Under the pieces are notes generated by a model. It saw only the letters and a list, made by a program, of their open reading frames with translations, was not told where the DNA came from and did no database searches. Positions 1 through 64,000 of a DNA stretch of 64,000 nt are shown here, piece by piece. This stretch comes from Pedobacter segetis (GTDB taxonomy: Bacteria > Bacteroidota > Bacteroidia > Sphingobacteriales > Sphingobacteriaceae). The first letter of the stretch is position 1. Every line of letters starts with the position of its first letter. The stretch covers positions 62,001 through 126,000 of the forward strand of contig NZ_JAEHFY010000002.1 of the NCBI RefSeq assembly GCF_016623585.1. The letters are read 5' to 3'. Position numbers and translations under genes: made by a program.

Positions 1-231
1 GTTGTATATCTCACCGTTGAAAACAATCGCATAGTTTCCGCAATCTGTGATCATGGGTTGGCTACCTGCTTCCGTAAGATCAAGGATGGATAGCCTGGTG
101 TGTCCTAAATATACCTTGTTATCGCCAACTTGTTTTTCGATTAAACCCTGAGAGTCTGGGCCACGATGTTTGATGTAATTAAGCACATCTATATTAAGAG
201 CTACGTTGATGGATCCTGCTATTCCGCACAT
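1..231 (-). CDS. asnB: Asparagine synthase-like glutamine amidotransferase, N-terminal part (cut by window edge)
   Basis: The reverse strand from 231 reads MCGIAGSINV and continues open for 77 codons to the window edge. MCGI at the start is the hallmark of class II glutamine amidotransferases, in which Cys2 becomes the N-terminal nucleophile that releases ammonia from glutamine. KHRGPDSQG, GHTRLSILDL and FNGEIYN follow in the order seen in asparagine synthases. The C-terminal synthase domain lies outside the window. Such genes are common in polysaccharide loci, where they amidate a uronic acid or other carboxylate; that role here is inferred from the glycosyltransferase and export genes upstream. 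A housekeeping asparagine synthase cannot be excluded. Confidence 0.88.
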   Translation of the reverse strand, partial: MCGIAGSINVALNIDVLNYIKHRGPDSQGLIEKQVGDNKVYLGHTRLSILDLTEAGSQPMITDCGNYAIVFNGEIYN

Positions 232-363
232 ATAATGGTTAAGGTTGTTTGGTAAAACTAAGTTTTTGAAGCGATAATTGATGGCCCTGCCCGTTAAACC
301 GATGATTTTTTAGGCTTATCAATAGCAATGGTCTCAATTTATTTGTCTTCAAATCAATGGATA

Positions 364-1332
364 TTAGGTTGTTAAATAATTCTCAAATATTCTTTTACAT
401 ACCGCTTTATTTTCATACCGCCCTTTTTTTAAAAAAGTTTCTCTGATAGGGGCACCTCTGTTCTCTAAAGCCTTGATGGTTAAGGCTGCAAGTTGGTTTG
501 CATCATAACTATCGCTGATAAAACAGTTAGGTATATCTTGTATCACAATGCCAACATCGCCAACCGGCACAGATACCACAGGCAAATTACAGGCTAATGC
601 TTCTTTAATTACCTGAGGAGACCCCTCGCTTATAGAAGTCATCAATAGGCAATCCGATTGGTTTAAGACTGCTCTAACTTCAGCCCTGCTCATGTTATGG
701 ATGCAATTGAAATTGATGTTGAACTGGCTTTTTGCTTTTAATATTTGTATAACTTCTTTAAAGAGGGGGTAATTTTTCACACTCCTTTCTGGATCGCCGG
801 TAAACAAAACCAAACGCAAATTTTCTTCTTTTTTTTGGATACCTGGGTCAATATCGAAGAAATCTGCATTTACCCCGCATGGTAAAACCTCATAATTAAC
901 GTTTAATTTTTTCATGATTTCTTCCATCTCATCATTTAAGATAAAAACCTTATCTACTTTTTTTGCTATATATTTAGAGATGATGACTTGGATGTAACGC
1001 CCTTGTTTTTTTAATATATCAGACCCGTGGAAAGTAACGAATATCTTTTTCTTGGGCCTAAAAAACAGAAGAAACAATGCCGATAAGCCATAATGGATAT
1101 GTATAATATCTATTTCTTCGTCTTTTTTCAAAATACGAAAAATCTTAAAAACAGATTTTAAATACACTAAATTTCCTTCTTCTTGTGCGTTTATGAAGTA
1201 AGTTTTAGCAATTATGCCAAAATTATCAACCAAGCAATCTATTTGTTCTTTAACAAATACCCCAAAATTTATTGATTTTGGGTAAGGGAACATATTGGTT
1301 ATGAACAAGACTTTTGGTTTTTGAGAATCCAT
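364..1332 (-). CDS. GT4-family glycosyltransferase of the exopolysaccharide locus
   Basis: Two-domain GT-B fold protein. The N-terminal Rossmann start KVLFITNMFPYPKS is typical of GT4 enzymes, as are the HIHYGLSA and FVTFHGSDIL segments. The C-terminal nucleotide-sugar site is visible as SEGSPQVIKEALACNLPVV, the E-x7-E type motif of retaining GT-B enzymes. It probably transfers one sugar of the repeat unit on the cytoplasmic face; donor and linkage cannot be told. The frame stays open to 1386, but I start at the ATG at 1332 because the protein then opens MDSQKPKVLFITN, directly at the first strand. It is separated from the rest of the minus-strand EPS genes by the oppositely oriented beta-helix gene. 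Confidence 0.85.
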   Translation of the reverse strand: MDSQKPKVLFITNMFPYPKSINFGVFVKEQIDCLVDNFGIIAKTYFINAQEEGNLVYLKSVFKIFRILKKDEEIDIIHIHYGLSALFLLFFRPKKKIFVTFHGSDILKKQGRYIQVIISKYIAKKVDKVFILNDEMEEIMKKLNVNYEVLPCGVNADFFDIDPGIQKKEENLRLVLFTGDPERSVKNYPLFKEVIQILKAKSQFNINFNCIHNMSRAEVRAVLNQSDCLLMTSISEGSPQVIKEALACNLPVVSVPVGDVGIVIQDIPNCFISDSYDANQLAALTIKALENRGAPIRETFLKKGRYENKAVCKRIFENYLTT

Positions 1333-1695
1333 TAATTTATTGGTTGTATCAGCTTTTTTAATTTTATGATAAAGTGTATCGTTCAAATAAGCAATTACTT
1401 ACGCTTTAAAATCCGCTTTTTAGAATATCCATTTTGCTTGTAAAACCTCGTTCTAAGATAATATTTTTTTCAATATTGGATTTTGTGCTGCTAAGACCAA
1501 ATTTTAAAAGCAAGTATTTTTTGTTAATTGGCAAATTTTACGTTTTAGCTGTTGTAATGTTTCTTTTTATTCATATTAGTTGATTTGTGAGGTAAACAAT
1601 AATCTAAGCAACCCTAAAAGAGGCTCTAAAGTATTTCTGCTTTTTAATAAAAAAAAGAGCAAAGAAAAAATCAACCTTCAAACTGATCATATTTA

Positions 1696-1739
1696 TTGGG
1701 GAAATTTAAGGTAACCTTGCCCCAATTTTCTACGTAGAA
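1696..1739. promoter_or_regulatory. Two adjacent palindromes upstream of the beta-helix lipoprotein gene
   Basis: TTGGGG (1696-1701) pairs with CCCCAA (1720-1725), and inside that lies a second inverted repeat AAGGT-A-ACCTT (1708-1718). A perfect 12-bp palindrome TTCTACGTAGAA follows at 1728-1739. They lie 85-130 bp before the chosen start at 1824, in an otherwise featureless AT-rich gap (1333-1823) between divergent genes. An operator or processed leader hairpin is possible; no matching regulator is identified. Confidence 0.35.
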
Positions 1740-1823
1740 CAAGCATCGCCTCAAATAAGTCATCGTTAAAAATAACCTTAAAACAACATTTTGTTTGTTT
1801 TAGAAAAAATCATATCTGTGATC

Positions 1824-3584
1824 ATGTTAAATAGTATTTTTGAAAGAAAACAACAAAAGATGACTTTTTCTGTGCTTCTATTAACTCTGTGTACATCTTT
1901 TTTAGGATGCAAAAAGGAAGAGGTTATTATTGATAAAAAGATATTATCAACTGCCGCTATTAGTCAATCAATGTTATTAAACAGCCCATATAAAGCGGGT
2001 TCTGATATTACCTCCCTTTTGCAAAGCGATGTAAACCAAGAAAATGAAATTCTGATCCCCGAAGGAACTTATTATATATCCAAACCGATCACAAAAACCA
2101 ATGGCACAATAAACATTAAAAGCGATGGTGCAATTTTACAGATGGTTCCTTCGTTTCCATCGGGAAAGAAAAATTTGAGTGCGGGGTTTATTTTAACAGG
2201 TCTTAGCAATATATCTATCGATGGTTTAACGATAGATGGAAATAGGGATAATTTGTTAAATGCCGGTAAAAACTGGACCAATTATATAATGGGGATACAG
2301 ATTTTGGCATCTTCTAATATTAGCATAAAAAATTGCGATATAATCAATGCGCCATCAATATCATTTAATATCCTGAACTCAAGTAATATAGAACTTGTTA
2401 ACTGTTCTTCTGTTAATGGGATGTTTCATGGTATTGTATTCCAAAATTGTACAAACGCAATTGCAAGCAGATCAAAGGTAATAGGCATAGGCAACCAAGG
2501 TAATGATGTTAGAAAGGGCGGTATAGGTATGCTAGGGATCGGTGGGGACCATTTATCTTTTACGGATAATGATATAGAAAATACTTCGGATACCGGTACA
2601 AAAACCGAGGGTAGCAACTTTGTAACCTGGAGTGGCAACACCCTTAAAAACTGTGGGAAAGATGGTATTAAGTTTCAAAATTTGATAGCAGGTGAGAACC
2701 CCGGTGTAGAAGCAAACCTAGATTTTGTTACCGATGCCAAAATTATGAACAACACCATCGATCAAATTTACAATGGTAGAAACGATGGGAGTTCACTTAT
2801 ACAGGTTTGGAATGCGCACAACGTAGAAGTAACCGGGAACCTAATAACCGGCGGATCAAAAACCGGACAAGAGGATGGCATCTGTATATGGTCTGATACG
2901 GATATTAACGCCAAGTACATTACCGTTTCTGGCAATACGATCAAAAACACCAACAGGTTTATTTACCTAAGTAAGGTTAGTAACGCAACAATCACCGAAA
3001 ATAATTGTGAGAATTTAGTTGCGCCTAAAACCAAGTATGATGGTTTTACTGCCGAGTATTCTGATAAAATATCAGTTACTAATAACCTATTTAGAAGGAG
3101 CGCCACAGGGGCGATAGATGGTTTTGCGGCCAAAATGTACGAGAGCGCAAACTTTGAGCTACAGAACAATAAGCTAGAAAATGCTTATAATGCTTTAGAG
3201 TTGAGTTTTGTATCGTCAGATTCATCTTCGGTTAGCAACAACCAAATGGACAATTTTTCTAGCTATGCTATTTCTGTTTATTCAACAACCACAGGTACGG
3301 TACTAAATTCGCTAAAACTGATGGGCAACACTCTTTCTAGAGCGGGCATGGCAACTGGTTATAGTGCTGTAATAAGGGTTGATCCAACTAATTTAAGTAT
3401 AGATGATTTAGATCTTTCTAATACAAAAATTATTGGCAACGCAAGGTTTGGCGATGTTGGGCTTGAGGTTAAATCTGATTTAAAAAAGGTAAACACACTT
3501 AATTTAACAGGGTTTAGCGTTACCGGAAACGTGTTTTACCCTGCATCTGTAGATTTAACTGCTTGCAAAACCATACTAAAATAA
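1824..3584 (+). CDS. Right-handed parallel beta-helix lipoprotein (carbohydrate-active type fold)
   Basis: Predicted surface lipoprotein of 586 residues. Starting at 1824 gives a basic n-region (ERKQQK), a hydrophobic stretch and the lipobox FLGC, whereas the earliest ATG at 1791 adds 11 residues before it. The mature part is a run of irregular 20-25 residue repeats rich in N, G, S and T (for example SNISIDGLTIDGNRDN, KIMNNTIDQIYNGRN, YITVSGNTIKNTNRF), the pattern of pectate-lyase-like beta-helices used by polysaccharide lyases, epimerases and depolymerases. No catalytic residues can be assigned by eye. It is the only plus-strand gene inside the minus-strand EPS locus and converges on the deacetylase gene, so it has its own promoter. 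A role in trimming or binding the exported polysaccharide is inference. Confidence 0.78.
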   Translation: MLNSIFERKQQKMTFSVLLLTLCTSFLGCKKEEVIIDKKILSTAAISQSMLLNSPYKAGSDITSLLQSDVNQENEILIPEGTYYISKPITKTNGTINIKSDGAILQMVPSFPSGKKNLSAGFILTGLSNISIDGLTIDGNRDNLLNAGKNWTNYIMGIQILASSNISIKNCDIINAPSISFNILNSSNIELVNCSSVNGMFHGIVFQNCTNAIASRSKVIGIGNQGNDVRKGGIGMLGIGGDHLSFTDNDIENTSDTGTKTEGSNFVTWSGNTLKNCGKDGIKFQNLIAGENPGVEANLDFVTDAKIMNNTIDQIYNGRNDGSSLIQVWNAHNVEVTGNLITGGSKTGQEDGICIWSDTDINAKYITVSGNTIKNTNRFIYLSKVSNATITENNCENLVAPKTKYDGFTAEYSDKISVTNNLFRRSATGAIDGFAAKMYESANFELQNNKLENAYNALELSFVSSDSSSVSNNQMDNFSSYAISVYSTTTGTVLNSLKLMGNTLSRAGMATGYSAVIRVDPTNLSIDDLDLSNTKIIGNARFGDVGLEVKSDLKKVNTLNLTGFSVTGNVFYPASVDLTACKTILK

Positions 3585-3616
3585 GAAATTAGGATTTGTT
3601 TAAAATATTGGTAAAA

Positions 3617-4510
3617 TTAAGATTTAAAAAACCTTTGCCATACACCAACCATTCTACAAATTGCCTCTAAGTTAGATACGTTTTCAAATACCCCAAACCT
3701 AGGAAGCTCATAAATTTGCGATAATGCCTCTTTTGTTAACGGTAACGGTTTTGTAGTATAAGCTATTTTATAATCTAGTTTTTTTAGGTATTCTATTTCC
3801 CTTGTACCATAATCTCCATTGGGGTAAGCAAAACTATTTATGCTATGCCCGATCCATTCTTCAATAATAATTTTAGAGGCCTTTAATTCTTCAAAAGATT
3901 GCTCATCATCACAATTGGGCAGTATTGGATGGGTAAGGGTATGCCCGCCAATGGTCAAAAATTCTGATTTGGAGATTGATTTTACCTGTTCGATGGTCAT
4001 GGCTTCCCTTGGTAAAGAAACTGATTCTTTGATTTTTTTTAGTGCCAATTCTCGGGTTTTGTTAGGCACTGTTTTAAGGTGCTGAACAGTAAAATCCCCG
4101 ATATTGTTTTTCTCGGCAAAATCTACATAAGGCCACCAATAATTACCATTTTGAACAGGTTCTGTAGTTATAAAAATAGTTACGGGCAATTTATATTTAT
4201 TAGCAATTGCCACAATGTTTTCTTCATTGCTTTGCCACCCGTCATCAACGGTAATGATCACCCCGCCTTTTGGGAATTCTTTCTGATTTGTTGAGATGGC
4301 CAATAAATCTTGTTGCGTTAAAAAGCTGAAATTGTTTTTTAACAACCAGGTTACACAAAATTCAAAAAGCTTTTTGCTAGGGTTATGAAAGTAAATTGAG
4401 AGAATGTATTCGCCGTTTTGGGCCTTCTTTCTAGATCTTTTGATAAAGCCTAAAACGATAAAAGCTAAACTGATCAACCACGCTAAATAATTTCTGACCT
4501 TGTTTTTCAT
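3617..4510 (-). CDS. Polysaccharide deacetylase (NodB homology domain, CE4)
   Basis: A membrane anchor (residues about 8-23) is followed by a CE4 domain. Motif 1 is VIITVDDGW (Asp89-Asp90; TFDDG in the family), motif 2 is HTLTH (His190 and His194, the metal-binding H-x3-H), and motif 3 is FAYPNGDYG. CE4 enzymes remove N- or O-acetyl groups from polysaccharides with a divalent metal. All three metal-ligand positions are present, so activity is likely. Its ATG overlaps the stop of the upstream glycosyltransferase gene by one base, indicating translational coupling, and implies that the locus product is partly deacetylated in the periplasm. Confidence 0.88.
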   Translation of the reverse strand: MKNKVRNYLAWLISLAFIVLGFIKRSRKKAQNGEYILSIYFHNPSKKLFEFCVTWLLKNNFSFLTQQDLLAISTNQKEFPKGGVIITVDDGWQSNEENIVAIANKYKLPVTIFITTEPVQNGNYWWPYVDFAEKNNIGDFTVQHLKTVPNKTRELALKKIKESVSLPREAMTIEQVKSISKSEFLTIGGHTLTHPILPNCDDEQSFEELKASKIIIEEWIGHSINSFAYPNGDYGTREIEYLKKLDYKIAYTTKPLPLTKEALSQIYELPRFGVFENVSNLEAICRMVGVWQRFFKS

Positions 4511-5562
4511 TATATGAGCTGTTTGTAGGCTTTTAAATAATTAATGGCGGTATCTTTTACCTTAAACTTACCTTCTGTAACCTTTAAACCCTGTAAACAT
4601 TTTTTTTCTATTTCATTATCCTGATAATCAGAAACAACTTGCCTAATATCAGAAACTAAATCATTCACATTATTTATATCAAAAATATAAGCAGAATCTA
4701 CATTTTGCAGCACCTCTAACGGCCCTTCAATATTAGATGAAATTACTGGTATGCCTGTGGCAATGGCTTCAATTACAGTTATGCCGAAACCTTCAAACCT
4801 AGAGGGTTGCACCAAAGCGTGGTAATTTATCAAAGATTCATAGATCCATGAACGGTCTTTAGGGCCTAAAAACGAGACCTGATCTTGAAGTTTTAGCTCT
4901 TCGCAGAGGTTTTTAAGATAACTTTCAGATGGGCCATCGCCAATAATATCTAAATGGATGTTTTTAATGCCAAGCTTATGCACTATGGTAAACATAGCTT
5001 CCAGTAATATATCTTGTCCCTTTTGTTCATGCAGAAGGCGGCTTATTTGTACAAGCTTAAATTGTTCATCAGGTTTAACCTTGTAATTTTTTTTGGTTTT
5101 AAAAAGAGTGAAATCTATCCCGTTATAGATCATTTCAGAAGTTAATCCTCCTCTATCCATTAAATCATGCTCAACTGCTTTAGATATAGAGAACAGTTTT
5201 TTGTAATTATGAAGATTTTCTGTAGCTACGCCTGTTGTATGTGCCGTATAAATACATCTCGATTTAAAAGGAAAGAGAATATCGATAATATTGGGCGTAT
5301 GGCAATGTATTACCGAAGGATTTATACGATATAGCGTTAGCCAGAGCTTACTTAGATAATAAGGGTTTTTACTGCCTTCTGGCCTATTGATCAAGATGAT
5401 CTTTACCTTATTTGAAATTCTATTTAAGATCTTTTTGTCGTAATGATCATTGATGACTATCAATGTAGTATCGATATGTTTTGATTGTTCTTCCAAGATA
5501 TCAACCAGCATATTCTCTATACCACCTATCAAAAAAGAAAAACTAATATGGCAAACTTTCAT
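4510..5562 (-). CDS. GT4-family glycosyltransferase
   Basis: GT-B protein of 350 residues. The N-terminus MKVCHISFSFLIGGIENML is the classic GT4 opening with GG-E for sugar-acceptor binding. VIHCHTPN and YTAHTTGVA mark the first domain. The C-terminal donor site reads VQISRLLHEQKGQDILLEA, then PSRFEGFGITVIEAIATGIP, including E-G-F-G-x4-E. It presumably adds a sugar to the lipid-linked repeat unit; donor unknown. The gene starts 20 bp inside the wzy gene and overlaps the deacetylase start by 1 bp, so the three form a tightly packed operon. Confidence 0.9.
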   Translation of the reverse strand: MKVCHISFSFLIGGIENMLVDILEEQSKHIDTTLIVINDHYDKKILNRISNKVKIILINRPEGSKNPYYLSKLWLTLYRINPSVIHCHTPNIIDILFPFKSRCIYTAHTTGVATENLHNYKKLFSISKAVEHDLMDRGGLTSEMIYNGIDFTLFKTKKNYKVKPDEQFKLVQISRLLHEQKGQDILLEAMFTIVHKLGIKNIHLDIIGDGPSESYLKNLCEELKLQDQVSFLGPKDRSWIYESLINYHALVQPSRFEGFGITVIEAIATGIPVISSNIEGPLEVLQNVDSAYIFDINNVNDLVSDIRQVVSDYQDNEIEKKCLQGLKVTEGKFKVKDTAINYLKAYKQLI

Positions 5563-6778
5563 ATAAAATATTATCTGTTGGTACTTTCTTAACCTCTAAA
5601 ACCTTAAAATCCAAAAATACATAATAAGCCATCACCAATATGGTAATCACATAAGTACTGGTTGCTAAAGAATTGTTTGAGGAAGAAACTGCAATAAGGG
5701 TAAATAGGATAGGGAGCTTAATATCTGCCCCAATGTTGTGCATCATACAGTAAAGAAACCTGATTAAACTCACTATGAGTATAACGGTAACGGCCAAACC
5801 AAAATTCAATAACCACTCGATATAAAAATTCTCGATAATTTCTACCCCTGATAGATACTGCAGCATATCAATTTTACTCAAACTAATACCGGTCCAAAAT
5901 AAATCGTGTAAATCTACATATTGCAAAATATTAAGGGATCCAACTCTTGCTTCGGCACTTTCATCTACATGGGCCAACCCTGCAATACGATCACCTAAGC
6001 TTGTGAAACTTATTACTACTATCAGTATCAATGCAAAAGAAGCCAGGTACATTAAACCGCTCTTGATATTTCTGCTCGGTTCTTTGGTAAACCCCAATGC
6101 GTTTAATATGATATTTAACAGAATTGCCCCAAACACGCCCAATAAAGCACCCCTTGCCCCAAAACAAAAGATAGATAGCATACCGGCAAGTAATACGCCC
6201 ATTTTTAAATAGGTTTCTTTTGTTGCCAAAAAAAGAATAATGGTTAAAACAGACATGATCAATGCGTTGTTTAACGGATGCCCAAACAGGGCGGTTGACC
6301 TAAAATAATCAAAATACCATGGCGATTCTTTCAAGAACAATAATCTGCTAGATACTTTTTCTATTACCGCTATACCGGCGTTAAGGAAAAAAAAGCAGTA
6401 CATCCACTTTTTAAAATCGTTCAATATCTTTTTGTCGGTTATCCTCAAAAAAATCAAGATGATACACGGTATTACCAGCGAATCTAAAAACCACGACATA
6501 GGGTTAGAATTTTTTGTGAGCTGCCCGTATATTACGATACCGAAACAAATAGATAGATAGGTAAGTTCGTTTTTCATCCTAAATAACAGATCGGCCACTG
6601 TTATTTTACCTATGATAAAATAATAAACAAGCAGGCCTATTACGATATAAAAAAGGGGATAAACTCTATAGATAAATAAAGATGTAAAGTCGCGGTGGTG
6701 CCAACCAACAATCTCCAGTATATTGTCTCCAAGTATAAAAATGATGAATGAGATAACATAGAGCGTGATACGTTTCAT
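5543..6778 (-). CDS. O-antigen/EPS polymerase-like multi-spanning membrane protein (Wzy type)
   Basis: 411 residues made almost wholly of hydrophobic segments, about ten to twelve likely membrane spans, with a larger hydrophilic loop after the FCFGARGALLGVFGAIL region. This is the usual look of Wzy/O-antigen ligase-type proteins, which join lipid-linked repeat units on the periplasmic face. Sequence similarity in this family is very low, so the call rests on topology and position: it lies between the flippase gene (whose stop abuts this ATG) and a glycosyltransferase gene. A WaaL-type ligase would look similar, but next to Wzx, Wzc and Wza a polymerase is more likely. Confidence 0.75.
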   Translation of the reverse strand: MKRITLYVISFIIFILGDNILEIVGWHHRDFTSLFIYRVYPLFYIVIGLLVYYFIIGKITVADLLFRMKNELTYLSICFGIVIYGQLTKNSNPMSWFLDSLVIPCIILIFLRITDKKILNDFKKWMYCFFFLNAGIAVIEKVSSRLLFLKESPWYFDYFRSTALFGHPLNNALIMSVLTIILFLATKETYLKMGVLLAGMLSIFCFGARGALLGVFGAILLNIILNALGFTKEPSRNIKSGLMYLASFALILIVVISFTSLGDRIAGLAHVDESAEARVGSLNILQYVDLHDLFWTGISLSKIDMLQYLSGVEIIENFYIEWLLNFGLAVTVILIVSLIRFLYCMMHNIGADIKLPILFTLIAVSSSNNSLATSTYVITILVMAYYVFLDFKVLEVKKVPTDNILYESLPY

Positions 6779-8134
6779 CTAATTATTTTCCTTGTGCTGT
6801 TTATCTGTTTTTTTTAGCTTATCCCTAATCTTGTCTTTTACCATTAGCAGGTTAGCGCTAAGTACTTCAAAAGTAAAATATTCTGATTTAAATAAATGGA
6901 TGTTACTTTTTGTTAAAATGGTAAACATGGCTACCGCACAATAGGTTTCTGTTAAAAACCAAGAAATGGCTGCTCCTGGCGATCCTAAATATTTAATCAA
7001 GCCTAAATTTAATATTATATTGATCAAAGCTGCCGATAAAGTAATCAAAAAGAATTTTTTATCCATTTTTAAATTAACCATAGCTTGTATGCCAAATAGC
7101 ATGTTTAATGCTAACATCATGGGCATAAAAGCCAAAATCTTAAATATCAGTATGCTTTCTAAAAACTTATCCCCGTAAAAAATGCGCACCGTAAAGCCTC
7201 CTAAAATTAGGATGCCAAATGCAATAGCTAAGGTAGAAAAGATGATGATCGGGATCATCTTTTGAATTATGGCAATGCCATCTGCTTTGCTATTACCAAA
7301 TGCTTGGCCAATAATTGGGAATAAAACCACGCCCAATGGAGAGATCAAAAGGGCTTGGATAAGGATGATCAATTTCCAACCGGCGGTATAAAACCCAACC
7401 TCTGCCAATGTGCTAAAATAGCCTAAAAATATAATGTTGATGGTGGTATAAACCGTATGTGCAAAAGAATGGAAGAAAAGTATCTTATCTTCCCAGATCA
7501 TACGATAGATCGCTTTTAAGCCGGGGAATATAATTTTGAGGGTGTATAATCTTATTGCCCAATAAAAAGAACCAACCCCTACCACAATTTGTGAAATGCT
7601 GATGAGAAGGGGCTGTAAAATATAATCGTTTTTTTGCCTTATGAAATAAAGGAAAGATAAGTTTAATACCACTTTAGCGATTAGATTAAACAATGCAACT
7701 TGCTTAAGATCTTGTTTAGCGGTATAAAAATAATTGCAATCAAAAATAGAGGCAACGCAAACTAAATAAGTATAGATGGATAATAGCAGATCGTTTTTTA
7801 AATTCTCGGAATAAAATATCAACCCTGTAAAAATGATGGTTGATACGATAAATAAAAATATCTTGGTAAATAATACCTTGCTAAAGATGCGGTTTAATTT
7901 AGCTTGATTGCCCAGATTCATAGCTATGGACCTTGAAGCAGATAATTCAAAACTATAACCTATAAATAACACAAAATAGGCTACAATGGAGCTGATGTAA
8001 TTTATCGATCCAAAATTAGACGGACCAATGATCCTGACTATAATGGGAATAGTAACTATGGGCAATAAATAATTTAATATTTGCACAATAACCAATGCGC
8101 CCATATTAGTTATTGCTTTTTTCTGTGTGCTCAA
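6779..8134 (-). CDS. Polysaccharide flippase (Wzx / MOP superfamily)
   Basis: 451 residues with about 12-14 hydrophobic segments. The N-terminus (ITNMGALVIVQILNYLLPIV, then PIIVRIIGPSNFGSINY) matches the conserved start of oligosaccharide flippases: L-P-x-i-x-R-x-l-G-x-x-x-f-G. Wzx proteins move undecaprenyl-diphosphate-linked repeat units across the inner membrane. The C-terminus is cytoplasmic and basic (KDKIRDKLKKTDKQHKE). The neighbours downstream are the polymerase and glycosyltransferases; upstream, across a 232-bp gap, lies wzc. The gap may carry an internal promoter, but I see no clear consensus. Confidence 0.88.
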   Translation of the reverse strand: MSTQKKAITNMGALVIVQILNYLLPIVTIPIIVRIIGPSNFGSINYISSIVAYFVLFIGYSFELSASRSIAMNLGNQAKLNRIFSKVLFTKIFLFIVSTIIFTGLIFYSENLKNDLLLSIYTYLVCVASIFDCNYFYTAKQDLKQVALFNLIAKVVLNLSFLYFIRQKNDYILQPLLISISQIVVGVGSFYWAIRLYTLKIIFPGLKAIYRMIWEDKILFFHSFAHTVYTTINIIFLGYFSTLAEVGFYTAGWKLIILIQALLISPLGVVLFPIIGQAFGNSKADGIAIIQKMIPIIIFSTLAIAFGILILGGFTVRIFYGDKFLESILIFKILAFMPMMLALNMLFGIQAMVNLKMDKKFFLITLSAALINIILNLGLIKYLGSPGAAISWFLTETYCAVAMFTILTKSNIHLFKSEYFTFEVLSANLLMVKDKIRDKLKKTDKQHKENN

Positions 8135-8366
8135 CTGTTTTATTGTTTATTGTTTAGCTTTTACGTTGGTTTTGATAACAAGGTTGTTATAATAAATTAG
8201 CGTAATTTGGTTCTTGGTTTGTAATTAAGCCAATATTCATAATCCTTTAAATTTGTAGGCTAAAAAATCGGATGAAGACCCACCATTAAGAATATAGCTG
8301 AGAAATATTTACAATTAAACAAAGGATATTAACCGTCTGCATCAGATTTCAATCTTAGGCATCTAG

Positions 8367-10742
8367 CTAAAATCTTTTCCAAAAATCGCTAAAGATGTTT
8401 CTGCCTTCTTTTAATTTAGAATAGCTATTACCGTAATTATAACCATATCCATATTTGGTCCTTTGCACACCATTAAACACTATTTGAATATTATTGAGGT
8501 GTTTTTTGTTGTTTATCTCCCTTAAAAATTCTAATTCTTTGGTTTCTGTAAATCCTTGTTTAATGATGTATAAAGTAATATCCGTTAACCTAGAAAGAAT
8601 GGTTGCATCAGGGAAAAGGTGTACAGGTGCGCTGTTAATGATAATATCATCAAAATTATTTTTGAGGGCATCTATCAAATATTTTAATTGGGGCTTTTCT
8701 AACAATTCGGCAGGGTTGTTCACTATCGCACCGCTTGCTATAAAGTACAAGTTCGGGTTAAGCTCTGTTTGATGGATGATATCTTCTAGTTTAGCCTTAT
8801 CGTTTAAAAAATCAGTAATGCCGGGTTCTCTATCTTTTAGTTTAAAAGTTTCTTCTAGCTTAGGTTGCCGTAAGTTCATCTCTAGGATAATGGTTTTTCT
8901 AGAAACTTGTGCTAAGGTAATCCCTAAGTTACTACTTATAAAAGTTTTCCCTTCTTCGGGTAAACTTGATGTTACCAAAGTAACCCGCCCATTGGTTTTA
9001 TCGCCATAAAGATAGTACAGGTTGGTGCGAAGGGTTCTTAGCTGTTCTCTAATGGTACTGGTGCCCGTGGTTTCAAAAGAGATCAAACTCTTATTTTTTT
9101 GGAACGCTACCTCCCCAATAATTGGGATCTCTAAAACATTCTCTATATCGCTTGCGTTTATTACGCTTTCATTAAGGTTGTTTCTTAAGTAAATGATGCC
9201 AATGGGTAACGAAAACCCTAAAATAAGTGCCAAAGCCAAAGCAATTTCTTTTTTGGATGCCATTGCTTTACTGATATAAGCTTGGTCAACTATCCTTACC
9301 GTTGATACTAGGGTAGCGTAATTGGCAGCTATTTCTTCTCTTTTTTGCAATAAGTAGGTATATAACCCTTCTTTTACTGCTTGCTGTCTTTTAATGCTTA
9401 CCAGCTGACGTTCTTCTGTCGGGATTTTTTTTATTGAAGACTCTAATGCCGTATTAAACGATTGCAATTTTTCTTGTGTACTCAACAAAGATGATTTTAT
9501 GCTTGCTATGTTTTCTCTGATTGCGGCCCTTGTAGTGGCAATCTGCCTGTTCAGAGGTTCAAAATCGGGGTTGGTTTCAGGCGATACTGCCAATAAACTG
9601 GATTTTTGCAACAACAACCTCGATAAGCTTTCTATCAGTGAATTTAGCGCAGGATCATTTATTTCTAAAGTGGCTGGTGGGCGTGTGGTTAGCGGGGAGT
9701 TCACATAATTTTCAATTTCGTTAATAACGCTTAGTTTTACTTTTACATTGTTTAAGAGCCTATCGTTATCCTGCAAATTCTCTAAATTTATTTTGGCTTC
9801 CGTACTAATATCGGTAAGGCCACGGCTACTTTTAAATCCTTCAATATCTAATTCAACAATATTAAGTTCAGAGGTTAAAGAATCTAAGCGATTGTCTAAG
9901 AAAGCTAGGGTTGCTTTTGCGTTAAGTTCGTTCTCTTGTTTGCCGTAGTCTTTATAATCAGAAATGAGGGTGTTTAAAATATCCTTTCCCCGCTGTGCAA
10001 TTTCATCATCTAAGGTTAAAGAAACCGAGGTTGATAATTTGTTGGTTAAGGAAACATCTATGGCTTTTTGGTAGTCTAAAGCCAATTTTTCGCTATCTAA
10101 AAATGTTATCTGTATGGTTGCGCCTTTATATTCTGACAACAAATTTGTGGGCTCTAGCCTCCAAGTACCCCACGTATTGCTTAACAAGGTATTAAAATTA
10201 CATTCTTTTAGCTGGTTGTCTGGCGCTTTTAAGAAAAAACTCTTTTTATCTTTTATAACAATGTAAACAACCTGCTTTTTATCAGAATTGGCGTTTTTTC
10301 TTTGATTTGGCAATACCGGGTTAAACTGGATTAATCTTACCGGAGACGATTTATATAGATTGCTAAAAATCAATCCTTCCTTTTTGCGAAAAACCGTTGC
10401 CAATTGTAGCTCTTTTATAACTTGGCTGATCAGCCTGTTAGATTTGATGATCTCCATCTCATTCTCAATCTGCTTAGAAGAGCTTAGTAGATCTATCTGG
10501 CTAAGTGCCGATTGTTGATCGGGTGATTTCTTGTTCTCATTAATGATTAAGGTGGCGGTTATCTGGTAAGAAGGCTTGGCAAAATGTATGTAAACTACAG
10601 CTGCCGATAAGGCAAGCAATAATATCAAAACAAATAAAGGCCAATGGTAAAGGTATTTAACAAGGATGCTCTTTATACTGAAAGGTTTTTTATTTTCTTC
10701 AGGAATAATAAGCGTTGTTATTTGAGGTCTTTGCTTGGCCAT
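8367..10742 (-). CDS. Wzc-type polysaccharide copolymerase with tyrosine-rich tail and altered kinase motifs
   Basis: 791 residues. A first membrane span (about 34-52) is followed by the Wzz domain, a long periplasmic coiled-coil region (about 280-470) and a second span (about 500-520). A cytoplasmic bacterial tyrosine kinase (BY-kinase)-like domain follows from about 565, then a tail with tyrosines at 764, 766, 768, 770 and 774. Members of this family set chain length and drive export with Wza, cycling through autophosphorylation. The nucleotide site departs from consensus. Walker A is SSLPEEGKT (usual GEGKS/T); Walker A' is LEMNLRQP, with Asn623 where the D-L-R aspartate is expected; Walker B is IINSAPV, with Asn703 in place of Asp. 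Kinase activity may therefore be weak or lost. It starts 10 bp after wza ends. Confidence 0.88.
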   Translation of the reverse strand: MAKQRPQITTLIIPEENKKPFSIKSILVKYLYHWPLFVLILLLALSAAVVYIHFAKPSYQITATLIINENKKSPDQQSALSQIDLLSSSKQIENEMEIIKSNRLISQVIKELQLATVFRKKEGLIFSNLYKSSPVRLIQFNPVLPNQRKNANSDKKQVVYIVIKDKKSFFLKAPDNQLKECNFNTLLSNTWGTWRLEPTNLLSEYKGATIQITFLDSEKLALDYQKAIDVSLTNKLSTSVSLTLDDEIAQRGKDILNTLISDYKDYGKQENELNAKATLAFLDNRLDSLTSELNIVELDIEGFKSSRGLTDISTEAKINLENLQDNDRLLNNVKVKLSVINEIENYVNSPLTTRPPATLEINDPALNSLIESLSRLLLQKSSLLAVSPETNPDFEPLNRQIATTRAAIRENIASIKSSLLSTQEKLQSFNTALESSIKKIPTEERQLVSIKRQQAVKEGLYTYLLQKREEIAANYATLVSTVRIVDQAYISKAMASKKEIALALALILGFSLPIGIIYLRNNLNESVINASDIENVLEIPIIGEVAFQKNKSLISFETTGTSTIREQLRTLRTNLYYLYGDKTNGRVTLVTSSLPEEGKTFISSNLGITLAQVSRKTIILEMNLRQPKLEETFKLKDREPGITDFLNDKAKLEDIIHQTELNPNLYFIASGAIVNNPAELLEKPQLKYLIDALKNNFDDIIINSAPVHLFPDATILSRLTDITLYIIKQGFTETKELEFLREINNKKHLNNIQIVFNGVQRTKYGYGYNYGNSYSKLKEGRNIFSDFWKRF

Positions 10743-10751
10743 AAATTATAT

Positions 10752-11531
10752 TTACAACTTAAAAGTTGTTAATGTGATAGCAACAATAGATAATGCCGAT
10801 AATACTAGGGTTAGGGTGCGATAACCTATATCTACCGGGGCATATTTGGTGCGGCTAGGTTCTACATATATCTCGTCGTTGTTTTTAAGATAATAATAAG
10901 GAGATTCGAATATTTTTTTTGATGTTAAATCAATAGGTATGTATTTTCTAACGCCATCAATTTCCCTAACTAAAATCACATTTTTTCTTTTTGCCGTTAT
11001 ATTAAGATCGCCAGCCATGGCAAGTGCTTGGGTTACGGTGGCTCTTTCGTTCCTCAACGTAAAAACGTTTGGATTTTGTACGTCTCCGTAAACATAAATT
11101 TTGAAGTTTATTAGCCTTACATTTACGGTAGCATCCTTATAATAATTGAGTAAAAGCGGCCTCAATTTTTCTCTTACCTGTAAAGTAGTAAGGTCAGAAA
11201 CTTTTAATATCCCAATTAAGGGCAGTTCAATCTCTCCTTTTTCATTAACCAAATAACCCGTTACGGGGTTTTCAGATGAGTAATCGAAATTGTTCCCGTT
11301 TACCCGGTTTAGATTATAATTAAATATAGCTGAAGATTCTGGATTTCTGCTGTTTACATTAACACCTAAAATATCTCCGGGCTGTATGGTTAGTGGCGAG
11401 TAGTTAGAAACTTGTTCTTCGGTAGCTTTATTGTGGTTAAGATCTTGGAAATAAGGGATATTTTTATAAGAACTGCATGAACTGATTAAGGTAGCGAACA
11501 GCAGTAAGAGAAAAATATATGTTTTATTCAT
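10752..11531 (-). CDS. Wza-like outer-membrane polysaccharide export lipoprotein
   Basis: The N-terminus MNKTYIFLLLLFATLISSCS is a lipoprotein signal with lipobox ISSC. A Poly_export domain follows (SPLTIQPGDILGVNVNSRNP), then an SLBB-type region (VYGDVQNPNVFTLRNERATV and VILVREIDG). A C-terminal hydrophobic helix (TLTLVLSALSIVAITLTTF) is the expected outer-membrane segment. At 259 residues it matches the short Bacteroidota form rather than the longer enterobacterial Wza. It forms the outer-membrane channel for the polymer and docks onto the copolymerase encoded next. As first gene of the minus-strand run it should lie nearest the locus promoter, in the AT-rich stretch 11532-11758, where I find no exact TAnnTTTG box. 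Confidence 0.9.
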   Translation of the reverse strand: MNKTYIFLLLLFATLISSCSSYKNIPYFQDLNHNKATEEQVSNYSPLTIQPGDILGVNVNSRNPESSAIFNYNLNRVNGNNFDYSSENPVTGYLVNEKGEIELPLIGILKVSDLTTLQVREKLRPLLLNYYKDATVNVRLINFKIYVYGDVQNPNVFTLRNERATVTQALAMAGDLNITAKRKNVILVREIDGVRKYIPIDLTSKKIFESPYYYLKNNDEIYVEPSRTKYAPVDIGYRTLTLVLSALSIVAITLTTFKL

Positions 11532-11758
11532 ATAATCGATGGAATTATCTTTTGGGGTTAAATATAATGAATTATGTGTAATAGGGAAAAATAAAACAGG
11601 TAATAGATTTTTCTAACTCCATAAAGTCAAAAAAAAATTAAAAGAGCATGGAAAGGTAATTTAGATTTGGGGTTTTTAGATGTGAAATTTTAAACCTCGT
11701 TAAATTTCTTTTTTATTTCTTAAAAGTATTTCATTTATAAATATTTAGACGTTAAATC

Positions 11759-12667
11759 TTAAGCTTTAAACACTTTAGCCTCAATAAAAATTTGTTTGAT
11801 CATGGGTATCTGTGTTTTAATTTCTTTTTCTAAGCTGCAAATAATTTCTGCCAATTCTGTCCCTCGCAAATGATCTTTAAACTCTATATCTAAAGCTAAC
11901 AGAACTTCGTTAGGGCTTAATTGCATGGTTAAGGGCGAAAGTAATTTGTGCACATTTTTATTTGCCTTAACTATGCGTGTTATTATTTGTATCTGCTCTT
12001 TATTGGCACTTTCACCAATCAATAAATTTCTACTTTCAACTACCAACAAAACGGCAACAATGGCCAATAAAACGCCAATAGAAATAGAGGCTGCCCCATC
12101 AATAATCGGGTTGTTTAAGTAATGACTTAAGAATACGCCAATGGCTGCTATCAATAAGCCTAGTAAAGCCGCACCATCTTCAAAAATCACAATAAACAAA
12201 GATGGATCTTTACTCCCCCTCAATTTTTTAAAAAATTTACCATTTCCTTCTAATTTTAAAAAGCCTTTAACGGCAATAACAAATGAGGTGCCTTCAAATG
12301 CAAAGGCTGTGGCCAAAACAATATAATTCCAAAAAGGATCTGTTAATTCTTCTGGGTTTTTAATGTGTAATATCCCTTCATAAACAGACATCCCGCCACC
12401 TAAGCCAAAAATTAAGACCGCTACTATCAAAGACCAAAAGTAAATTTCTTGTCCATGCCCAAACGGATGGTTTTCATCTGCCGGTTTTTTGCTTCTTTTG
12501 ATTCCGATCAACAACAAAATTTGATTGCCAGAGTCAACTGCGCTATGTATGCCTTCAGAAAGCATGGAAGAACTTCCGGTAAAAGCGGCAGCAATAAATT
12601 TAATAATGGCTATGCCGATATTTGCCGCAAGGGCTGCATAGATGGAAACTTTAGAACTTGAGGTCAT
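11759..12667 (-). CDS. Cation diffusion facilitator (CDF) family metal transporter
   Basis: 302 residues with four to six membrane spans and a short cytoplasmic C-terminal domain. The metal-site signatures are present: SEGIHSAVDSGNQ in the second span region (H-x3-D) and IIDGAASISIG in the fifth. The loop HPFGHGQEIYFWS matches the family consensus. CDF proteins export Zn2+, Mn2+, Fe2+ or Co2+ in exchange for protons; specificity cannot be read here. This variant resembles the FieF-like group with a serine- and glycine-rich first span. It follows the META lipoprotein gene with a 2-bp gap, so the two are probably cotranscribed. Confidence 0.9.
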   Translation of the reverse strand: MTSSSKVSIYAALAANIGIAIIKFIAAAFTGSSSMLSEGIHSAVDSGNQILLLIGIKRSKKPADENHPFGHGQEIYFWSLIVAVLIFGLGGGMSVYEGILHIKNPEELTDPFWNYIVLATAFAFEGTSFVIAVKGFLKLEGNGKFFKKLRGSKDPSLFIVIFEDGAALLGLLIAAIGVFLSHYLNNPIIDGAASISIGVLLAIVAVLLVVESRNLLIGESANKEQIQIITRIVKANKNVHKLLSPLTMQLSPNEVLLALDIEFKDHLRGTELAEIICSLEKEIKTQIPMIKQIFIEAKVFKA

Positions 12668-12669
12668 GG

Positions 12670-13125
12670 TTAAAAATATATCGCTTTAAAAACCGCTAAA
12701 GGAGCTTTCTTGTTGATGTTTAAAGCAAGGGTATCGTTTTTTATGGTATAATTATCTGCCAGTTTAAAAACTTCTAAAAATTCTTTCTCATTAAAAGTAA
12801 CACCTTGGCAGGCTTTAAAGGTTGATATCATTTGAGAAAACGCAATTCTATTGCCATTTTGTAATTTGAATTTACCGCCAAAAGAATTGCAACCGGCAAA
12901 CCCTTTTAATAGGCTGTCTTTAGATTTTAACATAAAATAAACCTCTCTTTCTTGCAATGCAGACATGCTTACTTTTTGTCCCTCAAAAGTTATCAGCTTC
13001 CAATATTTATCTGTGATCATATTATTTTCTATATGATCCGGCGCAGCGTTCTTCAGCTTATTACTACAGCCAAAAAAAACAATTGTACCCATTATCATCA
13101 ATAATTTTAAGGATTGTGTTTTCAT
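12670..13125 (-). CDS. META domain (HslJ-like) lipoprotein
   Basis: The start at 13125 gives MKTQSLKLLMIMGTIVFFGC, a lipoprotein signal with lipobox FFGC; an upstream ATG at 13173 would run into ung and is unlikely. The 151-residue product has one META domain: DKYWKLITFEGQKV, then GFAGCNSFGGKF (the conserved G-x-x-G-C-N motif), MISTFKACQ and EKEFLEVFKLADNYTI. The fold is seen in HslJ, linked to heat and novobiocin tolerance in E. coli; the biochemical function of the family is not established. It lies directly upstream of the CDF gene. Confidence 0.85.
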   Translation of the reverse strand: MKTQSLKLLMIMGTIVFFGCSNKLKNAAPDHIENNMITDKYWKLITFEGQKVSMSALQEREVYFMLKSKDSLLKGFAGCNSFGGKFKLQNGNRIAFSQMISTFKACQGVTFNEKEFLEVFKLADNYTIKNDTLALNINKKAPLAVFKAIYF

Positions 13126-13153
13126 ATTTCTTTTAGCTTTTGTTATTCTGCCT

Positions 13154-13831
13154 TTAAGATAATTTCCAATCAATTTCTGTTTTACCCATATCTTTTAATA
13201 TTTGGTTGGTTTTACTAAACGGTTTAGAACCAAAAAAACCACTATATGCAGAAAACGGAGATGGGTGTGGAGATTTAATGATATGATGTTTTGTAACATC
13301 GATCAACTCTTCTTTGGCCTGGGCAAACTTGCCCCATAGAATAAAAACGATATTTGTTTTATTGTCTGATAAGGCCTTAATCACTTCATCTGTAAAAATC
13401 TCCCATCCTTGATCTTGGTGCGAGCCTGCCAAACCTGCACTAACCGTTAAGCTAGAGTTTAACAATAATACACCTTGTGTTGCCCAAGAGCTTAAATCCC
13501 CGTTTAGGGGAGCCTCAAAACCATTAATATCATCTTCTAACTCTTTAAAAATATTTTTTAGTGATGGTGGAAGCTTAATCCCTTTCTGCACAGAAAAGGA
13601 TAGGCCGTGTGCTTGGTTGGCACCATGATAAGGGTCTTGGCCCAATATCACTACTTTTACATCATCAAAAGGAGTAAGGGCAAAGGCCTTAAAAATATCA
13701 TCTCCTTTAGGATAAACTATTTTTCCGGCTTTTTTTTCGTCCGTTAGAAATTGTTTTAGAGATTTCATATAATCTTTCTCAAATTCTTGATCTAATACCT
13801 TTAACCAAGAAGATTCTAATTTAACCGACAT
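13154..13831 (-). CDS. ung: Uracil-DNA glycosylase
   Basis: Family 1 uracil-DNA glycosylase, which removes uracil from DNA at the start of base-excision repair. Motif A is GQDPYHGANQAHG (64-76; Asp66 is the expected water-activating residue) and motif B is HPSPFSAYSGFFG (His189 the catalytic histidine). LLLNSSLTV and ILWGKFAQ are further family hallmarks. The start at 13831 gives 225 residues, the usual bacterial length. The open frame extends to 14005 but would then cross the start of the divergent gene at 13914. The 82-bp intergenic region must hold both promoters. Confidence 0.96.
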   Translation of the reverse strand: MSVKLESSWLKVLDQEFEKDYMKSLKQFLTDEKKAGKIVYPKGDDIFKAFALTPFDDVKVVILGQDPYHGANQAHGLSFSVQKGIKLPPSLKNIFKELEDDINGFEAPLNGDLSSWATQGVLLLNSSLTVSAGLAGSHQDQGWEIFTDEVIKALSDNKTNIVFILWGKFAQAKEELIDVTKHHIIKSPHPSPFSAYSGFFGSKPFSKTNQILKDMGKTEIDWKLS

Positions 13832-13913
13832 ATTTATTTGTATTTTATTGATTAAAAGCGCAAATAAATGGATATTTGCGATCAATAAAAATAACACAAT
13901 AATTAAGCTAGAT

Positions 13914-14477
13914 ATGCCAAATTTTATAAGAATTATAGTTGCCGCTGTGATATTGGGGGCTGCCATTGCTTTGATCATCTTCTCTTCCTTTTGGGGATGG
14001 GGCATTTTATTGATATTTATGGCCCTATTGGTTTTTATTACCTATATATTTAATGAGCGTATGCTTTTGGCACAATGGTATCTAAGAAAAGAAAAAATGG
14101 ACAAAGCTGAGGCCACCTTGTATGGAATAAAAGATTATCATAAAGAGTTATACAAAGGCCAGTATGGTTACTACCAATTGTTGATCGGCTTAATAGAATC
14201 GAGGAAATCACCTATGAAATCTGAAAAATACTTTAAGAAAGCTTTAAGTTATGGCCTAACAATGGATCATAACATTGCGTTAGCAAATTTAAGTTTAGCT
14301 GGCGTAGAAATGGGCAAACGTAACAAAAGGGAAGCCCAACGTTTATTAAAAGAAGCAGAAAAAGCCGATAAAAACAAACTGATGGCAGAACAAATTAAGA
14401 TGATGAAAGGGCAAATGAACCTGTTGGATAAAACCCAACAAGTTCGTGGTGGAAAGGGTACTTATAGGCAGTATTAA
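13914..14477 (+). CDS. Small membrane-anchored TPR-like protein of unknown function
   Basis: 187 residues. Two adjacent hydrophobic segments (about 5-25 and 28-45) form a hairpin in the membrane. The rest is helical with tetratricopeptide-like units (MDKAEATLYGIKDYHKELYK, SEKYFKKALSYGLTMDHNIA, EAQRLLKEAEKADKN) and a basic, glycine-containing end. It presumably faces the cytoplasm and binds other proteins; no function is known to me. The start at 13914 places the first span at residue 3; a longer reading from 13848 would overlap the ung promoter region. Divergent from ung, with no operon partner. Confidence 0.72.
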   Translation: MPNFIRIIVAAVILGAAIALIIFSSFWGWGILLIFMALLVFITYIFNERMLLAQWYLRKEKMDKAEATLYGIKDYHKELYKGQYGYYQLLIGLIESRKSPMKSEKYFKKALSYGLTMDHNIALANLSLAGVEMGKRNKREAQRLLKEAEKADKNKLMAEQIKMMKGQMNLLDKTQQVRGGKGTYRQY

Positions 14478-14583
14478 CAATAATATTGATTTTTGATGGA
14501 AATTTTAAAACCATTAATTTTAAGAGAATACGTAGTTGATAGGGATAATAGGATACATATCTCTATAAGATTAAAAAAACCAA

Positions 14584-14608
14584 GTTGTAAAAAAGAAGGA
14601 TTTACAAC
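14584..14608 (-). terminator. Possible terminator downstream of bcp
   Basis: A perfect 8-bp inverted repeat, GTTGTAAA (14584-14591) with TTTACAAC (14601-14608), has a 9-nt loop. Read on the minus strand it is followed within a few bases by a T-rich run (complement of 14572-14580). It lies 66 bp beyond the bcp stop. Confidence 0.4.
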
Positions 14609-14673
14609 ATAGTAACATAAAAGCGAACTCTTAAAAGGCTAAAAAAGAACCGAGAAATGCCCTATTTCTAATC

Positions 14674-15135
14674 TTAAGCTAAAGCATCTAACACTTGCTG
14701 AGAAGAGTTTTTGGTGTCCACCTTTTCTATTACGGTAATGATTTTACCTTCTTCATCTATCAAAAAGGTTTTGCGGGCGGTACCCATGTATTTTTTGCCG
14801 TACATATTTTTTTCTACCCAAACGCCGTATTTTTCTACTATTTCTTTATCGGTATCGGCAATTAGCGTAAACGGAAGCTCAAACTTAGTTTCAAATTTTT
14901 TATGCGATTTCTCATCGTCTGTGCTTACGCCTACTACTTCAAATCCTTTACCCGTTAAAAATTGATAGTTATCCCTAAAATTACAAGCCTCTGCATTGCA
15001 ACCGGGCGTATTATCTTTCGGATAGAAATACAAGACCACTTTTTTGCCCTTAAAATCGCTTAGAGAAACGTTATCTCCATTTTGGTTTTTTGCGGTAAAA
15101 TTTGGGGCTACATCCCCTTTGCTAAACTCTAACAT
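14674..15135 (-). CDS. bcp: Thioredoxin-dependent thiol peroxidase (peroxiredoxin Q/BCP)
   Basis: 153-residue peroxiredoxin. The active site reads NTPGCNAEACNFRD, with peroxidatic Cys46 and a resolving Cys51 five residues later, the typical BCP arrangement. GDVAPNFTAKNQNGDNVSLS at the N-terminus and KKTF-like elements near the end (TARKTFLIDEEGKI) complete the fold. It reduces hydrogen peroxide and alkyl hydroperoxides with thioredoxin in the cytoplasm. It follows the M23 peptidase gene after 3 bp, so the two are likely cotranscribed although functionally unrelated. Confidence 0.96.
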   Translation of the reverse strand: MLEFSKGDVAPNFTAKNQNGDNVSLSDFKGKKVVLYFYPKDNTPGCNAEACNFRDNYQFLTGKGFEVVGVSTDDEKSHKKFETKFELPFTLIADTDKEIVEKYGVWVEKNMYGKKYMGTARKTFLIDEEGKIITVIEKVDTKNSSQQVLDALA

Positions 15136-15138
15136 TTT

Positions 15139-16854
15139 TTATTTATTAAATTGAACGGAATATATGTTTTTATTGTCTTTGTTATCGCTAACAATCAATC
15201 CGAAGGTATGTTTACCGGGCTTTAAATTTTTATCAAATTCATGCCATAATCTACCTGTTTTGTAATCGTATTCCATTAAAACCCACTCGCCATCAATATA
15301 TCCGTTAAAACTTTTAATGCCAGATAAATTATCGCTTATGCGTAAAACAACTTTGTTTTGTTGGCTAAGGTACGCACCTTGTTTAATGTTTAGTGGGATG
15401 ATGGAAGGAGGGATGCTGTCATAACGTAAATAAAAATCGCCAAAAACTTTTGGGTTTGCAATAATGTAACCGTCTTTAAGTTCTCCGCCTTGATAGCCGT
15501 AAACGGTATTAAAAACAACCAATTTATCTAATTTTTTTAATGTGCTATCTGGCTTTATGGCCAACTCATAAAAATCGTGAACTGGGGTATATTTATCGGC
15601 GATCTTATAAATTTTAGAGACCGAATAGCTAGGTTTCGCAGCTTCGCTATAATTAAAGTTTAAATCGTTATAAAGAATACCTTTTGGTAAATTTAGTTTA
15701 ATGTCTTCGTTATTATAATTATTTTCTTGGTTACATAGCATTTTAATTCCCGTATCTTTTGGTAAGGGTTTTAAAGCTAAATTAGGATCGTTCTTAACCT
15801 TAAGGGATAAGGTACTGGTATTACCGGCAATATCTTTTAAGATATATTCTAAAGTATGTAAATCATTATCATAAAATGAGATAAAACCATCGTTTACCAA
15901 TTTGTTGTAAAATTTGATTTTTGGGTTTTGTGAGGCGAAACCTTTTTGGACCGTAATACCTGTTTTTAATTTATAAGCATAATCTATATAGGCATTTACC
16001 GCCCTGGTATTATCGAAAGAAAATTTGTTGATAACGGTTTGATAAATGATGTTCCCATCCAGTTTAATAGTAGTAGAAAACAAACCGTTCTTGTTGGCAG
16101 ACCCGTCTTGCTGGTCATAAGCCATAATTCCCAATCCAAATTGCCCATTAACGGCGATCTCTTTGTTTTTACCCAAGTTGTAATTTCCATTGCTGCCATA
16201 AACTTGGTACGATTGTTTGGGTGTGAACTGATCAAACGGCCTTTCATTAATTTGATATAGGTAGAAACCACCGATAGTTGGTGGGATATGATCGGCAATT
16301 TCAATCCCTAAAGAAAGTGGATTGATGGTTTCCTCTGTTTGGGTGTTGCGCAGCTCGAAGTGTAAATGTGGCCCAGCAGCGCCTCCCGTACTTCCAGACC
16401 AAGCTATCACATCTCCTTTTTTCACGGGGATTTCTATGGGTGTAAGCATGAGGTCTTGCGTAAAAGAATGCTCCCTGTATTGATTGTTTTTTGCTACCTG
16501 CGCTATCAGTGGGTTAAACTTTTCAAGATGCCCGTAAACACTTGTAATCCCGTTTGGATGATTGATATAAAGTGCATTACCAAAACCTCCAATTTGTATC
16601 CTCAACCTAGAAATATAACCATCGGCAACAGCATAAACCGGGTAACCATCTCTTTGGTTGGTTTTTATATCTATGCCAGAGTGGAAATGATTTGGTCTTA
16701 TTTCCCCAAAACTCCCTGCCAAGTACATTTTTATATCTAAAGGATTGATGAAATAATCTTTAGAAATAGCAGGTACAGAATTGATTTGCGCACTTAAATT
16801 TAGATGGAAAAATAAGATTGAAATAAGTATGAACGTTTTTTTAAGGTAGTGCAT
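15139..16854 (-). CDS. Exported M23-family metallopeptidase (LytM domain)
   Basis: 571 residues with a signal peptide ending near SAQINS. The M23 domain comes first. RPNHFHSGIDI supplies the H-x3-D zinc ligands (His58, Asp62), and GPHLHFELR supplies H-x-H (163-165). The GYPVYAVADGYIS and INHPNGITSVYGHL strands lie in between. The remaining ~380 residues have beta-rich, Ig-like character (KIFNGY-type and PGKHTFGLIVSDNKDN) and no recognised motif. M23 enzymes cut peptidoglycan cross-bridges, or, when a ligand is missing, activate amidases; here all ligands are present, so an active periplasmic endopeptidase is likely. Confidence 0.9.
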   Translation of the reverse strand: MHYLKKTFILISILFFHLNLSAQINSVPAISKDYFINPLDIKMYLAGSFGEIRPNHFHSGIDIKTNQRDGYPVYAVADGYISRLRIQIGGFGNALYINHPNGITSVYGHLEKFNPLIAQVAKNNQYREHSFTQDLMLTPIEIPVKKGDVIAWSGSTGGAAGPHLHFELRNTQTEETINPLSLGIEIADHIPPTIGGFYLYQINERPFDQFTPKQSYQVYGSNGNYNLGKNKEIAVNGQFGLGIMAYDQQDGSANKNGLFSTTIKLDGNIIYQTVINKFSFDNTRAVNAYIDYAYKLKTGITVQKGFASQNPKIKFYNKLVNDGFISFYDNDLHTLEYILKDIAGNTSTLSLKVKNDPNLALKPLPKDTGIKMLCNQENNYNNEDIKLNLPKGILYNDLNFNYSEAAKPSYSVSKIYKIADKYTPVHDFYELAIKPDSTLKKLDKLVVFNTVYGYQGGELKDGYIIANPKVFGDFYLRYDSIPPSIIPLNIKQGAYLSQQNKVVLRISDNLSGIKSFNGYIDGEWVLMEYDYKTGRLWHEFDKNLKPGKHTFGLIVSDNKDNKNIYSVQFNK

Positions 16855-16868
16855 TTTTTTTTTTGATA

Positions 16869-17480
16869 CTATTTAATTTCGAAGTTTAACAACTCGTGTT
16901 GATCTAAATTACCGATGAGTTTATCACCAATGTTTACTTTCCCAACCCCGGCAGGTGTGCCAGTAAAAATAATATCTCCTTTTTTCAGGGTAAAGAACCG
17001 TGAGGCATAGGCAATCAATAGATCAAAGCTGTTGAGCATTTCTGCGGTGTTTCCTTTCTGTTTTTCGATACCGTTCACGCTTAGGTTAAATTCTATGGAA
17101 TTGGTGTCCCCAAAATCTGATTTTGGCAAAAACTCGCTTATTACGGCAGAGTTATCAAATGCTTTTGCAATTTCCCAAGGTAATCCCTTTGTTTTTTGTA
17201 ACGATTGTAGATCGCGGGCGGTAAAATCTATCCCTAAACCAATTTCTTCATAGTATTTATGGGCAAACTTTTCGGCAATGTTTTTCCCTTCTTTACAGAT
17301 TTTCAACAATACTTCTACCTCAAAATGAATATCCTCAGAAAAAGAAGGATGATAAAATGGTTTGTTATTTTTTAAAACTGCAGTATCAGGCTTTAAGAAC
17401 AACACGGGCTTATCTGGTATTTGGTTGCCCAATTCTTTGGCATGTTCGCTGTAATTTCTCCCTACGGCTATTATTTTCAT
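16869..17480 (-). CDS. Fumarylacetoacetate hydrolase (FAH) family protein
   Basis: 203 residues, the minimal FAH fold. It starts with MKIIAVGRNYSEHAKELGN. The metal ligands are visible in HFEVEVLL (E-x-E) and GLGIDFTARDLQ (Asp), with KGLPWEIAKAFDNSAV and FTGTPAGVGKV in family order. Members hydrolyse or decarboxylate acylpyruvates and related diketo acids, for example fumarylpyruvate or 2-hydroxyhepta-2,4-diene-dioate; the substrate cannot be assigned. No aromatic-degradation genes are nearby, so a housekeeping acylpyruvase or oxaloacetate decarboxylase role is equally possible. It is 14 bp upstream of the M23 gene. Confidence 0.88.
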   Translation of the reverse strand: MKIIAVGRNYSEHAKELGNQIPDKPVLFLKPDTAVLKNNKPFYHPSFSEDIHFEVEVLLKICKEGKNIAEKFAHKYYEEIGLGIDFTARDLQSLQKTKGLPWEIAKAFDNSAVISEFLPKSDFGDTNSIEFNLSVNGIEKQKGNTAEMLNSFDLLIAYASRFFTLKKGDIIFTGTPAGVGKVNIGDKLIGNLDQHELLNFEIK

Positions 17481-17514
17481 TTCAATTTTCTGTTTAAAGC
17501 CCTAAAATATAAAA

Positions 17515-17540
17515 GCCCCGATGATTTTTTTCATCAGGGC
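17515..17540 (-). terminator. Rho-independent terminator of the T9SS-tailed protein gene
   Basis: GCCCTGATGA and TCATCGGGGC (minus strand) form a 10-bp stem with one G-U pair and an A-rich loop. CTTTTATATTTT follows. It lies 22 bp past the stop at 17563, before the FAH gene start. Confidence 0.75.
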
Positions 17541-17562
17541 CGTAATATTTTTATAATATTAT

Positions 17563-18126
17563 TTAAAGTACAGAAATTCTTTTGATGATAGAATCTGATC
17601 CTGCAACTATCCTTAAAAAGTAAAAACCACTATTAAGTTTAGATTCTATAAAAAATTTATTGCTTTGGTTGCCCGCTTCTACCTTTTGCGACATTAATAC
17701 GGCCACTTCGTTTCCCAATACATCCATTATTTTAACGGTAACCACGCTGGGCTTATTTAAGCTGTAAGATAAATTTAATTGGTTAGAAACAGGGTTTGGG
17801 TATATCTTCACATTATCTATTGGTTTGGTTAATTCTAAACCTACGCTAGATACATTTTTGCTCTCTTGTTTCTGTTTGCTTTGCGCCTCGGTATTTTTTG
17901 ATCCAATTTTTAATGAAGTCATTTGAAACATGAAGCTTTCAAAGTCTGAAGGGATATTTGTTTTAAAAACAGGGCGGTTTGGTCTGTTATCCTTAATCTT
18001 TACCGAGTTATTGATAATGGTATCTACCACCGGGTTAATACCTTTAGAAAGCGCAGGAAACACCATCGCAAAATTTGCGAAGATGAAAACAGTGGCTAAC
18101 GTTATTTTAAGGTATTTATTTTTCAT
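17563..18126 (-). CDS. Small secreted protein consisting mainly of a T9SS type A sorting domain
   Basis: 187 residues. A signal peptide (MKNKYLKITL to about FPALSKG) is followed by a ~70-residue low-complexity linker without a known domain. The final 85 residues are a type IX secretion C-terminal domain: VKIYPNPVSNQLNLSYS, VTVKIMDVLGNEVAVL, GFYFLRI and the closing KRISVL. Such domains send cargo across the outer membrane through T9SS and are usually cleaved or attached to lipopolysaccharide. What is odd is that almost nothing is left as cargo. It may be a short surface peptide, an adaptor, or a remnant of a larger protein. It is monocistronic with its own terminator. Confidence 0.82.
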   Translation of the reverse strand: MKNKYLKITLATVFIFANFAMVFPALSKGINPVVDTIINNSVKIKDNRPNRPVFKTNIPSDFESFMFQMTSLKIGSKNTEAQSKQKQESKNVSSVGLELTKPIDNVKIYPNPVSNQLNLSYSLNKPSVVTVKIMDVLGNEVAVLMSQKVEAGNQSNKFFIESKLNSGFYFLRIVAGSDSIIKRISVL

Positions 18127-18257
18127 GTTAATTATAAATCAAAAGTATAATAAAAAATTCAAAATTTTTATTATTCTATTTTAAATTTTGCGGTTTAACA
18201 AATTTTAACACAAATCTTAATCCAGTTTTATCATATACGAAATTGTGTAGTAATAGG

Positions 18258-18287
18258 TTGTGATTTTTAATAATTGATTTACTTTTG
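18258..18287 (+). promoter_or_regulatory. Bacteroidota-type promoter of kup
   Basis: A -33 half-match TTG (18258-18260), a 19-bp spacer and a perfect -7 box TACTTTTG (18280-18287; consensus TAnnTTTG). Transcription would start near 18294, leaving a leader of only about 16 nt before the GTG start, too short for a riboswitch. Confidence 0.6.
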
Positions 18288-18309
18288 TGGTCTCAAATAA
18301 AAAAAAATC

Positions 18310-20262
18310 GTGTCTAAACACAATAATTTAAACAAATTATCAGCTGCGGGCCTTTTAATAAGCCTAGGGATAATTTACGGCGATATTGGTACTTCTCCAC
18401 TATATGTATTTAAGGCAATAATAGGAGAGCATATTATCAGTAAAGATTTAATACTGGGCGGCCTAAGTTGCGTTTTTTGGACCCTTACCCTGCAAACTAC
18501 CATTAAGTATGTTTTGATAACCTTAAATGCCGATAATAAGGGTGAAGGAGGAATCTTTTCTTTATTTTCTTTGGTTAAAAGAAAGGCCAAATGGTTGGTT
18601 TTCCCCGCTATTGTTGGCGGTTGTGCTCTTTTGGCAGATGGGATTATCACGCCACCTATTACCATATCGGCAGCAATCGAAGGATTAGAGATCTTTAACC
18701 CAGGTTTACATACCATCCCCATAGTGATCATCATTATCACGGTTTTGTTTGTTATCCAACAGTTTGGTACTTCTTTGGTTGGTAAGGCTTTTGGGCCAAT
18801 CATGTTTGTTTGGTTTAGCATGATGGGGGTTTTGGGCGTTAGTTATATCGTTAAATACCCGTTTATTTTAAAAGCTATAAACCCTTATTACGCTTTTGAT
18901 CTTTTGGTAAATAAACCCGGTGCTTTAGCCATTTTAGGAGCGGTGTTTTTATGTACAACAGGGGCAGAGGCATTATACTCTGATCTTGGGCATTGCGGCA
19001 AGAAAAACATTAGGGTAAGTTGGGTTTATGTTAAAACCTGTTTGCTATTAAACTATTTTGGGCAAGGCGTTTACTTATGGCAAATACAAAATGAGCTTTT
19101 AGACGGTAGAAATCCTTTTTACAGGATGATGCCCGATTGGTTCTTGATCATCGGCATTTCAATAGCTACGGCTGCCGCAATAATTGCTAGCCAAGCTTTA
19201 ATTTCTGGTTCTTTTACCTTAATTGCAGAAGCGGTAAGGTTAAATATTTGGCCAAAGGTTAAGATCAATTACCCATCAGAAGAAAAAGGGCAGCTATATG
19301 TGCCCAGTATGAACTGGTTGCTTTGGGCGGGTTGTTTGGTAGTGGTTTATTATTTTGAACGTTCAGAAAACATGGAGGCTGCTTACGGCTTATCCATTAC
19401 TATTGCCATGCTGATGACTACCATCTTGGTGGCTGTTTTCTTAAAAAAGAAGAAATACCCAAATTACCTCATCGGGATATTTTTGTTGATATATTGCTCT
19501 ATAGAATTGATTTTCCTTTCTGGCAACATCCTTAAGTTTTTACATGGTGGCTGGTTTACCGTTCTAATAGGTTTTATTCTGTTTAGCGTGATGTGGGCTT
19601 GGTACAATGCCAGAAAAATCAAAAACAGGTACATGAAATTTGTTGATATTGAGCAATATTATGAAATTATAAAAGCTTTAAGTATTGATGAAACAGTACC
19701 TAAATATGCCTCTCAGTTGGTTTATTTAACCAGTGCAAATTTCGCATCAGAAATAGAGTCGAAAATTATTTATTCTATTTTACAGAAAAAGCCAAAAAGG
19801 GCAGATGTTTATTGGTTGGTACATGTTGATGTAGTGGACGAGCCTTACCGTTGTGATTATAAAGTAGATCATTTGATAGATGGTAAGTTAATACGTATCG
19901 ATTTTAAACTAGGCTTTAGGATAGAACAAAAAATAAGTGTTTTGTTTAGAAAAGTGGTAGAAGATTTAGTGGCCAATAATGAAGTTGATATCACCAGCCG
20001 CTTTGAGTCTTTGAACAAGCACAACGTAGTTGGCGATTTTAGATTTGTGGTTTTAGAAAAAGTGGTCTCAAGGTCTAATAAACTGTCTTTTTGGGAAAAA
20101 CTGACCTTGGATTATTACTTTCTGTTAAAGCATTTAAGCCTATCAGAAGAAAAAGGTTTTGGTTTGGACCTGAGCTTTGTAACCTTAGAAAAAGTGCCTT
20201 TAATGGTTACCCAAAATGATAATTTTGAATTGCATAGGATGGATAATCCTAAGCCGATTTAG
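18310..20262 (+). CDS. kup: Kup-type potassium uptake permease
   Basis: 650 residues: twelve hydrophobic segments in the first ~430 residues, then a soluble cytoplasmic domain. The signature GIIYGDIGTSPLYVFKAI is diagnostic of KUP/HAK/KT transporters. It starts with GTG (MSKHNNLNKLS), supported by the promoter just upstream and the absence of a better ATG. Kup imports K+ with protons. A c-di-AMP role would be family knowledge only; nothing in the leader suggests a riboswitch. Monocistronic, with the pentapeptide gene 143 bp downstream. Confidence 0.95.
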   Translation: MSKHNNLNKLSAAGLLISLGIIYGDIGTSPLYVFKAIIGEHIISKDLILGGLSCVFWTLTLQTTIKYVLITLNADNKGEGGIFSLFSLVKRKAKWLVFPAIVGGCALLADGIITPPITISAAIEGLEIFNPGLHTIPIVIIIITVLFVIQQFGTSLVGKAFGPIMFVWFSMMGVLGVSYIVKYPFILKAINPYYAFDLLVNKPGALAILGAVFLCTTGAEALYSDLGHCGKKNIRVSWVYVKTCLLLNYFGQGVYLWQIQNELLDGRNPFYRMMPDWFLIIGISIATAAAIIASQALISGSFTLIAEAVRLNIWPKVKINYPSEEKGQLYVPSMNWLLWAGCLVVVYYFERSENMEAAYGLSITIAMLMTTILVAVFLKKKKYPNYLIGIFLLIYCSIELIFLSGNILKFLHGGWFTVLIGFILFSVMWAWYNARKIKNRYMKFVDIEQYYEIIKALSIDETVPKYASQLVYLTSANFASEIESKIIYSILQKKPKRADVYWLVHVDVVDEPYRCDYKVDHLIDGKLIRIDFKLGFRIEQKISVLFRKVVEDLVANNEVDITSRFESLNKHNVVGDFRFVVLEKVVSRSNKLSFWEKLTLDYYFLLKHLSLSEEKGFGLDLSFVTLEKVPLMVTQNDNFELHRMDNPKPI

Positions 20263-20285
20263 TCGAGTTTTAGTTTATTAGAGAT

Positions 20286-20335
20286 TTGTTAATTAGTTCA
20301 TTAGGCATTGGTTCATTAGTCATTAGGTTATTAGT
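20286..20335. repeat. Degenerate short direct repeats (TTCATTAG-like)
   Basis: Between kup and the pentapeptide gene, imperfect copies of a 9-base unit follow each other: TTAGTTCATTAGG, TTGGTTCATTAGTC, ATTAGGTTATTAG. Runs of this kind recur in Bacteroidota spacers. No function is evident. Confidence 0.45.
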
Positions 20336-20405
20336 AGATTTGCAATAACATAAGTTATTTGCTCTTTAGAAATTATTTTCAGTTTATAAAATCAGTATGT
20401 TTTAA

Positions 20406-20990
20406 ATGGCAGCATTACAAAAAAGTTATTTTGAGGAGTTGCTTTTTGAGAAAAGGGATTTTGCCCAAGATCCTTTAGATAAAGGTGAGTATGAGCTGTG
20501 CGAATTTAAGGATTGTAACTTTGGCAATGCCGATTTATTTGAGATAGTTTTTACCGATAGCAAATTTATTGGTTGTAATTTTACCTTGGCAAACATCGCC
20601 CAAACTGCATTTAGAAAAGTGAAATTTAAAGATTGCAAGCTTTTAGGCCTTCATTTTGATCATTGTAACCCGTTTTTGTTAGAGGTTGGATTTGAAAATT
20701 GTAACCTTAATCTTTGTTCTTTCTATCAGTTAAAATTAAAATCTACCATTTTTATCAATTGCACTTTACATGAAGCCGATTTTTCTAATGCAGATTTAAC
20801 TTCCGCAAAATTTGATGAATGTGATTTGCTTTATACCAAATTTGACCAAACTACCTTAGAAAAAGCCGATTTTTCTACCGCTTTTAATTATCAAATAAAC
20901 CCTGAGGGCAATAGAATCAAAAAAGCCAAATTCAGTTTACATGGTTTGCCAGGCTTGTTGGCCAATTACGATATTTTAGTTGATGGATAA
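20406..20990 (+). CDS. Pentapeptide-repeat protein
   Basis: 194 residues built from pentapeptide repeats with the A(D/N)LXX pattern. Examples are FKDCNFGNADLFEIVF, SKFIGCNFTLANIAQTAF and HEADFSNADLTSAKFDECDL. These fold into a right-handed quadrilateral helix. Length and start resemble the Qnr/McbG-like group, some of which shield DNA gyrase from quinolones. However, the loop features needed for that cannot be judged by eye, and most chromosomal members have no known role. It probably stands alone: a repeat-bearing gap separates it from kup. Confidence 0.85.
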   Translation: MAALQKSYFEELLFEKRDFAQDPLDKGEYELCEFKDCNFGNADLFEIVFTDSKFIGCNFTLANIAQTAFRKVKFKDCKLLGLHFDHCNPFLLEVGFENCNLNLCSFYQLKLKSTIFINCTLHEADFSNADLTSAKFDECDLLYTKFDQTTLEKADFSTAFNYQINPEGNRIKKAKFSLHGLPGLLANYDILVDG

Positions 20991-21156
20991 AACCCTGTTT
21001 TGCGATGCTTAAAGACATTATTATTGATCAGTTTTTCTTTTATTTTGATGCTCTGTTTTTAAGTATTAAAAAAAGCTAGATGGGTAAACAATTAAATAGG
21101 GATGCCTTTGCAAAGCATTTTAAAACACCGTTTTTCTTAATTTTAGAAATGGTTAA

Positions 21157-21615
21157 TTAATCCCCATTCACATATTTCTCAAACTCATCAAAACTTTCTG
21201 GGAGCCTTTTCTCAAAACTTTTCACAATTGTATTTTTTAAAACTCTCCCAAAGCCCTTCGGTTCAAAAGAAACGATTTGGGTAAACGCTGTTTGCCCGTT
21301 TTTGCCCACCACTTTATAGGTATGATGAAACTCGCCAAGCTTAATAAAACCAAACATTTTCATTTTAGAATAATGTGTAAACTCTTGATTAGGTTTTACA
21401 TTCTGGAATTCTACAATCGCTTTACCAGATCCTTTAAAGATGCCACTCATTATTGTTCCGTTTCTGATCTTACCTTTTGGTTGGGTGGTTGCTTCTAAAT
21501 AGAGGCTGTTCCATTTTACTTGCTCGGTTGGCGTTATCAATTTTTGATAGGCTTCCTCTACCGATGTATTGATGATTCTGCTGCCCGAAATGGTAATTAC
21601 TTTGCTGCTATCCAT
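21157..21615 (-). CDS. SRPBCC (START/Bet v1-like) domain protein
   Basis: 152 residues, one SRPBCC fold: beta start VITISGSRIINTSVEEAYQKL, helix-turn TPTEQVKWNSLYLEAT, central strands ending QEFTHYSKMKMFGFIKLG and a long C-terminal helix (GRVLKNTIVKSFEKRLPESF). The fold makes a hydrophobic pocket for small ligands (polyketide cyclase-like or CoxG-like). No active-site residues are assignable. It is the last gene of the minus-strand series headed by the AraC regulator, 1 bp from the DUF1304 gene. Confidence 0.82.
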   Translation of the reverse strand: MDSSKVITISGSRIINTSVEEAYQKLITPTEQVKWNSLYLEATTQPKGKIRNGTIMSGIFKGSGKAIVEFQNVKPNQEFTHYSKMKMFGFIKLGEFHHTYKVVGKNGQTAFTQIVSFEPKGFGRVLKNTIVKSFEKRLPESFDEFEKYVNGD

Positions 21616-21616
21616 C

Positions 21617-21976
21617 TTATCTTGAGAAAAATATTAATATTATTGCGATAGCAGACGGTAACGCTTGAACAAAATAAATCTTCTTTGATATGGTTAAACC
21701 TCCATACAAGCCAGCTATAAGCACACAAATAAGAAAAAATAAGGCAATATTATAAGCCCATACCTTATCTTGGATAACAAGAGACCAAATAAGGCCTGCT
21801 GATAAAAACCCGTTGTAAAGCCCTTGGTTGGCCGCAATACTTTTTGTTGGTTTAAATAAATTTTCGGGCAAGGTGTTAAAGGTTCTTTTACCAATGGTTT
21901 CCCATTTGAACATTTCAAAATATAGTATGTAAAAGTGTTCTAATGCAATTAGCGCAATAAAAATTTTCGATATCAT
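21617..21976 (-). CDS. DUF1304 family small membrane protein
   Basis: 119 residues with four hydrophobic spans. The sequence opens with IALIALEHFYILYFEMFKWE and contains KSIAANQGLYNGFLSAGLIW and CVLIAGLYGG, the conserved core of DUF1304. Charged and aromatic residues in the first span (E13, H14, E21) are retained. The function of the family is unknown; it is often found near oxidative-stress or regulator genes. Here it lies 6 bp after the alpha/beta-hydrolase gene. Confidence 0.87.
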   Translation of the reverse strand: MISKIFIALIALEHFYILYFEMFKWETIGKRTFNTLPENLFKPTKSIAANQGLYNGFLSAGLIWSLVIQDKVWAYNIALFFLICVLIAGLYGGLTISKKIYFVQALPSAIAIILIFFSR

Positions 21977-21982
21977 TTCTTA

Positions 21983-22984
21983 TTAGTTTATTGAATGTAA
22001 AAAACTTGAAACCTCATCCACAGATCTTCCGATAATTATAGGATCATCATAAAATTGAAAATGGACAGTTTTGTTTATCCAGACCGATTTTTTGTTTTCT
22101 GCGGGTATTGAATTGAAAACCTGTTTGGCAAATTCATAACCCCCATCGCTCATCTCACCGTGAATAACCAAGGTAGGTTTGGTTATTTTTTTAGCAACAG
22201 CCAAAGCATCAAAAGTCAATGTCTCTGCCTCGCTCATTGCCGTAACTTTGTTTTGCCAACCACCCCGGTAGCCAAAATACGGAGCTTTGTTTTCCCAGGG
22301 ATGATACCAGTCATAAATGGGCAAGGGCGGTAAAAGTTGTGAAGAGCCAATGCTATCTACAATTTTTATGTAATCAACCTTGCCTGTTTTTTCAAACCTT
22401 TCTTTTGCCAAATTTGCGTTATCCAAATGTTTTTTCCAAATGGTTTCATTACCCAACAAATGCACCATATTCTCTTTAATTAAATAATTTCCAGAAATTA
22501 AGGCCGTTGCTTTTACCCGATCATCTTCAATAGAAACCTGCATCATTTCGTTTGTGCCGTTGCAAATGCCAATAAGAGAAATTTTGTTTGTATCCACGTC
22601 TTTTCTTGAGATTAAATAATCAATTGCTGCTTTTACGTCTTGTTCTTTGTTTTTCAAGCTTTCAAATTGCCTTGGTTGTCCTTCACTTTCTCCATAACCT
22701 CTTGCGTCAAAACATAAGGCTACAAAACCTTTTTCGGCTAATCTTGTGGCGTATTGAACTGGCGATTGCTCTTTTACAGAACAAATCGGACCTAAAACAA
22801 CTACTGCTGGTTTCTTCTCTTTCGTTTCATTATTGCATAAAAGTCCAACTACATTTTGGTTGTTACTCTTAAAATTTATTTTTTTGGTAGTGAAATTATT
22901 TGTCATTTTATTATTTTGATGATTACACGAAAAAATGGTTGTGGCGATAGCCACAACCATTGAATAGTTAAATAATATTTTCAT
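21983..22984 (-). CDS. Alpha/beta-hydrolase lipoprotein with a cysteine-type nucleophile elbow
   Basis: 333 residues. A signal with lipobox IFSC (Cys20) suggests an envelope lipoprotein. The hydrolase core shows VVVLGPICSVKEQSP (oxyanion region), FDARGYGESEGQ, and a nucleophile elbow LIGICNGTNEM in which Cys141 holds the place usually taken by serine (G-x-C-x-G, as in dienelactone hydrolases and some YcjY-like proteins). The acid/His part is HGEMSDGGYEFA and NKTVHFQFYDDP. The substrate is unknown. Its ATG shares one base with the stop of the DJ-1 gene, indicating coupled translation. Confidence 0.83.
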   Translation of the reverse strand: MKILFNYSMVVAIATTIFSCNHQNNKMTNNFTTKKINFKSNNQNVVGLLCNNETKEKKPAVVVLGPICSVKEQSPVQYATRLAEKGFVALCFDARGYGESEGQPRQFESLKNKEQDVKAAIDYLISRKDVDTNKISLIGICNGTNEMMQVSIEDDRVKATALISGNYLIKENMVHLLGNETIWKKHLDNANLAKERFEKTGKVDYIKIVDSIGSSQLLPPLPIYDWYHPWENKAPYFGYRGGWQNKVTAMSEAETLTFDALAVAKKITKPTLVIHGEMSDGGYEFAKQVFNSIPAENKKSVWINKTVHFQFYDDPIIIGRSVDEVSSFLHSIN

Positions 22985-23775
22985 TATTGTTTAGTTAAGA
23001 ATTTAACTACCAATTCGGCTGTTTCTTTTCCGCTACTTCCTTGTTGCCCGCTTATTAAATTTGCGTCTGCTACGGCAAAAGATTTATAGGGTGATGTGCC
23101 TGTAACATATTTTGTATTCAGTTTTTTGGCTTCGTCTTCTATCCTAAACGGTTGCATTTTTTTACCTGCTCCTTTATCTACAATATCTTCTTCTGCGTTA
23201 CAAAAGCCCGTCCATTTTTTACCTTCGGCTAATAATTTCCCATTGCTCAATTTTGTTTTTAATAAAATACAAGAACCGTGGCAAATGGTGGCCGATGCTT
23301 TTCCTGCTTCATAAAACTGTGCAAAGAGTTTTTGTAAATTTTCGTTATTATAAAAAGTTTGCATCGGTCCCAAACCACCTACAACAAATATCCCATCAAA
23401 ATTTTGCGATTTAATTTCGTCCAATTTTATCGTGTTCTCCATTAAAGCAATGGTTTTAGGATGGTGCTTAAACCCTGTGCTTACCAAATCTAACTCTCTT
23501 GCGTTCATACTTTCAGGATCGCTCCATCCATCAAAAACAATTTTACCACCATTGGGCGAGGCAATTGTGATGTCATAACCTGCTTCTGTAAAAACTTGGT
23601 AAGGTTGTGCCAATTCTGATAGCCAAAAACCTATCGGGTAACCTGTTGTTTCTGATTTTACTTGATTGGATACTACAAATACGATTTTCATTGTTTTAGA
23701 TTTTTTTGTTTGAGCATTTGTGAAATTGAACATTCCAAAAAATGCAAATGCTGTGATTAAAACCGATTTTTTCAT
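22984..23775 (-). CDS. Exported DJ-1/PfpI family protein (class I glutamine amidotransferase-like)
   Basis: 263 residues with a signal peptide (MKKSVLITAFAFFGMFNFTN, cleavage near NAQ). The DJ-1/PfpI core follows. IVFVVSNQVKSETTGYPIGF and DGIFVVGGLGPMQTF lead to the nucleophile elbow ATICHGSCILL with Cys165-His166. Relatives such as Hsp31/YhbO act as chaperones, glyoxalases or deglycases. Export to the periplasm is unusual for this family. The product is coupled to the lipoprotein hydrolase that follows, so the two may work on the same compound in the envelope. Confidence 0.87.
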   Translation of the reverse strand: MKKSVLITAFAFFGMFNFTNAQTKKSKTMKIVFVVSNQVKSETTGYPIGFWLSELAQPYQVFTEAGYDITIASPNGGKIVFDGWSDPESMNARELDLVSTGFKHHPKTIALMENTIKLDEIKSQNFDGIFVVGGLGPMQTFYNNENLQKLFAQFYEAGKASATICHGSCILLKTKLSNGKLLAEGKKWTGFCNAEEDIVDKGAGKKMQPFRIEDEAKKLNTKYVTGTSPYKSFAVADANLISGQQGSSGKETAELVVKFLTKQ

Positions 23776-23779
23776 TTTT

Positions 23780-24226
23780 TTAAATATTTATTAATCCTAT
23801 CGTTGTTTTTTTTAAGTTGTTTATTTTAGAAATCAAGGTTTCTTTAGAAACGCCCATCAGTCTTTCATAATTTAATTGAAAAAGCCAAATAGCTTGCTTC
23901 GCATCGCTTTCGGTTGCAATTTTAAATAGCACCCAACCATCATACGCCCCGCCATAAAGAAATTTTTGTGAAAGGTTATTTTCAATCAATGGTATGCGCA
24001 ATTCGTTTGTGGTAGCCAAATGCACCGAACCGTCTAAATGAATATGCCCCAATTCATTTTCGCCCACATAAAAATCTACGCCATCAACTCTAGTGTTATC
24101 GTACAAATCCCAATGCGTTGCAGAAATCACATTTTCCCATTGCTGAATGGCATTGCTTACCATTTGTGGGTAAGCCGTCATTAATGGTGGTGGGGTTATT
24201 GGTCCCTTTTCCTCAAGTGTCATCAT
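23780..24226 (-). CDS. DUF5519-like (luciferase-domain) protein
   Basis: About 148 residues from the ATG at 24226 (a second ATG follows immediately at 24223). The frame extends to 24382, but that would overlap the 3' end of the AraC gene. PPPLMTAYPQMVSNAIQQWE leads into DGVDFYVGENELGHIHLDGS and VHLATTNELRIPLI, then FLYGGAYDGWVLFKI. This matches the small family called DUF5519 or luciferase-domain protein; the enzymatic role is not known to me. It lies between the regulator and the DJ-1 gene (4-bp gap). Confidence 0.72.
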   Translation of the reverse strand: MMTLEEKGPITPPPLMTAYPQMVSNAIQQWENVISATHWDLYDNTRVDGVDFYVGENELGHIHLDGSVHLATTNELRIPLIENNLSQKFLYGGAYDGWVLFKIATESDAKQAIWLFQLNYERLMGVSKETLISKINNLKKTTIGLINI

Positions 24227-24302
24227 TTCTTTGTTTAATGACGCAAAGATGAGGGCTTTGTAAAAGAAGGTGTTAGGACAATTCGTAAGATTGTGGGTAC
24301 TT

Positions 24303-25160
24303 TTAGGGATTCTTTCTAAAATCTTGGGGCGAAAGCCCAACTTGCTTTTTGAAATAACGGGCAAAATAGCTGCTGTCTTCAAAACCCAATTGATCGGCTA
24401 TTTGGCTTACCGTTAGTTCTGAAAAATGCAGCAATTGTTGGGCTTCTAAAATAATTCGTTCTTTAATAATTTCGGTAGTTGTTTTTGCGCTTGTGGCTTT
24501 TACAAAAGTATTTAATTGATGGGTCGAAATATTCAATCGCGAAGCATAATCAGAAACAGGAAGGTTTTTAGCGAAATTTAATTCTACTATTTTTTTAAAT
24601 TGTTTAAAAACTATAATTTGATGTTTGCTGCTATGTTTTTGGTTTTGAAGTGTAAATAATTTTTGGACGTTCTTTAATAAAACAAATAACAAGGCCTGTA
24701 TGCTTTCGGTATTATATTCGGTTTGCTTACATTCTTGGTAAAGCAAATCTATAATGGGTTGTATGTTTTTTTTGTCTCCAATTTTAAGCTTTAAAAAGGG
24801 GTTTTCGTACAAATTATCTAAATAGGAAAGCTCAAAAAGAATATTTTTATTTTGAAATATCTGTAGAAAAAACTGTTCTGTAAATAAAATCACAAAGCCC
24901 TCAATACCTTGCCATTCTTCAAATAAATGCAGTTGCCCTGGCGAGATAAAAAACAAGGTGTTTTCTGCAATTGAATAGTTCTTATAATCTATACTTTGTT
25001 TGCTTTTGCCTTTTTTTATCCATAAAATCTCATAGAAATTATGCTTGTGCGGGAACTCAATATTAACTGGCTCTACCATATCTTCAAATCTGTCCACCAA
25101 AAAATCAACCTGTTTGTTAGGTTGGTTTACAAGGTTAGCAATGGTTATGGTTTTGAACAT
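24303..25160 (-). CDS. AraC-family transcriptional regulator
   Basis: 285 residues. An N-terminal cupin-like sensor domain (EFPHKHNFYEILWIKKGKSK, FFISPGQLHLFEEW) is followed by the double helix-turn-helix of AraC/XylS proteins. The first HTH is VSDYASRLNISTHQLN and the second is TVSQIADQLGFEDSSYFARY, ending FKKQVGLSPQDFRKNP. It probably responds to a small molecule and controls the five genes downstream on the same strand; a 76-bp gap separates it from the first. The ligand is unknown. Confidence 0.92.
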   Translation of the reverse strand: MFKTITIANLVNQPNKQVDFLVDRFEDMVEPVNIEFPHKHNFYEILWIKKGKSKQSIDYKNYSIAENTLFFISPGQLHLFEEWQGIEGFVILFTEQFFLQIFQNKNILFELSYLDNLYENPFLKLKIGDKKNIQPIIDLLYQECKQTEYNTESIQALLFVLLKNVQKLFTLQNQKHSSKHQIIVFKQFKKIVELNFAKNLPVSDYASRLNISTHQLNTFVKATSAKTTTEIIKERIILEAQQLLHFSELTVSQIADQLGFEDSSYFARYFKKQVGLSPQDFRKNP

Positions 25161-25302
25161 TTCTAAAGCTTAATAAAGTCAAATATTTTTCTTTGGTATC
25201 ATTTGTTACTTTCCGCATTAAAAAGGATGTAAAGTATTTTCTTTTAACACATTAAATTTTTTGGATAGCGTTTTTTTAAATCTTTAATTCATCTTCAACA
25301 AT

Positions 25303-27759
25303 TTATTCTTTAATCTTCAAATAATTCATTACCGCTCTAATTTCATTATAAGAAATATCATCGGGCAAAGCAACCTTAACATCATTGGTGCCTTTTGGGT
25401 TGTTTTCTTCTATAAACTTGGCAATTAGATCAACTTTATCTGCATCCATAAAATCTTTTGGCACCAAATCTTGGGTTGTTATAAAATGCCCTAAATGCCC
25501 TTCAATAGTGCCAACTGTTAATGCCCTTATTTCTGCAATTTCTTTAATGCTTTTACCCTCTATAAATAAATTATAAGTTATGGTTTTGGTATCTGTTTTA
25601 TCTTTTTTAACATCAATTAATTTTTGAAAAGGCGTTCTCGAAAGTTCCTTTTTATCGCAATAATCGCTAACCATAGTTAATATTTCATTACCATATTGTT
25701 TTATCTTTACCTTCCCGATCCCTTTAATGCTTTCCAATTCCTCAAAATTAGCGGGTATTTGGTTCACTATATCCGTTAAGGTTTTTTGTGGTAAGATCTG
25801 ATAAACGGGCAATCCTGTTTCTGCGGCTAAATCGTCTCTCCAATTTTTAATGGTTTGATAAAGTTCGGGATGTAGAACGCCTCTTGGAGCGTTTACTTTG
25901 GTAGGCTTAGCTGCTTTTTGTTCTTTTTGGCTTTGTAGGAAATCAATTTCGGCATTGGCTTTATTCTTAAGATAGCTTAAAACTTTAAAGCCATTTTTAC
26001 ATAGATCCAATGATGATTTTTTAATAAAAATCTCTTTTTTCAATTGTTCTTGTGCCTCTGTTATCAACTTTTTTATCGATTTATTATCCGCATCAAAAGA
26101 AATTTCTTCCAACTGTTTTTCTAGTACCGATAAGTTATCGTTAAAATAAATACAACCTTTTTTAACCCGATCTTGCAAATCGGTATTTTCTTCTGGCAAA
26201 CTTTGTTCTTGCAGTTGCGTGTTCATTTGCCTTTTAAACTTATCGGCAACAGCATAAATGCTATTTTCTGATTGTTCCCTAGCGGTATTGAGGTTATCTA
26301 TAAACCCAAAGCTTATGGTATGATGGTTTTCTTCGGCCAATTTTTTTACATGGAATAAATCAGTTTTGATAGGATTAAAATCAAACAAATCGAACAGTAA
26401 ACTTTGTTGGTAAGCAATTTTAGAAGCTGTTAAATGTTGCTCTGTCGGTTCGTTTTCTTTTGCCGATTTGGTATAAGTAGCAACCGTTCCGTCTGTTTTA
26501 ACGCTCCCAAAAGAAATGGGGGAACTCAATACCATGCCCTCAAAACTTTTGCATCGGCTTAAAGCCACATAAACCTGCCCATGTGCAAAAGCCGCATTGG
26601 CATCAATAATGGCTTTCTCAAAAGTTAAACCTTGGCTTTTATGTATGGTTATTGCCCATGCTAATTTTAATGGATATTGCATAAAAGTACCTTGAATAAT
26701 TTCTTCAATCGCTTTTGTATCAGTGTTCAATTCTGGTTTTATATTTTCCCAAACGGCTTTGCCCACGGCTATCTCTTGTAAATCATCTGGGCATTTTACA
26801 AAAATCAATTCATCTTTGATCCGAGTGATTTTCCCGATTTTCCCATTGTAAAACAATTTTTCCCTATTGCTATCGTTTTTCACAAACATCACTTGTGCGC
26901 CAACTTTTAAAATTAGCTCAAAAGCGTTTGGATAAGAATATTCTGGGAAATCGCCAGAGACCTCGGCTGTAAAAGTGTATTCTTTGGTAGATATTTCCTT
27001 TAATTTCCTTTCATTAATGGCATTTGCAGAATGGTTATGCGAACTCAGGGTAATGTAACCTTCATCTTCTGAAGGGTTAAAATTTGGAATATAACGCTGA
27101 TTAAGTTTTTCTAGGGTTTCTTTATCAATGGTGTTTTCCCTAACTGCGTTCAAAATATCTATAAAATAGGTGTCTGATTGACGGTATATATGTTTTAGCT
27201 CGATGCCAACAGGGTTGCTTTCTTGTAAGGCTTTGCTATTAAAAAAATATAGGTTTGGATAATAATCTTTTAAAATTGCCCAATCATCATCTTTTACCAC
27301 AGGAGAAAGCTGGTGCAAATCGCCGATCATCAATAATTGAACGCCACCGAAAGGTTTTGTGCGGTCTTTATATCTTCGTAAAACCTCGTCGATCCCGTCT
27401 AAAGTATCGGCCCTTACCATACTAATTTCATCTATAACCAAAAGATCTAAACCTTTGATCAGGTTCACTTTATCACGGTTCATTTTCCTTACGGGATTGT
27501 TTTTTGCAACTTCTTTGTTTACCGAAGCTGCTACATAAGGGCCAAATGGCATGTGGAAAAAAGAATGGATGGTACTTCCTTTTGCATTAATTGCCGCTAC
27601 ACCGGTTGGTGCAACAACTACTATTCTTTTTGGGCAATCTGTGCGTAAATGATGTAAAAAAGTGGTTTTTCCGGTACCTGCTTTACCCGTCAAAAAAATA
27701 TTTCTATTGGTGTTTTGTACAAACTGATGTGCAAGCTGAAGTTGAGGATTGGTTTCCAT
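25303..27759 (-). CDS. Pif1/RecD-like DNA helicase with HRDC and HTH domains
   Basis: 818 residues. Walker A is GKAGTGKTT (25-33) and Walker B is LLVIDEISMVRAD, followed by LLMIGDLHQLSPV and a UvrD_C_2 segment (AWAITIHKSQGLTFEKAIID) with YVALSRCKSFEG. This is the SF1B Pif1-like core, 5'-3' polarity by family knowledge. The C-terminal part adds an HRDC domain (YQTIKNWRDDLAAETGLPVY to IKGIGKVKIKQYGNEI) and a RecQ-type winged/HTH region (TYNLFIEGKSIKEIAEIRAL). The fusion is widespread in Bacteroidota and points to work on stalled forks or unusual DNA structures. It has no operon partner. Confidence 0.9.
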   Translation of the reverse strand: METNPQLQLAHQFVQNTNRNIFLTGKAGTGKTTFLHHLRTDCPKRIVVVAPTGVAAINAKGSTIHSFFHMPFGPYVAASVNKEVAKNNPVRKMNRDKVNLIKGLDLLVIDEISMVRADTLDGIDEVLRRYKDRTKPFGGVQLLMIGDLHQLSPVVKDDDWAILKDYYPNLYFFNSKALQESNPVGIELKHIYRQSDTYFIDILNAVRENTIDKETLEKLNQRYIPNFNPSEDEGYITLSSHNHSANAINERKLKEISTKEYTFTAEVSGDFPEYSYPNAFELILKVGAQVMFVKNDSNREKLFYNGKIGKITRIKDELIFVKCPDDLQEIAVGKAVWENIKPELNTDTKAIEEIIQGTFMQYPLKLAWAITIHKSQGLTFEKAIIDANAAFAHGQVYVALSRCKSFEGMVLSSPISFGSVKTDGTVATYTKSAKENEPTEQHLTASKIAYQQSLLFDLFDFNPIKTDLFHVKKLAEENHHTISFGFIDNLNTAREQSENSIYAVADKFKRQMNTQLQEQSLPEENTDLQDRVKKGCIYFNDNLSVLEKQLEEISFDADNKSIKKLITEAQEQLKKEIFIKKSSLDLCKNGFKVLSYLKNKANAEIDFLQSQKEQKAAKPTKVNAPRGVLHPELYQTIKNWRDDLAAETGLPVYQILPQKTLTDIVNQIPANFEELESIKGIGKVKIKQYGNEILTMVSDYCDKKELSRTPFQKLIDVKKDKTDTKTITYNLFIEGKSIKEIAEIRALTVGTIEGHLGHFITTQDLVPKDFMDADKVDLIAKFIEENNPKGTNDVKVALPDDISYNEIRAVMNYLKIKE

Positions 27760-27850
27760 AAAATGATAAATGCAAAGGATTGTGCTAAATCATAAAATTA
27801 GAAATATTTTTTGGGTTTAGGATTTGATCTAAAATTGAGGACAAAAAAAA

Positions 27851-27875
27851 GATGGAGAAATAAAATCCCTCCATC
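27851..27875 (-). terminator. Terminator-like hairpin upstream of the helicase region, serving the minus-strand reductase
   Basis: GATGGAG (27851-27857) pairs perfectly with CTCCATC (27869-27875); read on the minus strand it is followed by a run of eight T. It lies 22 bp after the stop of the ferredoxin-reductase-like gene. Confidence 0.75.
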
Positions 27876-27896
27876 TAAAACTGATCAGTTTAAAAG

Positions 27897-28565
27897 TTAT
27901 TTTTCAAACACTAAACCATCAGGCTTTGCGCCTAATTCTTTCAAAGCATTCAAAATATCTTTTGTAAATGGTTTTGGGCCACAAACGTAAAAATGTTGAT
28001 CAAAATTAGAAATATGTTTTTTGAGATAGTCCTTGTCTATTCTTCCTTGCGGCAATTCTCCACCTTTTTGCTCTGTTATCACATTAGAGAATTTACCACC
28101 TAAAAGGCTTTTCAACTCTTCAAAGCAGATAATTTCATCTTCAAAATTATTAGAAAATATCAGTTTGTTGTTTCCTAATTGTCCTTTTTGGTTTAAATCT
28201 CTTAAAATCGACATAAATGGGGTAATCCCAGCCCCACCAGCAATAAAAGTGCCTTCTCCTTTGTACTCAATCGCTCCCCAAGCATCACCAATCTCAAACT
28301 CATCGCCCACGCCCACCGTCGCAATTCTTTTGGTAACGCCCTCATGTTCTGGATAGGTTTTGATGATAAATTCTAAATAATCATCTTTCGGGAGCGATGT
28401 AAAAGTAAACGGACGATCTTGATCTGCCCATTCTTCATATTGTAATTTTAGATCTGTAGCTTGGCCAGGTGTAAATTTATAATTCGCTGGTTTGTTTGTC
28501 TTAATTTTAAAGACCTTATTTACAATAGGACTGATCGCTGTTATTGTTAATTTGTAGTTTGCCAT
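27897..28565 (-). CDS. Ferredoxin/flavodoxin reductase-like FAD/NAD(P)-binding oxidoreductase
   Basis: 222 residues, the ferredoxin-NADP reductase fold without an iron-sulfur domain. The FAD motif is RPFTFTS (R-x-x-T/S) and the NAD(P) domain has GAGITPFMSIL and FYVCGPKPFTKDI. It should pass electrons between NAD(P)H and a flavoprotein, ferredoxin or heme partner, but none is encoded beside it. The gene stands alone, with its own terminator, and is divergent from the mannonate operon. Confidence 0.87.
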   Translation of the reverse strand: MANYKLTITAISPIVNKVFKIKTNKPANYKFTPGQATDLKLQYEEWADQDRPFTFTSLPKDDYLEFIIKTYPEHEGVTKRIATVGVGDEFEIGDAWGAIEYKGEGTFIAGGAGITPFMSILRDLNQKGQLGNNKLIFSNNFEDEIICFEELKSLLGGKFSNVITEQKGGELPQGRIDKDYLKKHISNFDQHFYVCGPKPFTKDILNALKELGAKPDGLVFEK

Positions 28566-28756
28566 AGTATTTTTAGCTTAAAACGATACAAAAACCTTAC
28601 CGCAGTTATTAACTAAACATAATCTTTTAGAGAAAAAAGGGCTAACTACTTTTTCTCTTGGGAAGGATTGCGTAATTATTTATGCCTATAAATTATAGGT
28701 TTATCTGTTTTTTATTCAATTTAACATCTCCAATTATATGTTAAAACAAATTTAAA

Positions 28757-29578
28757 ATGAGTTTAGTAAATATTTTTAGCCTTACGGATAAAGTTGTTGT
28801 GGTAACTGGTGGCACAGGTATTTTAGGTGCTTCTTTTGTTAAGGCAATTTCTTTAGCGGGAGCAAAAGTGGCAATTTTAGGTAGAAACGCAGAGGTTGCA
28901 AATCAAAGGGCAAAAGAGATTAATGATAATGGCGGCCATGCATTGGCTGTAATTGCCGATGTATTGGATGAAAGATCTTTGATGGCCGCAAAAAATCAGA
29001 TCTTAGAGAAGTATAAAAAAATTGATGGCTTGGTAAACGGTGCCGGGGGCAATATGCCCGGTGCCGTTGTTGATCCCGCTGCATCTATATTTTCTTTAGA
29101 TATGGATAGCTTAAACAAGGTAATGAACCTAAACTTGTTCGGTACTGTTTTGCCAACCCAAATATTTGGGCAAGAGATAGCAAAAAATGGTAATGGAAGT
29201 ATCGTAAATATATCTTCTATGGCATCGCAAAGGGCTATTACCAAAGTATTGGGTTACAGTTTGGCAAAAAGTGCCATTGATGGCTATACCAAATGGTTTT
29301 CTACCGAACTAGCCAACAGGTATGGCGATAAGATTAGGATGAACGCCATTGCACCGGGTTTTTTCTTAACAGAACAAAATCGTGATTTATTGACTAACCC
29401 TGATGGTACTTTTAAAGAAAGAGGGAATTTGGTGATCAAACAAACTCCGTTTAAACGTTTTGGCACAGCCGATGAATTAGAGGGTGCATTGGTTTGGCTA
29501 TTGAGCGATGCCTCTAAATTTGTTACAGGAAGCATTATTAATGTAGATGGTGGTTTCTCTACCTTTTCTGGTGTTTAA
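28757..29578 (+). CDS. SDR-family oxidoreductase, probable D-mannonate oxidoreductase (fructuronate reductase)
   Basis: 273 residues. The classical short-chain dehydrogenase motifs are T-G-x3-G-x-G as VTGGTGILGASF, NAG-type as LVNGAGGN, catalytic Ser in NISSMAS, and Y-x3-K in GYSLAKSA. Directly 12 bp upstream of uxuA, it most likely interconverts D-fructuronate and D-mannonate, the step before UxuA. In Bacteroidota an SDR enzyme commonly replaces the unrelated long-chain UxuB. The assignment rests on the neighbour, not on residues specific to this substrate. Confidence 0.82.
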   Translation: MSLVNIFSLTDKVVVVTGGTGILGASFVKAISLAGAKVAILGRNAEVANQRAKEINDNGGHALAVIADVLDERSLMAAKNQILEKYKKIDGLVNGAGGNMPGAVVDPAASIFSLDMDSLNKVMNLNLFGTVLPTQIFGQEIAKNGNGSIVNISSMASQRAITKVLGYSLAKSAIDGYTKWFSTELANRYGDKIRMNAIAPGFFLTEQNRDLLTNPDGTFKERGNLVIKQTPFKRFGTADELEGALVWLLSDASKFVTGSIINVDGGFSTFSGV

Positions 29579-29590
29579 TATATTACTAAC

Positions 29591-30763
29591 ATGAATACTT
29601 TTAAGATGATCCCAACCATGCGTTGGTATGGGCCAAATGACCCGGTAAGGTTAAGCGATTTAAAACAAGCCGGATGCGTAGGCGTAGTTTCGGCTTTACA
29701 CCATATCCCAAACGGAGAAGTTTGGACAATTGAAGAGATATACAAACGTAAAAAAGTGATAGAGCAAGCTGGTTTGATTTGGAATGTGGTAGAAAGTGTT
29801 CCCGTTTCAGAATCTATCAAAACCAAAACTGGCGATTATCAAAAACATTACGAAAATTATCGCCAGAGCATAAAAAACTTGGCCGAGTGCGGCATTTATA
29901 CCGTTACTTATAATTTTATGCCCGTTTTAGATTGGACCCGCACCGATCTAAATTTTGAGGTTGCGGATGGTTCTAAAGCTTTAAAGTTTGAAAAAGCTGC
30001 TTTTATCGCTTTTGATTTATACATCCTTAAAAGAAAAAATGCAGGATCTGATTATAACAAAGAAGAAATTGCAAGGGCTAAAGATAGATTTGACCAAATG
30101 AGCGATGATGATAAGAAATTATTAGAAAGAAATATCATTGCTGGTTTACCGGGAAGCGAAGAGAGCTTTACCGTTCAAAAGTTTCAAGAGGCTTTAAATC
30201 CTTATGCAAATATTGATGCCAATCAATTAAGGGAAAATTTGGTGGATTTTCTTAAAGAGGTAATCCCAACAGCAGAAGAAAATAAAGTGAATATGGTCAT
30301 CCATCCTGATGATCCCCCATATCCAATTTTAGGTTTGCCAAGGATAGTAAGTACACAAGCTGATATTCAATATTTAGTAGATAAAGTGCCTTCTACACAT
30401 AATGGGTTATGTTTTTGTACAGGTTCTTTTGGTGTTAGGGCCGATAATAATCTGCCAGAAATGGTTAAGGCTTTCGCCGATAGGATCAACTTTTTACATT
30501 TAAGGAGTACCAAAAGAAATGAATTTGGTGATTTTTATGAGGATAACCATTTAGAAGGCGATGTTGATATGTACGCTGTTGTTAAAGAAGTGGTTAAGAT
30601 GATGCAAAACCGTAAAACAGAAATACCTATGCGCCCAGATCACGGACATCAAATGTTAGATGATTTACAAAAGAAAACCAACCCAGGCTATTCTGGTATT
30701 GGAAGGTTAAGGGGTTTGGCAGAACTAAGGGGATTAGAATTGGGCGTTTCAAGATCTTTATAA
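29591..30763 (+). CDS. uxuA: Mannonate dehydratase
   Basis: 390 residues, the usual UxuA length. It opens with [19 protein letters not shown] and contains [69 protein letters not shown] and [11 protein letters not shown], the conserved metal- and substrate-binding segments. It dehydrates D-mannonate to 2-keto-3-deoxy-D-gluconate, part of glucuronate use, on a xylose-isomerase-like TIM barrel with Mn2+ or Fe2+. KDG kinase and aldolase genes are not in this window. Confidence 0.97.
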
Positions 30764-31038
30764 ATGGTAAATTATATTTTACAAAATAAATTTTAATCAA
30801 AATTTATTGGTCAATGAGTAAATCAACTATTTGAATTTCAATTAATTGATTTTTTATAGTACCTTATTTTTATTAAAGATGATAATGGAGGTTTATTTGC
30901 TTATTGTAAAAAATACACATTGTATTAAAAATTATTTTGCATATTAGCTTTTGCAAATCAAGTTAAGAACACAAAAACGCTTGTTTTTATTGATCTTGAT
31001 AAGCTAAATATTATAGAACCTAACCCAATTAAAAATTA

Positions 31039-32736
31039 ATGAAAACACTTTCAACAGCGGATTACATTGTATTCCTTGTCTATTTTGTTATAGTAGCTTC
31101 TTATGGTATCTGGATTTACCGGAAGAAAAAAAGTGCTAAAAACGATTCTAAAGATTACTTTCTGGCAGAGGGCTCGCTTACATGGTGGGCAATTGGAGCA
31201 TCTTTAATAGCATCCAACATATCAGCAGAACAGTTTATCGGGATGAGCGGTTCTGGTTTTCAGATGGGATTGGCTATCTCTACTTATGAATGGATGGCAT
31301 CGATTACCTTAGTTGTTGTTGCGGTATTTTTTATTCCGGTTTATTTAAAGAATAAGATTTTTACCATGCCGCAGTTCCTTCATCAAAGATATAACGGTAC
31401 GGTAGCGATGATTATGGCTATATTTTGGCTGTTCTTATACATCGTAGTTAATTTATTATCTATCCTATATCTCGGAGCGGTTGCCGTAAGTGGTATCTCG
31501 GGCTTTAATATTTACGCTTGTATCATATTCTTGGCAGTTTTCGCCATCATTATTACTTTGGGCGGGATGAAAGTGATTGGTTATACAGATGTTATCCAAG
31601 TGTTTTTCCTTATTTTAGGAGGTTTGGTAGCAACTTATATAGGTTTGCAATATATCAGTGATTTATCTGGGCAAACTGGTATCACAAAAGGTTTCCACGT
31701 TTTATATACAGAAGCGAACGACCATTTTCACATGATCTTTGATAAGAGCAATCCTAATTATATGGATTTGCCAGGTTTAACCGTATTGCTAGGTGGTATG
31801 TGGATCACAAACTTAAATTATTGGGGATGTAATCAATATATTACTCAAAGGGCTTTGGGTGCAGATTTGCCAACCGCAAGAGCAGGTATTTTATTTGCCG
31901 CATTTTTAAAGCTGCTGATGCCTGTTATTGTTGTTTTACCCGGTATAGCAGCTTACTATCTTTATAAACAAGGTATGTTTCAACACGAAATGCTAGATTC
32001 TAAAGGTATTTTAGATGTGAATAAGGCTTATCCATCACTCCTAAATTTATTGCCAATTGGTATGAAAGGACTTTCGTTTGCCGCTTTAACGGCCGCAATT
32101 GTTGCTTCATTGGCAAGTAAGGCAAATAGTATAGCCACAATTTTCACTTTAGATATATATAAAAAATCCATTAACCCAGGTGCGAGCGAATCTAAATTGG
32201 TAGTTTATGGTAAAGGTACCGTAATAGTTGCAATGATCATCGGTGTTATTTTATCTTTGGTAATCGGAGAAAAGCTGATGGGCGAGGGTAAACAAGGTTT
32301 TCAATACATCCAAGAATATACCGGTTTTGTTTCCCCGGGTATTTTTGCCATGTTCATATTTGGTTTCTTCTGGAAAAAGGCCTCTTCTAATGCTGCAATG
32401 TTCGCAACTATTGGAGGGTTTATTCTTTCTATCATCTTAAAGTTTTTACCATATTATGCCAACTTAGAGTTCTTGGCATCAACTGGTTTTTCTAAAGGGG
32501 TAGCACAGCCCGGAGGAGGTTTTATTTACGAAATACCTTTTTTAGATAGGATGGGCTTTGTTTTCATATTATGTGCAATTGGTATGTACGTGATCAGTAT
32601 GATAGATTATAAGAGAGGTATTACCACCCATGGTTTAGAAGTAGATAGCTCTATGTTTATTCCTAAAAAATCTTTTGCCATAGGATCGATCATCATTGTG
32701 GCAATTTTAACTGCATTATATACCATATTCTGGTAG
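31039..32736 (+). CDS. Sodium/solute symporter (SSS family, SGLT-like)
   Basis: 565 residues with about fourteen hydrophobic spans. The SSS signature region is present: DYFLAEGSLTWWAIGASLIASNISAEQF split over the first spans, then GISGFNIYACI and MKGLSFAALTAAIVASLASK. This fits sodium-coupled uptake of sugars. Its place 275 bp after uxuA suggests uptake of a hexuronate, oligouronide or related sugar acid; specificity is inference. A terminator follows. The gap before it may carry a separate promoter (near-consensus TAGCTTTTG at 30945). Confidence 0.9.
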   Translation: MKTLSTADYIVFLVYFVIVASYGIWIYRKKKSAKNDSKDYFLAEGSLTWWAIGASLIASNISAEQFIGMSGSGFQMGLAISTYEWMASITLVVVAVFFIPVYLKNKIFTMPQFLHQRYNGTVAMIMAIFWLFLYIVVNLLSILYLGAVAVSGISGFNIYACIIFLAVFAIIITLGGMKVIGYTDVIQVFFLILGGLVATYIGLQYISDLSGQTGITKGFHVLYTEANDHFHMIFDKSNPNYMDLPGLTVLLGGMWITNLNYWGCNQYITQRALGADLPTARAGILFAAFLKLLMPVIVVLPGIAAYYLYKQGMFQHEMLDSKGILDVNKAYPSLLNLLPIGMKGLSFAALTAAIVASLASKANSIATIFTLDIYKKSINPGASESKLVVYGKGTVIVAMIIGVILSLVIGEKLMGEGKQGFQYIQEYTGFVSPGIFAMFIFGFFWKKASSNAAMFATIGGFILSIILKFLPYYANLEFLASTGFSKGVAQPGGGFIYEIPFLDRMGFVFILCAIGMYVISMIDYKRGITTHGLEVDSSMFIPKKSFAIGSIIIVAILTALYTIFW

Positions 32737-32758
32737 TAAAAAGCAATTTATAAAACTT

Positions 32759-32794
32759 AAAAAGCTAGTTTGATTAATTTTAAACTAGCTTTTT
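32759..32794 (+). terminator. Terminator of the symporter gene
   Basis: AAAGCTAGTTT (32761-32771) pairs with AAACTAGCTTT (32782-32792), an 11-bp stem flanked by A and T runs. It lies 24 bp after the stop and could also act on the converging minus-strand gene. Confidence 0.82.
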
Positions 32795-32835
32795 GCTTAA
32801 AGAGCTTTTGGTATTTATGCTTATGAAGCAACGGT

Positions 32836-33915
32836 CTAAACTTCGGTCCACCACTTTTTAAAACTCTGGTTTTCTGTTAAACCGATAGGTTCTCCAATTT
32901 TTGGGGTCAATAAATTTACGTTTTGTTTTTCTGCCTCAGAAACGGCTCTTTCAATGGGTTCTAACCATGAATGTGTAGAGAGCGAAAACTTGCCCCAATG
33001 TACTGGTAACAGAACCTTTGCTTTCAATAATTTACTTGCTTTAATGGTTTCTTCTGGCAACATGTGTATATAAGGCCAATATTTACCATATTGCCCACAC
33101 TCTAAAATGGCCAAATCAAAAGGCCCAAGTTCATTTCCGATTCTTTCAAAATGGGTATCAAAACCAGAATCACCACCTAAATATAAATTGTAGTTTTCTG
33201 TTTTTAAAGCAAAAGAACTCCATAAAGTAGTAGCCCTCTTAAATTTTCTTCCAGAAAAATGCCTTGCTGGCAAACAAGAAAACTTGAAATTTTCTACAGA
33301 AGCGGACTCGTTCCAGTTTAAACTGATTGTTTGTTCTTGAGTTGCTCCCCAAAGTTTTAAATGTGCATCTACGCCTTTAGAGGTAACTATCTTTTTTGTT
33401 TTTGCTAAAATTTTTTTAATAAACTCATAATCCAAATGGTCATAATGATCATGGGTAATTAATAAAATATCGATTTCTGGGAAATCTTCTACTTTATAAT
33501 CATCGCTCATTTTAAACGGTTTCCCCATAATTGAAACGGGAGATGCCCTGTTAAAAACTGGATCGACCAATATTTTTTTTCCTTCGATATAAATCAAATA
33601 AGAGGAATGCCCAAACCAAATGATTTGTGGTTGCTCACCGGGGTTAAAATTTATTAAATCTGTTTTTATAATGGGGATGGTATTTTTTGGGACGTTATCC
33701 TTAGATCTATTTATCCATTCTTTTAAAATTTTGAAAAAAGAACCATCATCAGACATAACTTCTGTGACAGACTGATTATGGAAAACACCTTCGCTAAAAT
33801 TCTGATATTCCTTAAAGTGCTTAAAATTTGGCTGCGCACCAAAAACCTCGGAATTTAAAAACGTTAAGAAAAAAAAAGCGACTATGGCTATCGCTAAACC
33901 TATGTAAATGACCAT
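32836..33915 (-). CDS. Membrane-anchored MBL-fold metallohydrolase (UlaG/NAPE-PLD-like)
   Basis: 359 residues. An N-terminal span (IYIGLAIAIVAFFFLTF) anchors the protein. The metallo-beta-lactamase domain has IIWFGHSSYLIYIEGKKILV, the metal motif LLITHDHYDHLDY (H-x-H-x-D-H), ARHFSGR, LYLGGDSGFDTHF and LPVHWGKF. This set matches the NAPE-PLD/UlaG-like branch that hydrolyses phosphodiester lipids or lactones. The substrate is unknown. It is 3 bp downstream of the dehydrogenase gene. Confidence 0.88.
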   Translation of the reverse strand: MVIYIGLAIAIVAFFFLTFLNSEVFGAQPNFKHFKEYQNFSEGVFHNQSVTEVMSDDGSFFKILKEWINRSKDNVPKNTIPIIKTDLINFNPGEQPQIIWFGHSSYLIYIEGKKILVDPVFNRASPVSIMGKPFKMSDDYKVEDFPEIDILLITHDHYDHLDYEFIKKILAKTKKIVTSKGVDAHLKLWGATQEQTISLNWNESASVENFKFSCLPARHFSGRKFKRATTLWSSFALKTENYNLYLGGDSGFDTHFERIGNELGPFDLAILECGQYGKYWPYIHMLPEETIKASKLLKAKVLLPVHWGKFSLSTHSWLEPIERAVSEAEKQNVNLLTPKIGEPIGLTENQSFKKWWTEV

Positions 33916-33917
33916 AA

Positions 33918-34802
33918 TTAAATACCTGCATCATTAGAAACACCACCAGAAATTCCTTCTACCCAATCGTTATCGCCTTTTCCATTTGCCAAAGCACTCA
34001 TCAATCTGTTATAGACCAAACTAAGCAATGGAGCCGGCATTTTTACGTCTAGGGCCATCTTTGTGGCTAAGCGGGCATCTTTAAATCCTAACTTGGCTTT
34101 AAAGCCAACTGGTTTATATTGTTTTTTTGCGATTAAAGAACCATAATTTTTATAGATAGGGGCATTAAAGACAGTCTCGCCAAAAAACTCAGCTACTTTT
34201 TCTCTATCCAAACCTTGCTTTTCTGCTAATGTAAAAGCTTCTGCCATGGTTTCCATTGAAGCCATGATCATAAAATTACCCGCTAGTTTTACAACGTTGG
34301 CAGCACCAGGCTCCTCGCCAAAATCATAAACGCCTTGGCTTAAAACTTCTAGGATAGGTTTAATTTTTTCTTTGATGAGTTTATTGCCAGAGGTGCAAAT
34401 GAAAAGTTTTGCGGTTGCTGCCGCATTAGGCCTACCAAATACTGGGGCGGTTACATAATGTGTTTCTTTTTCATGGTGCAATTCGTACAATTCTCTGCTG
34501 GTTTCTGGCGAAATGGTACTCATACCAATATGTATGGCATCTTTTTTCATGATTTGTAAAAAGCCTGTTTTGCTGGTTGCCACTTCTTTTAAAGCATCAT
34601 CATCAGACAGCATCGTAATAATAATATCTGCATCCTCAGTGGCTTCTATTACAGTTTGAAATTGCTCAAAATCTCCAGTGAGTTCTTGAGTTTTAGCAGC
34701 AGTTCTATTATAAACATTGATTTTATAACCTGCATTGATTAGGTTTTGGGCCATTCCTATACCCATATTCCCTAAGCCTATAAATGTTATTCTACTTTTC
34801 AT
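33918..34802 (-). CDS. NAD(P)-dependent beta-hydroxyacid dehydrogenase family protein
   Basis: 294 residues. The Rossmann start is FIGLGNMGIGMAQNLINAGY (G-x-G-x-x-G). The substrate-side motif HIGMSTISPETSRE and the catalytic-lysine helix VVKLAGNFMIMASM follow the 3-hydroxyisobutyrate/GLYR family. It oxidises a beta-hydroxyacid or reduces the matching semialdehyde; which one cannot be told. The neighbouring MBL hydrolase gene starts 3 bp downstream, so they are probably cotranscribed. Confidence 0.9.
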   Translation of the reverse strand: MKSRITFIGLGNMGIGMAQNLINAGYKINVYNRTAAKTQELTGDFEQFQTVIEATEDADIIITMLSDDDALKEVATSKTGFLQIMKKDAIHIGMSTISPETSRELYELHHEKETHYVTAPVFGRPNAAATAKLFICTSGNKLIKEKIKPILEVLSQGVYDFGEEPGAANVVKLAGNFMIMASMETMAEAFTLAEKQGLDREKVAEFFGETVFNAPIYKNYGSLIAKKQYKPVGFKAKLGFKDARLATKMALDVKMPAPLLSLVYNRLMSALANGKGDNDWVEGISGGVSNDAGI

Positions 34803-34817
34803 AGTTTGCTTACGCCA

Positions 34818-35129
34818 TTAATTTATATAATCATTATCCTCATCACTCAAACCTGTCGATTTTTTTGGGCTCAAATAATCTGCGTTAGCCCGATCTTCAT
34901 CATCAAACGAGACTTCTTTATCAAACGAAAGCTCTTTTCTCTTTTTTCTGGGCCTGGCAACTATCACACCTATTATAAAACCGAAAAGGGTAACCACCAA
35001 CATCATGATGAGTTTAGAAACATAGATTTCTTTCCATAAGAGCGTAAACATCACTTGATCGGTATTTTGCATAAAAATTACGGTAATCAGTACCGCTAAT
35101 ACAATGATGACAATGGTTTTGAAACTCAT
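34818..35129 (-). CDS. LapA-like (DUF1049) small membrane protein
   Basis: 103 residues with two membrane spans: FKTIVIIVLAVLITVIFMQN, then IMMLVVTLFGFIIGVIVARP. They are joined by the short VMFTLLWKEIYVS segment typical of LapA domains. A charged, acidic cytoplasmic tail follows. In E. coli LapA (YciS) works with LapB in controlling LpxC and lipopolysaccharide assembly; no LapB is seen here, so that role is not claimed. It follows the large zincin gene by 4 bp. Confidence 0.75.
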   Translation of the reverse strand: MSFKTIVIIVLAVLITVIFMQNTDQVMFTLLWKEIYVSKLIMMLVVTLFGFIIGVIVARPRKKRKELSFDKEVSFDDEDRANADYLSPKKSTGLSDEDNDYIN

Positions 35130-35133
35130 GGTT

Positions 35134-37983
35134 TTAAAGATTAAAATTTAAGATTAATTCAAATATTGGATTTTTTATGTTTTGTTGGTTGGGGATAATT
35201 ACTTTTCCGCCAATATCAAAATTTGGCAAATAAAATCTTAACAAGTTCATATCCGCCCTTAACTCTGCCCCATAGGTTCTTAACCCATTTCCGTTTCCAA
35301 TGTTTTCAAAATCTGTGAAAAAGCCACCTTTTATACGTTTAACGTAAGCTAAAGGGCCAATTTCCCAATCGGGATAAGCAATCGGGAAACGATAATCGAT
35401 CAATAAAGTGTTAGATAGGTTTTCAATGCCGTTTAGGTTTGCATATCCGCTTGCCCTAGGTATATCGATATTGAATTGATAAGCACAAGAGTTTTCTTGC
35501 CAATTGAAACTTGCGCTCAAACTGTGGTTTGTAGCTATGCCAGGGAAATAAAATACAGACTTAAAGAATAGATTATCTCCATTTAAGGCTTTTTCAAAAG
35601 GCAGGTGTTCAAAGGTTAAGCTAAAGTTTTGCCCCCATTTTGGAGCTAAATCCCTTTCGCTGGTTCTGGTATTTAAACCCAAAGATAAACTGTATTTTAA
35701 AGGGAAATTGATGCTTTTTAAGAAACCGGGCGGAGAAAAGCTTAAATTATAACGGTTTGCGTAATAAGTTTCTATGGCTAAGGCCGAGTAAAAATTTTTG
35801 TTCAACCAGTTTGCAGAAACGGGTAAATTAACGTTTAATGCGGTATAATTCTCTCTAAAATCAAACGGCAAAATTGTTACAATTGGCCCAAAAAATTGCT
35901 TATAGTATGATAATCTAGCTCGGTTTTCATAATTGACGGTTATTTGCGGATAAAATTTCTGATAGGTTATGGATGCCCTAAATTCACTTTTATTTAAAGC
36001 ATTATTGTAACGGTAACCAAATGAAGATGCCATAGTGTTTAGCTTATTGTTAGAAACCAAGTCTATACCATAATTATTGTCATTTGTGAAACCATTAGTT
36101 TCATTGATGAGTTTGGCACTATGAAAATAAAAAAGATGCCCGATTTCTTTATAGGGTTTGCTTTTAAAGGTGATATTTGGTATGCTATCAAAAACATTTG
36201 ATTTGATTTCTTGAGCCAGAAGAGGTTCAAAATATTTTACGAAGGTGTTTTGCTGTTTAAATGCTTTAAACGCATCAGGGGCTTTTAAATCTACAGAGTT
36301 AATGTTGTAGCCTTTTGATTGATAATTGTTGAAAAGCAATAAACCAGAGTTTTCATTGATCGAAGGGTTATAAGCACCAAACGCTACATTGGTTAGCTCT
36401 TCTATCTCTTTTGTTTTTAAATCTAAGGCATATATGTTATCGATACCATTATAATGTGCCTTATAAACTATTTTATTCTGATAAAATATTGGCCTAGATA
36501 TAATTTCTGTAGCTTGTGGGATTAGGATTTCTTGGAGGCCAGATTTGTACAAGATCAATGTTTTCCCCGCCTCATTTACCGCGGTTACAATAATCTCGTT
36601 TCCTGAAGGATCGTAACTTGGCGTTTGTAAGGTAAAGTTCTTAGGGTTTGGATAGGTTTTGATCACTTCTCCTGTCTCAGCATTTAGCTCAATTAAATTA
36701 AATATGTTTTCTGTGCTCACTTGCACCGCAACGATCTTTTTGCCATCTGATGATAGAGAAGGGGAGAAGAGCCTCGTTTTATGCGTAAGTTGCTTAAACT
36801 GATTTGTGGCAAGATCATAGGTGCAGATCACATTAAATGATCGCTGATCAAACCTAACGTCAGAACGATACTCGTCCCAGGTGATTTTATGATCGGCATA
36901 GCTTAAATTGGGTTCGGTTTGGTACCCAATTTTAATAATGTCTTTCTCTTGTTTTTCTTTGCTGATGCTGATGATTTTTGTGGTCTCGGCTTTAGAGCTT
37001 TTTATACAAATAATGTCGCCATTTTTTGCTTGGTACGGCAATAAGTAAGAAGTAGGTATTTTGCCGATTTCTCTATTGAGCAATGCGTATTTTTGAGGTT
37101 TTACCTTCTGGGTCTGTTGGCCCCAAAGGGAATCCATCTCATCCATAGTATTAAAATAAAGTTGGTGGGTACCAATGCCTCCAAATTTCTTTAAAGACGA
37201 TGAAAAGTTATACGGCCTAATTGGGAGGTTTTTGATCCTTTCTAAGATTTTATCTAAAATTTGAGGTCCAAAATCCCTCCTTATTTTTGTTGTCATAAAA
37301 TAACCTAATGGATAATATCCCGGAGTATAATCTTTAAAAGAACCAAAGTAATTTTTGGAATAACTATACCTTTTTTTAGATAGTTCATTTGCTCTTAAAA
37401 CCAGTTCAAAATTCGGTTGTCTTCCACGGCCTGCATGGGTCAAGGCGGTTTCTATCCCAACGGCATCACCTTCAAAATACCAAGGTGGTAAATTGATGCC
37501 GAAGAGCGCTAATTTTAATTCTTCAAAAAGCGGGGCGTTAAAGTTTGGGGCTATTTTATCAAACTGTACAACATGCCTCAACTCATGAACCGCCAAACTG
37601 TTTAACCAATCTTGTGCGTCAAATTCTTGCCCAGGGATAGTGTAAAACTCAGACCTTCTCGGTGCCATCTGTACAAAGCCATTAGATGATACACCTTGGG
37701 TTTGCAATATCACAGAAATTGGCTTTGGCAGGCGCCCCAAACTTTTAGCCACATCTGGTATGATGGCGTTTAACACATTGGCCATTCTTTGGGCTTCGCT
37801 CTCAAATAGGGTAGGGTAGATGATTTGAAATTGCGGAGTATTGATTTGCTTAAATTTTACACTTGGTGGGTTTTGGGAAGCATCGAAAATCTGTGCAAAA
37901 CCTTTTTGTGAAGTTATTATTGATATAAATAAGCATAATATGCTGCTTATTAATACTTTAAAATACTTTAAGCGCTTGCCCAT
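35134..37983 (-). CDS. Exported protein with gluzincin peptidase domain, beta-propeller and predicted outer-membrane barrel
   Basis: 949 residues. A signal peptide runs to about residue 30. A metallopeptidase-like domain carries HELRH (133-137, an H-E-x-x-H zinc site) and WYFEGDA with Glu171 as likely third ligand. From about 290 to 590 there are TolB/WD40-like strands such as RLFSPSLSSDGKKIVAVQV, PSYDPSGNEIIV and ALDLKTKEIEEL. The last ~300 residues alternate aromatic and polar residues (YYKQFFGPIVTILPFDF, YSLSLGLNTRTSE) and end in a phenylalanine-containing strand (FELILNFNL), as in outer-membrane barrels. A surface or periplasmic protease or chaperone is possible; function is unknown to me. 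Confidence 0.75.
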   Translation of the reverse strand: MGKRLKYFKVLISSILCLFISIITSQKGFAQIFDASQNPPSVKFKQINTPQFQIIYPTLFESEAQRMANVLNAIIPDVAKSLGRLPKPISVILQTQGVSSNGFVQMAPRRSEFYTIPGQEFDAQDWLNSLAVHELRHVVQFDKIAPNFNAPLFEELKLALFGINLPPWYFEGDAVGIETALTHAGRGRQPNFELVLRANELSKKRYSYSKNYFGSFKDYTPGYYPLGYFMTTKIRRDFGPQILDKILERIKNLPIRPYNFSSSLKKFGGIGTHQLYFNTMDEMDSLWGQQTQKVKPQKYALLNREIGKIPTSYLLPYQAKNGDIICIKSSKAETTKIISISKEKQEKDIIKIGYQTEPNLSYADHKITWDEYRSDVRFDQRSFNVICTYDLATNQFKQLTHKTRLFSPSLSSDGKKIVAVQVSTENIFNLIELNAETGEVIKTYPNPKNFTLQTPSYDPSGNEIIVTAVNEAGKTLILYKSGLQEILIPQATEIISRPIFYQNKIVYKAHYNGIDNIYALDLKTKEIEELTNVAFGAYNPSINENSGLLLFNNYQSKGYNINSVDLKAPDAFKAFKQQNTFVKYFEPLLAQEIKSNVFDSIPNITFKSKPYKEIGHLFYFHSAKLINETNGFTNDNNYGIDLVSNNKLNTMASSFGYRYNNALNKSEFRASITYQKFYPQITVNYENRARLSYYKQFFGPIVTILPFDFRENYTALNVNLPVSANWLNKNFYSALAIETYYANRYNLSFSPPGFLKSINFPLKYSLSLGLNTRTSERDLAPKWGQNFSLTFEHLPFEKALNGDNLFFKSVFYFPGIATNHSLSASFNWQENSCAYQFNIDIPRASGYANLNGIENLSNTLLIDYRFPIAYPDWEIGPLAYVKRIKGGFFTDFENIGNGNGLRTYGAELRADMNLLRFYLPNFDIGGKVIIPNQQNIKNPIFELILNFNL

Positions 37984-38546
37984 TAATATATGCTAATATT
38001 TTTAGTTTTTTGATGATCAGAAATCATATTTTATCTTAACAAAAATTTTAAATAAAATACTTAAATAACTGATTTTAAATTATATGAATTAAATTTAAAA
38101 TTTATGGTGCTTTTATTTATTTGTTGTTTTAATGTGCTAAATAACGCTATTTTTATATTTAAAGCCTACCTAGTTAAATAGCTCAATATAATATTATTTT
38201 TTAAATAAAAATGACACTAAGAGCCTGTATTTAAACAGATTTTTTAAACAAAATAAATTAGAATGTTTTTGATTTTTTTAAAGAAAATTGAGAATTATTG
38301 AGCTTGTATGTTTAGCTATAAGCTAAAAGAATAGTTAATATCTTGAGTTTCTTATAAACCAAAGAAAGCCTTTAAATAAAAAAAACAAAGTGTACATATT
38401 AAGATATAATTCTTTTTTTTAAATCAGCTTAGTGTATTTCTGTCACTTAAAATATATCTTCCGATAAGGATAATTCTGATTTGGAAACTTAATGAGATTT
38501 TTAAAAAACAAGATTCTGATTTGTAAAATCTGAACTATTTTTAATA
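37984..38546. other. Long AT-rich spacer without a recognised gene
   Basis: 563 bp between minus-strand genes. No frame with coding character was found. It holds a small perfect hairpin TTTAGCT-ATA-AGCTAAA (38311-38327) and a direct repeat ATTCTGATTTG (38473-38483 and 38513-38523). It should contain the promoter of the zincin gene; no exact TAnnTTTG box was located. Confidence 0.5.
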
Positions 38547-39452
38547 CTATACCAATGGTGGTATTTTCGCTATTTTTCTATTCTCGACTTTCTTTTTTAT
38601 CACAGGGAAAAGAAAGATTGCGCATAAAATTATTAAGGCACCAACATAAAATCCTTGGGTCATTTTTTCATCTTTTCCAAAAATAAGGAGTGCCAAAACG
38701 ATGGCGTAAACAGGCTCTAAATTAGTGATCAGGGCAACTCTAAAAGCGCTCAGTTCTTTCATCACAGAAACCCCGGCAACGTAAGCAACAGAGGTACAGA
38801 TAATGCCCAAAATCAATAAATATATAATGTCCAAGGGTATCAATTTCATAGAAGAATTAAAGCCGCCAGAAATTAAAAGATAAAGACTTATCCAAAAAAA
38901 AGCACCTAAAAGTTCGTAAAAGCTAATGATCGGGGCTGCTCTATTTTTAACTTGTTTGGCATTGATGATAGAGAACAAGCTTGCGCAAAGCGCACTTGAT
39001 AAACCCATAATGATCCCTAAGGTGTATTGGGTCTCGAACTTGAAAATAAGGTAAATACCAAAGATGATAAACAGGCCAACTATCACCTCTAATTTCGAGA
39101 TTTTTGCTTTATTTAGTATGGGTTCTAATATAGCCGTAAATAAAGTAAGTGAGGATAAACAAACCATCGCTACAGAAACCGTAGAATGCTTTATTGCCCC
39201 GAAGAATAAAATCCAGTGCAAACCAACTATCGCTCCCGTAAAAAATAATTTTAAGAAGGTTTTTTTACTTACGTTGATGTCTTTTTTTTGCCATTTAAAA
39301 TAAATGTAAAGTGAGGTAAAAGCTATCAACACCCTGTACCACACTAATAGGGTTTCATTGATCGTGATCAAGGCTCCTAAAATACCTGTAAAGCCCCACA
39401 CAATTACCGTCAAGTGTAAAATGAGCAAGTTGCTCCGTAGATTTAATTTCAT
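38547..39452 (-). CDS. DMT-superfamily (EamA) transporter
   Basis: 301 residues, ten predicted spans in two EamA halves. The first half contains TVIVWGFTGILGALI and GLHWILFFGAIKHSTVSVAM; the second has ICTSVAYVAGVSVMKELSAF and ALITNLEPVYAIVLALLIFG. EamA carriers export or import amino acids, nucleosides or other metabolites; the substrate is unknown. Its start is 1 bp from the end of the LptF/G gene. Confidence 0.9.
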   Translation of the reverse strand: MKLNLRSNLLILHLTVIVWGFTGILGALITINETLLVWYRVLIAFTSLYIYFKWQKKDINVSKKTFLKLFFTGAIVGLHWILFFGAIKHSTVSVAMVCLSSLTLFTAILEPILNKAKISKLEVIVGLFIIFGIYLIFKFETQYTLGIIMGLSSALCASLFSIINAKQVKNRAAPIISFYELLGAFFWISLYLLISGGFNSSMKLIPLDIIYLLILGIICTSVAYVAGVSVMKELSAFRVALITNLEPVYAIVLALLIFGKDEKMTQGFYVGALIILCAIFLFPVIKKKVENRKIAKIPPLV

Positions 39453-39453
39453 C

Positions 39454-40548
39454 TTACTTAGGGGCTTTTATGGCCAAAACTATGCCGAGGGTGCCAAATA
39501 TCAGGTTCGGAATCAATACCGCTATTATGGGAGGTAAACCGCCCTTTAAAGCAAAAACATTAGAGAATTGTATCAATAGGATATACAGAAAGCTTAAACC
39601 GATACCAATCCCTAAGGGTAAACCAACCCCTCCTCTTACTTTTCTTGATGATAGTGCTACACCTATTAAAGTTAAAACGTAAGTGGAGAACGGATAAGAC
39701 CAACGTTTATATTTTTCTAGTTCTAGATTTACCATGATCCCAGAACCTCTTATTTTTTCTTTTTCAATCTTTTGGTTTAACTCATGATAGTTCATGGCAG
39801 AATAAATGTTGTCCCTTAAATCAAAATCTATTGGCCTCATATCCAATGTGGTATCTTTCTCTGTTCCGTTTACCATTTTTTCTTTAAGGCCATTTACGTA
39901 CCTAATGGTATAGTTATAGATTTTCCATTTTTTGGCTACAGAATCCCATGTGATCCTATCAGACATCAATTTCGACTTCAACTCATCTTTATCAAAATTT
40001 TCTAATGAAAAACGATAACCAGTATTAGATTTGTTCTCAAAAGATTCTATATATACATAGGTGGATTGGTCTAATTTAATATGCACATTGCTTCTGGTGG
40101 TGTTATTGTCTTTTAAGTAAGTATTCTCAAAATTTGTCATCAACCTATTGGTTTCGGGTATAATCAATTGGTTAAAAATTAGGCTAACAATAAAAATTAA
40201 GGTAGATGCTATAAAATAAGGCCTTAAAAACCTGTTAAAGCTGGCTTTTCCACACAATATGGGTACAATTTCGGTTTGATCGGCCATTTTTGCAGTAAAA
40301 AAAATAACGGCAATGAAATTGATCAAAGGCGATAAAAAGTTAAGGTAGAAAGGTATGAAACCCCCATAATATTCAAAGACGATCTGGCTTTCTGTGGCAC
40401 TGCTTTTTAAAAAGTCGTCCAATTTTTCTGATATATCAAAAACAACAGAAATTACCGTAAAAATGGCCAAGGTAAACACAAATGTCCCAAGGTATTTTTT
40501 GATAATATACCAATCTATAATTTTTATATACTTATTTAGAAACTTCAT
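39454..40548 (-). CDS. LptF/LptG-family permease (lipopolysaccharide export)
   Basis: 364 residues. Spans occur near both ends with a periplasmic beta-jellyroll domain in the middle (QSTYVYIESFENKSNTGYRF, MSDRITWDSVAKKWKIYN). The N-terminus IIDWYIIKKYLGTFVFTLAI and FTAKMADQTEIVPILCGKAS are the conserved coupling-helix features of LptF/G. With LptB2 it extracts lipopolysaccharide from the inner membrane. It follows tgt after 22 bp, an arrangement common in this phylum. Only one of the two subunits is encoded here. Confidence 0.92.
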   Translation of the reverse strand: MKFLNKYIKIIDWYIIKKYLGTFVFTLAIFTVISVVFDISEKLDDFLKSSATESQIVFEYYGGFIPFYLNFLSPLINFIAVIFFTAKMADQTEIVPILCGKASFNRFLRPYFIASTLIFIVSLIFNQLIIPETNRLMTNFENTYLKDNNTTRSNVHIKLDQSTYVYIESFENKSNTGYRFSLENFDKDELKSKLMSDRITWDSVAKKWKIYNYTIRYVNGLKEKMVNGTEKDTTLDMRPIDFDLRDNIYSAMNYHELNQKIEKEKIRGSGIMVNLELEKYKRWSYPFSTYVLTLIGVALSSRKVRGGVGLPLGIGIGLSFLYILLIQFSNVFALKGGLPPIIAVLIPNLIFGTLGIVLAIKAPK

Positions 40549-40570
40549 TTTGCAAGCATTACCGCTAAAA

Positions 40571-41701
40571 TTACAACTTAATGCCTAAAACCTTTACCAT
40601 TTTATTTTTCCAATCGTAAAATTCTCCACTAATTATTTTCTCTCTTGCCTCGTTAACCAACCAAAGGTAAAAATGTAGGTTGTGTAATGATGCTATCTGT
40701 GCGCCCAAAATCTCTTTTGAATGTATCAAATGCCTCAAATAAGCTTTAGAATAATGTAGGTCAGAAAATAAATCGCTTTCTGCATCTATTGCCGAAAAAT
40801 CGTTTTTCCATTTTTCGTTTTTGATGTTGATGATGCCGTTTCTTGTAAAAAGCATCCCGTTTCTGCCGTTGCGTGTTGGCATTACACAATCAAACATATC
40901 AATACCTAGGGCAATATTTTCTAAAAGATTTATCGGCGTACCAACGCCCATTAAATATCTAGGTTTTTCTACGGGCAAAATATTACAAACAACTTCCGTC
41001 ATGGCGTACATTTCTTCGGCGGGCTCGCCAACAGAAAGCCCCCCAATGGCATTTCCTTCCCTGTTTTGTGCAGCTATAAATTCTGCCGATTTTATCCTTA
41101 GATCTTTATAAACAGATCCTTGCACAATTGGAAACAATGTTTGCGAATAATTATAATGAGGTACGGTTTCATCAAACCTATTGATACATCTTTTTAACCA
41201 CCTGTGCGTCATATCAATTGATCGTCTAGCATAATGGTAATCGCATGGATAGGGCGTACATTCATCAAAGGCCATAATAATATCGGCACCAATTACCCTT
41301 TGTATATCCATCACGTTTTCTGGGGTAAAAAGATGTTTAGAACCATCTATATGTGATTTAAACGTTACGCCTTCTTCCTTGATTTTTCTCACCTCGGTTA
41401 AAGAATAAACCTGATAGCCACCGCTATCGGTTAAAATTGGTTTATCCCAACCATTAAATTTGTGTAATCCGCCAGCAAGTTTTAATGTTTCTAAACCTGG
41501 TCTTAAATATAGATGATAGGTATTTCCTAATATAATTTGGGCTTTAATATCTTCGGCCAATTCACGTTGGTGCACCCCTTTTACAGTTGCCGCTGTGCCT
41601 ACGGGCATAAAAATTGGAGTTTGAATTTTCCCGTGATCTGTTATGATTTCTCCCGCCCTAGCTTTAGAATGTGGGTCTTTATTGGTTAACTTAAACTCCA
41701 T
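40571..41701 (-). CDS. tgt: tRNA-guanine transglycosylase without the usual zinc cysteines
   Basis: 376 residues. It exchanges guanine-34 for preQ1 in GUN-anticodon tRNAs. Catalytic and substrate segments are intact: PILTDSGGYQVYSL (Asp92), IVQGSVYKDLR, GGLSVGEPAEEM and DCVMPTRNGRNG with the nucleophile Asp271. The zinc motif C-x-C-x2-C-x~25-H is not: where DPECDCYTC stands in most bacteria, this protein reads DAESDLFSD (306-314), while the histidine (SLHNLHF, His340) remains. Overall length and flanks (HYSKAYLRHL) are normal, so it is a full protein with a changed structural site. Followed by lptF/G. Confidence 0.94.
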   Translation of the reverse strand: MEFKLTNKDPHSKARAGEIITDHGKIQTPIFMPVGTAATVKGVHQRELAEDIKAQIILGNTYHLYLRPGLETLKLAGGLHKFNGWDKPILTDSGGYQVYSLTEVRKIKEEGVTFKSHIDGSKHLFTPENVMDIQRVIGADIIMAFDECTPYPCDYHYARRSIDMTHRWLKRCINRFDETVPHYNYSQTLFPIVQGSVYKDLRIKSAEFIAAQNREGNAIGGLSVGEPAEEMYAMTEVVCNILPVEKPRYLMGVGTPINLLENIALGIDMFDCVMPTRNGRNGMLFTRNGIINIKNEKWKNDFSAIDAESDLFSDLHYSKAYLRHLIHSKEILGAQIASLHNLHFYLWLVNEAREKIISGEFYDWKNKMVKVLGIKL

Positions 41702-41833
41702 TAAAAATAAAAATTTTATGAGGCTGCGAAATTAACAAAATTTGGGTTAAGAGTTGGTGGAGAATTAATTTGATTGTAAAGTTAAATAGTTAATAACAAT
41801 TATTGTTTTCTGATGCTACCAATTATATTTTTT

Positions 41834-41887
41834 TGCGGTTAACGGTTGAAGCGGCATCCCCGCCTGTAATTCGAGCAGGCTTTTTTT
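41834..41887 (-). repeat. Hairpin and possible truncated copy of the structured extragenic element
   Basis: GCCTG (41862-41866) pairs with CAGGC (41876-41880), flanked by a T7 run on the plus strand. No plus-strand gene ends here, so it is not an obvious terminator. Read on the minus strand the hairpin is followed by GGGGATGCCGCTTCAACC and then GTTAACCGC, resembling the 3' half of the element at 63877-63953 (CCGGTATCCGCTACTATCCC). It may be a decayed copy. Confidence 0.35.
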
Positions 41888-41890
41888 GTC

Positions 41891-41943
41891 ATCCTGATCG
41901 GAGTCGAAGGATAAGAAAAAAAGATATATCCGCCAGTTGGCGG
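41891..41943. repeat. Short palindromic extragenic sequences in the tgt-ahcY spacer
   Basis: ATCCT (41891-41895) and AGGAT (41918-41922 region) bracket GATCGGAGTCGA, and a perfect palindrome CCGCCA-GT-TGGCGG lies at 41930-41943. Both are far richer in G+C than the flanks. Such sequences recur in Bacteroidota spacers; no function is shown here. Confidence 0.45.
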
Positions 41944-42035
41944 AGTATTAAAACGCCCAAATAAATCCCTTTAACAACCCATCGATTAAATAATCTCTCA
42001 AACTGCAATTCTTAACATTCTCTTTACCATAACCG

Positions 42036-42067
42036 TTTGAAATACACAAGCCTATTCCTTACCTTTG
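42036..42067 (+). promoter_or_regulatory. Bacteroidota-type promoter of ahcY
   Basis: A perfect -33 box TTTG (42036-42039), a 20-bp spacer and a perfect -7 box TACCTTTG (42060-42067). Transcription would start near 42073, giving a leader of about 16 nt. Confidence 0.8.
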
Positions 42068-42088
42068 CTGCTCACTAAATAATCAACT

Positions 42089-43405
42089 ATGTCATCAGTA
42101 GAGACAACTTATGTGCCTTACAAAGTGAAGGACATTTCCCTAGCAGAATGGGGAAGAAAAGAAATTGAATTGGCAGAGGCAGAAATGCCCGGCTTAATGG
42201 CTCTAAGAGAAGAGTTTGGCGCAAGCAAACCGCTTAAAGGCGCTAGGATTGCAGGATGCTTACACATGACTATCCAAACGGCAGTTTTAATCGAAACTTT
42301 GGTAGCTCTTGGGGCCGATGTTACTTGGTCATCTTGCAACATTTTCTCTACACAAGACCATGCAGCGGCGGCAATTGCGGCTGCGGGAATCCCGGTTTAT
42401 GCTTGGAAAGGCTTAAACGAACAAGAATTTGATTGGTGTATAGAGCAAACTTTATTTTTCGGTGAAAACCGTGAGCCATTGAACATGATTTTGGATGATG
42501 GAGGCGATCTTACCAATATGGTATTGGATAAATATCCTGAGTTAGCAGCTGGTATCAAAGGAATTTCTGAAGAAACCACTACAGGTGTGCTTCGTTTACA
42601 CGATCGTGTTAAAAAAGGAACTTTACCTATGCCAGCGATCAACATCAACGATTCGGTAACCAAATCTAAATTCGATAACAAATATGGTTGTCGTGAGTCT
42701 TTAGTTGATGCGATCCGTAGGGCAACCGATGTGATGATGGCGGGTAAAGTAGCCGTTGTTTGTGGCTATGGCGATGTTGGCAAAGGTTCTGCAGAATCTT
42801 TAGCGAGGGCAGGCGTAAGGGTAATAGTTACAGAAATTGACCCAATTTGTGCCCTGCAAGCCGCAATGGAAGGTTACGAAGTTAAAAAACTGGCTACGGC
42901 TATCAAAGAAGCCGATATTGTGGTTACCGCAACCGGAAACAAAGACATCGTAAGGGGCGAGCATTTTGAAGCTTTAAAAGACAAAGCTATCGTTTGTAAC
43001 ATCGGTCATTTTGATAACGAGATTGATATGGCTTGGTTAAATAAAAACCATGGCGCATCTAAAATCGAAATTAAACCACAGGTCGATAAATATACCATCA
43101 ACGGAAGTGATGTAATTGTTTTGGCAGAAGGCAGGTTGGTAAATTTGGGTTGCGCAACTGGCCACCCATCATTTGTAATGTCTAACTCATTCACCAACCA
43201 AACTTTAGCGCAAATGGAACTTTGGACAAATTCCGCTGCTTATGAAAATAAGGTTTATGTGTTACCAAAGACTTTGGATGAGAAAGTAGCCCGATTGCAC
43301 TTGGCCAAAATTGGTGTAGAACTAGAAGAATTACGTAACGATCAAGCAGAATACATTGGCGTAACTGTAGAAGGTCCGTTTAAGTCTGATGCTTACAGAT
43401 ATTAA
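42089..43405 (+). CDS. ahcY: Adenosylhomocysteinase
   Basis: 438 residues. It hydrolyses S-adenosylhomocysteine to adenosine and homocysteine, using bound NAD+, and so clears the product of SAM-dependent methylation. Seen are [53 protein letters not shown], the NAD site [16 protein letters not shown] and [10 protein letters not shown]. The C-terminus FKSDAYRY is the conserved K-x-D-x-Y-R-Y ending. Strong promoter upstream and terminator downstream mark a single-gene unit. Confidence 0.98.
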
Positions 43406-43440
43406 GTTACGAGATTTAAGTAACGAGTATCAATATTTCA

Positions 43441-43474
43441 AAACCGTTCTGATAATTTCAGGACGGTTTTTTTT
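43441..43474 (+). terminator. Terminator of ahcY
   Basis: AAACCGTTCTGA (43441-43452) pairs with TCAGGACGGTTT (43458-43469) with one wobble, followed by a T run. It is 35 bp past the stop. Confidence 0.85.
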
Positions 43475-43510
43475 GTTTTGGAAAAGTTAGGCTTGTGGTT
43501 TATTACTCCT

Positions 43511-43606
43511 GACAGTCCGGCTGTACGCACTCGCTTTTTAAAAGCTTTTTTCAAAAGCATTTAAAAGAGCTCAAACAAATGCTCCCATCCGGTTTATTTA
43601 ACTTTC
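43511..43606 (+). repeat. GC-richer spacer segment, possible diverged copy of the structured element
   Basis: CAGTCCGGCTGTACGC at the left and AAATGCTCCCATCCGG at the right flank an AT-rich middle that can fold (GCTTTT / AAAAGC). The order pyrimidine-rich CGGCT-x-T-x-CGC, hairpin, GCT-x-CCATCC resembles the elements at 45475 and 63877, but I cannot pair its outer ends. The rest of 43406-43724 holds the terminator and the palindromes described separately. Confidence 0.25.
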
Positions 43607-43626
43607 GTAATACTGTTAAAAAAAAA

Positions 43627-43671
43627 TTAACCGTGAAATATTCAATTACCAATTGAATATTTCACGGTTAA
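43627..43671. repeat. Perfect 21-bp inverted repeat upstream of the DUF4143 ATPase gene
   Basis: The left arm 43627-43647 and right arm 43651-43671 are exact reverse complements around the centre ACC. The core is AACCGTGAAATATTCAA. Stem length and exactness far exceed a typical terminator, and there is no U-run. It is the first of two related palindromes in front of the gene at 43725. Confidence 0.9.
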
Positions 43672-43680
43672 TAAAATATT

Positions 43681-43723
43681 TAACCATGAAATATTAATTT
43701 TTTATTTGAATATTTCACGGTTA
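43681..43723. repeat. Second, imperfect palindrome ending 1 bp before the ATPase start codon
   Basis: Left arm TAACCATGAAATATT (43681-43695) pairs with AATATTTCACGGTTA (43709-43723), one mismatch, 13-nt loop. Both arms repeat the core AACC(G/A)TGAAATATT of the preceding palindrome, so four half-sites alternate in orientation within 97 bp. The right arm covers the place of a ribosome-binding site for the ATG at 43725. Confidence 0.88.
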
Positions 43724-43724
43724 T

Positions 43725-44918
43725 ATGATACATTTGGATATGTTTGGGCGTAAAGTATTAACAGATATTCTAGAACTGTTGGAAAATTTTCCATCGGTAA
43801 TGCTTTATGGCCCGCGACAAATAGGGAAAACAACCATCGCAAAAAGCATAGCAGAAATATTCCCAAAAAAAACGCACTACTTCGATCTAGAAAAAGAAAG
43901 CGATGCCTTCCCTCTAAAAACCAATGCCCATGAGTTTTTGATGGCTTTGAAAGATGATCTGGTGATTTTAGACGAAGTACAACTTTATCCCCAGCTTTTA
44001 TCTTTTTTACGATCTATAATCGATGAACATCGCATCCCGGGCAGGTTTATTCTACTTGGTTCCGCAGATCCGCAATTGGTAACTGGTGTATCAGAAAGTT
44101 TGGCTGGTAGGGTAATTTATAAAGAGATTAATCAAATTACATTTTTAGAGGCTACAGAACAAAATATATCCTTAGAGCAGCATTGGTTCAGGGGTGGTTT
44201 CCCCGAAGCTTTGCAACTGAAATCTGATAAAATGTGGACGGAGTGGACACAAAGTTTTATCCAAACCTATATTTATAGAGACATTAATCTATTGTTTGGT
44301 ATAAATCTTAGCCCGCAAATTATCGCAAAAATGTGGAGTATGTTGGCGCATTTGAATAGTGATATAGAAAACATGCAGAATTTAGGCCGCTCTTTGGGGT
44401 TAACGGGTACAAGTGCGAAAAAATATTTAGATTATATGGAAGGTGCTTATTTGATAAGAAGATTAGCTCCGTGGCATCAAAACAATGGAAAGCGATTGGT
44501 AAAATCGCCTAAATTATATGTGCGCACTTGGGGTGTTCTACATCATTTGCTGCAAATTACATCTTACCATCAATTGCAAACCAATCCTGCTTTAGGCGCA
44601 TCTTGGGAGGGTTACGTGGTAGAACAAATACATGCGGCAAAACCAAAAGAAATCGATTTGTATTATTATCGTACCCATCATGGTGCGGAAGTGGATTTGG
44701 TTTTAATTAAGGGCGTAAAGCCAATTGCTACCATAGAAATAAAATATTCTAATGCCCCGGTTTTAAGCCGTGGCTATTATGAAAGTTTGTCTGATCTAGA
44801 AACTAAAGATAATTTTGTGATTACCCCAAATTCACAAACTGTTACAACGAAAGAAGGCGTACAGGTTTTAGGTTTAGAGGCATTTTTAAAAGATGATCTT
44901 ATCAACAAAATCAATTAA
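43725..44918 (+). CDS. AAA-type ATPase with C-terminal DUF4143 domain
   Basis: 397 residues. Walker A is GPRQIGKTT (29-37), Walker B is LVILDEVQ (79-86), and the sensor-like ILLGSADPQL and SLAGRVIYKE follow. The C-terminal part carries DUF4143: WTQSFIQTYIYRDI, a winged-helix-like NLGRSLGLTGTSAKKYLDYM, and a nuclease-like E-x-D-x15-ExK pattern in GAEVDLVLIKGVKPIATIEIKYS. Proteins of this type are abundant and patchily distributed; a defence, mobile or regulatory role has been proposed but not settled. Its start codon sits directly behind the paired palindromes. No operon partner. Confidence 0.88.
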   Translation: MIHLDMFGRKVLTDILELLENFPSVMLYGPRQIGKTTIAKSIAEIFPKKTHYFDLEKESDAFPLKTNAHEFLMALKDDLVILDEVQLYPQLLSFLRSIIDEHRIPGRFILLGSADPQLVTGVSESLAGRVIYKEINQITFLEATEQNISLEQHWFRGGFPEALQLKSDKMWTEWTQSFIQTYIYRDINLLFGINLSPQIIAKMWSMLAHLNSDIENMQNLGRSLGLTGTSAKKYLDYMEGAYLIRRLAPWHQNNGKRLVKSPKLYVRTWGVLHHLLQITSYHQLQTNPALGASWEGYVVEQIHAAKPKEIDLYYYRTHHGAEVDLVLIKGVKPIATIEIKYSNAPVLSRGYYESLSDLETKDNFVITPNSQTVTTKEGVQVLGLEAFLKDDLINKIN

Positions 44919-44923
44919 ACAGA

Positions 44924-44959
44924 TTTGTTTTCTTTCTGAAAATTAAAACCTTACCTTTG
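44924..44959 (+). promoter_or_regulatory. Probable promoter of the J-domain/KTSC gene
   Basis: A perfect -7 box TACCTTTG (44952-44959) with TTTG at 44924-44927. The 24-bp spacer is longer than usual, so the -33 element is uncertain; the -7 box is convincing. Confidence 0.5.
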
Positions 44960-45019
44960 CGCTTTATTTTGAAAAACACTTAGAACGCACTTCGTTATTC
45001 AACAATAAAAATAATTATT

Positions 45020-45466
45020 ATGAAGAAAATTGTTGATTATAGAAAGTTGTTAGATGTTTCAGAGAACGCTACGCTTGCAGAATTAAAATCGATATATAGA
45101 GGTTTAATGAAAACTTATCATCCAGATAAGTTCCCAGAAGGCGAGGAGAGAACAAATGCGGAAGAAACAAGTACAAAAATGATCGAAGCATATCATTTCT
45201 TGGTAAGCATCGCTCCAGAAACCCGTCAGCAATCCTTGGCGAACTATACAGAAACCATCACCAACTCTAACATCCAAGATTTTGAGTTTAAATCACAAGT
45301 TTTAACCGTAGAGTTTTTAGACGGTAATGTTTACGAATATTTTGATGTACCAAGGGCGGTTTACGTAAAATTAGTAAACGCGGATAGCAGGGGGAGATTT
45401 GCGAGAAGACATATTTTTAGTTCTTACGTTTATAGAAGCACCAGCAAATTGGTTGCAACTGCATAA
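45020..45466 (+). CDS. J-domain protein fused to a KTSC domain
   Basis: 148 residues. Residues about 6-60 form a J domain with the HPD motif in KTYHPDKFPE (His34-Pro-Asp36), which activates DnaK ATPase. Residues about 95-145 match a KTSC domain (VLTVEFLDGNVYEYFDVP, then SRGRFARRHI). KTSC occurs alone or fused to lysyl-tRNA synthetase and nucleic-acid proteins; its function is not established. The protein lacks the G/F and zinc regions of DnaJ, so it is a specialised co-chaperone at most. Single gene, promoter directly upstream. Confidence 0.87.
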   Translation: MKKIVDYRKLLDVSENATLAELKSIYRGLMKTYHPDKFPEGEERTNAEETSTKMIEAYHFLVSIAPETRQQSLANYTETITNSNIQDFEFKSQVLTVEFLDGNVYEYFDVPRAVYVKLVNADSRGRFARRHIFSSYVYRSTSKLVATA

Positions 45467-45474
45467 TTTTTTTT

Positions 45475-45576
45475 GCGTAAGGGATTGAAGTGAAAAGCCC
45501 GGATTATGGTTTGGAAAAACCATAAACGGACTTGTAACGCAAAGCCCGACCCCGATTTTTCTTCGGGGTTACGCCC
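45475..45576 (-). repeat. Structured extragenic element, copy A
   Basis: About 100 bp, G+C-rich against its surroundings. The ends pair: GCGTAA (45475-45480) with TTACGC (45569-45574). Inside are two hairpins, TATGGTTT-GGAA-AAACCATA (45505-45524) and ACCCCGA (45549-45555) with TCGGGGT (45563-45569). Two copies of AAGCCCG flank the first hairpin. Read on the minus strand the order is GGGC, outer stem, hairpin, CGGGCTTTGCGTT, hairpin, CCGGGCTTTTCACTTC, AATCCC, outer stem. It lies between converging genes and has no U-tract. Confidence 0.7.
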
Positions 45577-45602
45577 AAAATATTTTCCACTAAAATATCT
45601 TA

Positions 45603-46415
45603 CTATCCAAATGCAGATTCTACTGCGCCGCCATCTACCCTATAATTGCTCCCGTTAACATAACTAGCTAGATCAGAACATAAAAATGTTATAACGTTTG
45701 CTACTTCTGCAGGTGTTCCCCTTCTCTCTACAGCTATGTATGGTCTATCGGTTTTTAAGAAATAATCAACAGCTTCCTTAACCGATGTATTTCTTTTCTT
45801 AGCTAGCTCTTCCATCATCGCATCCGTCATTGGGGTTTCTATAAATGCTGGCGAAACACAATTAAATAGCAAATTATCTTTAGAATAAGCCCTTGATAAG
45901 CATTTTGTTAAATTGATGATTGCCGCTTTGCAAGCATTATAAGGGCTTTCCTCTATATAAGGTTGAAAAGCATTCTCAGAAGCAATGGTTACTACACGCC
46001 CCCATTTTCTTTCTAATAATTGTGGTAAAAAAGCTCTGCATAATCTTACCGCACCCATTAAATCAATGTCTATTGTTTTCATCCAATCGGCATCAGAAAG
46101 CGTCATGAAATCTCCAGCTGCACCTCTTGCACCCGCACAGTTAACTAAAATATCAATCCCTCCATATTCCTTTTTTACTTTTTCGGCAGCTTCATCAACT
46201 TTTACGGGATCGCTCAAATCTAATGGTAAAAGATAAACTTTGGCATCTGAAGAGGTTTTTAAAAGGTCTTTTTTGGCATTTTCCAAATCTTTCTCCTTGA
46301 TGTCAGAAAGTATGATTTTTGCCCCTTCTGTGGCTAATTTTTTTGCGGTTTCTAAACCGATACCAGAATCGGCACCGGTAATTAAAGCTGTTTTGTTTTT
46401 TATTCCAAAATCCAT
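45603..46415 (-). CDS. SDR-family oxidoreductase
   Basis: 270 residues. ALITGADSGIGLETAKKLA holds T-G-x3-G-x-G; ILVNCAGARG is the N-A-G motif; TIASENAFQPYIEESPYNACK holds Ser and Y-x3-K; PAFIETPMTDAMM is the loop after the active site. It binds NAD(P) and oxidises or reduces an alcohol/ketone of unknown identity. Divergent from pdxJ with a 100-bp gap; no operon partner. Confidence 0.9.
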   Translation of the reverse strand: MDFGIKNKTALITGADSGIGLETAKKLATEGAKIILSDIKEKDLENAKKDLLKTSSDAKVYLLPLDLSDPVKVDEAAEKVKKEYGGIDILVNCAGARGAAGDFMTLSDADWMKTIDIDLMGAVRLCRAFLPQLLERKWGRVVTIASENAFQPYIEESPYNACKAAIINLTKCLSRAYSKDNLLFNCVSPAFIETPMTDAMMEELAKKRNTSVKEAVDYFLKTDRPYIAVERRGTPAEVANVITFLCSDLASYVNGSNYRVDGGAVESAFG

Positions 46416-46515
46416 AGTGTTGTTTTTTTATATACATCCATAAATAATGCCAGTTGAGGCCTATATTTATTATGGGGAAACAATAAGAAGATATTTTGCA
46501 TTCTTATATTTGTAT

Positions 46516-47238
46516 ATGTCTAAAGCAAAACTTTCGGTAAATATTAATAAAATAGCCACTCTAAGAAATTCTAGGGGAGGTAATAATCCAGATTTGGTAA
46601 AAGTAGCATTAGATTGTGAGCGATTTGGTGCCCAAGGAATTACGGTTCACCCAAGGCCAGATGAAAGGCATATCCGTTATCAAGATGTTTATGATCTAAA
46701 AGAGAAAATTAAAACCGAATTCAATATTGAAGGTAATTGCCAAGAACATAAATTTGTTAAACTGGTTTTGGATAATTTACCGGCACAGGTAACTTTAGTG
46801 CCGGATGCCCTTGGACAGATTACTTCTAACCACGGTTGGGATACCATCAAAAATCAAAATTATCTACAAGATATCATCTCTAAATTTAAAGAAGCAAATA
46901 TCAGGGTTTCGATATTTATTGACCCCAATGTAGAGATGGTAGAGGCAGCGAAAACCACCGGTACTGATAGGATTGAGCTTTATACCGAAGCTTATGCGAA
47001 GCAGTTTGAGAATAACATAGAAAAGGCAATTTTGCCTTACATTGCTGCAGCTCATAAAGCCAATGAATTGGGAATTGGGATTAACGCTGGGCATGATTTA
47101 GATCTGCATAACCTAAAATATTTTGCAGAGCATGTGCCAGGTTTATTAGAGGTAAGCATTGGTCATGCTTTAATTTCTGATGCTTTGTATCTAGGTTTAG
47201 AGAATACCATTCAACGTTATTTGTATCAATTGAAATAA
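46516..47238 (+). CDS. pdxJ: Pyridoxine 5'-phosphate synthase
   Basis: 240 residues from the ATG at 46516, matching the family length; the frame reaches 46447 but those residues resemble nothing in PdxJ. It condenses 1-deoxyxylulose 5-phosphate with 3-amino-2-oxopropyl phosphate in vitamin B6 synthesis. Key segments are [87 protein letters not shown] and [13 protein letters not shown]. PdxA is not in the window. Confidence 0.97.
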
Positions 47239-47240
47239 TT

Positions 47241-47467
47241 ACATTTGATAAACCTGAAAAATTTGGTTTGGAATAGGAGTTCAAAGAAGAATTAAACACC
47301 AATTACAAACATATTTTAGAAAGCTCATTACACCATCATATTAAAAAGAAAAACCGATAGAATTGCTACTTAAGAAATTTCCTTTTATAATAACTTTTAG
47401 AATTGAAGAATCTATAAAATCGATTTATATCTTCCATGTTTTAAACAAAAAGAAATCCAAAACTTAA
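47241..47467 (+). pseudogene. Decayed RelE/ParE-family toxin remnant
   Basis: Between the pdxJ stop and mnmH, two frames carry the two halves of one protein. The first reads KPEKFGLE, a stop (47275 region), then EFKEELNTNYKHILESSLHH. The second, one base out of frame, reads IELLLKKFPFIITFRIEESI, then KSIYIFHVLNKKKS and a stop at 47465-47467. LLKKFPF-x-I-x-(F/Y)-x-IE followed by I-x-IF-x-V-x-(N/H)-x-K is the C-terminal pattern of RelE/ParE toxins in Bacteroidota. The N-terminus and an antitoxin gene are missing. One internal stop and one missing base near 47357 show it is broken. Confidence 0.62.
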
Positions 47468-47482
47468 ATAGGATTTTAAAAA

Positions 47483-48523
47483 ATGGTAAAACAACTGTCC
47501 CTCCCAGAATTTTTAGAAAAAGCAAACACTACAATAATTGTTGATGTAAGAACACCCTCGGAATTTGCACATTCCCATATCCCTAATGCTGTAAATATCC
47601 CTATTTTTAGCAATGAAGAAAGAGTTTTGGTGGGTACAGCTTATAAGCAGCAAGGCCGACAAGCTGCTATTCTGCTAGGTTTTGAGTTGGTGGGTGGCAA
47701 ATGGGCAGATTTTATTAAACAAGCAGAAATTCTGGCCCCTAATAAAAAAATATTGGTCCATTGCTGGCGTGGGGGAATGCGAAGCGGTGCAATGGCTTGG
47801 GCCTTTGATCTTTATGGATTTGAAGTAGCAACCTTAAAAGGGGGTTATAAATCTTTCCGTAAAAACTCGATCAAAGCTTTCGAGAAAACTTATCTTTTTA
47901 AAATTTTAAGCGGGAATACCGGCTCCGCAAAAACAGAAATCCTAAAAGAAATGAAACTTTTAGGGCAACAGGTTATTGATCTTGAGGATTTGGCACAGCA
48001 CCAAGGTTCGTCTTTTGGGTCTATGGGAAAATTGGTACAACCTTCGCAAGAGCAATTTGAGAACCTTTTGGGCCAAGAACTACAAAAAATGGATTTGAGT
48101 AAAACCATTTGGCTAGAAGATGAAAGTGTAACCATTGGCAAACGGGTTATTCCAAAACCTATTTGGGAACAAATGCGAAAAGCAAACGTTATCAAAATAG
48201 AAGTCCCCAAAAAAGAAAGAATTGCATTTTTGAACCAACACTATGGTAAATTAGACCGAACATTTTTAAAAACCGCGGTATTGGGGATATCTAAACGGCT
48301 AGGGCCACTAGAAACCAAACTTACTTTGTGTGCCATAGAAGAAGGCAGAATGGAAGACTTTATTGACCAGGTTTTAGTTTATTATGATAAAACCTATTTC
48401 AAAGGATTGATAAAAAGAGAAAAAAGATCAATAAATGCGTTAAAAATCGATAAAATAAATTTTAAAGAAAACGCAAAATTTATTATTAATTTAAAAAAAC
48501 TAAAGGATGAAAAAAGACGATGA
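47483..48523 (+). CDS. mnmH: tRNA 2-selenouridine synthase
   Basis: 346 residues. An N-terminal rhodanese domain (TIIVDVRTPSEFAHSHIPNA; catalytic Cys94 in VHCWRGGMRSGAM) is followed by a P-loop domain (LSGNTGSAKTEILKEM) and the family segment VIDLEDLAQHQGSSFG. MnmH replaces sulfur by selenium at the wobble 2-thiouridine of tRNAs for Lys, Glu and Gln, using selenophosphate from SelD. It heads a three-gene operon and overlaps the next gene by 17 bp. Confidence 0.96.
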   Translation: MVKQLSLPEFLEKANTTIIVDVRTPSEFAHSHIPNAVNIPIFSNEERVLVGTAYKQQGRQAAILLGFELVGGKWADFIKQAEILAPNKKILVHCWRGGMRSGAMAWAFDLYGFEVATLKGGYKSFRKNSIKAFEKTYLFKILSGNTGSAKTEILKEMKLLGQQVIDLEDLAQHQGSSFGSMGKLVQPSQEQFENLLGQELQKMDLSKTIWLEDESVTIGKRVIPKPIWEQMRKANVIKIEVPKKERIAFLNQHYGKLDRTFLKTAVLGISKRLGPLETKLTLCAIEEGRMEDFIDQVLVYYDKTYFKGLIKREKRSINALKIDKINFKENAKFIINLKKLKDEKRR

Positions 48524-49373
48524 ACTTTTTAAAGATTTGCAAAATCTAATGGGTTCTCAAAACTTTAAGAATGAAAAGGACTTAGAAAAATTTTTTAATC
48601 AGTTTATGAGTAATGAATTAACCCAGATCAAAAACGGTAATACCATTAAGAACAATTTGGCCGAAGACATTGTACAAGAGGCTTACGGTTTAGATGAATT
48701 TGAGGCGAAGGAAGCTGCTGCTGAAGCACTTATGCTAGATGATAAATGTATTGCCGCATATGAACTACTAGCCACAATAGAAGGTAATCCTTTTATTTCC
48801 CTGGTTTTTTTAGAAAAAGCGATTGGTTTGGGAAAAGAAAAATTTGGGGGCAAATATTTAAAAGAAAACAAAGGATATTTTTGGGGATTACATGAAACAC
48901 GCCCATATATGAGATGTCTGCAGGCCTATGCAGAATGTTTGTACCTAATAGGCAAAACAAAAGAAAGTATTGCGGTGCTAGAAGAAATGCTGGTTTTAAA
49001 CCCTAATGACAACCAAGGGATTAGAGATTTTTTGTTACTATACTTAATTGAAGATGGGCAGCCCTTAAAATTTATTAAGTACGATAAAATGTTTGAGGAA
49101 GATACAATGGCATTTGCCAGTTTTAACAGAGCATTATTTGCGTTTAAAACTGAAGGAGACAACGAAAATTCAGTAAATAAGCTTAAACAAGCCATTAAAG
49201 AAAACAACCATATTGTTAAATTATTGTTGGCCAAAAAAGATGTTGAAGATGTGCCAAGTTCATATTCAATAGGAAGTAAAGATGAGGCCGATTTTTATAC
49301 ATTTTATGCTAAACCTGTTTGGCAGAATATTGAAGGGGCTTTAGATTGGTTAAGATCTAACAATAGGAAATAA
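48507..49373 (+). CDS. ST7/TPR-type protein of unknown function inside the selenium operon
   Basis: 288 residues, soluble and mostly helical. A charged N-terminus is followed by tetratricopeptide-like helices: [20 protein letters not shown], then [20 protein letters not shown] and [20 protein letters not shown]. The RPYMR and LNPNDNQG-x-R combination is typical of the ST7-like TPR family, often near SEC-C proteins, with no known biochemical function. The start lies inside mnmH (17-bp overlap) and selD begins 2 bp after the stop, so all three are translated from one message. Coupling suggests a role with selenium transfer or tRNA modification; that is inference. Confidence 0.78.
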
Positions 49374-49374
49374 A

Positions 49375-50418
49375 ATGGAAGAAATTAAACTTACCAGGTA
49401 TTCACATGGCGCAGGTTGTGGCTGCAAAATATCTCCGGCTGTTTTAGATAAAATATTACATAGCAAAATTAAGTGCGAAGCAGATAAAAACCTTTTGGTT
49501 GGTAACGGCACCCGTGATGATGCAGCTGTTTATGATCTGGGGAATGGAACGGCCTTAATATCTACAACAGATTTTTTTATGCCTATTGTGGACGATGCTT
49601 TCGATTTTGGGAGGATAGCCTCCGCAAACGCAATTTCTGATGTTTATGCAATGGGAGGGAAGCCTGTTTTGGCCATAGCGATATTGGGTTGGCCGATAGA
49701 TAAATTACCTCCAGAAGTTGCACAAAATGTTTTGGAAGGCGCAAGGTCTATCTGTGCCGAGGCAGGGATAGCCCTTGCTGGCGGCCATAGCATTGATTGC
49801 CCGGAGCCGGTTTTTGGCTTGGCAGTAAATGGGATTGTGGATATTAAAAACCTAAAACAAAATTCTACGGCTGTTGCCAGATGCAAACTTTATCTAACCA
49901 AAAAACTGGGGGTAGGTATCTTAACAACCTCCCAAAAGAAAGGTATTTTGAAAACTGAACATACCGATATTGCCCCAAGATCAATGTCGAAGTTGAATAA
50001 AATTGGCGAATTGTTTGGGAAATTGGATTATGTAAAAGCCATGACAGATGTTACCGGTTTTGGGTTATTGGGGCATCTTTCAGAAATGTGCGAAGGAAGT
50101 AACTTGCAAGCAGAGATTGATTTTGATAAAGTACCGAAATTGAAAGTTATCGATCAATATTTAGCCCAAAAGGCAATCCCGGGAGGCACAAATAGAAATT
50201 GGGATAGTTACGGACATAAGATTGGTAAAATTACCGAAAGGCAAAAGCATATTTTGGCAGATCCACAAACTAGCGGTGGATTATTGGTGGCTATCGATTC
50301 AAATTTTTCTGAACAATTTGAATCTCTGCTTAGATTAAATAAAATTGATGATGATTGTTGTATTTCTTTTGGCAAACTTAAAGAAAGAGATAGGGATAAA
50401 CTTATTGAAGTAATTTAA
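49375..50418 (+). CDS. selD: Selenide, water dikinase (selenophosphate synthase)
   Basis: 347 residues, closely following E. coli SelD. The active site [13 protein letters not shown] has Cys15 (equivalent of E. coli Cys17), Cys17 and Lys18; codons are TGT and TGC, so this is not a selenoprotein. [56 protein letters not shown] and [12 protein letters not shown] are conserved ATP- and substrate-binding parts. It makes selenophosphate from selenide and ATP. With mnmH adjacent and no selA or selB in view, tRNA selenation is the clear use. Confidence 0.97.
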
Positions 50419-50474
50419 CAGTTTTAAAAAGTTAAACCTAAAAGCATCGTTTTTGCAAATGCCAAATCATTAAA

Positions 50475-50504
50475 AAAGCCCTTCGATAAAAATCAAAGGG
50501 CTTT
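50475..50504. terminator. Bidirectional terminator between selD and glnN
   Basis: AAAGCCCTT (50475-50483) pairs with AAGGGCTTT (50496-50504), with A-rich flank on the left and T-rich on the right, suiting both converging genes. Confidence 0.82.
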
Positions 50505-50523
50505 AATTTATCCAAATATTTAA

Positions 50524-52695
50524 TTATTTAATAAACAATAATTCCCTAAACTTAGGTAATGGCCAAATGTTATCATCAACCATTAACTCTAATTTATCTA
50601 CGTGGTAGCGAATAGGTTCAAAATATGACTTAACTTTCTCGTCGTAAGCGATTGCTTTTTCTCTCGAATCTTCAATTGCGTTGGCTATTTTTCTTTGCTC
50701 TACCATTTCATATACGTTTTCTTTGATAAAAGTAACGTGTTCTGATATTTGTTTGATCAACAACATTTGAGCAGAATAAGAATCTTCGCCCATGCCTATA
50801 TCTTTTAAGCCTTTTACATTGTTTACCAAAATGGTTTGATAGCTCACAGCGGCTGGTATTACAACGTTTGTTACCAATTCTCCGATCACCCTAGCTTCAA
50901 TCTGTAGTTTTTTATAATAATCTTCTAAAAGGATTTCATGCCTAGCGTGAGCTTCTCTTTCGCTAAACACATTTGTATCCTTAAATAATTTTAGAGATTT
51001 TTCTGCAATTAAAGCGTCTAAAGCCTTAGGCGTAGTTTTGATGTTTGATAATCCTCTTTTTTCTGCCTCTGTTGTCCACTCATCGCTGTAGCCATTACCT
51101 TCAAATCTAATATTTTTTGATTCTTTGATGTATTTTTTAAGAACGGTTAGAATGGCAACATCCTTTTTGTCGCCTTTTTTGATCAATTTATCAACATCGG
51201 TTTTAAACTTAACCAATTGTTCTGCCATGATCATGTTTAAAACAGTCATTGGGTTAGAAGAATTTGCAGCAGAACCAACGGCCCTTAGTTCAAATTTATT
51301 ACCTGTAAAGGCAAATGGAGAAGTCCTGTTTCTATCAGTGTTATCTAACAATATGCTAGGGATTTTTGGGATACTGTGCCACATGGTATCCTCTTTAGCC
51401 TTTTTGCTAATTCTTGAAGTCTCAATTTCGTCTAAAACATCGCTTAATTGGCTACCCAAGAACATAGATATGATCGCAGGTGGGGCTTCGTTAGCACCAA
51501 GTCTGTGATCATTGCTAACAGATGCAATAGAAGCCCTTAGTAGATCAGAATGTTCATAAACCGCTTTGATCGTATTCACAAAGAAAGTTAAGAACATTAA
51601 GTTGTTTTTAGGGGTTTTACCCGGAGATAATAGGTTTTTACCAGTATCTGTAATTAACGACCAGTTATTATGTTTACCAGATCCGTTTATACCTGCATAA
51701 GGTTTTTCATGCAATAAAACCTTAAAATTGTGTCTTTTAGCAACTTTTTCCATCAAATCCATCAATAATTGATTATGATCGATAGCTAAATTGATTTCTT
51801 CGTACAAAGGAGCGCACTCAAACTGAGAAGGGGCAACTTCGTTATGGCGGGTTTTTAATGGGATTCCCAGTTTTAATGCCTCCATTTCAAAATCTTGCAT
51901 AAAGGCAACCACTCTTTCTGGGATAGATCCAAAATAATGGTCGTCTAATTGCTGATTCTTGGCAGAAGAATGCCCAAATAAAGCCCTTCCGGTTAAAAGC
52001 ATATCTGGCCTTGCGTTAAATAAGGCAAGATCTACCAGAAAATATTCTTGCTCTATACCCAAAGAAGCATTTACTTTACTAATGCTTTTATCAAAATAAC
52101 CACAAACATCTACCGCAGCTTGATCTAAGCTGGCCAATGCTTTTAATAATGGCGCTTTATAATCTAAGGCCTCGCCGGTATAAGAAACAAATACGGTTGG
52201 GATACATAAAGTTTTACCGAATATAAATGCCGGAGAAGATGGGTCCCATGCAGTATATCCTCTAGCTTCAAAAGTACTTCTGATACCACCATTTGGGAAA
52301 CTAGAAGCATCTGGTTCTTGCTGTACCAAAGAGCCCCCAGAAAAAACCTCTACTGGTGTGCCATCAGAAGCTGGTTCAAAAAATGAATCGTGTTTTTCTG
52401 CGGTGGTACCCGTTAAAGGCTGAAACCAGTGTGTATAATGCGTAACGCCCTTGCTAAGTGCCCATGATTTCATGGCAGATGCAATATGTTCTGCTATATC
52501 CCTTTCTATTGGAGTTCCTTTTTCTACGGCATTTGTGATTGCTTGAAAAGCTTCTTTAGACATATATGCCTTCATTTTCACTTTATCAAAAACATTGATG
52601 CCGTAATATTCGGAAATTTTTGATGATGGTGCTTTTACTTCGGGAATTGTTCTTCCCAAAACAGAATGTAATGCTTGAAATCTAATTGTTGACAT
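50524..52695 (-). CDS. glnN: Glutamine synthetase type III
   Basis: 723 residues, the size of GSIII enzymes (about 700-730), unlike the ~470 of GSI. N-terminal MKSWALSKGVTHYTHWFQPL and GTTAEKHDSFFEP mark the GSIII catalytic start. NASLGIEQEYFLVD, TRHNEVAPSQFECAPLYEE, KPYAGINGSGKHNNWSL, and GANEAPPAIISMFLG are catalytic segments. A V-R-x-R-like part follows in FAFTGNKFELRAVGSAANSS. It forms glutamine from glutamate and ammonia, the main ammonium assimilation step. Monocistronic; a 640-bp AT-rich region separates it from the divergent porin gene. Confidence 0.96.
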   Translation of the reverse strand: MSTIRFQALHSVLGRTIPEVKAPSSKISEYYGINVFDKVKMKAYMSKEAFQAITNAVEKGTPIERDIAEHIASAMKSWALSKGVTHYTHWFQPLTGTTAEKHDSFFEPASDGTPVEVFSGGSLVQQEPDASSFPNGGIRSTFEARGYTAWDPSSPAFIFGKTLCIPTVFVSYTGEALDYKAPLLKALASLDQAAVDVCGYFDKSISKVNASLGIEQEYFLVDLALFNARPDMLLTGRALFGHSSAKNQQLDDHYFGSIPERVVAFMQDFEMEALKLGIPLKTRHNEVAPSQFECAPLYEEINLAIDHNQLLMDLMEKVAKRHNFKVLLHEKPYAGINGSGKHNNWSLITDTGKNLLSPGKTPKNNLMFLTFFVNTIKAVYEHSDLLRASIASVSNDHRLGANEAPPAIISMFLGSQLSDVLDEIETSRISKKAKEDTMWHSIPKIPSILLDNTDRNRTSPFAFTGNKFELRAVGSAANSSNPMTVLNMIMAEQLVKFKTDVDKLIKKGDKKDVAILTVLKKYIKESKNIRFEGNGYSDEWTTEAEKRGLSNIKTTPKALDALIAEKSLKLFKDTNVFSEREAHARHEILLEDYYKKLQIEARVIGELVTNVVIPAAVSYQTILVNNVKGLKDIGMGEDSYSAQMLLIKQISEHVTFIKENVYEMVEQRKIANAIEDSREKAIAYDEKVKSYFEPIRYHVDKLELMVDDNIWPLPKFRELLFIK

Positions 52696-53335
52696 TGTTT
52701 AGGTTGTTTTTATAAATGTTAAATAAATACTTTCTATTAGACGGTTAAAAATAAGATGAAATATTGGATAAATCATAAAATTTTTAAAAAAAATTGAAAT
52801 AAGTAGCTTTTTTGTTGAAAAATCATTTAAAAAACTTCAATTAAATTAGTATTTCTTCTAAAAAACGCAGATTGAATTGTTAAAAAACAAAAAAATAGCA
52901 TCATAGAGCTAAACAATAGCAAAACATAAGTAAATTTCTTTTGAAGATAATTAAAAATTATACCAAAATAATTAAAAATATACAAAAATGTTGTTTATAA
53001 ATTTACTTTATATTAAAAATATGATAAAAATATTGTATTAATTGCAATTAATTTTGTTGTTTTTTTTTATTTATAGATTTTAGTGAAATAATAATTGGAG
53101 TTTTTGTATTTCTTATTAATAGAAATATATAATTTTAATTATATTAATTACAAATAAATATTGTTGTAATCAATTTTGTAAATTCTGTTATTAATTAAAG
53201 CATGGTTAAAATCAGTAAGGTCAGCAAAAGCAGATCGAGAGTAGAAATAAAAATTAACAATCCTTGTTCAAAAATTCCGATGGGTTATTTTTTGGATAAT
53301 CAATAAACAATCAAATCCTAAACAATTAAAAAAAA
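52696..53335. other. 640-bp AT-rich divergent regulatory region
   Basis: This lies between glnN (minus) and the porin gene (plus). It is very rich in A and T with no recognised gene, hairpin with U-tract, or exact TAnnTTTG box. One short frame at 53202-53306 is discussed among rejected items. Its length between two divergent genes suggests regulation or an untranslated leader of both; this cannot be shown from sequence alone. Confidence 0.5.
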
Positions 53336-54361
53336 ATGAAAAAACAACTATTAACAATTGCAGCTGCTTTATTAGTAGCATTTGGTGCAAATGCACAAAC
53401 AGACAGTACATCTACTCCCTTAGAGATTTCAGGATCGGTAGATGCTTATTACAAGTATGACTTTGCTAAGGTTGCGAACATACCAACAAGTTTTGCCTCT
53501 GACCAAAATTCGCTATCGCTAGGGATGGTAGATTTAGCTTTGAAGAAGACTACTGGTAAAGCTTCTTTTGTTGGAGAAGTTTCTTTTGGCCCAAGAAGTG
53601 ATCAATCTTTGCCTGTCGCTGGTTTTCATATCCAAAATCTGTACGCTTCTTATGCGTTTACCGATAAATTTAGCATGACAGCTGGTTATATGGGTACTTT
53701 TGTTGGTTATGAAGTAATTTCACCAGTTGCAAACTTTAATTATTCAACATCCTATCTTTTTACAAACGGACCTTTCCAAAATGCAGGTATAAAAGCTAAT
53801 TATGCCATTTCTGATAAGGTTGGTATTATGGTTGGTTTATTTAATACAACTGATGCTAGCTCTTTTTATTGGAATGGTTATACAGCAGATCCTAGTTTTG
53901 GATTATCAAATTTTGGGGCTCAATTATCTCTTAGCCCAGCTAAAGGATGGACAGCTTATCTGAATGTACTTACAGGTTACCCAGCAGGAACAGAATTTGA
54001 TTTAACAACTAGTTATCAATTAACAGATAAATTTATGTTAGGATTAAACGCTGCTGATTATTCTGCACCTGGAAGTAATAATGGAGGATTTTCTGGAGTA
54101 GCCTTATATCCACAATATAGTATTACAGATGGTTTTGCCTTAGGATTAAGAGGTGAGTATTTTAAAATAAAAGATTCTGCTCCTGAAGAAGCTTTAACTG
54201 AATTTACGTTGACTGCAAACCTTAAGGCGGGTGGTTTAAGATTTATTCCGGAAGTAAGGCTAGATAATGCCAAAACTAATACTTTTGGTTTTGTGAAAGA
54301 AAATGGGACTCCAACCAAATCTGCTTCACAATTTTCATTGGCAGTGGTTTACGCTTTTTAA
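53336..54361 (+). CDS. Outer-membrane beta-barrel porin-like protein
   Basis: 341 residues. Signal peptide MKKQLLTIAAALLVAFGANA with cleavage after AQ. The mature part alternates in short amphipathic strands (LEISGSVDAYYKYDFA, FSMTAGYMGTFVGYEV, GWTAYLNVLTGYPAG) and ends in VVYAF, the C-terminal aromatic signature for BAM-dependent insertion. It matches the OmpL-like/BBP2 porin type. In related genomes such porins are often near ammonium transporter genes, so with glnN divergent a role in nitrogen-compound uptake is possible but unproven. Confidence 0.88.
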   Translation: MKKQLLTIAAALLVAFGANAQTDSTSTPLEISGSVDAYYKYDFAKVANIPTSFASDQNSLSLGMVDLALKKTTGKASFVGEVSFGPRSDQSLPVAGFHIQNLYASYAFTDKFSMTAGYMGTFVGYEVISPVANFNYSTSYLFTNGPFQNAGIKANYAISDKVGIMVGLFNTTDASSFYWNGYTADPSFGLSNFGAQLSLSPAKGWTAYLNVLTGYPAGTEFDLTTSYQLTDKFMLGLNAADYSAPGSNNGGFSGVALYPQYSITDGFALGLRGEYFKIKDSAPEEALTEFTLTANLKAGGLRFIPEVRLDNAKTNTFGFVKENGTPTKSASQFSLAVVYAF

Positions 54362-54383
54362 TCTATCTTAAAAGCTTTTATTA

Positions 54384-54417
54384 AAAGCTATTCTATTTGT
54401 GTAGGATAGCTTTTTTT
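54384..54417 (+). terminator. Terminator of the porin gene
   Basis: AAAGCTATTCTA (54384-54395) pairs with TAGGATAGCTTT (54402-54413) with one wobble, followed by a T run; 22 bp past the stop. Confidence 0.85.
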
Positions 54418-54455
54418 ATTAATCAATTTTAAATTATAAATTGATAGGTAATAAA

Positions 54456-54482
54456 AAAATCCATCTTTTAGAGATGGATTTT
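54456..54482 (-). terminator. Terminator of rpoD
   Basis: AAAATCCATC (54456-54465) pairs exactly with GATGGATTTT (54473-54482); on the minus strand a T run follows. It is 28 bp beyond the rpoD stop. Confidence 0.82.
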
Positions 54483-54510
54483 AAATTAATGGCTTATTAG
54501 CAAAAAGAGG

Positions 54511-55371
54511 TTATCCTAAATAAGATTTCAAAATTTTACTTCTTGAGGTATGACGAAGCCTTTGCAAGGCTTTGTCCTTAATCTGCCTTACTCTTTCTCT
54601 TGTTAGATTAAACTTTTCTCCAATTTCTTCTAAAGACAAAGGATGGTTTGTGCTTAAGCCGAAGAAAAGCACTATTATTTCTCTCTCCCTTTCTGTTAGG
54701 GTTGAAAGAGAACGTTTGATCTCTTCTGATAAAGACTCATCAATTAAGCTACTATCTGTATTGGGATTATCGTTTTCTAAAACATCTAATAGGGTGTTCT
54801 CTTCTCCTTGCACAAAAGGAGCATCCATAGAAACATGGCGGCCAGAATTGCTTAACGTATCAGAGATTTTTTCTACCGTTGTTTCTAAAGTATCTGCCAA
54901 TTCTTCTGGGGAAGGCTCCCTTTCATATTCTTGTTCTAATTTAGAAAAAGCTTTGCTGATCTTACTTAAAGAGCCAACTTGGTTTAAAGGTAAGCGCACA
55001 ATGCGAGATTGCTCTGCTATGGCTTGTAAAATAGATTGGCGTATCCACCAAACGGCGTAAGAGATAAACTTAAAACCTTTGGTCTCATCAAATCTTTTAG
55101 CTGCTTTTATTAAACCCAAATTACCTTCGTTAATTAGATCACCTAAGGTAAGCCCTTGGTTTTGATATTGTTTTGCAACAGAAACCACAAAACGCAAATT
55201 TGTTTTTGTTAAACGTTCTAAAGCGGCTTGGTCGCCCTCTCTTATTTTTTGGGCCAGAATTACTTCTTCTTCGGCCGTGATTAGATCAACTTTACCAATT
55301 TCGTGTAGATATTTATCTAAGGATTGTGATTCACGGTTGGTAATGGATTGCGTAATCTTGAGTTGTCTCAT
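54511..55371 (-). CDS. rpoD: Primary sigma factor RpoD (sigma-70, Bacteroidota short form)
   Basis: 286 residues. Region 1.2 is [19 protein letters not shown]; region 2 is [36 protein letters not shown] and [20 protein letters not shown]; region 3 is [20 protein letters not shown]; region 4 is [16 protein letters not shown] with [19 protein letters not shown]. Region 1.1 is absent, as is normal in this phylum, whose primary sigma reads TTTG / TAnnTTTG promoters. Such promoters are found in this window (ahcY, kup). Confidence 0.96.
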
Positions 55372-55415
55372 TTATAAATATTAATATTCTAGATACTATT
55401 AAAAGCAAAAGTTTG

Positions 55416-55423
55416 CAAAGTTA
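55416..55423 (-). promoter_or_regulatory. -7 box of the rpoD promoter
   Basis: The minus strand reads TAACTTTG, a perfect TAnnTTTG, 45 bp before the ATG. No good TTTG at the right distance upstream, so only the -7 element is claimed. Confidence 0.45.
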
Positions 55424-55561
55424 AGAAACTTTACATTATTTAACGTTAAATGACAGAAAATGTTGGGGATTTTTATACAAAAATTATTTCATAAATTCAT
55501 ATGTCATTCCACAAAAATCAAGCCATTGAAATTTTGTCAGTCGATTATTTTGCTAAATATT

Positions 55562-56812
55562 TTAATGCCCAGCCTTTATAAGAATATCGTCTTTTTGATG
55601 TTTATATTTAAAAACCAGCGGAAATATGATAGCGAGAACAAGTGCATAGGCCGCAAAAGTTAACCATATATCTGGCCAGTTCCTTATTTCCCCAACGGTA
55701 AAATAATCAACAACCAAACCACTTAACCACCCACCCAAGTAAGCGCCAACACCATTTGTCATCACCATAAATAAACCCTGCGCACTTGCCCTAATCTTTG
55801 GTTCGGCTTCGCGTTCTACAAACAAGGAGCCAGATATATTGAAGAAATCGAAAGCCATACCGTAAATGATCATTGATAAAACCAATAACCATAAGCCTTG
55901 CCCCGGATCGCCAATTGCAAATAAACCAAACCTAAATACCCAAGCTAAGATACTGATGAGCATCACTATTTTAATCCCAAATCTTTTTAAGAAAAACGGG
56001 ATGGCGAGTATAAAGAGGGTTTCAGAAATTTGAGAGATGGAGATCAAGATATTGGAGTGTTTTACCCCAAAAGAATCTCGGTAAGCTGCAATAGCTCCAA
56101 AATCATCTAAAAATGGTTTTCCGAAAGCATTGGTAATCTGCAAAGCAGCACCTAACAACATGGCGAAAAGAAAAAATATGGCCATTTTTTTTCTCTTGAA
56201 AAGCACAAAGGCATCCAGGCCAAAAGATTCTGACCAGGAAAGTTTTTGAGATTTTTTACCGGGTAGGCAAGGGGGCATAGAAAAGCTGTACATTGCTAGT
56301 AAAACCGCTGCCGTTGCTGCAACTAAAAACTGATTAGAATTTAATGTCCAACCAAAAATATCAACGATCCAAACTGCAACTATAAAACCTATGGTTCCCC
56401 AAACCCTAATTGGGGGAAATGTTTTTATGATATCGAAACCTTTGTTTTCTAAGGTGATATAAGAAACCGTATTGTTTAACGCTATTGTTGGCATAAAAAA
56501 CATAGAATTTAATAGTATTACCCAATACATGGTTTCTGGGTTTTGAACTTTTGAAGCCCAGAACAATAAACCAGCGCCCATTAAATGGCAAAAACCTAAA
56601 ACTTTTTCTGCATTTACCCAGCGATCTGCAATAACGCCCATCAAAGCAGGCATAAACAAAGAGGCCAGCCCCATTGTACCGTATGTTAAGCCTATTTGTG
56701 AGCCAGTTGCATGTAAAGAACTAAACATGTAACCCCCTAAAGAGATAAGCCAAGCTCCCCAAACAAAGAACTCTAAAAAATTCATCGTAATTAAACGAAA
56801 CTTAATATTCAT
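55562..56812 (-). CDS. Nucleoside:H+ symporter-like MFS transporter
   Basis: 416 residues, twelve spans. The N-terminus MNIKFRLITMNFLEFFVWGA and LISLGGYM, then GLASLFMPALMGVIADRW, match the NupG/XapB (NHS) branch of the major facilitator superfamily. RVWGTIGFIVAVWIVD and KIRASAQGLFMVMTNGVGAY are further family features. It imports purine or pyrimidine nucleosides with protons; the exact substrate is not readable. Single gene. Confidence 0.9.
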   Translation of the reverse strand: MNIKFRLITMNFLEFFVWGAWLISLGGYMFSSLHATGSQIGLTYGTMGLASLFMPALMGVIADRWVNAEKVLGFCHLMGAGLLFWASKVQNPETMYWVILLNSMFFMPTIALNNTVSYITLENKGFDIIKTFPPIRVWGTIGFIVAVWIVDIFGWTLNSNQFLVAATAAVLLAMYSFSMPPCLPGKKSQKLSWSESFGLDAFVLFKRKKMAIFFLFAMLLGAALQITNAFGKPFLDDFGAIAAYRDSFGVKHSNILISISQISETLFILAIPFFLKRFGIKIVMLISILAWVFRFGLFAIGDPGQGLWLLVLSMIIYGMAFDFFNISGSLFVEREAEPKIRASAQGLFMVMTNGVGAYLGGWLSGLVVDYFTVGEIRNWPDIWLTFAAYALVLAIIFPLVFKYKHQKDDILIKAGH

Positions 56813-56864
56813 ACATCAATAATTTAGATTGCAAACTTTGCCTAAGGTATATAATTACGATAAT

Positions 56865-56899
56865 AAAAAAAACCTTTAATAAAAAGATAGCGGAGGTTT
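56865..56899 (-). terminator. Probable terminator of the S41 protease gene
   Basis: AAACCT and AGGTTT form a 6-bp stem, which on the minus strand is followed by an eight-base T run. It is about 50 bp beyond the stop at 56948. Confidence 0.5.
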
Positions 56900-56947
56900 A
56901 TGCAATTGTAATCATATTGTTTATTTCATGATGCTTTACAATCGGGT

Positions 56948-58405
56948 CTATTCGTTTATCCAACGTTTGGCTGCACCTAAAACATCATCGTTTACCTTTT
57001 TTAAATCCGCTACCAGTACATCGGGATCAATTCCTTTTAGATATTGCTTCTTATTTCTATCGGCTACTAAAGAGCAAGCCAATACCAATGCAGAACCATC
57101 AGATAATCTAAAACTAACGTTTCCGGTGGTATAACCGCCGCTATGCTGGCCAAAAAGTTTTACATTCTTTTTCCCGATAAAAGAAATAGCGGTCATTTCT
57201 CCGCTGCTACTCGTTTTTGCGCCGATTAAAACCGCTATCTTCTGCATCGGGTTTTTGATGAGATATGGATCATTCTTTTTTGTAAGATTTAAGTTTTTAC
57301 CGGTTCCAGCAATACCATCTTCATAATACCATCTATTACTGATGGAAAGACCCTGATCATTTTTAATAAAATAACCCAAAGTGCCATTGCCAATTAGCGG
57401 CCCAAGCCCTGCGATCATAGGGTACATGTTGCCACCTTGGTTTTCCCTTAAATCTACGATCCAGCCTCTGATCTTATTTTGGATATCTATTTTTCTGATC
57501 AAATTTTGGATGGTATCTGTAAATAATTTGGAAACACTATCATTGGTAGAGGTAAAGCCGGGAACATAAATATAACCAATGCCGTTTTCTAATAATTTGG
57601 CCTTTGGCTTTAAAGGTGTAGAATTATCTTTAGTATAGTTTTCTGCAACGGTTTTAGTTTGCAAAAAAGAATGGTTATCGCCCGCTTTCCTCAATTGATC
57701 AATCATGTAACTTGTAAGCACCTTAGCTTCATCAATTGTTTTTAAACCGGCATACAAATCCTGTATGTTTTTGTTGATGCTTTCCCAATTTAAAGAATCT
57801 GAATAAATGCTATTTTTTTTGATGATGTCATTAAAGTCAGTAATGAATTTTTTTACTTCGGCAGAGGTAGTAGAATCTTTTTTATTTGCATATACAATTT
57901 GCAAATCATCAAACCAAGCTGTCCCATCTCCACTAACGTAACCGCCTAAAACCAGTTTTTTTACAGATGAGTCTGCTGTGATGGTTAAGGAATATTTTTG
58001 CCAATCTGTATTACCGTTTATGAACAGGTTTTGCATTTCGGAGTTTTGGAAGCCAATCATTTTGTTGTTTTTGTCCCAAACTTGGCACCACAAAGCAGCA
58101 TTGCCTTTTAAGTTTTCTGTTTTAACGTAAGAAGAGATTTTAATGGTTTGTAAATGGTTTAAACTAATCAAAACTGGTTGCGAAAAAGGAATATAATCAG
58201 ATGATTGAGTTTCTCTTCCATTTATTTTTAATGATTGATTACCAATATGTTTTTGAGAAGAATCAATAGAGAAATGGAAATGGTTTCTTTCCTTGATATT
58301 CCATTGAGAAAGATTATCCTCAAAGCTCGGGTTTAATATTTGCGAAAAACCCGTAAACGAGAAAAGCGAAAAAAGAATGAGGCAAAAGGCGTATTTCATC
58401 TTCAT
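56948..58405 (-). CDS. Exported S41-family serine peptidase with N-terminal carbohydrate-binding-like domain
   Basis: 485 residues. The signal peptide ends near GFSQILNPSF. Residues about 22-165 form a beta-sandwich of the CBM/galactose-binding type (LNPSFEDNLSQWNIKE, SLKINGRETQSSDY, GDGTAWFDDLQIVY). The C-terminal half is a tail-specific protease domain: GIGYIYVPGF, GWIVDLRENQGGNM, then the nucleophile segment IGAKTSSSGEMTA and GQHSGGYTTGNVS. It is a periplasmic or surface peptidase. A PDZ domain is not evident. Confidence 0.85.
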   Translation of the reverse strand: MKMKYAFCLILFSLFSFTGFSQILNPSFEDNLSQWNIKERNHFHFSIDSSQKHIGNQSLKINGRETQSSDYIPFSQPVLISLNHLQTIKISSYVKTENLKGNAALWCQVWDKNNKMIGFQNSEMQNLFINGNTDWQKYSLTITADSSVKKLVLGGYVSGDGTAWFDDLQIVYANKKDSTTSAEVKKFITDFNDIIKKNSIYSDSLNWESINKNIQDLYAGLKTIDEAKVLTSYMIDQLRKAGDNHSFLQTKTVAENYTKDNSTPLKPKAKLLENGIGYIYVPGFTSTNDSVSKLFTDTIQNLIRKIDIQNKIRGWIVDLRENQGGNMYPMIAGLGPLIGNGTLGYFIKNDQGLSISNRWYYEDGIAGTGKNLNLTKKNDPYLIKNPMQKIAVLIGAKTSSSGEMTAISFIGKKNVKLFGQHSGGYTTGNVSFRLSDGSALVLACSLVADRNKKQYLKGIDPDVLVADLKKVNDDVLGAAKRWINE

Positions 58406-58418
58406 GGTTAAAAAAAAT

Positions 58419-58455
58419 GAGGCTCATCAAGATAAAATAACCTTGATAAGCCTCA
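58419..58455 (-). terminator. Terminator of ettA
   Basis: TGAGGCTCATCAAG (58419-58432) pairs with CTTGATAAGCCTCA (58442-58455) apart from one wobble; on the minus strand a T run follows. It is 11 bp past the ettA stop and before the S41 gene start. Confidence 0.85.
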
Positions 58456-58465
58456 AAAATATCAA

Positions 58466-60145
58466 TTAAGCCAATTTTCTGTACTTTATCCTTTTAGGAG
58501 CTACATCTCCCAAGCGTTTTTTACGATTTTCTTCATAATCAGAATAGTTCCCTTCAAAAAAGTAAACCTGAGAATCGCCCTCAAAGGCTAAAATATGGGT
58601 ACAGATACGATCTAAAAACCATCTATCGTGAGAAATCACAACGGCGCAACCTCCAAAATCTTCTAATGCTTCTTCCAAGGCCCTTAGGGTATTTACGTCA
58701 ATATCGTTGGTTGGCTCATCTAATAACAAAACGTTGCTACCTTCTTTTAAGGTAATGGCCAAATGCACACGGTTTCTTTCTCCGCCAGATAAAACGCCTA
58801 CTTTTTTCTGTTGATCTGCACCATTAAAATTAAAACGGGAAACATAAGCCCTAGAGTTTACCACCCGGTTTCCTAAAGGGATGTTTTCTAAACCTCCGGT
58901 TACGTTTTCCCAAACAGATTTATTGGCATCCAGATCATCATGGCTTTGGTCAACATAACCCAGTTTTACAGTTTCTCCCACTTTAAAAGTCCCGTTATCT
59001 GGTTTGTCTTGTCCGGTAATCAATCGGAATAAAGTTGTTTTTCCTGCTCCGTTGGGGCCAATAATACCAACAATGCCTGCTGGTGGCAAAGAGAAATTCA
59101 AATTATCGAAAAGCACTTTATCTCCGAAAGCTTTGGTAACGTTTGTTGCCTCTATCACTACGTTTCCTAAACGAGGGCCCGGAGGGATAAACAGCTCTAA
59201 CCTTTCTTCTCTTTCTTTAGTTTCCTCGGATGCTAGTTTTTCATAATTGGATAAACGGGCCTTTGATTTTGTATGGCGGGCTTTTGGGGCCATCTTGCTC
59301 CATTCCAATTCTCGTTCTAAAGTTTTTTGGCGTTTGGTCTCTGTTTTTTCTTCTTGGGCCAAGCGTTTAGCCTTTTGATCTAACCAACTGCTGTAGTTGC
59401 CTTTCCAAGGTAAACCTTCGCCACGATCTAACTCTAATATCCACCCGGCAACGTTATCCAAAAAATACCTATCGTGGGTTACTGCGATAACCGTTCCTTC
59501 GTATTGTTGCAAATGCTGCTCTAACCAATCAATAGATTCTGCATCTAAGTGGTTGGTTGGCTCATCCAACAATAAAACATCTGGTTTTTGTATCAATAAA
59601 CGGCAAAGCGCAACCCTTCTTCGCTCTCCTCCAGATAGCGTAGCTATTTTTGTATCAGGTTCTGGGCAACGTAAAGCGTCCATCGCCCTTTCTAGTTTTA
59701 AATCTAACCCCCAGCCATCAACGGCATCAATCTGGTCTTGTAATTCCCCTTGGCGGGTCATCAATTTTTCCATTTTATCGCCGTCTTCATAATACTCTGG
59801 CAAACCAAATTTTTCATTGATGGCCTCGTACTCTGCCAAAATATCTGTTATGGCCTTTGCACCTTCCTCAACAATTTGTTTAACGGTTTTTGTAGGGTCT
59901 AATTCTGGCTCTTGCGCTAAATAACCAACCGTAAAACCTGGCGCAAAAACTACTTCGCCTTGGTATGCCTTATCTAAACCGGCAATTATTTTAAGTACCG
60001 ATGATTTACCTGAACCGTTTAAACCTATAACCCCGATCTTAGCCCCATAAAAGAAAGAGAGATATATGTTTTTTAAAACCTGTTTTTGTGGTGGGTAAAC
60101 TTTGTTTACGCCAGCCATAGAAAAGATTATTTTTTCGTCTGCCAT
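58466..60145 (-). CDS. ettA: Energy-dependent translational throttle protein EttA (ABC-F)
   Basis: 559 residues, two ABC domains without membrane segments. Walker A motifs are GLNGSGKSS (41-49) and GPNGAGKTT. The signatures are LSGGERRRVALC and LSGGERNRVHLA; the Walker B parts are VLLLDEPTNHLD and VLLLDEPTNDID. Between them lies the P-site tRNA-interacting linker (KAKRLAQEEKTETKRQKTLE onward). The PEYYEDGDKMEKLMTRQGEL arm and the C-terminal KRIKYRKLA agree with EttA. It binds the ribosomal E site and gates translation by ATP/ADP ratio. Confidence 0.95.
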   Translation of the reverse strand: MADEKIIFSMAGVNKVYPPQKQVLKNIYLSFFYGAKIGVIGLNGSGKSSVLKIIAGLDKAYQGEVVFAPGFTVGYLAQEPELDPTKTVKQIVEEGAKAITDILAEYEAINEKFGLPEYYEDGDKMEKLMTRQGELQDQIDAVDGWGLDLKLERAMDALRCPEPDTKIATLSGGERRRVALCRLLIQKPDVLLLDEPTNHLDAESIDWLEQHLQQYEGTVIAVTHDRYFLDNVAGWILELDRGEGLPWKGNYSSWLDQKAKRLAQEEKTETKRQKTLERELEWSKMAPKARHTKSKARLSNYEKLASEETKEREERLELFIPPGPRLGNVVIEATNVTKAFGDKVLFDNLNFSLPPAGIVGIIGPNGAGKTTLFRLITGQDKPDNGTFKVGETVKLGYVDQSHDDLDANKSVWENVTGGLENIPLGNRVVNSRAYVSRFNFNGADQQKKVGVLSGGERNRVHLAITLKEGSNVLLLDEPTNDIDVNTLRALEEALEDFGGCAVVISHDRWFLDRICTHILAFEGDSQVYFFEGNYSDYEENRKKRLGDVAPKRIKYRKLA

Positions 60146-60222
60146 GTTGTTTTTTTAGAATTACAAATATGATAAAATCGATAAAGATTGATAGTTTTAT
60201 TGAAAGGATACTGAAATTATAT

Positions 60223-61077
60223 TTAATAAGTAGTGGTCATCAAACCATCAACGCAAATAATAAAATCGGCTTTGTTTATATATTCTTTATTTAGTTTTTT
60301 GATGTTCTCTTGGGAGACCGTTGATATGGTATTGTACCTTAAGTCAGGTTTTTCTTGTTTCAGATACCATAATATCCCTTCAAAATCATCTGAATGGTAA
60401 GATCCGTTAAAGTGGAGAAATAGATTTGAAGGGTTGTAATTTGCCAAAATGAAATGGGCCATCGTTGCATCTTTTATAGCTTGTGCTTTTACTAAAAGTT
60501 CGCTACCATGGCCGCCCATCATTTTTAAAATGTTTTGATAGGCCGGTAAGTTTGGGTCAAATTTTATGGGTAATGGAGCGATCCAGCTTTTTTCTTCTAA
60601 TGTTAAAGTGTCTAAAGCTGCAAAACCATTTTTAAAAACCAGACTAGCATATCTTCTAGGGGCGTTGGTTGCAACAAACTTGATGTTTTTCTCTTTTGCA
60701 AACTCTACCAATGGGCTATAATCTGTGCCATAGTTTGGCCAAAGCCGTGTTTCTTGTTGGAAAGTTTGATCATCGATATGGCCAGCTAAATAATTATCCA
60801 GAGGTTTTTGATTGTCGGCTTCGATCATTTCGGCACCTAAAATTAAAGAATCAGATTTTGATAAATCTTGGGTAAGGCTGATTTCTAACCAATGCGATAT
60901 TGGATTATTATGGACCTCACCAAATAAAACGATATTTTGTTTAGCTAACGTTTTGATCATTTTACCATAACTTACTTTTTTACCCTCTTTATTGTAGATG
61001 ATGTAAGCCGGTTTATCTTGTGAGAATACTTTAGAAAATATTGAAATTAATAACAAAAATATGATAGCCCTCTTCAT
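60223..61077 (-). CDS. ChaN-like (DUF399) exported protein
   Basis: 284 residues with a signal peptide (MKRAIIFLLLISIFSKVFSQ). The ChaN core is NIVLFGEVHNNPISHWLE, LGAEMIEADNQ, KFVATNAPRRYASLV, MMGGHGSELL and LFLHFNGSYHSDDFEGI. The E-x-H and H-x5-D residues fit the TIKI/ChaN fold; ChaN of Campylobacter binds heme, so iron or heme handling is plausible. No cysteine follows the signal, so it is periplasmic rather than lipidated. The ATG abuts the stop of the DUF1456 gene. Confidence 0.88.
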   Translation of the reverse strand: MKRAIIFLLLISIFSKVFSQDKPAYIIYNKEGKKVSYGKMIKTLAKQNIVLFGEVHNNPISHWLEISLTQDLSKSDSLILGAEMIEADNQKPLDNYLAGHIDDQTFQQETRLWPNYGTDYSPLVEFAKEKNIKFVATNAPRRYASLVFKNGFAALDTLTLEEKSWIAPLPIKFDPNLPAYQNILKMMGGHGSELLVKAQAIKDATMAHFILANYNPSNLFLHFNGSYHSDDFEGILWYLKQEKPDLRYNTISTVSQENIKKLNKEYINKADFIICVDGLMTTTY

Positions 61078-61548
61078 TTATTCTTTTTCTTTAGGATGAT
61101 ATTTAATTTGCAAACCGTGGATGAAATTTCTAAGGATTTGATCCTTACATGGGCGATATTGGTTTTGATCGGGGTTTCTGAAAAATGCGCTCAGTTCTGT
61201 CTTAGAAATCCTGAAATTTACCAAATCCAATATTTCTAAAATATCTTCATCTCTTAAAGCAAGGGCTATTTTTAGTTTCTTAAATATGATATTATTATTG
61301 AGGTTTTTTTCTGGCTTAGGTTGCTCACCATCTTTTCTACCTCTTTTTGTATTGATTAACCCGTTTAAAAATGATGCAAAATAAATATCATGCATAGATT
61401 TGTAATCTGGGTCGTCATCCTTTTTTAACCAATTGCTTATTTCTGCCCTGCTCACTACTTTATCTGCTGCGGCAAAAATCGCGATCATCTTATCATCGTT
61501 AAATTCAAAAGTATAGCGTAATCGTCGTAAAATATCATTGTTGGTCAT
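61078..61548 (-). CDS. DUF1456 (YehS-like) family protein
   Basis: 156 residues made of two DUF1456 units: NNDILRRLRYTFEFNDDKMI with AEISNWLKKDDDPDY, and NIIFKKLKIALALRDEDILE with TELSAFFRNPDQNQYRPCKD. The second unit ends FIHGLQIKYHP. The family is widespread in bacteria (E. coli YehS) with no established function. It is directly joined to the ChaN-like gene. Confidence 0.9.
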   Translation of the reverse strand: MTNNDILRRLRYTFEFNDDKMIAIFAAADKVVSRAEISNWLKKDDDPDYKSMHDIYFASFLNGLINTKRGRKDGEQPKPEKNLNNNIIFKKLKIALALRDEDILEILDLVNFRISKTELSAFFRNPDQNQYRPCKDQILRNFIHGLQIKYHPKEKE

Positions 61549-61675
61549 GATGCAAATATACCTATTTTAAAAAGTTGAGAGAAACAGGCATATCTCAAAA
61601 TACCATGAACCAGATATTTTTATCGCAATTAGCCCATAAAGATTTCTTTGTTAAGGGTTGGTTAACCTAAGGCAC

Positions 61676-62581
61676 TCAATTTTTGATCACAGGACTTGTG
61701 TTTTGGCTGTCTTTTGAAGGATCTATAAACAAATCATCACTTTCTTCTGGTAAATTCTTTAATTTCATGTTTTCTTGAAAAACCCATTTACCCGATTTGA
61801 ACTTGTAACCATCATAAGAAAGATCCGGAGCGTATAGATCTGTCATTCCTTTTAATTTATCAGATGGCGCAACCAAATGATCAAAAACGATAATTTTATC
61901 GTTTTTTACATATTTAAGCATCATGTCTGCATCTTTGGTATAATTAAATACGATCCTAGAATGAAAATCATTGGGTTTTTGCCCATCTTCTAAAACTTGA
62001 TCGCCAAAAACAGGTTTCCCCTTATCAAACGATAAAGTCTCTATTATTTTTGAATTAGACCTTAGATCCTTGCCCTTCCATCCAAACAGGATATAATAAG
62101 GGTTTTTAATGCCCAAAACAGGTAAAATATTGTAATATATTGCCCCATACCACTGGTTGGTTTGCAAGGTAGTATCGGCGAGATTATCGCTTATCTTTAG
62201 GTTTTGGGTATTATCAACTAATGGATAAAGCTCTAATTTATTGGGGTTATTTATCTGTATTGCCCCATAATAACGATAAGAACCATCATCTAATTGGGTA
62301 AACCATGTAAAAGTCCTAAACTTATCATCATCTGATTTTTTTATTGAGATAAAATTTGTGAGTTGAGAATAGGGGTAAGCAAAGGAGTTCTTTTCTTTTA
62401 AAGAAGAAACAAAAAGCCTGATAAAATCATAATTGGCCTTAATTCTATTAGATTCTAAAGAATCGCTGGTAAACTGCGTACCCAAAACCTTTAAAGAATC
62501 TTCTTGCAAAGAGATTTTACTTTGTGAATATCCACAAAGTGTTTCGGCCAATAAAATACAGGCTACTAAAAATTGCTTCAT
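61676..62581 (-). CDS. Exported protein of unknown function
   Basis: 301 residues. The N-terminus MKQFLVACILLAETLCGYSQ is a signal peptide with cleavage near GYSQ. The mature part has an opening helical part (LESNRIKANYDFIRLFVSSL) and beta-rich repeats with tryptophan and tyrosine (FTWFTQLDDGSYRYYGAIQI, YYILFGWKGKDLRSNSKIIE). I recognise no domain. It begins 8 bp after the thiolase stop on the same strand, so it may be cotranscribed, but no functional link is evident. Confidence 0.72.
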   Translation of the reverse strand: MKQFLVACILLAETLCGYSQSKISLQEDSLKVLGTQFTSDSLESNRIKANYDFIRLFVSSLKEKNSFAYPYSQLTNFISIKKSDDDKFRTFTWFTQLDDGSYRYYGAIQINNPNKLELYPLVDNTQNLKISDNLADTTLQTNQWYGAIYYNILPVLGIKNPYYILFGWKGKDLRSNSKIIETLSFDKGKPVFGDQVLEDGQKPNDFHSRIVFNYTKDADMMLKYVKNDKIIVFDHLVAPSDKLKGMTDLYAPDLSYDGYKFKSGKWVFQENMKLKNLPEESDDLFIDPSKDSQNTSPVIKN

Positions 62582-62589
62582 AAATTACA

Positions 62590-63768
62590 TTAACGCATAT
62601 TTTCTATTACAATTGCACTTGCTCCGCCGCCGCCGTTACAAATACCGGCAACACCTAATTTAGCATTATTTTGGGCTAAAACATTTATCAAAGTTACCAT
62701 AATTCTTGCACCAGAAGCCCCTAGTGGATGCCCTAAAGAAACCGCTCCGCCATGTACGTTTACCTTATCGGCACTCAAATTTAAAGCTTTATTATTAGCT
62801 AAAGAAACTACCGAAAATGCTTCGTTTATCTCGTAAAAATCAATTTGCTTAGGTTTTAAACCGGCTTTGTTCAAAGCTAAAGGAATGGCTTTGGATGGCG
62901 CCGTAGTAAACCATTCTGGCGCTTGTTGGGCATCGGCGAAAGCCAAAATCTTGGCCAATGGTTTAATGCCTAATTCGTTTGCTTTTTCTTTGCTCATTAA
63001 AACCAAAGCTGCGGCACCATCGTTCAAACTAGATGCGTTTGCGGCAGTAACGGTTCCGTCTTTTTTAAATACTGGTCGCAAAGCGGCGATCTTATCAAAT
63101 TTTACGTTTGCGGGCTCTTCATCTTGATCGATCATTGTTACGTTTCCTTTACGGTCTTTTAACTCTAATGGAATTATTTCTGTTTTAAATTTACCATCTG
63201 TAATCGCTTTTTGTGCCCGTTTATAAGAATCTATTGCATAGGCATCTTGTTCTTCCCTTGTTATGCGGCAATCTAAGGCGCAAAGTTCTGCCGCAGAACC
63301 CATGTGGTAATCATTGTAAACGTCCCAAAGGCCATCTTTGATTAAACCATCTGTCAATTGGCCATGGCCTAATTTATAACCCGTTCTAGCTTTATCCAAA
63401 TAATATGGCACATTGCTCATGCTTTCCATACCGCCTGCAACGATAATATCCTTATCGCCCAAGGCAATACTTTGGGCAGCCAACATTACGGCTTTCATCC
63501 CGCTTGCGCAAACTTTGTTTATAGTGGTGCTTGGTACATCTGGCAAGCCTGCAAATTTTGCGGCTTGTGTTGCCGGTGCCTGCCCTAAATTGGCCGAGAG
63601 TACGTTCCCCATTAAAACTTCTTGTACAACTCCTGGTTTTATACCCGCTTTTTCTACGGCTGCTTTTATGGCAAAACCTCCTAATTGGGTTGCTGTAAAT
63701 GACGATAAAATCCCTCCGAAACTACCGATGGGTGTTCTTAGGGCTGCAACAATATATACTTCTTTCAT
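62590..63768 (-). CDS. Acetyl-CoA C-acyltransferase (thiolase)
   Basis: 392 residues. The nucleophile cysteine is in TTINKVCASGMKAVM (Cys87), the general base in GGAVSLGHPLGASGAR, and the second cysteine in GICNGGGGAS. EINEAFSVVSLANNKAL is the conserved N-E-A-F. It condenses two acetyl-CoA or cleaves 3-ketoacyl-CoA; in this sequence the degradative and biosynthetic forms are not separable. The frame begins MKEVYIVAALRTPIGSFGG, the standard start. Confidence 0.96.
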   Translation of the reverse strand: MKEVYIVAALRTPIGSFGGILSSFTATQLGGFAIKAAVEKAGIKPGVVQEVLMGNVLSANLGQAPATQAAKFAGLPDVPSTTINKVCASGMKAVMLAAQSIALGDKDIIVAGGMESMSNVPYYLDKARTGYKLGHGQLTDGLIKDGLWDVYNDYHMGSAAELCALDCRITREEQDAYAIDSYKRAQKAITDGKFKTEIIPLELKDRKGNVTMIDQDEEPANVKFDKIAALRPVFKKDGTVTAANASSLNDGAAALVLMSKEKANELGIKPLAKILAFADAQQAPEWFTTAPSKAIPLALNKAGLKPKQIDFYEINEAFSVVSLANNKALNLSADKVNVHGGAVSLGHPLGASGARIMVTLINVLAQNNAKLGVAGICNGGGGASAIVIENMR

Positions 63769-63876
63769 GAAATTATTTTTTAAAATGTTTACATCACTGG
63801 ATTTGCAAAATAACCATTTTTGATAAACGATTGGTCAATGGAATGTTTTATAGTTTGGAAAAGATGAAAATAATTT

Positions 63877-63953
63877 GGGCAATAGCCGGGCTATCCGCTC
63901 ATACGCCACAGGCATTAAGCACAGGCCGGTATCCGCTACTATCCCTATTGCTT
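63877..63953 (+). repeat. Structured extragenic element, copy B
   Basis: A G+C-rich island of about 75 bp. GCAATAG (63879-63885) pairs exactly with CTATTGC (63945-63951), extended by two G-U pairs. Inside lie CCGGGCTATCCGCTC, a short GCC-ACA-GGC fold, and GGCCGGTATCCGCTAC, then ATCCC. The order matches copy A at 45475-45576 read on its minus strand, but with a different outer stem. Lies upstream of the thiolase gene. Confidence 0.68.
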
Positions 63954-64000
63954 AGTGCTAGTTCAAATATTGTACAAATAAACAAACCGATTACGTCCAA

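Follow-up and report, generated by a model that had tools for sequence, protein, structure and literature searches.

What kind of element forms the two structured islands that lie between genes in the window analysed here, a 64,000-nucleotide stretch of the Pedobacter segetis genome, and what keeps their fold in place while their bases change? The initial annotation had described the two islands, copies A and B below, as sharing one layout, with closing stems of different sequence (GCGTAA/TTACGC in A, GCAATAG/CTATTGC in B) and with an extra hairpin, CCCCGA/TCGGGG, in A; both were said to lie outside genes and to be without a U-tract. We located each of these features, and both islands proved to be copies of one element, Flavo-1:

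45475-45576, + strand: copy A of Flavo-1, whole (Rfam match 45470-45555)
45481-45547, + strand: copy A core, GGG A TT GAA GT GAA AAG ... CTT GTA AC GCA AA G CCC, with all invariant columns present in the alignment
45475-45480, + strand: copy A outer stem, 5' arm GCGTAA (sequence and fold)
45569-45574, + strand: copy A outer stem, 3' arm TTACGC (sequence and fold)
45550-45568, + strand: additional side hairpin of copy A, placed between its core and its outer stem, CCCCGA at 45550-45555 pairing with TCGGGG at 45563-45568 (sequence and fold)
45020-45466, + strand: DnaJ and KTSC domain protein flanking copy A, which begins at most 10 nt past its stop
45603-46415, - strand: short-chain dehydrogenase, the convergent neighbour of copy A, with its gene end at 45603
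63877-63953, - strand: copy B of Flavo-1, whole (Rfam match 63880-63963)
63888-63945, - strand: copy B core, GGG A TA GTA GC GGA TAC ... GTA TGA GC GGA TA G CCC
63879-63885, - strand: one arm of the outer stem of copy B, reading GCAATAG on the + strand (sequence)
63945-63951, - strand: second arm of the outer stem of copy B, reading CTATTGC on the + strand (sequence)
62590-63768, - strand: thiolase flanking copy B, starting at 63768 and divergent from a 7TM-HD gene

The 7TM-HD gene, copy B's other neighbour, starts beyond the window edge. Both copies are intergenic, and neither has a U-tract at its end when read in its own strand. Side hairpins like that of copy A occur in three other copies of the same genome (L012, L015 and L025), and the core of copy B belongs to a subtype common to L380 and L388. 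A descriptor of the shared core scores 18.5 for A and 19.0 for B, against best chance scores of 16.0 in the window, 16.0 in the reversed window and 15.5 in shuffled sequence. Folded alone, copy A is more stable than its shuffles (z about -3.6 to -4.6); copy B has no extra stability (z -0.6 as RNA), so that the case for B rests on comparison and not on energy.

Flavo-1 is a catalogued, unexplained hairpin motif of Bacteroidota that was described by Weinberg et al. 2010 (PMC2864571) and is filed by Rfam (RF01705) as type 'Gene; sRNA'. Against the Rfam model, copy A scores 38.6 bits (E 4.3e-7) and copy B 24.4 bits (E 0.0028), each below the curated cut-off of 42 bits, and a scan of the whole window at the gathering score returned no match. 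The genome as a whole holds 31 Flavo-1 copies above the cut-off (44 at E<=1e-3), with which A and B align column by column; the repeat family is therefore Flavo-1, of which A and B are divergent members. This overturns the earlier statement that no named RNA or repeat family fits the islands. The further copies expected in this genome are there, and the commonness suggested for related genomes is supported by counts of 1 to 119 copies per genome within the genus. The Rfam strand of Flavo-1 is the complement of the strand used in the initial annotation.

The Flavo-1 core reads, 5' to 3', NNG-A-UW-GNA-RY-GGC-AUC(C)-apical hairpin-GAU-AUA-RY-GGA-WA-G-CNN. In an alignment of 32 copies from the same genome, 97.8% of the cells of its ten pairs form a standard pair; of the 320 cells, 82 differ in both bases and 1 in a single base. 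Covariation scores 0.686, whereas shuffles give 0.216 and sliding the partners gives 0.149 at most, so that covariation supports the structure. Cores in which all ten pairs are Watson-Crick number 146 in 2.2 Mb of DNA, against 0 in the reversed or complemented sequence; in a wider set of 146 copies the R-Y helix takes the forms GC/GC (87), AC/GT (30), GT/AC (23) and AT/AT (5), and the W pair is found in all four Watson-Crick forms. Selection on the shape of Flavo-1 is very clear, and the argument from different bases with retained pairing, made at first on two copies, extends to 32. The internal-loop bases are constant, with G7, A9, G12 and A29 invariant in the alignment, and can be read as sheared, tandem G-A pairs, which would be present on the Rfam strand only; such pairs would favour shape-based recognition of one strand. 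Mismatches in the two-pair R-Y helix are 10 G-T and 0 A-C (the pair tested was not itself used for selecting copies), which again points to the Rfam strand as the one that folds.

Around this fixed core, outer stems and apical hairpins are interchangeable. The outer stems are of at least two kinds, GCGTTA...AACGC and TAGCC...AGCT, and the same apical hairpin modules turn up at unrelated sites, one standing in for another. In five copies (L009, L013, L027, L034 and L037) the apical hairpin includes another widespread repeat, of the form GTCATCCTGAGCGGAGTGGAAGGA, which looks like the nesting of one repeat in the loop of another.

How the copies come to be where they are was approached by comparing sites among relatives. 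Site A is occupied in one relative (G007) by an ordinary terminator without Flavo-1, and site B is empty in four (G007, G014, G016 and G017). In a synteny comparison of five related Flavobacterium-like genomes, a copy at about 2,608,194 in G351 is present in G612, and its site is empty in G038 and in the 94% identical sister G647, a pattern that may reflect loss or interspecies transfer in some cases of presence and absence. G351 also carries a 1.4 kb insertion (G351:C1 about 2,506,892-2,508,280; L145:6892-8280) that is absent in close relatives, for example G647 and G038. At two further sites, S3 and S7, one species has several core pairs, the inner stem and the apical hairpin all changed between flanks that align. 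Flavo-1 is thus a dispersed repeat with variable copy number, lineage-specific sites and cores that are swapped between conserved flanks. Neither a target-site duplication nor an exact insertion boundary was seen at the compared sites.

Where a copy stays in place, its shape is kept while its loops drift. At eight orthologous sites, 350 pair comparisons, which share ancestry and hence are not independent, comprised 290 unchanged pairs, 31 two-sided changes with pairing kept, 14 wobbles and 15 broken pairs; 106 of 525 unpaired positions differed. That pairing is kept over 15-20% divergence suggests that the element is of some use where it stands and does not merely spread selfishly.

The distribution is patchy on a larger scale. 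Flavo-1 matched 56 of 392 genomes in a Bacteroidota sample, and nearly all members of one genus, which by 84-87% identity to named loci appears to be Flavobacterium, saturate the count. Matches to named sequences are from Bacteroidota in every case. On one complete Flavobacterium-like chromosome 107 copies are scattered with no significant split by replication strand (p 0.11), and the neighbours of 214 chromosomal copies are diverse, with no gene family common to them.

Phages carry the element in a far more regular setting. The core patterns match 13 of 2.9 million viral contigs, plus one more (L430), and in 10 of the 13 (9 distinct) Flavo-1 lies 17-50 nt past the stop of a 530-570 amino acid protein, antisense in all. 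These proteins, down to 22% identical among themselves, have a Walker A motif and acidic nuclease-like motifs, and one of them hits the PHROG of the terminase large subunit at 8e-8. The distinct phage copies, each directly 3' of the terminase stop and antisense to the terminase gene, and the prophage copy, antisense behind its terminase gene, are:

L297, 3758-3815: phage copy
L299, 2799-2854: phage copy
L300, 5587-5641: phage copy
L409, 3194-3244: phage copy
L410, 1893-1941: phage copy
L411, 5602-5650: phage copy
L414, 3293-3354: phage copy
L415, 2796-2850: phage copy
L416, 225-292: phage copy
L418, 796-848: prophage copy

The prophage was found by protein search alone, with no selection for Flavo-1, and has the same arrangement as the phages. 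The terminase-linked copies differ from each other in outer stems and cores. In three viral contigs (L298, L412 and L413) Flavo-1 lies away from the terminase gene. Of the viral relatives found by protein search, two hold half of Flavo-1 only and one further relative holds none; four more distant chromosomal relatives have no Flavo-1. Downstream of the terminase gene in L426 and L427, only the mRNA-sense 5' half is recognisable and the other half has diverged, possibly a decaying or altered form. Single-protein searches for terminase relatives in viral contigs returned just 5 and 1 loci, so the share of such phages with Flavo-1 is only roughly known.

The most likely reading, to which we give about an even chance, is that Flavo-1 is a dispersed, non-autonomous hairpin repeat, similar to REP or MITE elements in the way it works, whose folded Rfam strand would be recognised as a single strand by a putative factor acting in trans. 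Copies would spread and convert one another and would persist mostly behind genes, where a hairpin may be tolerated or useful; phages would have acquired it at one constant site after the terminase gene. What recognises the element, how it is mobilised and what use host or phage has for it are inferred here. A role in transcription or packaging would account at least equally well for the antisense bias near stops and for the constant position in phages.

Position beside genes is what keeps a role at the mRNA 3' end alive. Divergent intergenes are depleted for Flavo-1 (14/113 against 116/425 in the background, p 8e-4), and the median distance from the upstream stop is 64 nt. Among 223 chromosomal copies, those with a gene ending within 60 nt have the Rfam strand antisense in 57 cases and sense in 28. 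Tandem intergenes of the larger set have 52 sense and 77 antisense copies, superseding a smaller earlier set (34:47, p 0.18); orientation p-values are optimistic, as orthologous sites in sister species are counted. The transcript of the upstream gene would then carry the complement of the Rfam strand, whose hairpin might act in cis by protecting or processing the 3' end of the mRNA, the way the REP hairpins of E. coli act, and the phage copies, all close behind the terminase stop in that same orientation, agree with this. However, one third of near-stop copies are oppositely oriented, copies exist in divergent regions (B is one), a related genome gets by with a single copy, and G-T tolerance assigns the fold to the Rfam strand and not to that of the mRNA. 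We regard a 3'-end element as somewhat unlikely.

The paired changes themselves might have arisen by templated correction of quasi-palindromes, one arm being copied onto the other, together with gene conversion between copies, and not by selection. The near absence of one-sided changes and the exchange of apical modules between unrelated sites are what such a process would leave. Yet it should erase the internal loops too, and these stay constant and never become paired, so that we consider it unlikely as the source of the covariation.

A further proposal, held tentatively and with clear doubt, gives the phages the leading part: Flavo-1 would be the recognition hairpin of a single-strand-acting system common to Bacteroidota chromosomes and phages, its fixed place and orientation behind the terminase would serve packaging or the 3' ends of late operons, and the hundreds of chromosomal copies would be spread, converted and partly domesticated relatives. 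The phage terminase family was itself considered as a mobiliser and rejected, being present in 5 of 392 Bacteroidota genomes and absent from the Pedobacter segetis genome.

That copy A takes the place of an ordinary terminator in a relative speaks for a transcription terminator or insulator between genes. With a U-tract at neither end and an A-rich consensus downstream, with convergent intergenes not clearly enriched (18/113 against 56/425 in the background) and with constant loop bases that terminators do not need, this is quite unlikely. Very unlikely is a set of independent small RNA genes, the meaning of the Rfam filing: some copies in F. psychrophilum do overlap 5' transcribed regions, but copies there are indistinctly sense or antisense and many lie outside transcripts (PMC9723704), and a genome load of about 100 divergent copies whose outer stems vary does not match the behaviour of an sRNA gene.

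The initial annotation had proposed looking for a REP-associated transposase. RAYT genes do exist, in 18 of 18 genomes of the genus, and one RAYT subclass of Bacteroidetes (2.6) has 'atypical secondary structures' on its flanks (PMC6006769); the link to Flavo-1 did not stand. The 299 kb around 60 RAYT loci contain about 10 Flavo-1 copies, which is background density, the RAYTs whose flanks were read have other palindromes and no Flavo-1, and three RAYT matches occur in the genome that has a single Flavo-1 copy. A REP mobilised by RAYT, a Y1 transposase, is accordingly disfavoured as highly improbable, and RAYTs are probably not the mobiliser of Flavo-1. The RAYT genes of the genus (L064-L097, for example L095 and L097) have their own set of flanking palindromes, several unrelated repeats (GCAGGGTC..., CACTCGTT..., TTCGACATG...). 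No mobilising enzyme was found among the RAYTs, the phage terminase family and the neighbour genes, and in the loci examined for it no apical loop contained a gene that would make the copy autonomous.

Since 2010 Flavo-1 has stood in Rfam as an orphan among the sRNA genes, and neither its description (PMC2864571) nor a transcriptome study (PMC9723704) offers a function. Should it prove to be a mobile hairpin repeat subject to exchange, and not an RNA gene, the annotations of many Bacteroidota genomes would change meaning. What recognises it becomes testable, now that strand, constant bases and covarying pairs are defined, and phages provide its minimal natural context. New here are the dispersed-repeat behaviour, the persistence of shape at orthologous sites, the separation from RAYTs, the antisense bias of about 2:1 and the terminase-linked position in phages.

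Compared with known systems, neither copy has the GC hairpin followed by a U-tract of an intrinsic terminator. MITEs of insertion sequences are, like Flavo-1, small non-autonomous repeats with inverted ends, but for Flavo-1 we found neither a parent element nor a target duplication, nor the terminal inverted repeat of any known IS. REP and REPIN elements with their RAYTs resemble it as short extragenic hairpins in high and variable copy number, often behind genes, but are plain palindromes, whereas Flavo-1 has internal loops of constant bases and no RAYT linkage, the RAYT flanks that were read in the same genomes having other repeats in place of Flavo-1. Integron attC sites share with it a folded single strand, a shape kept while sequence varies and a variable apical part. 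The flanking consensus of Flavo-1 (GCGTTA or TAGCC with GTTAAAACGC or GAAATAGCT), read by eye, lacks the attC boxes RYYYAAC/GTTRRRY at the stem base, and Flavo-1 copies are dispersed singly; the setting of attC sites is a cassette array with an integron integrase. Rfam's Flavo-1 has the same core and the same Bacteroidota distribution as the copies studied here; the difference lies in its filing as an sRNA gene, where we see a dispersed repeat subject to exchange, with outer stems and apical hairpins that can be swapped.
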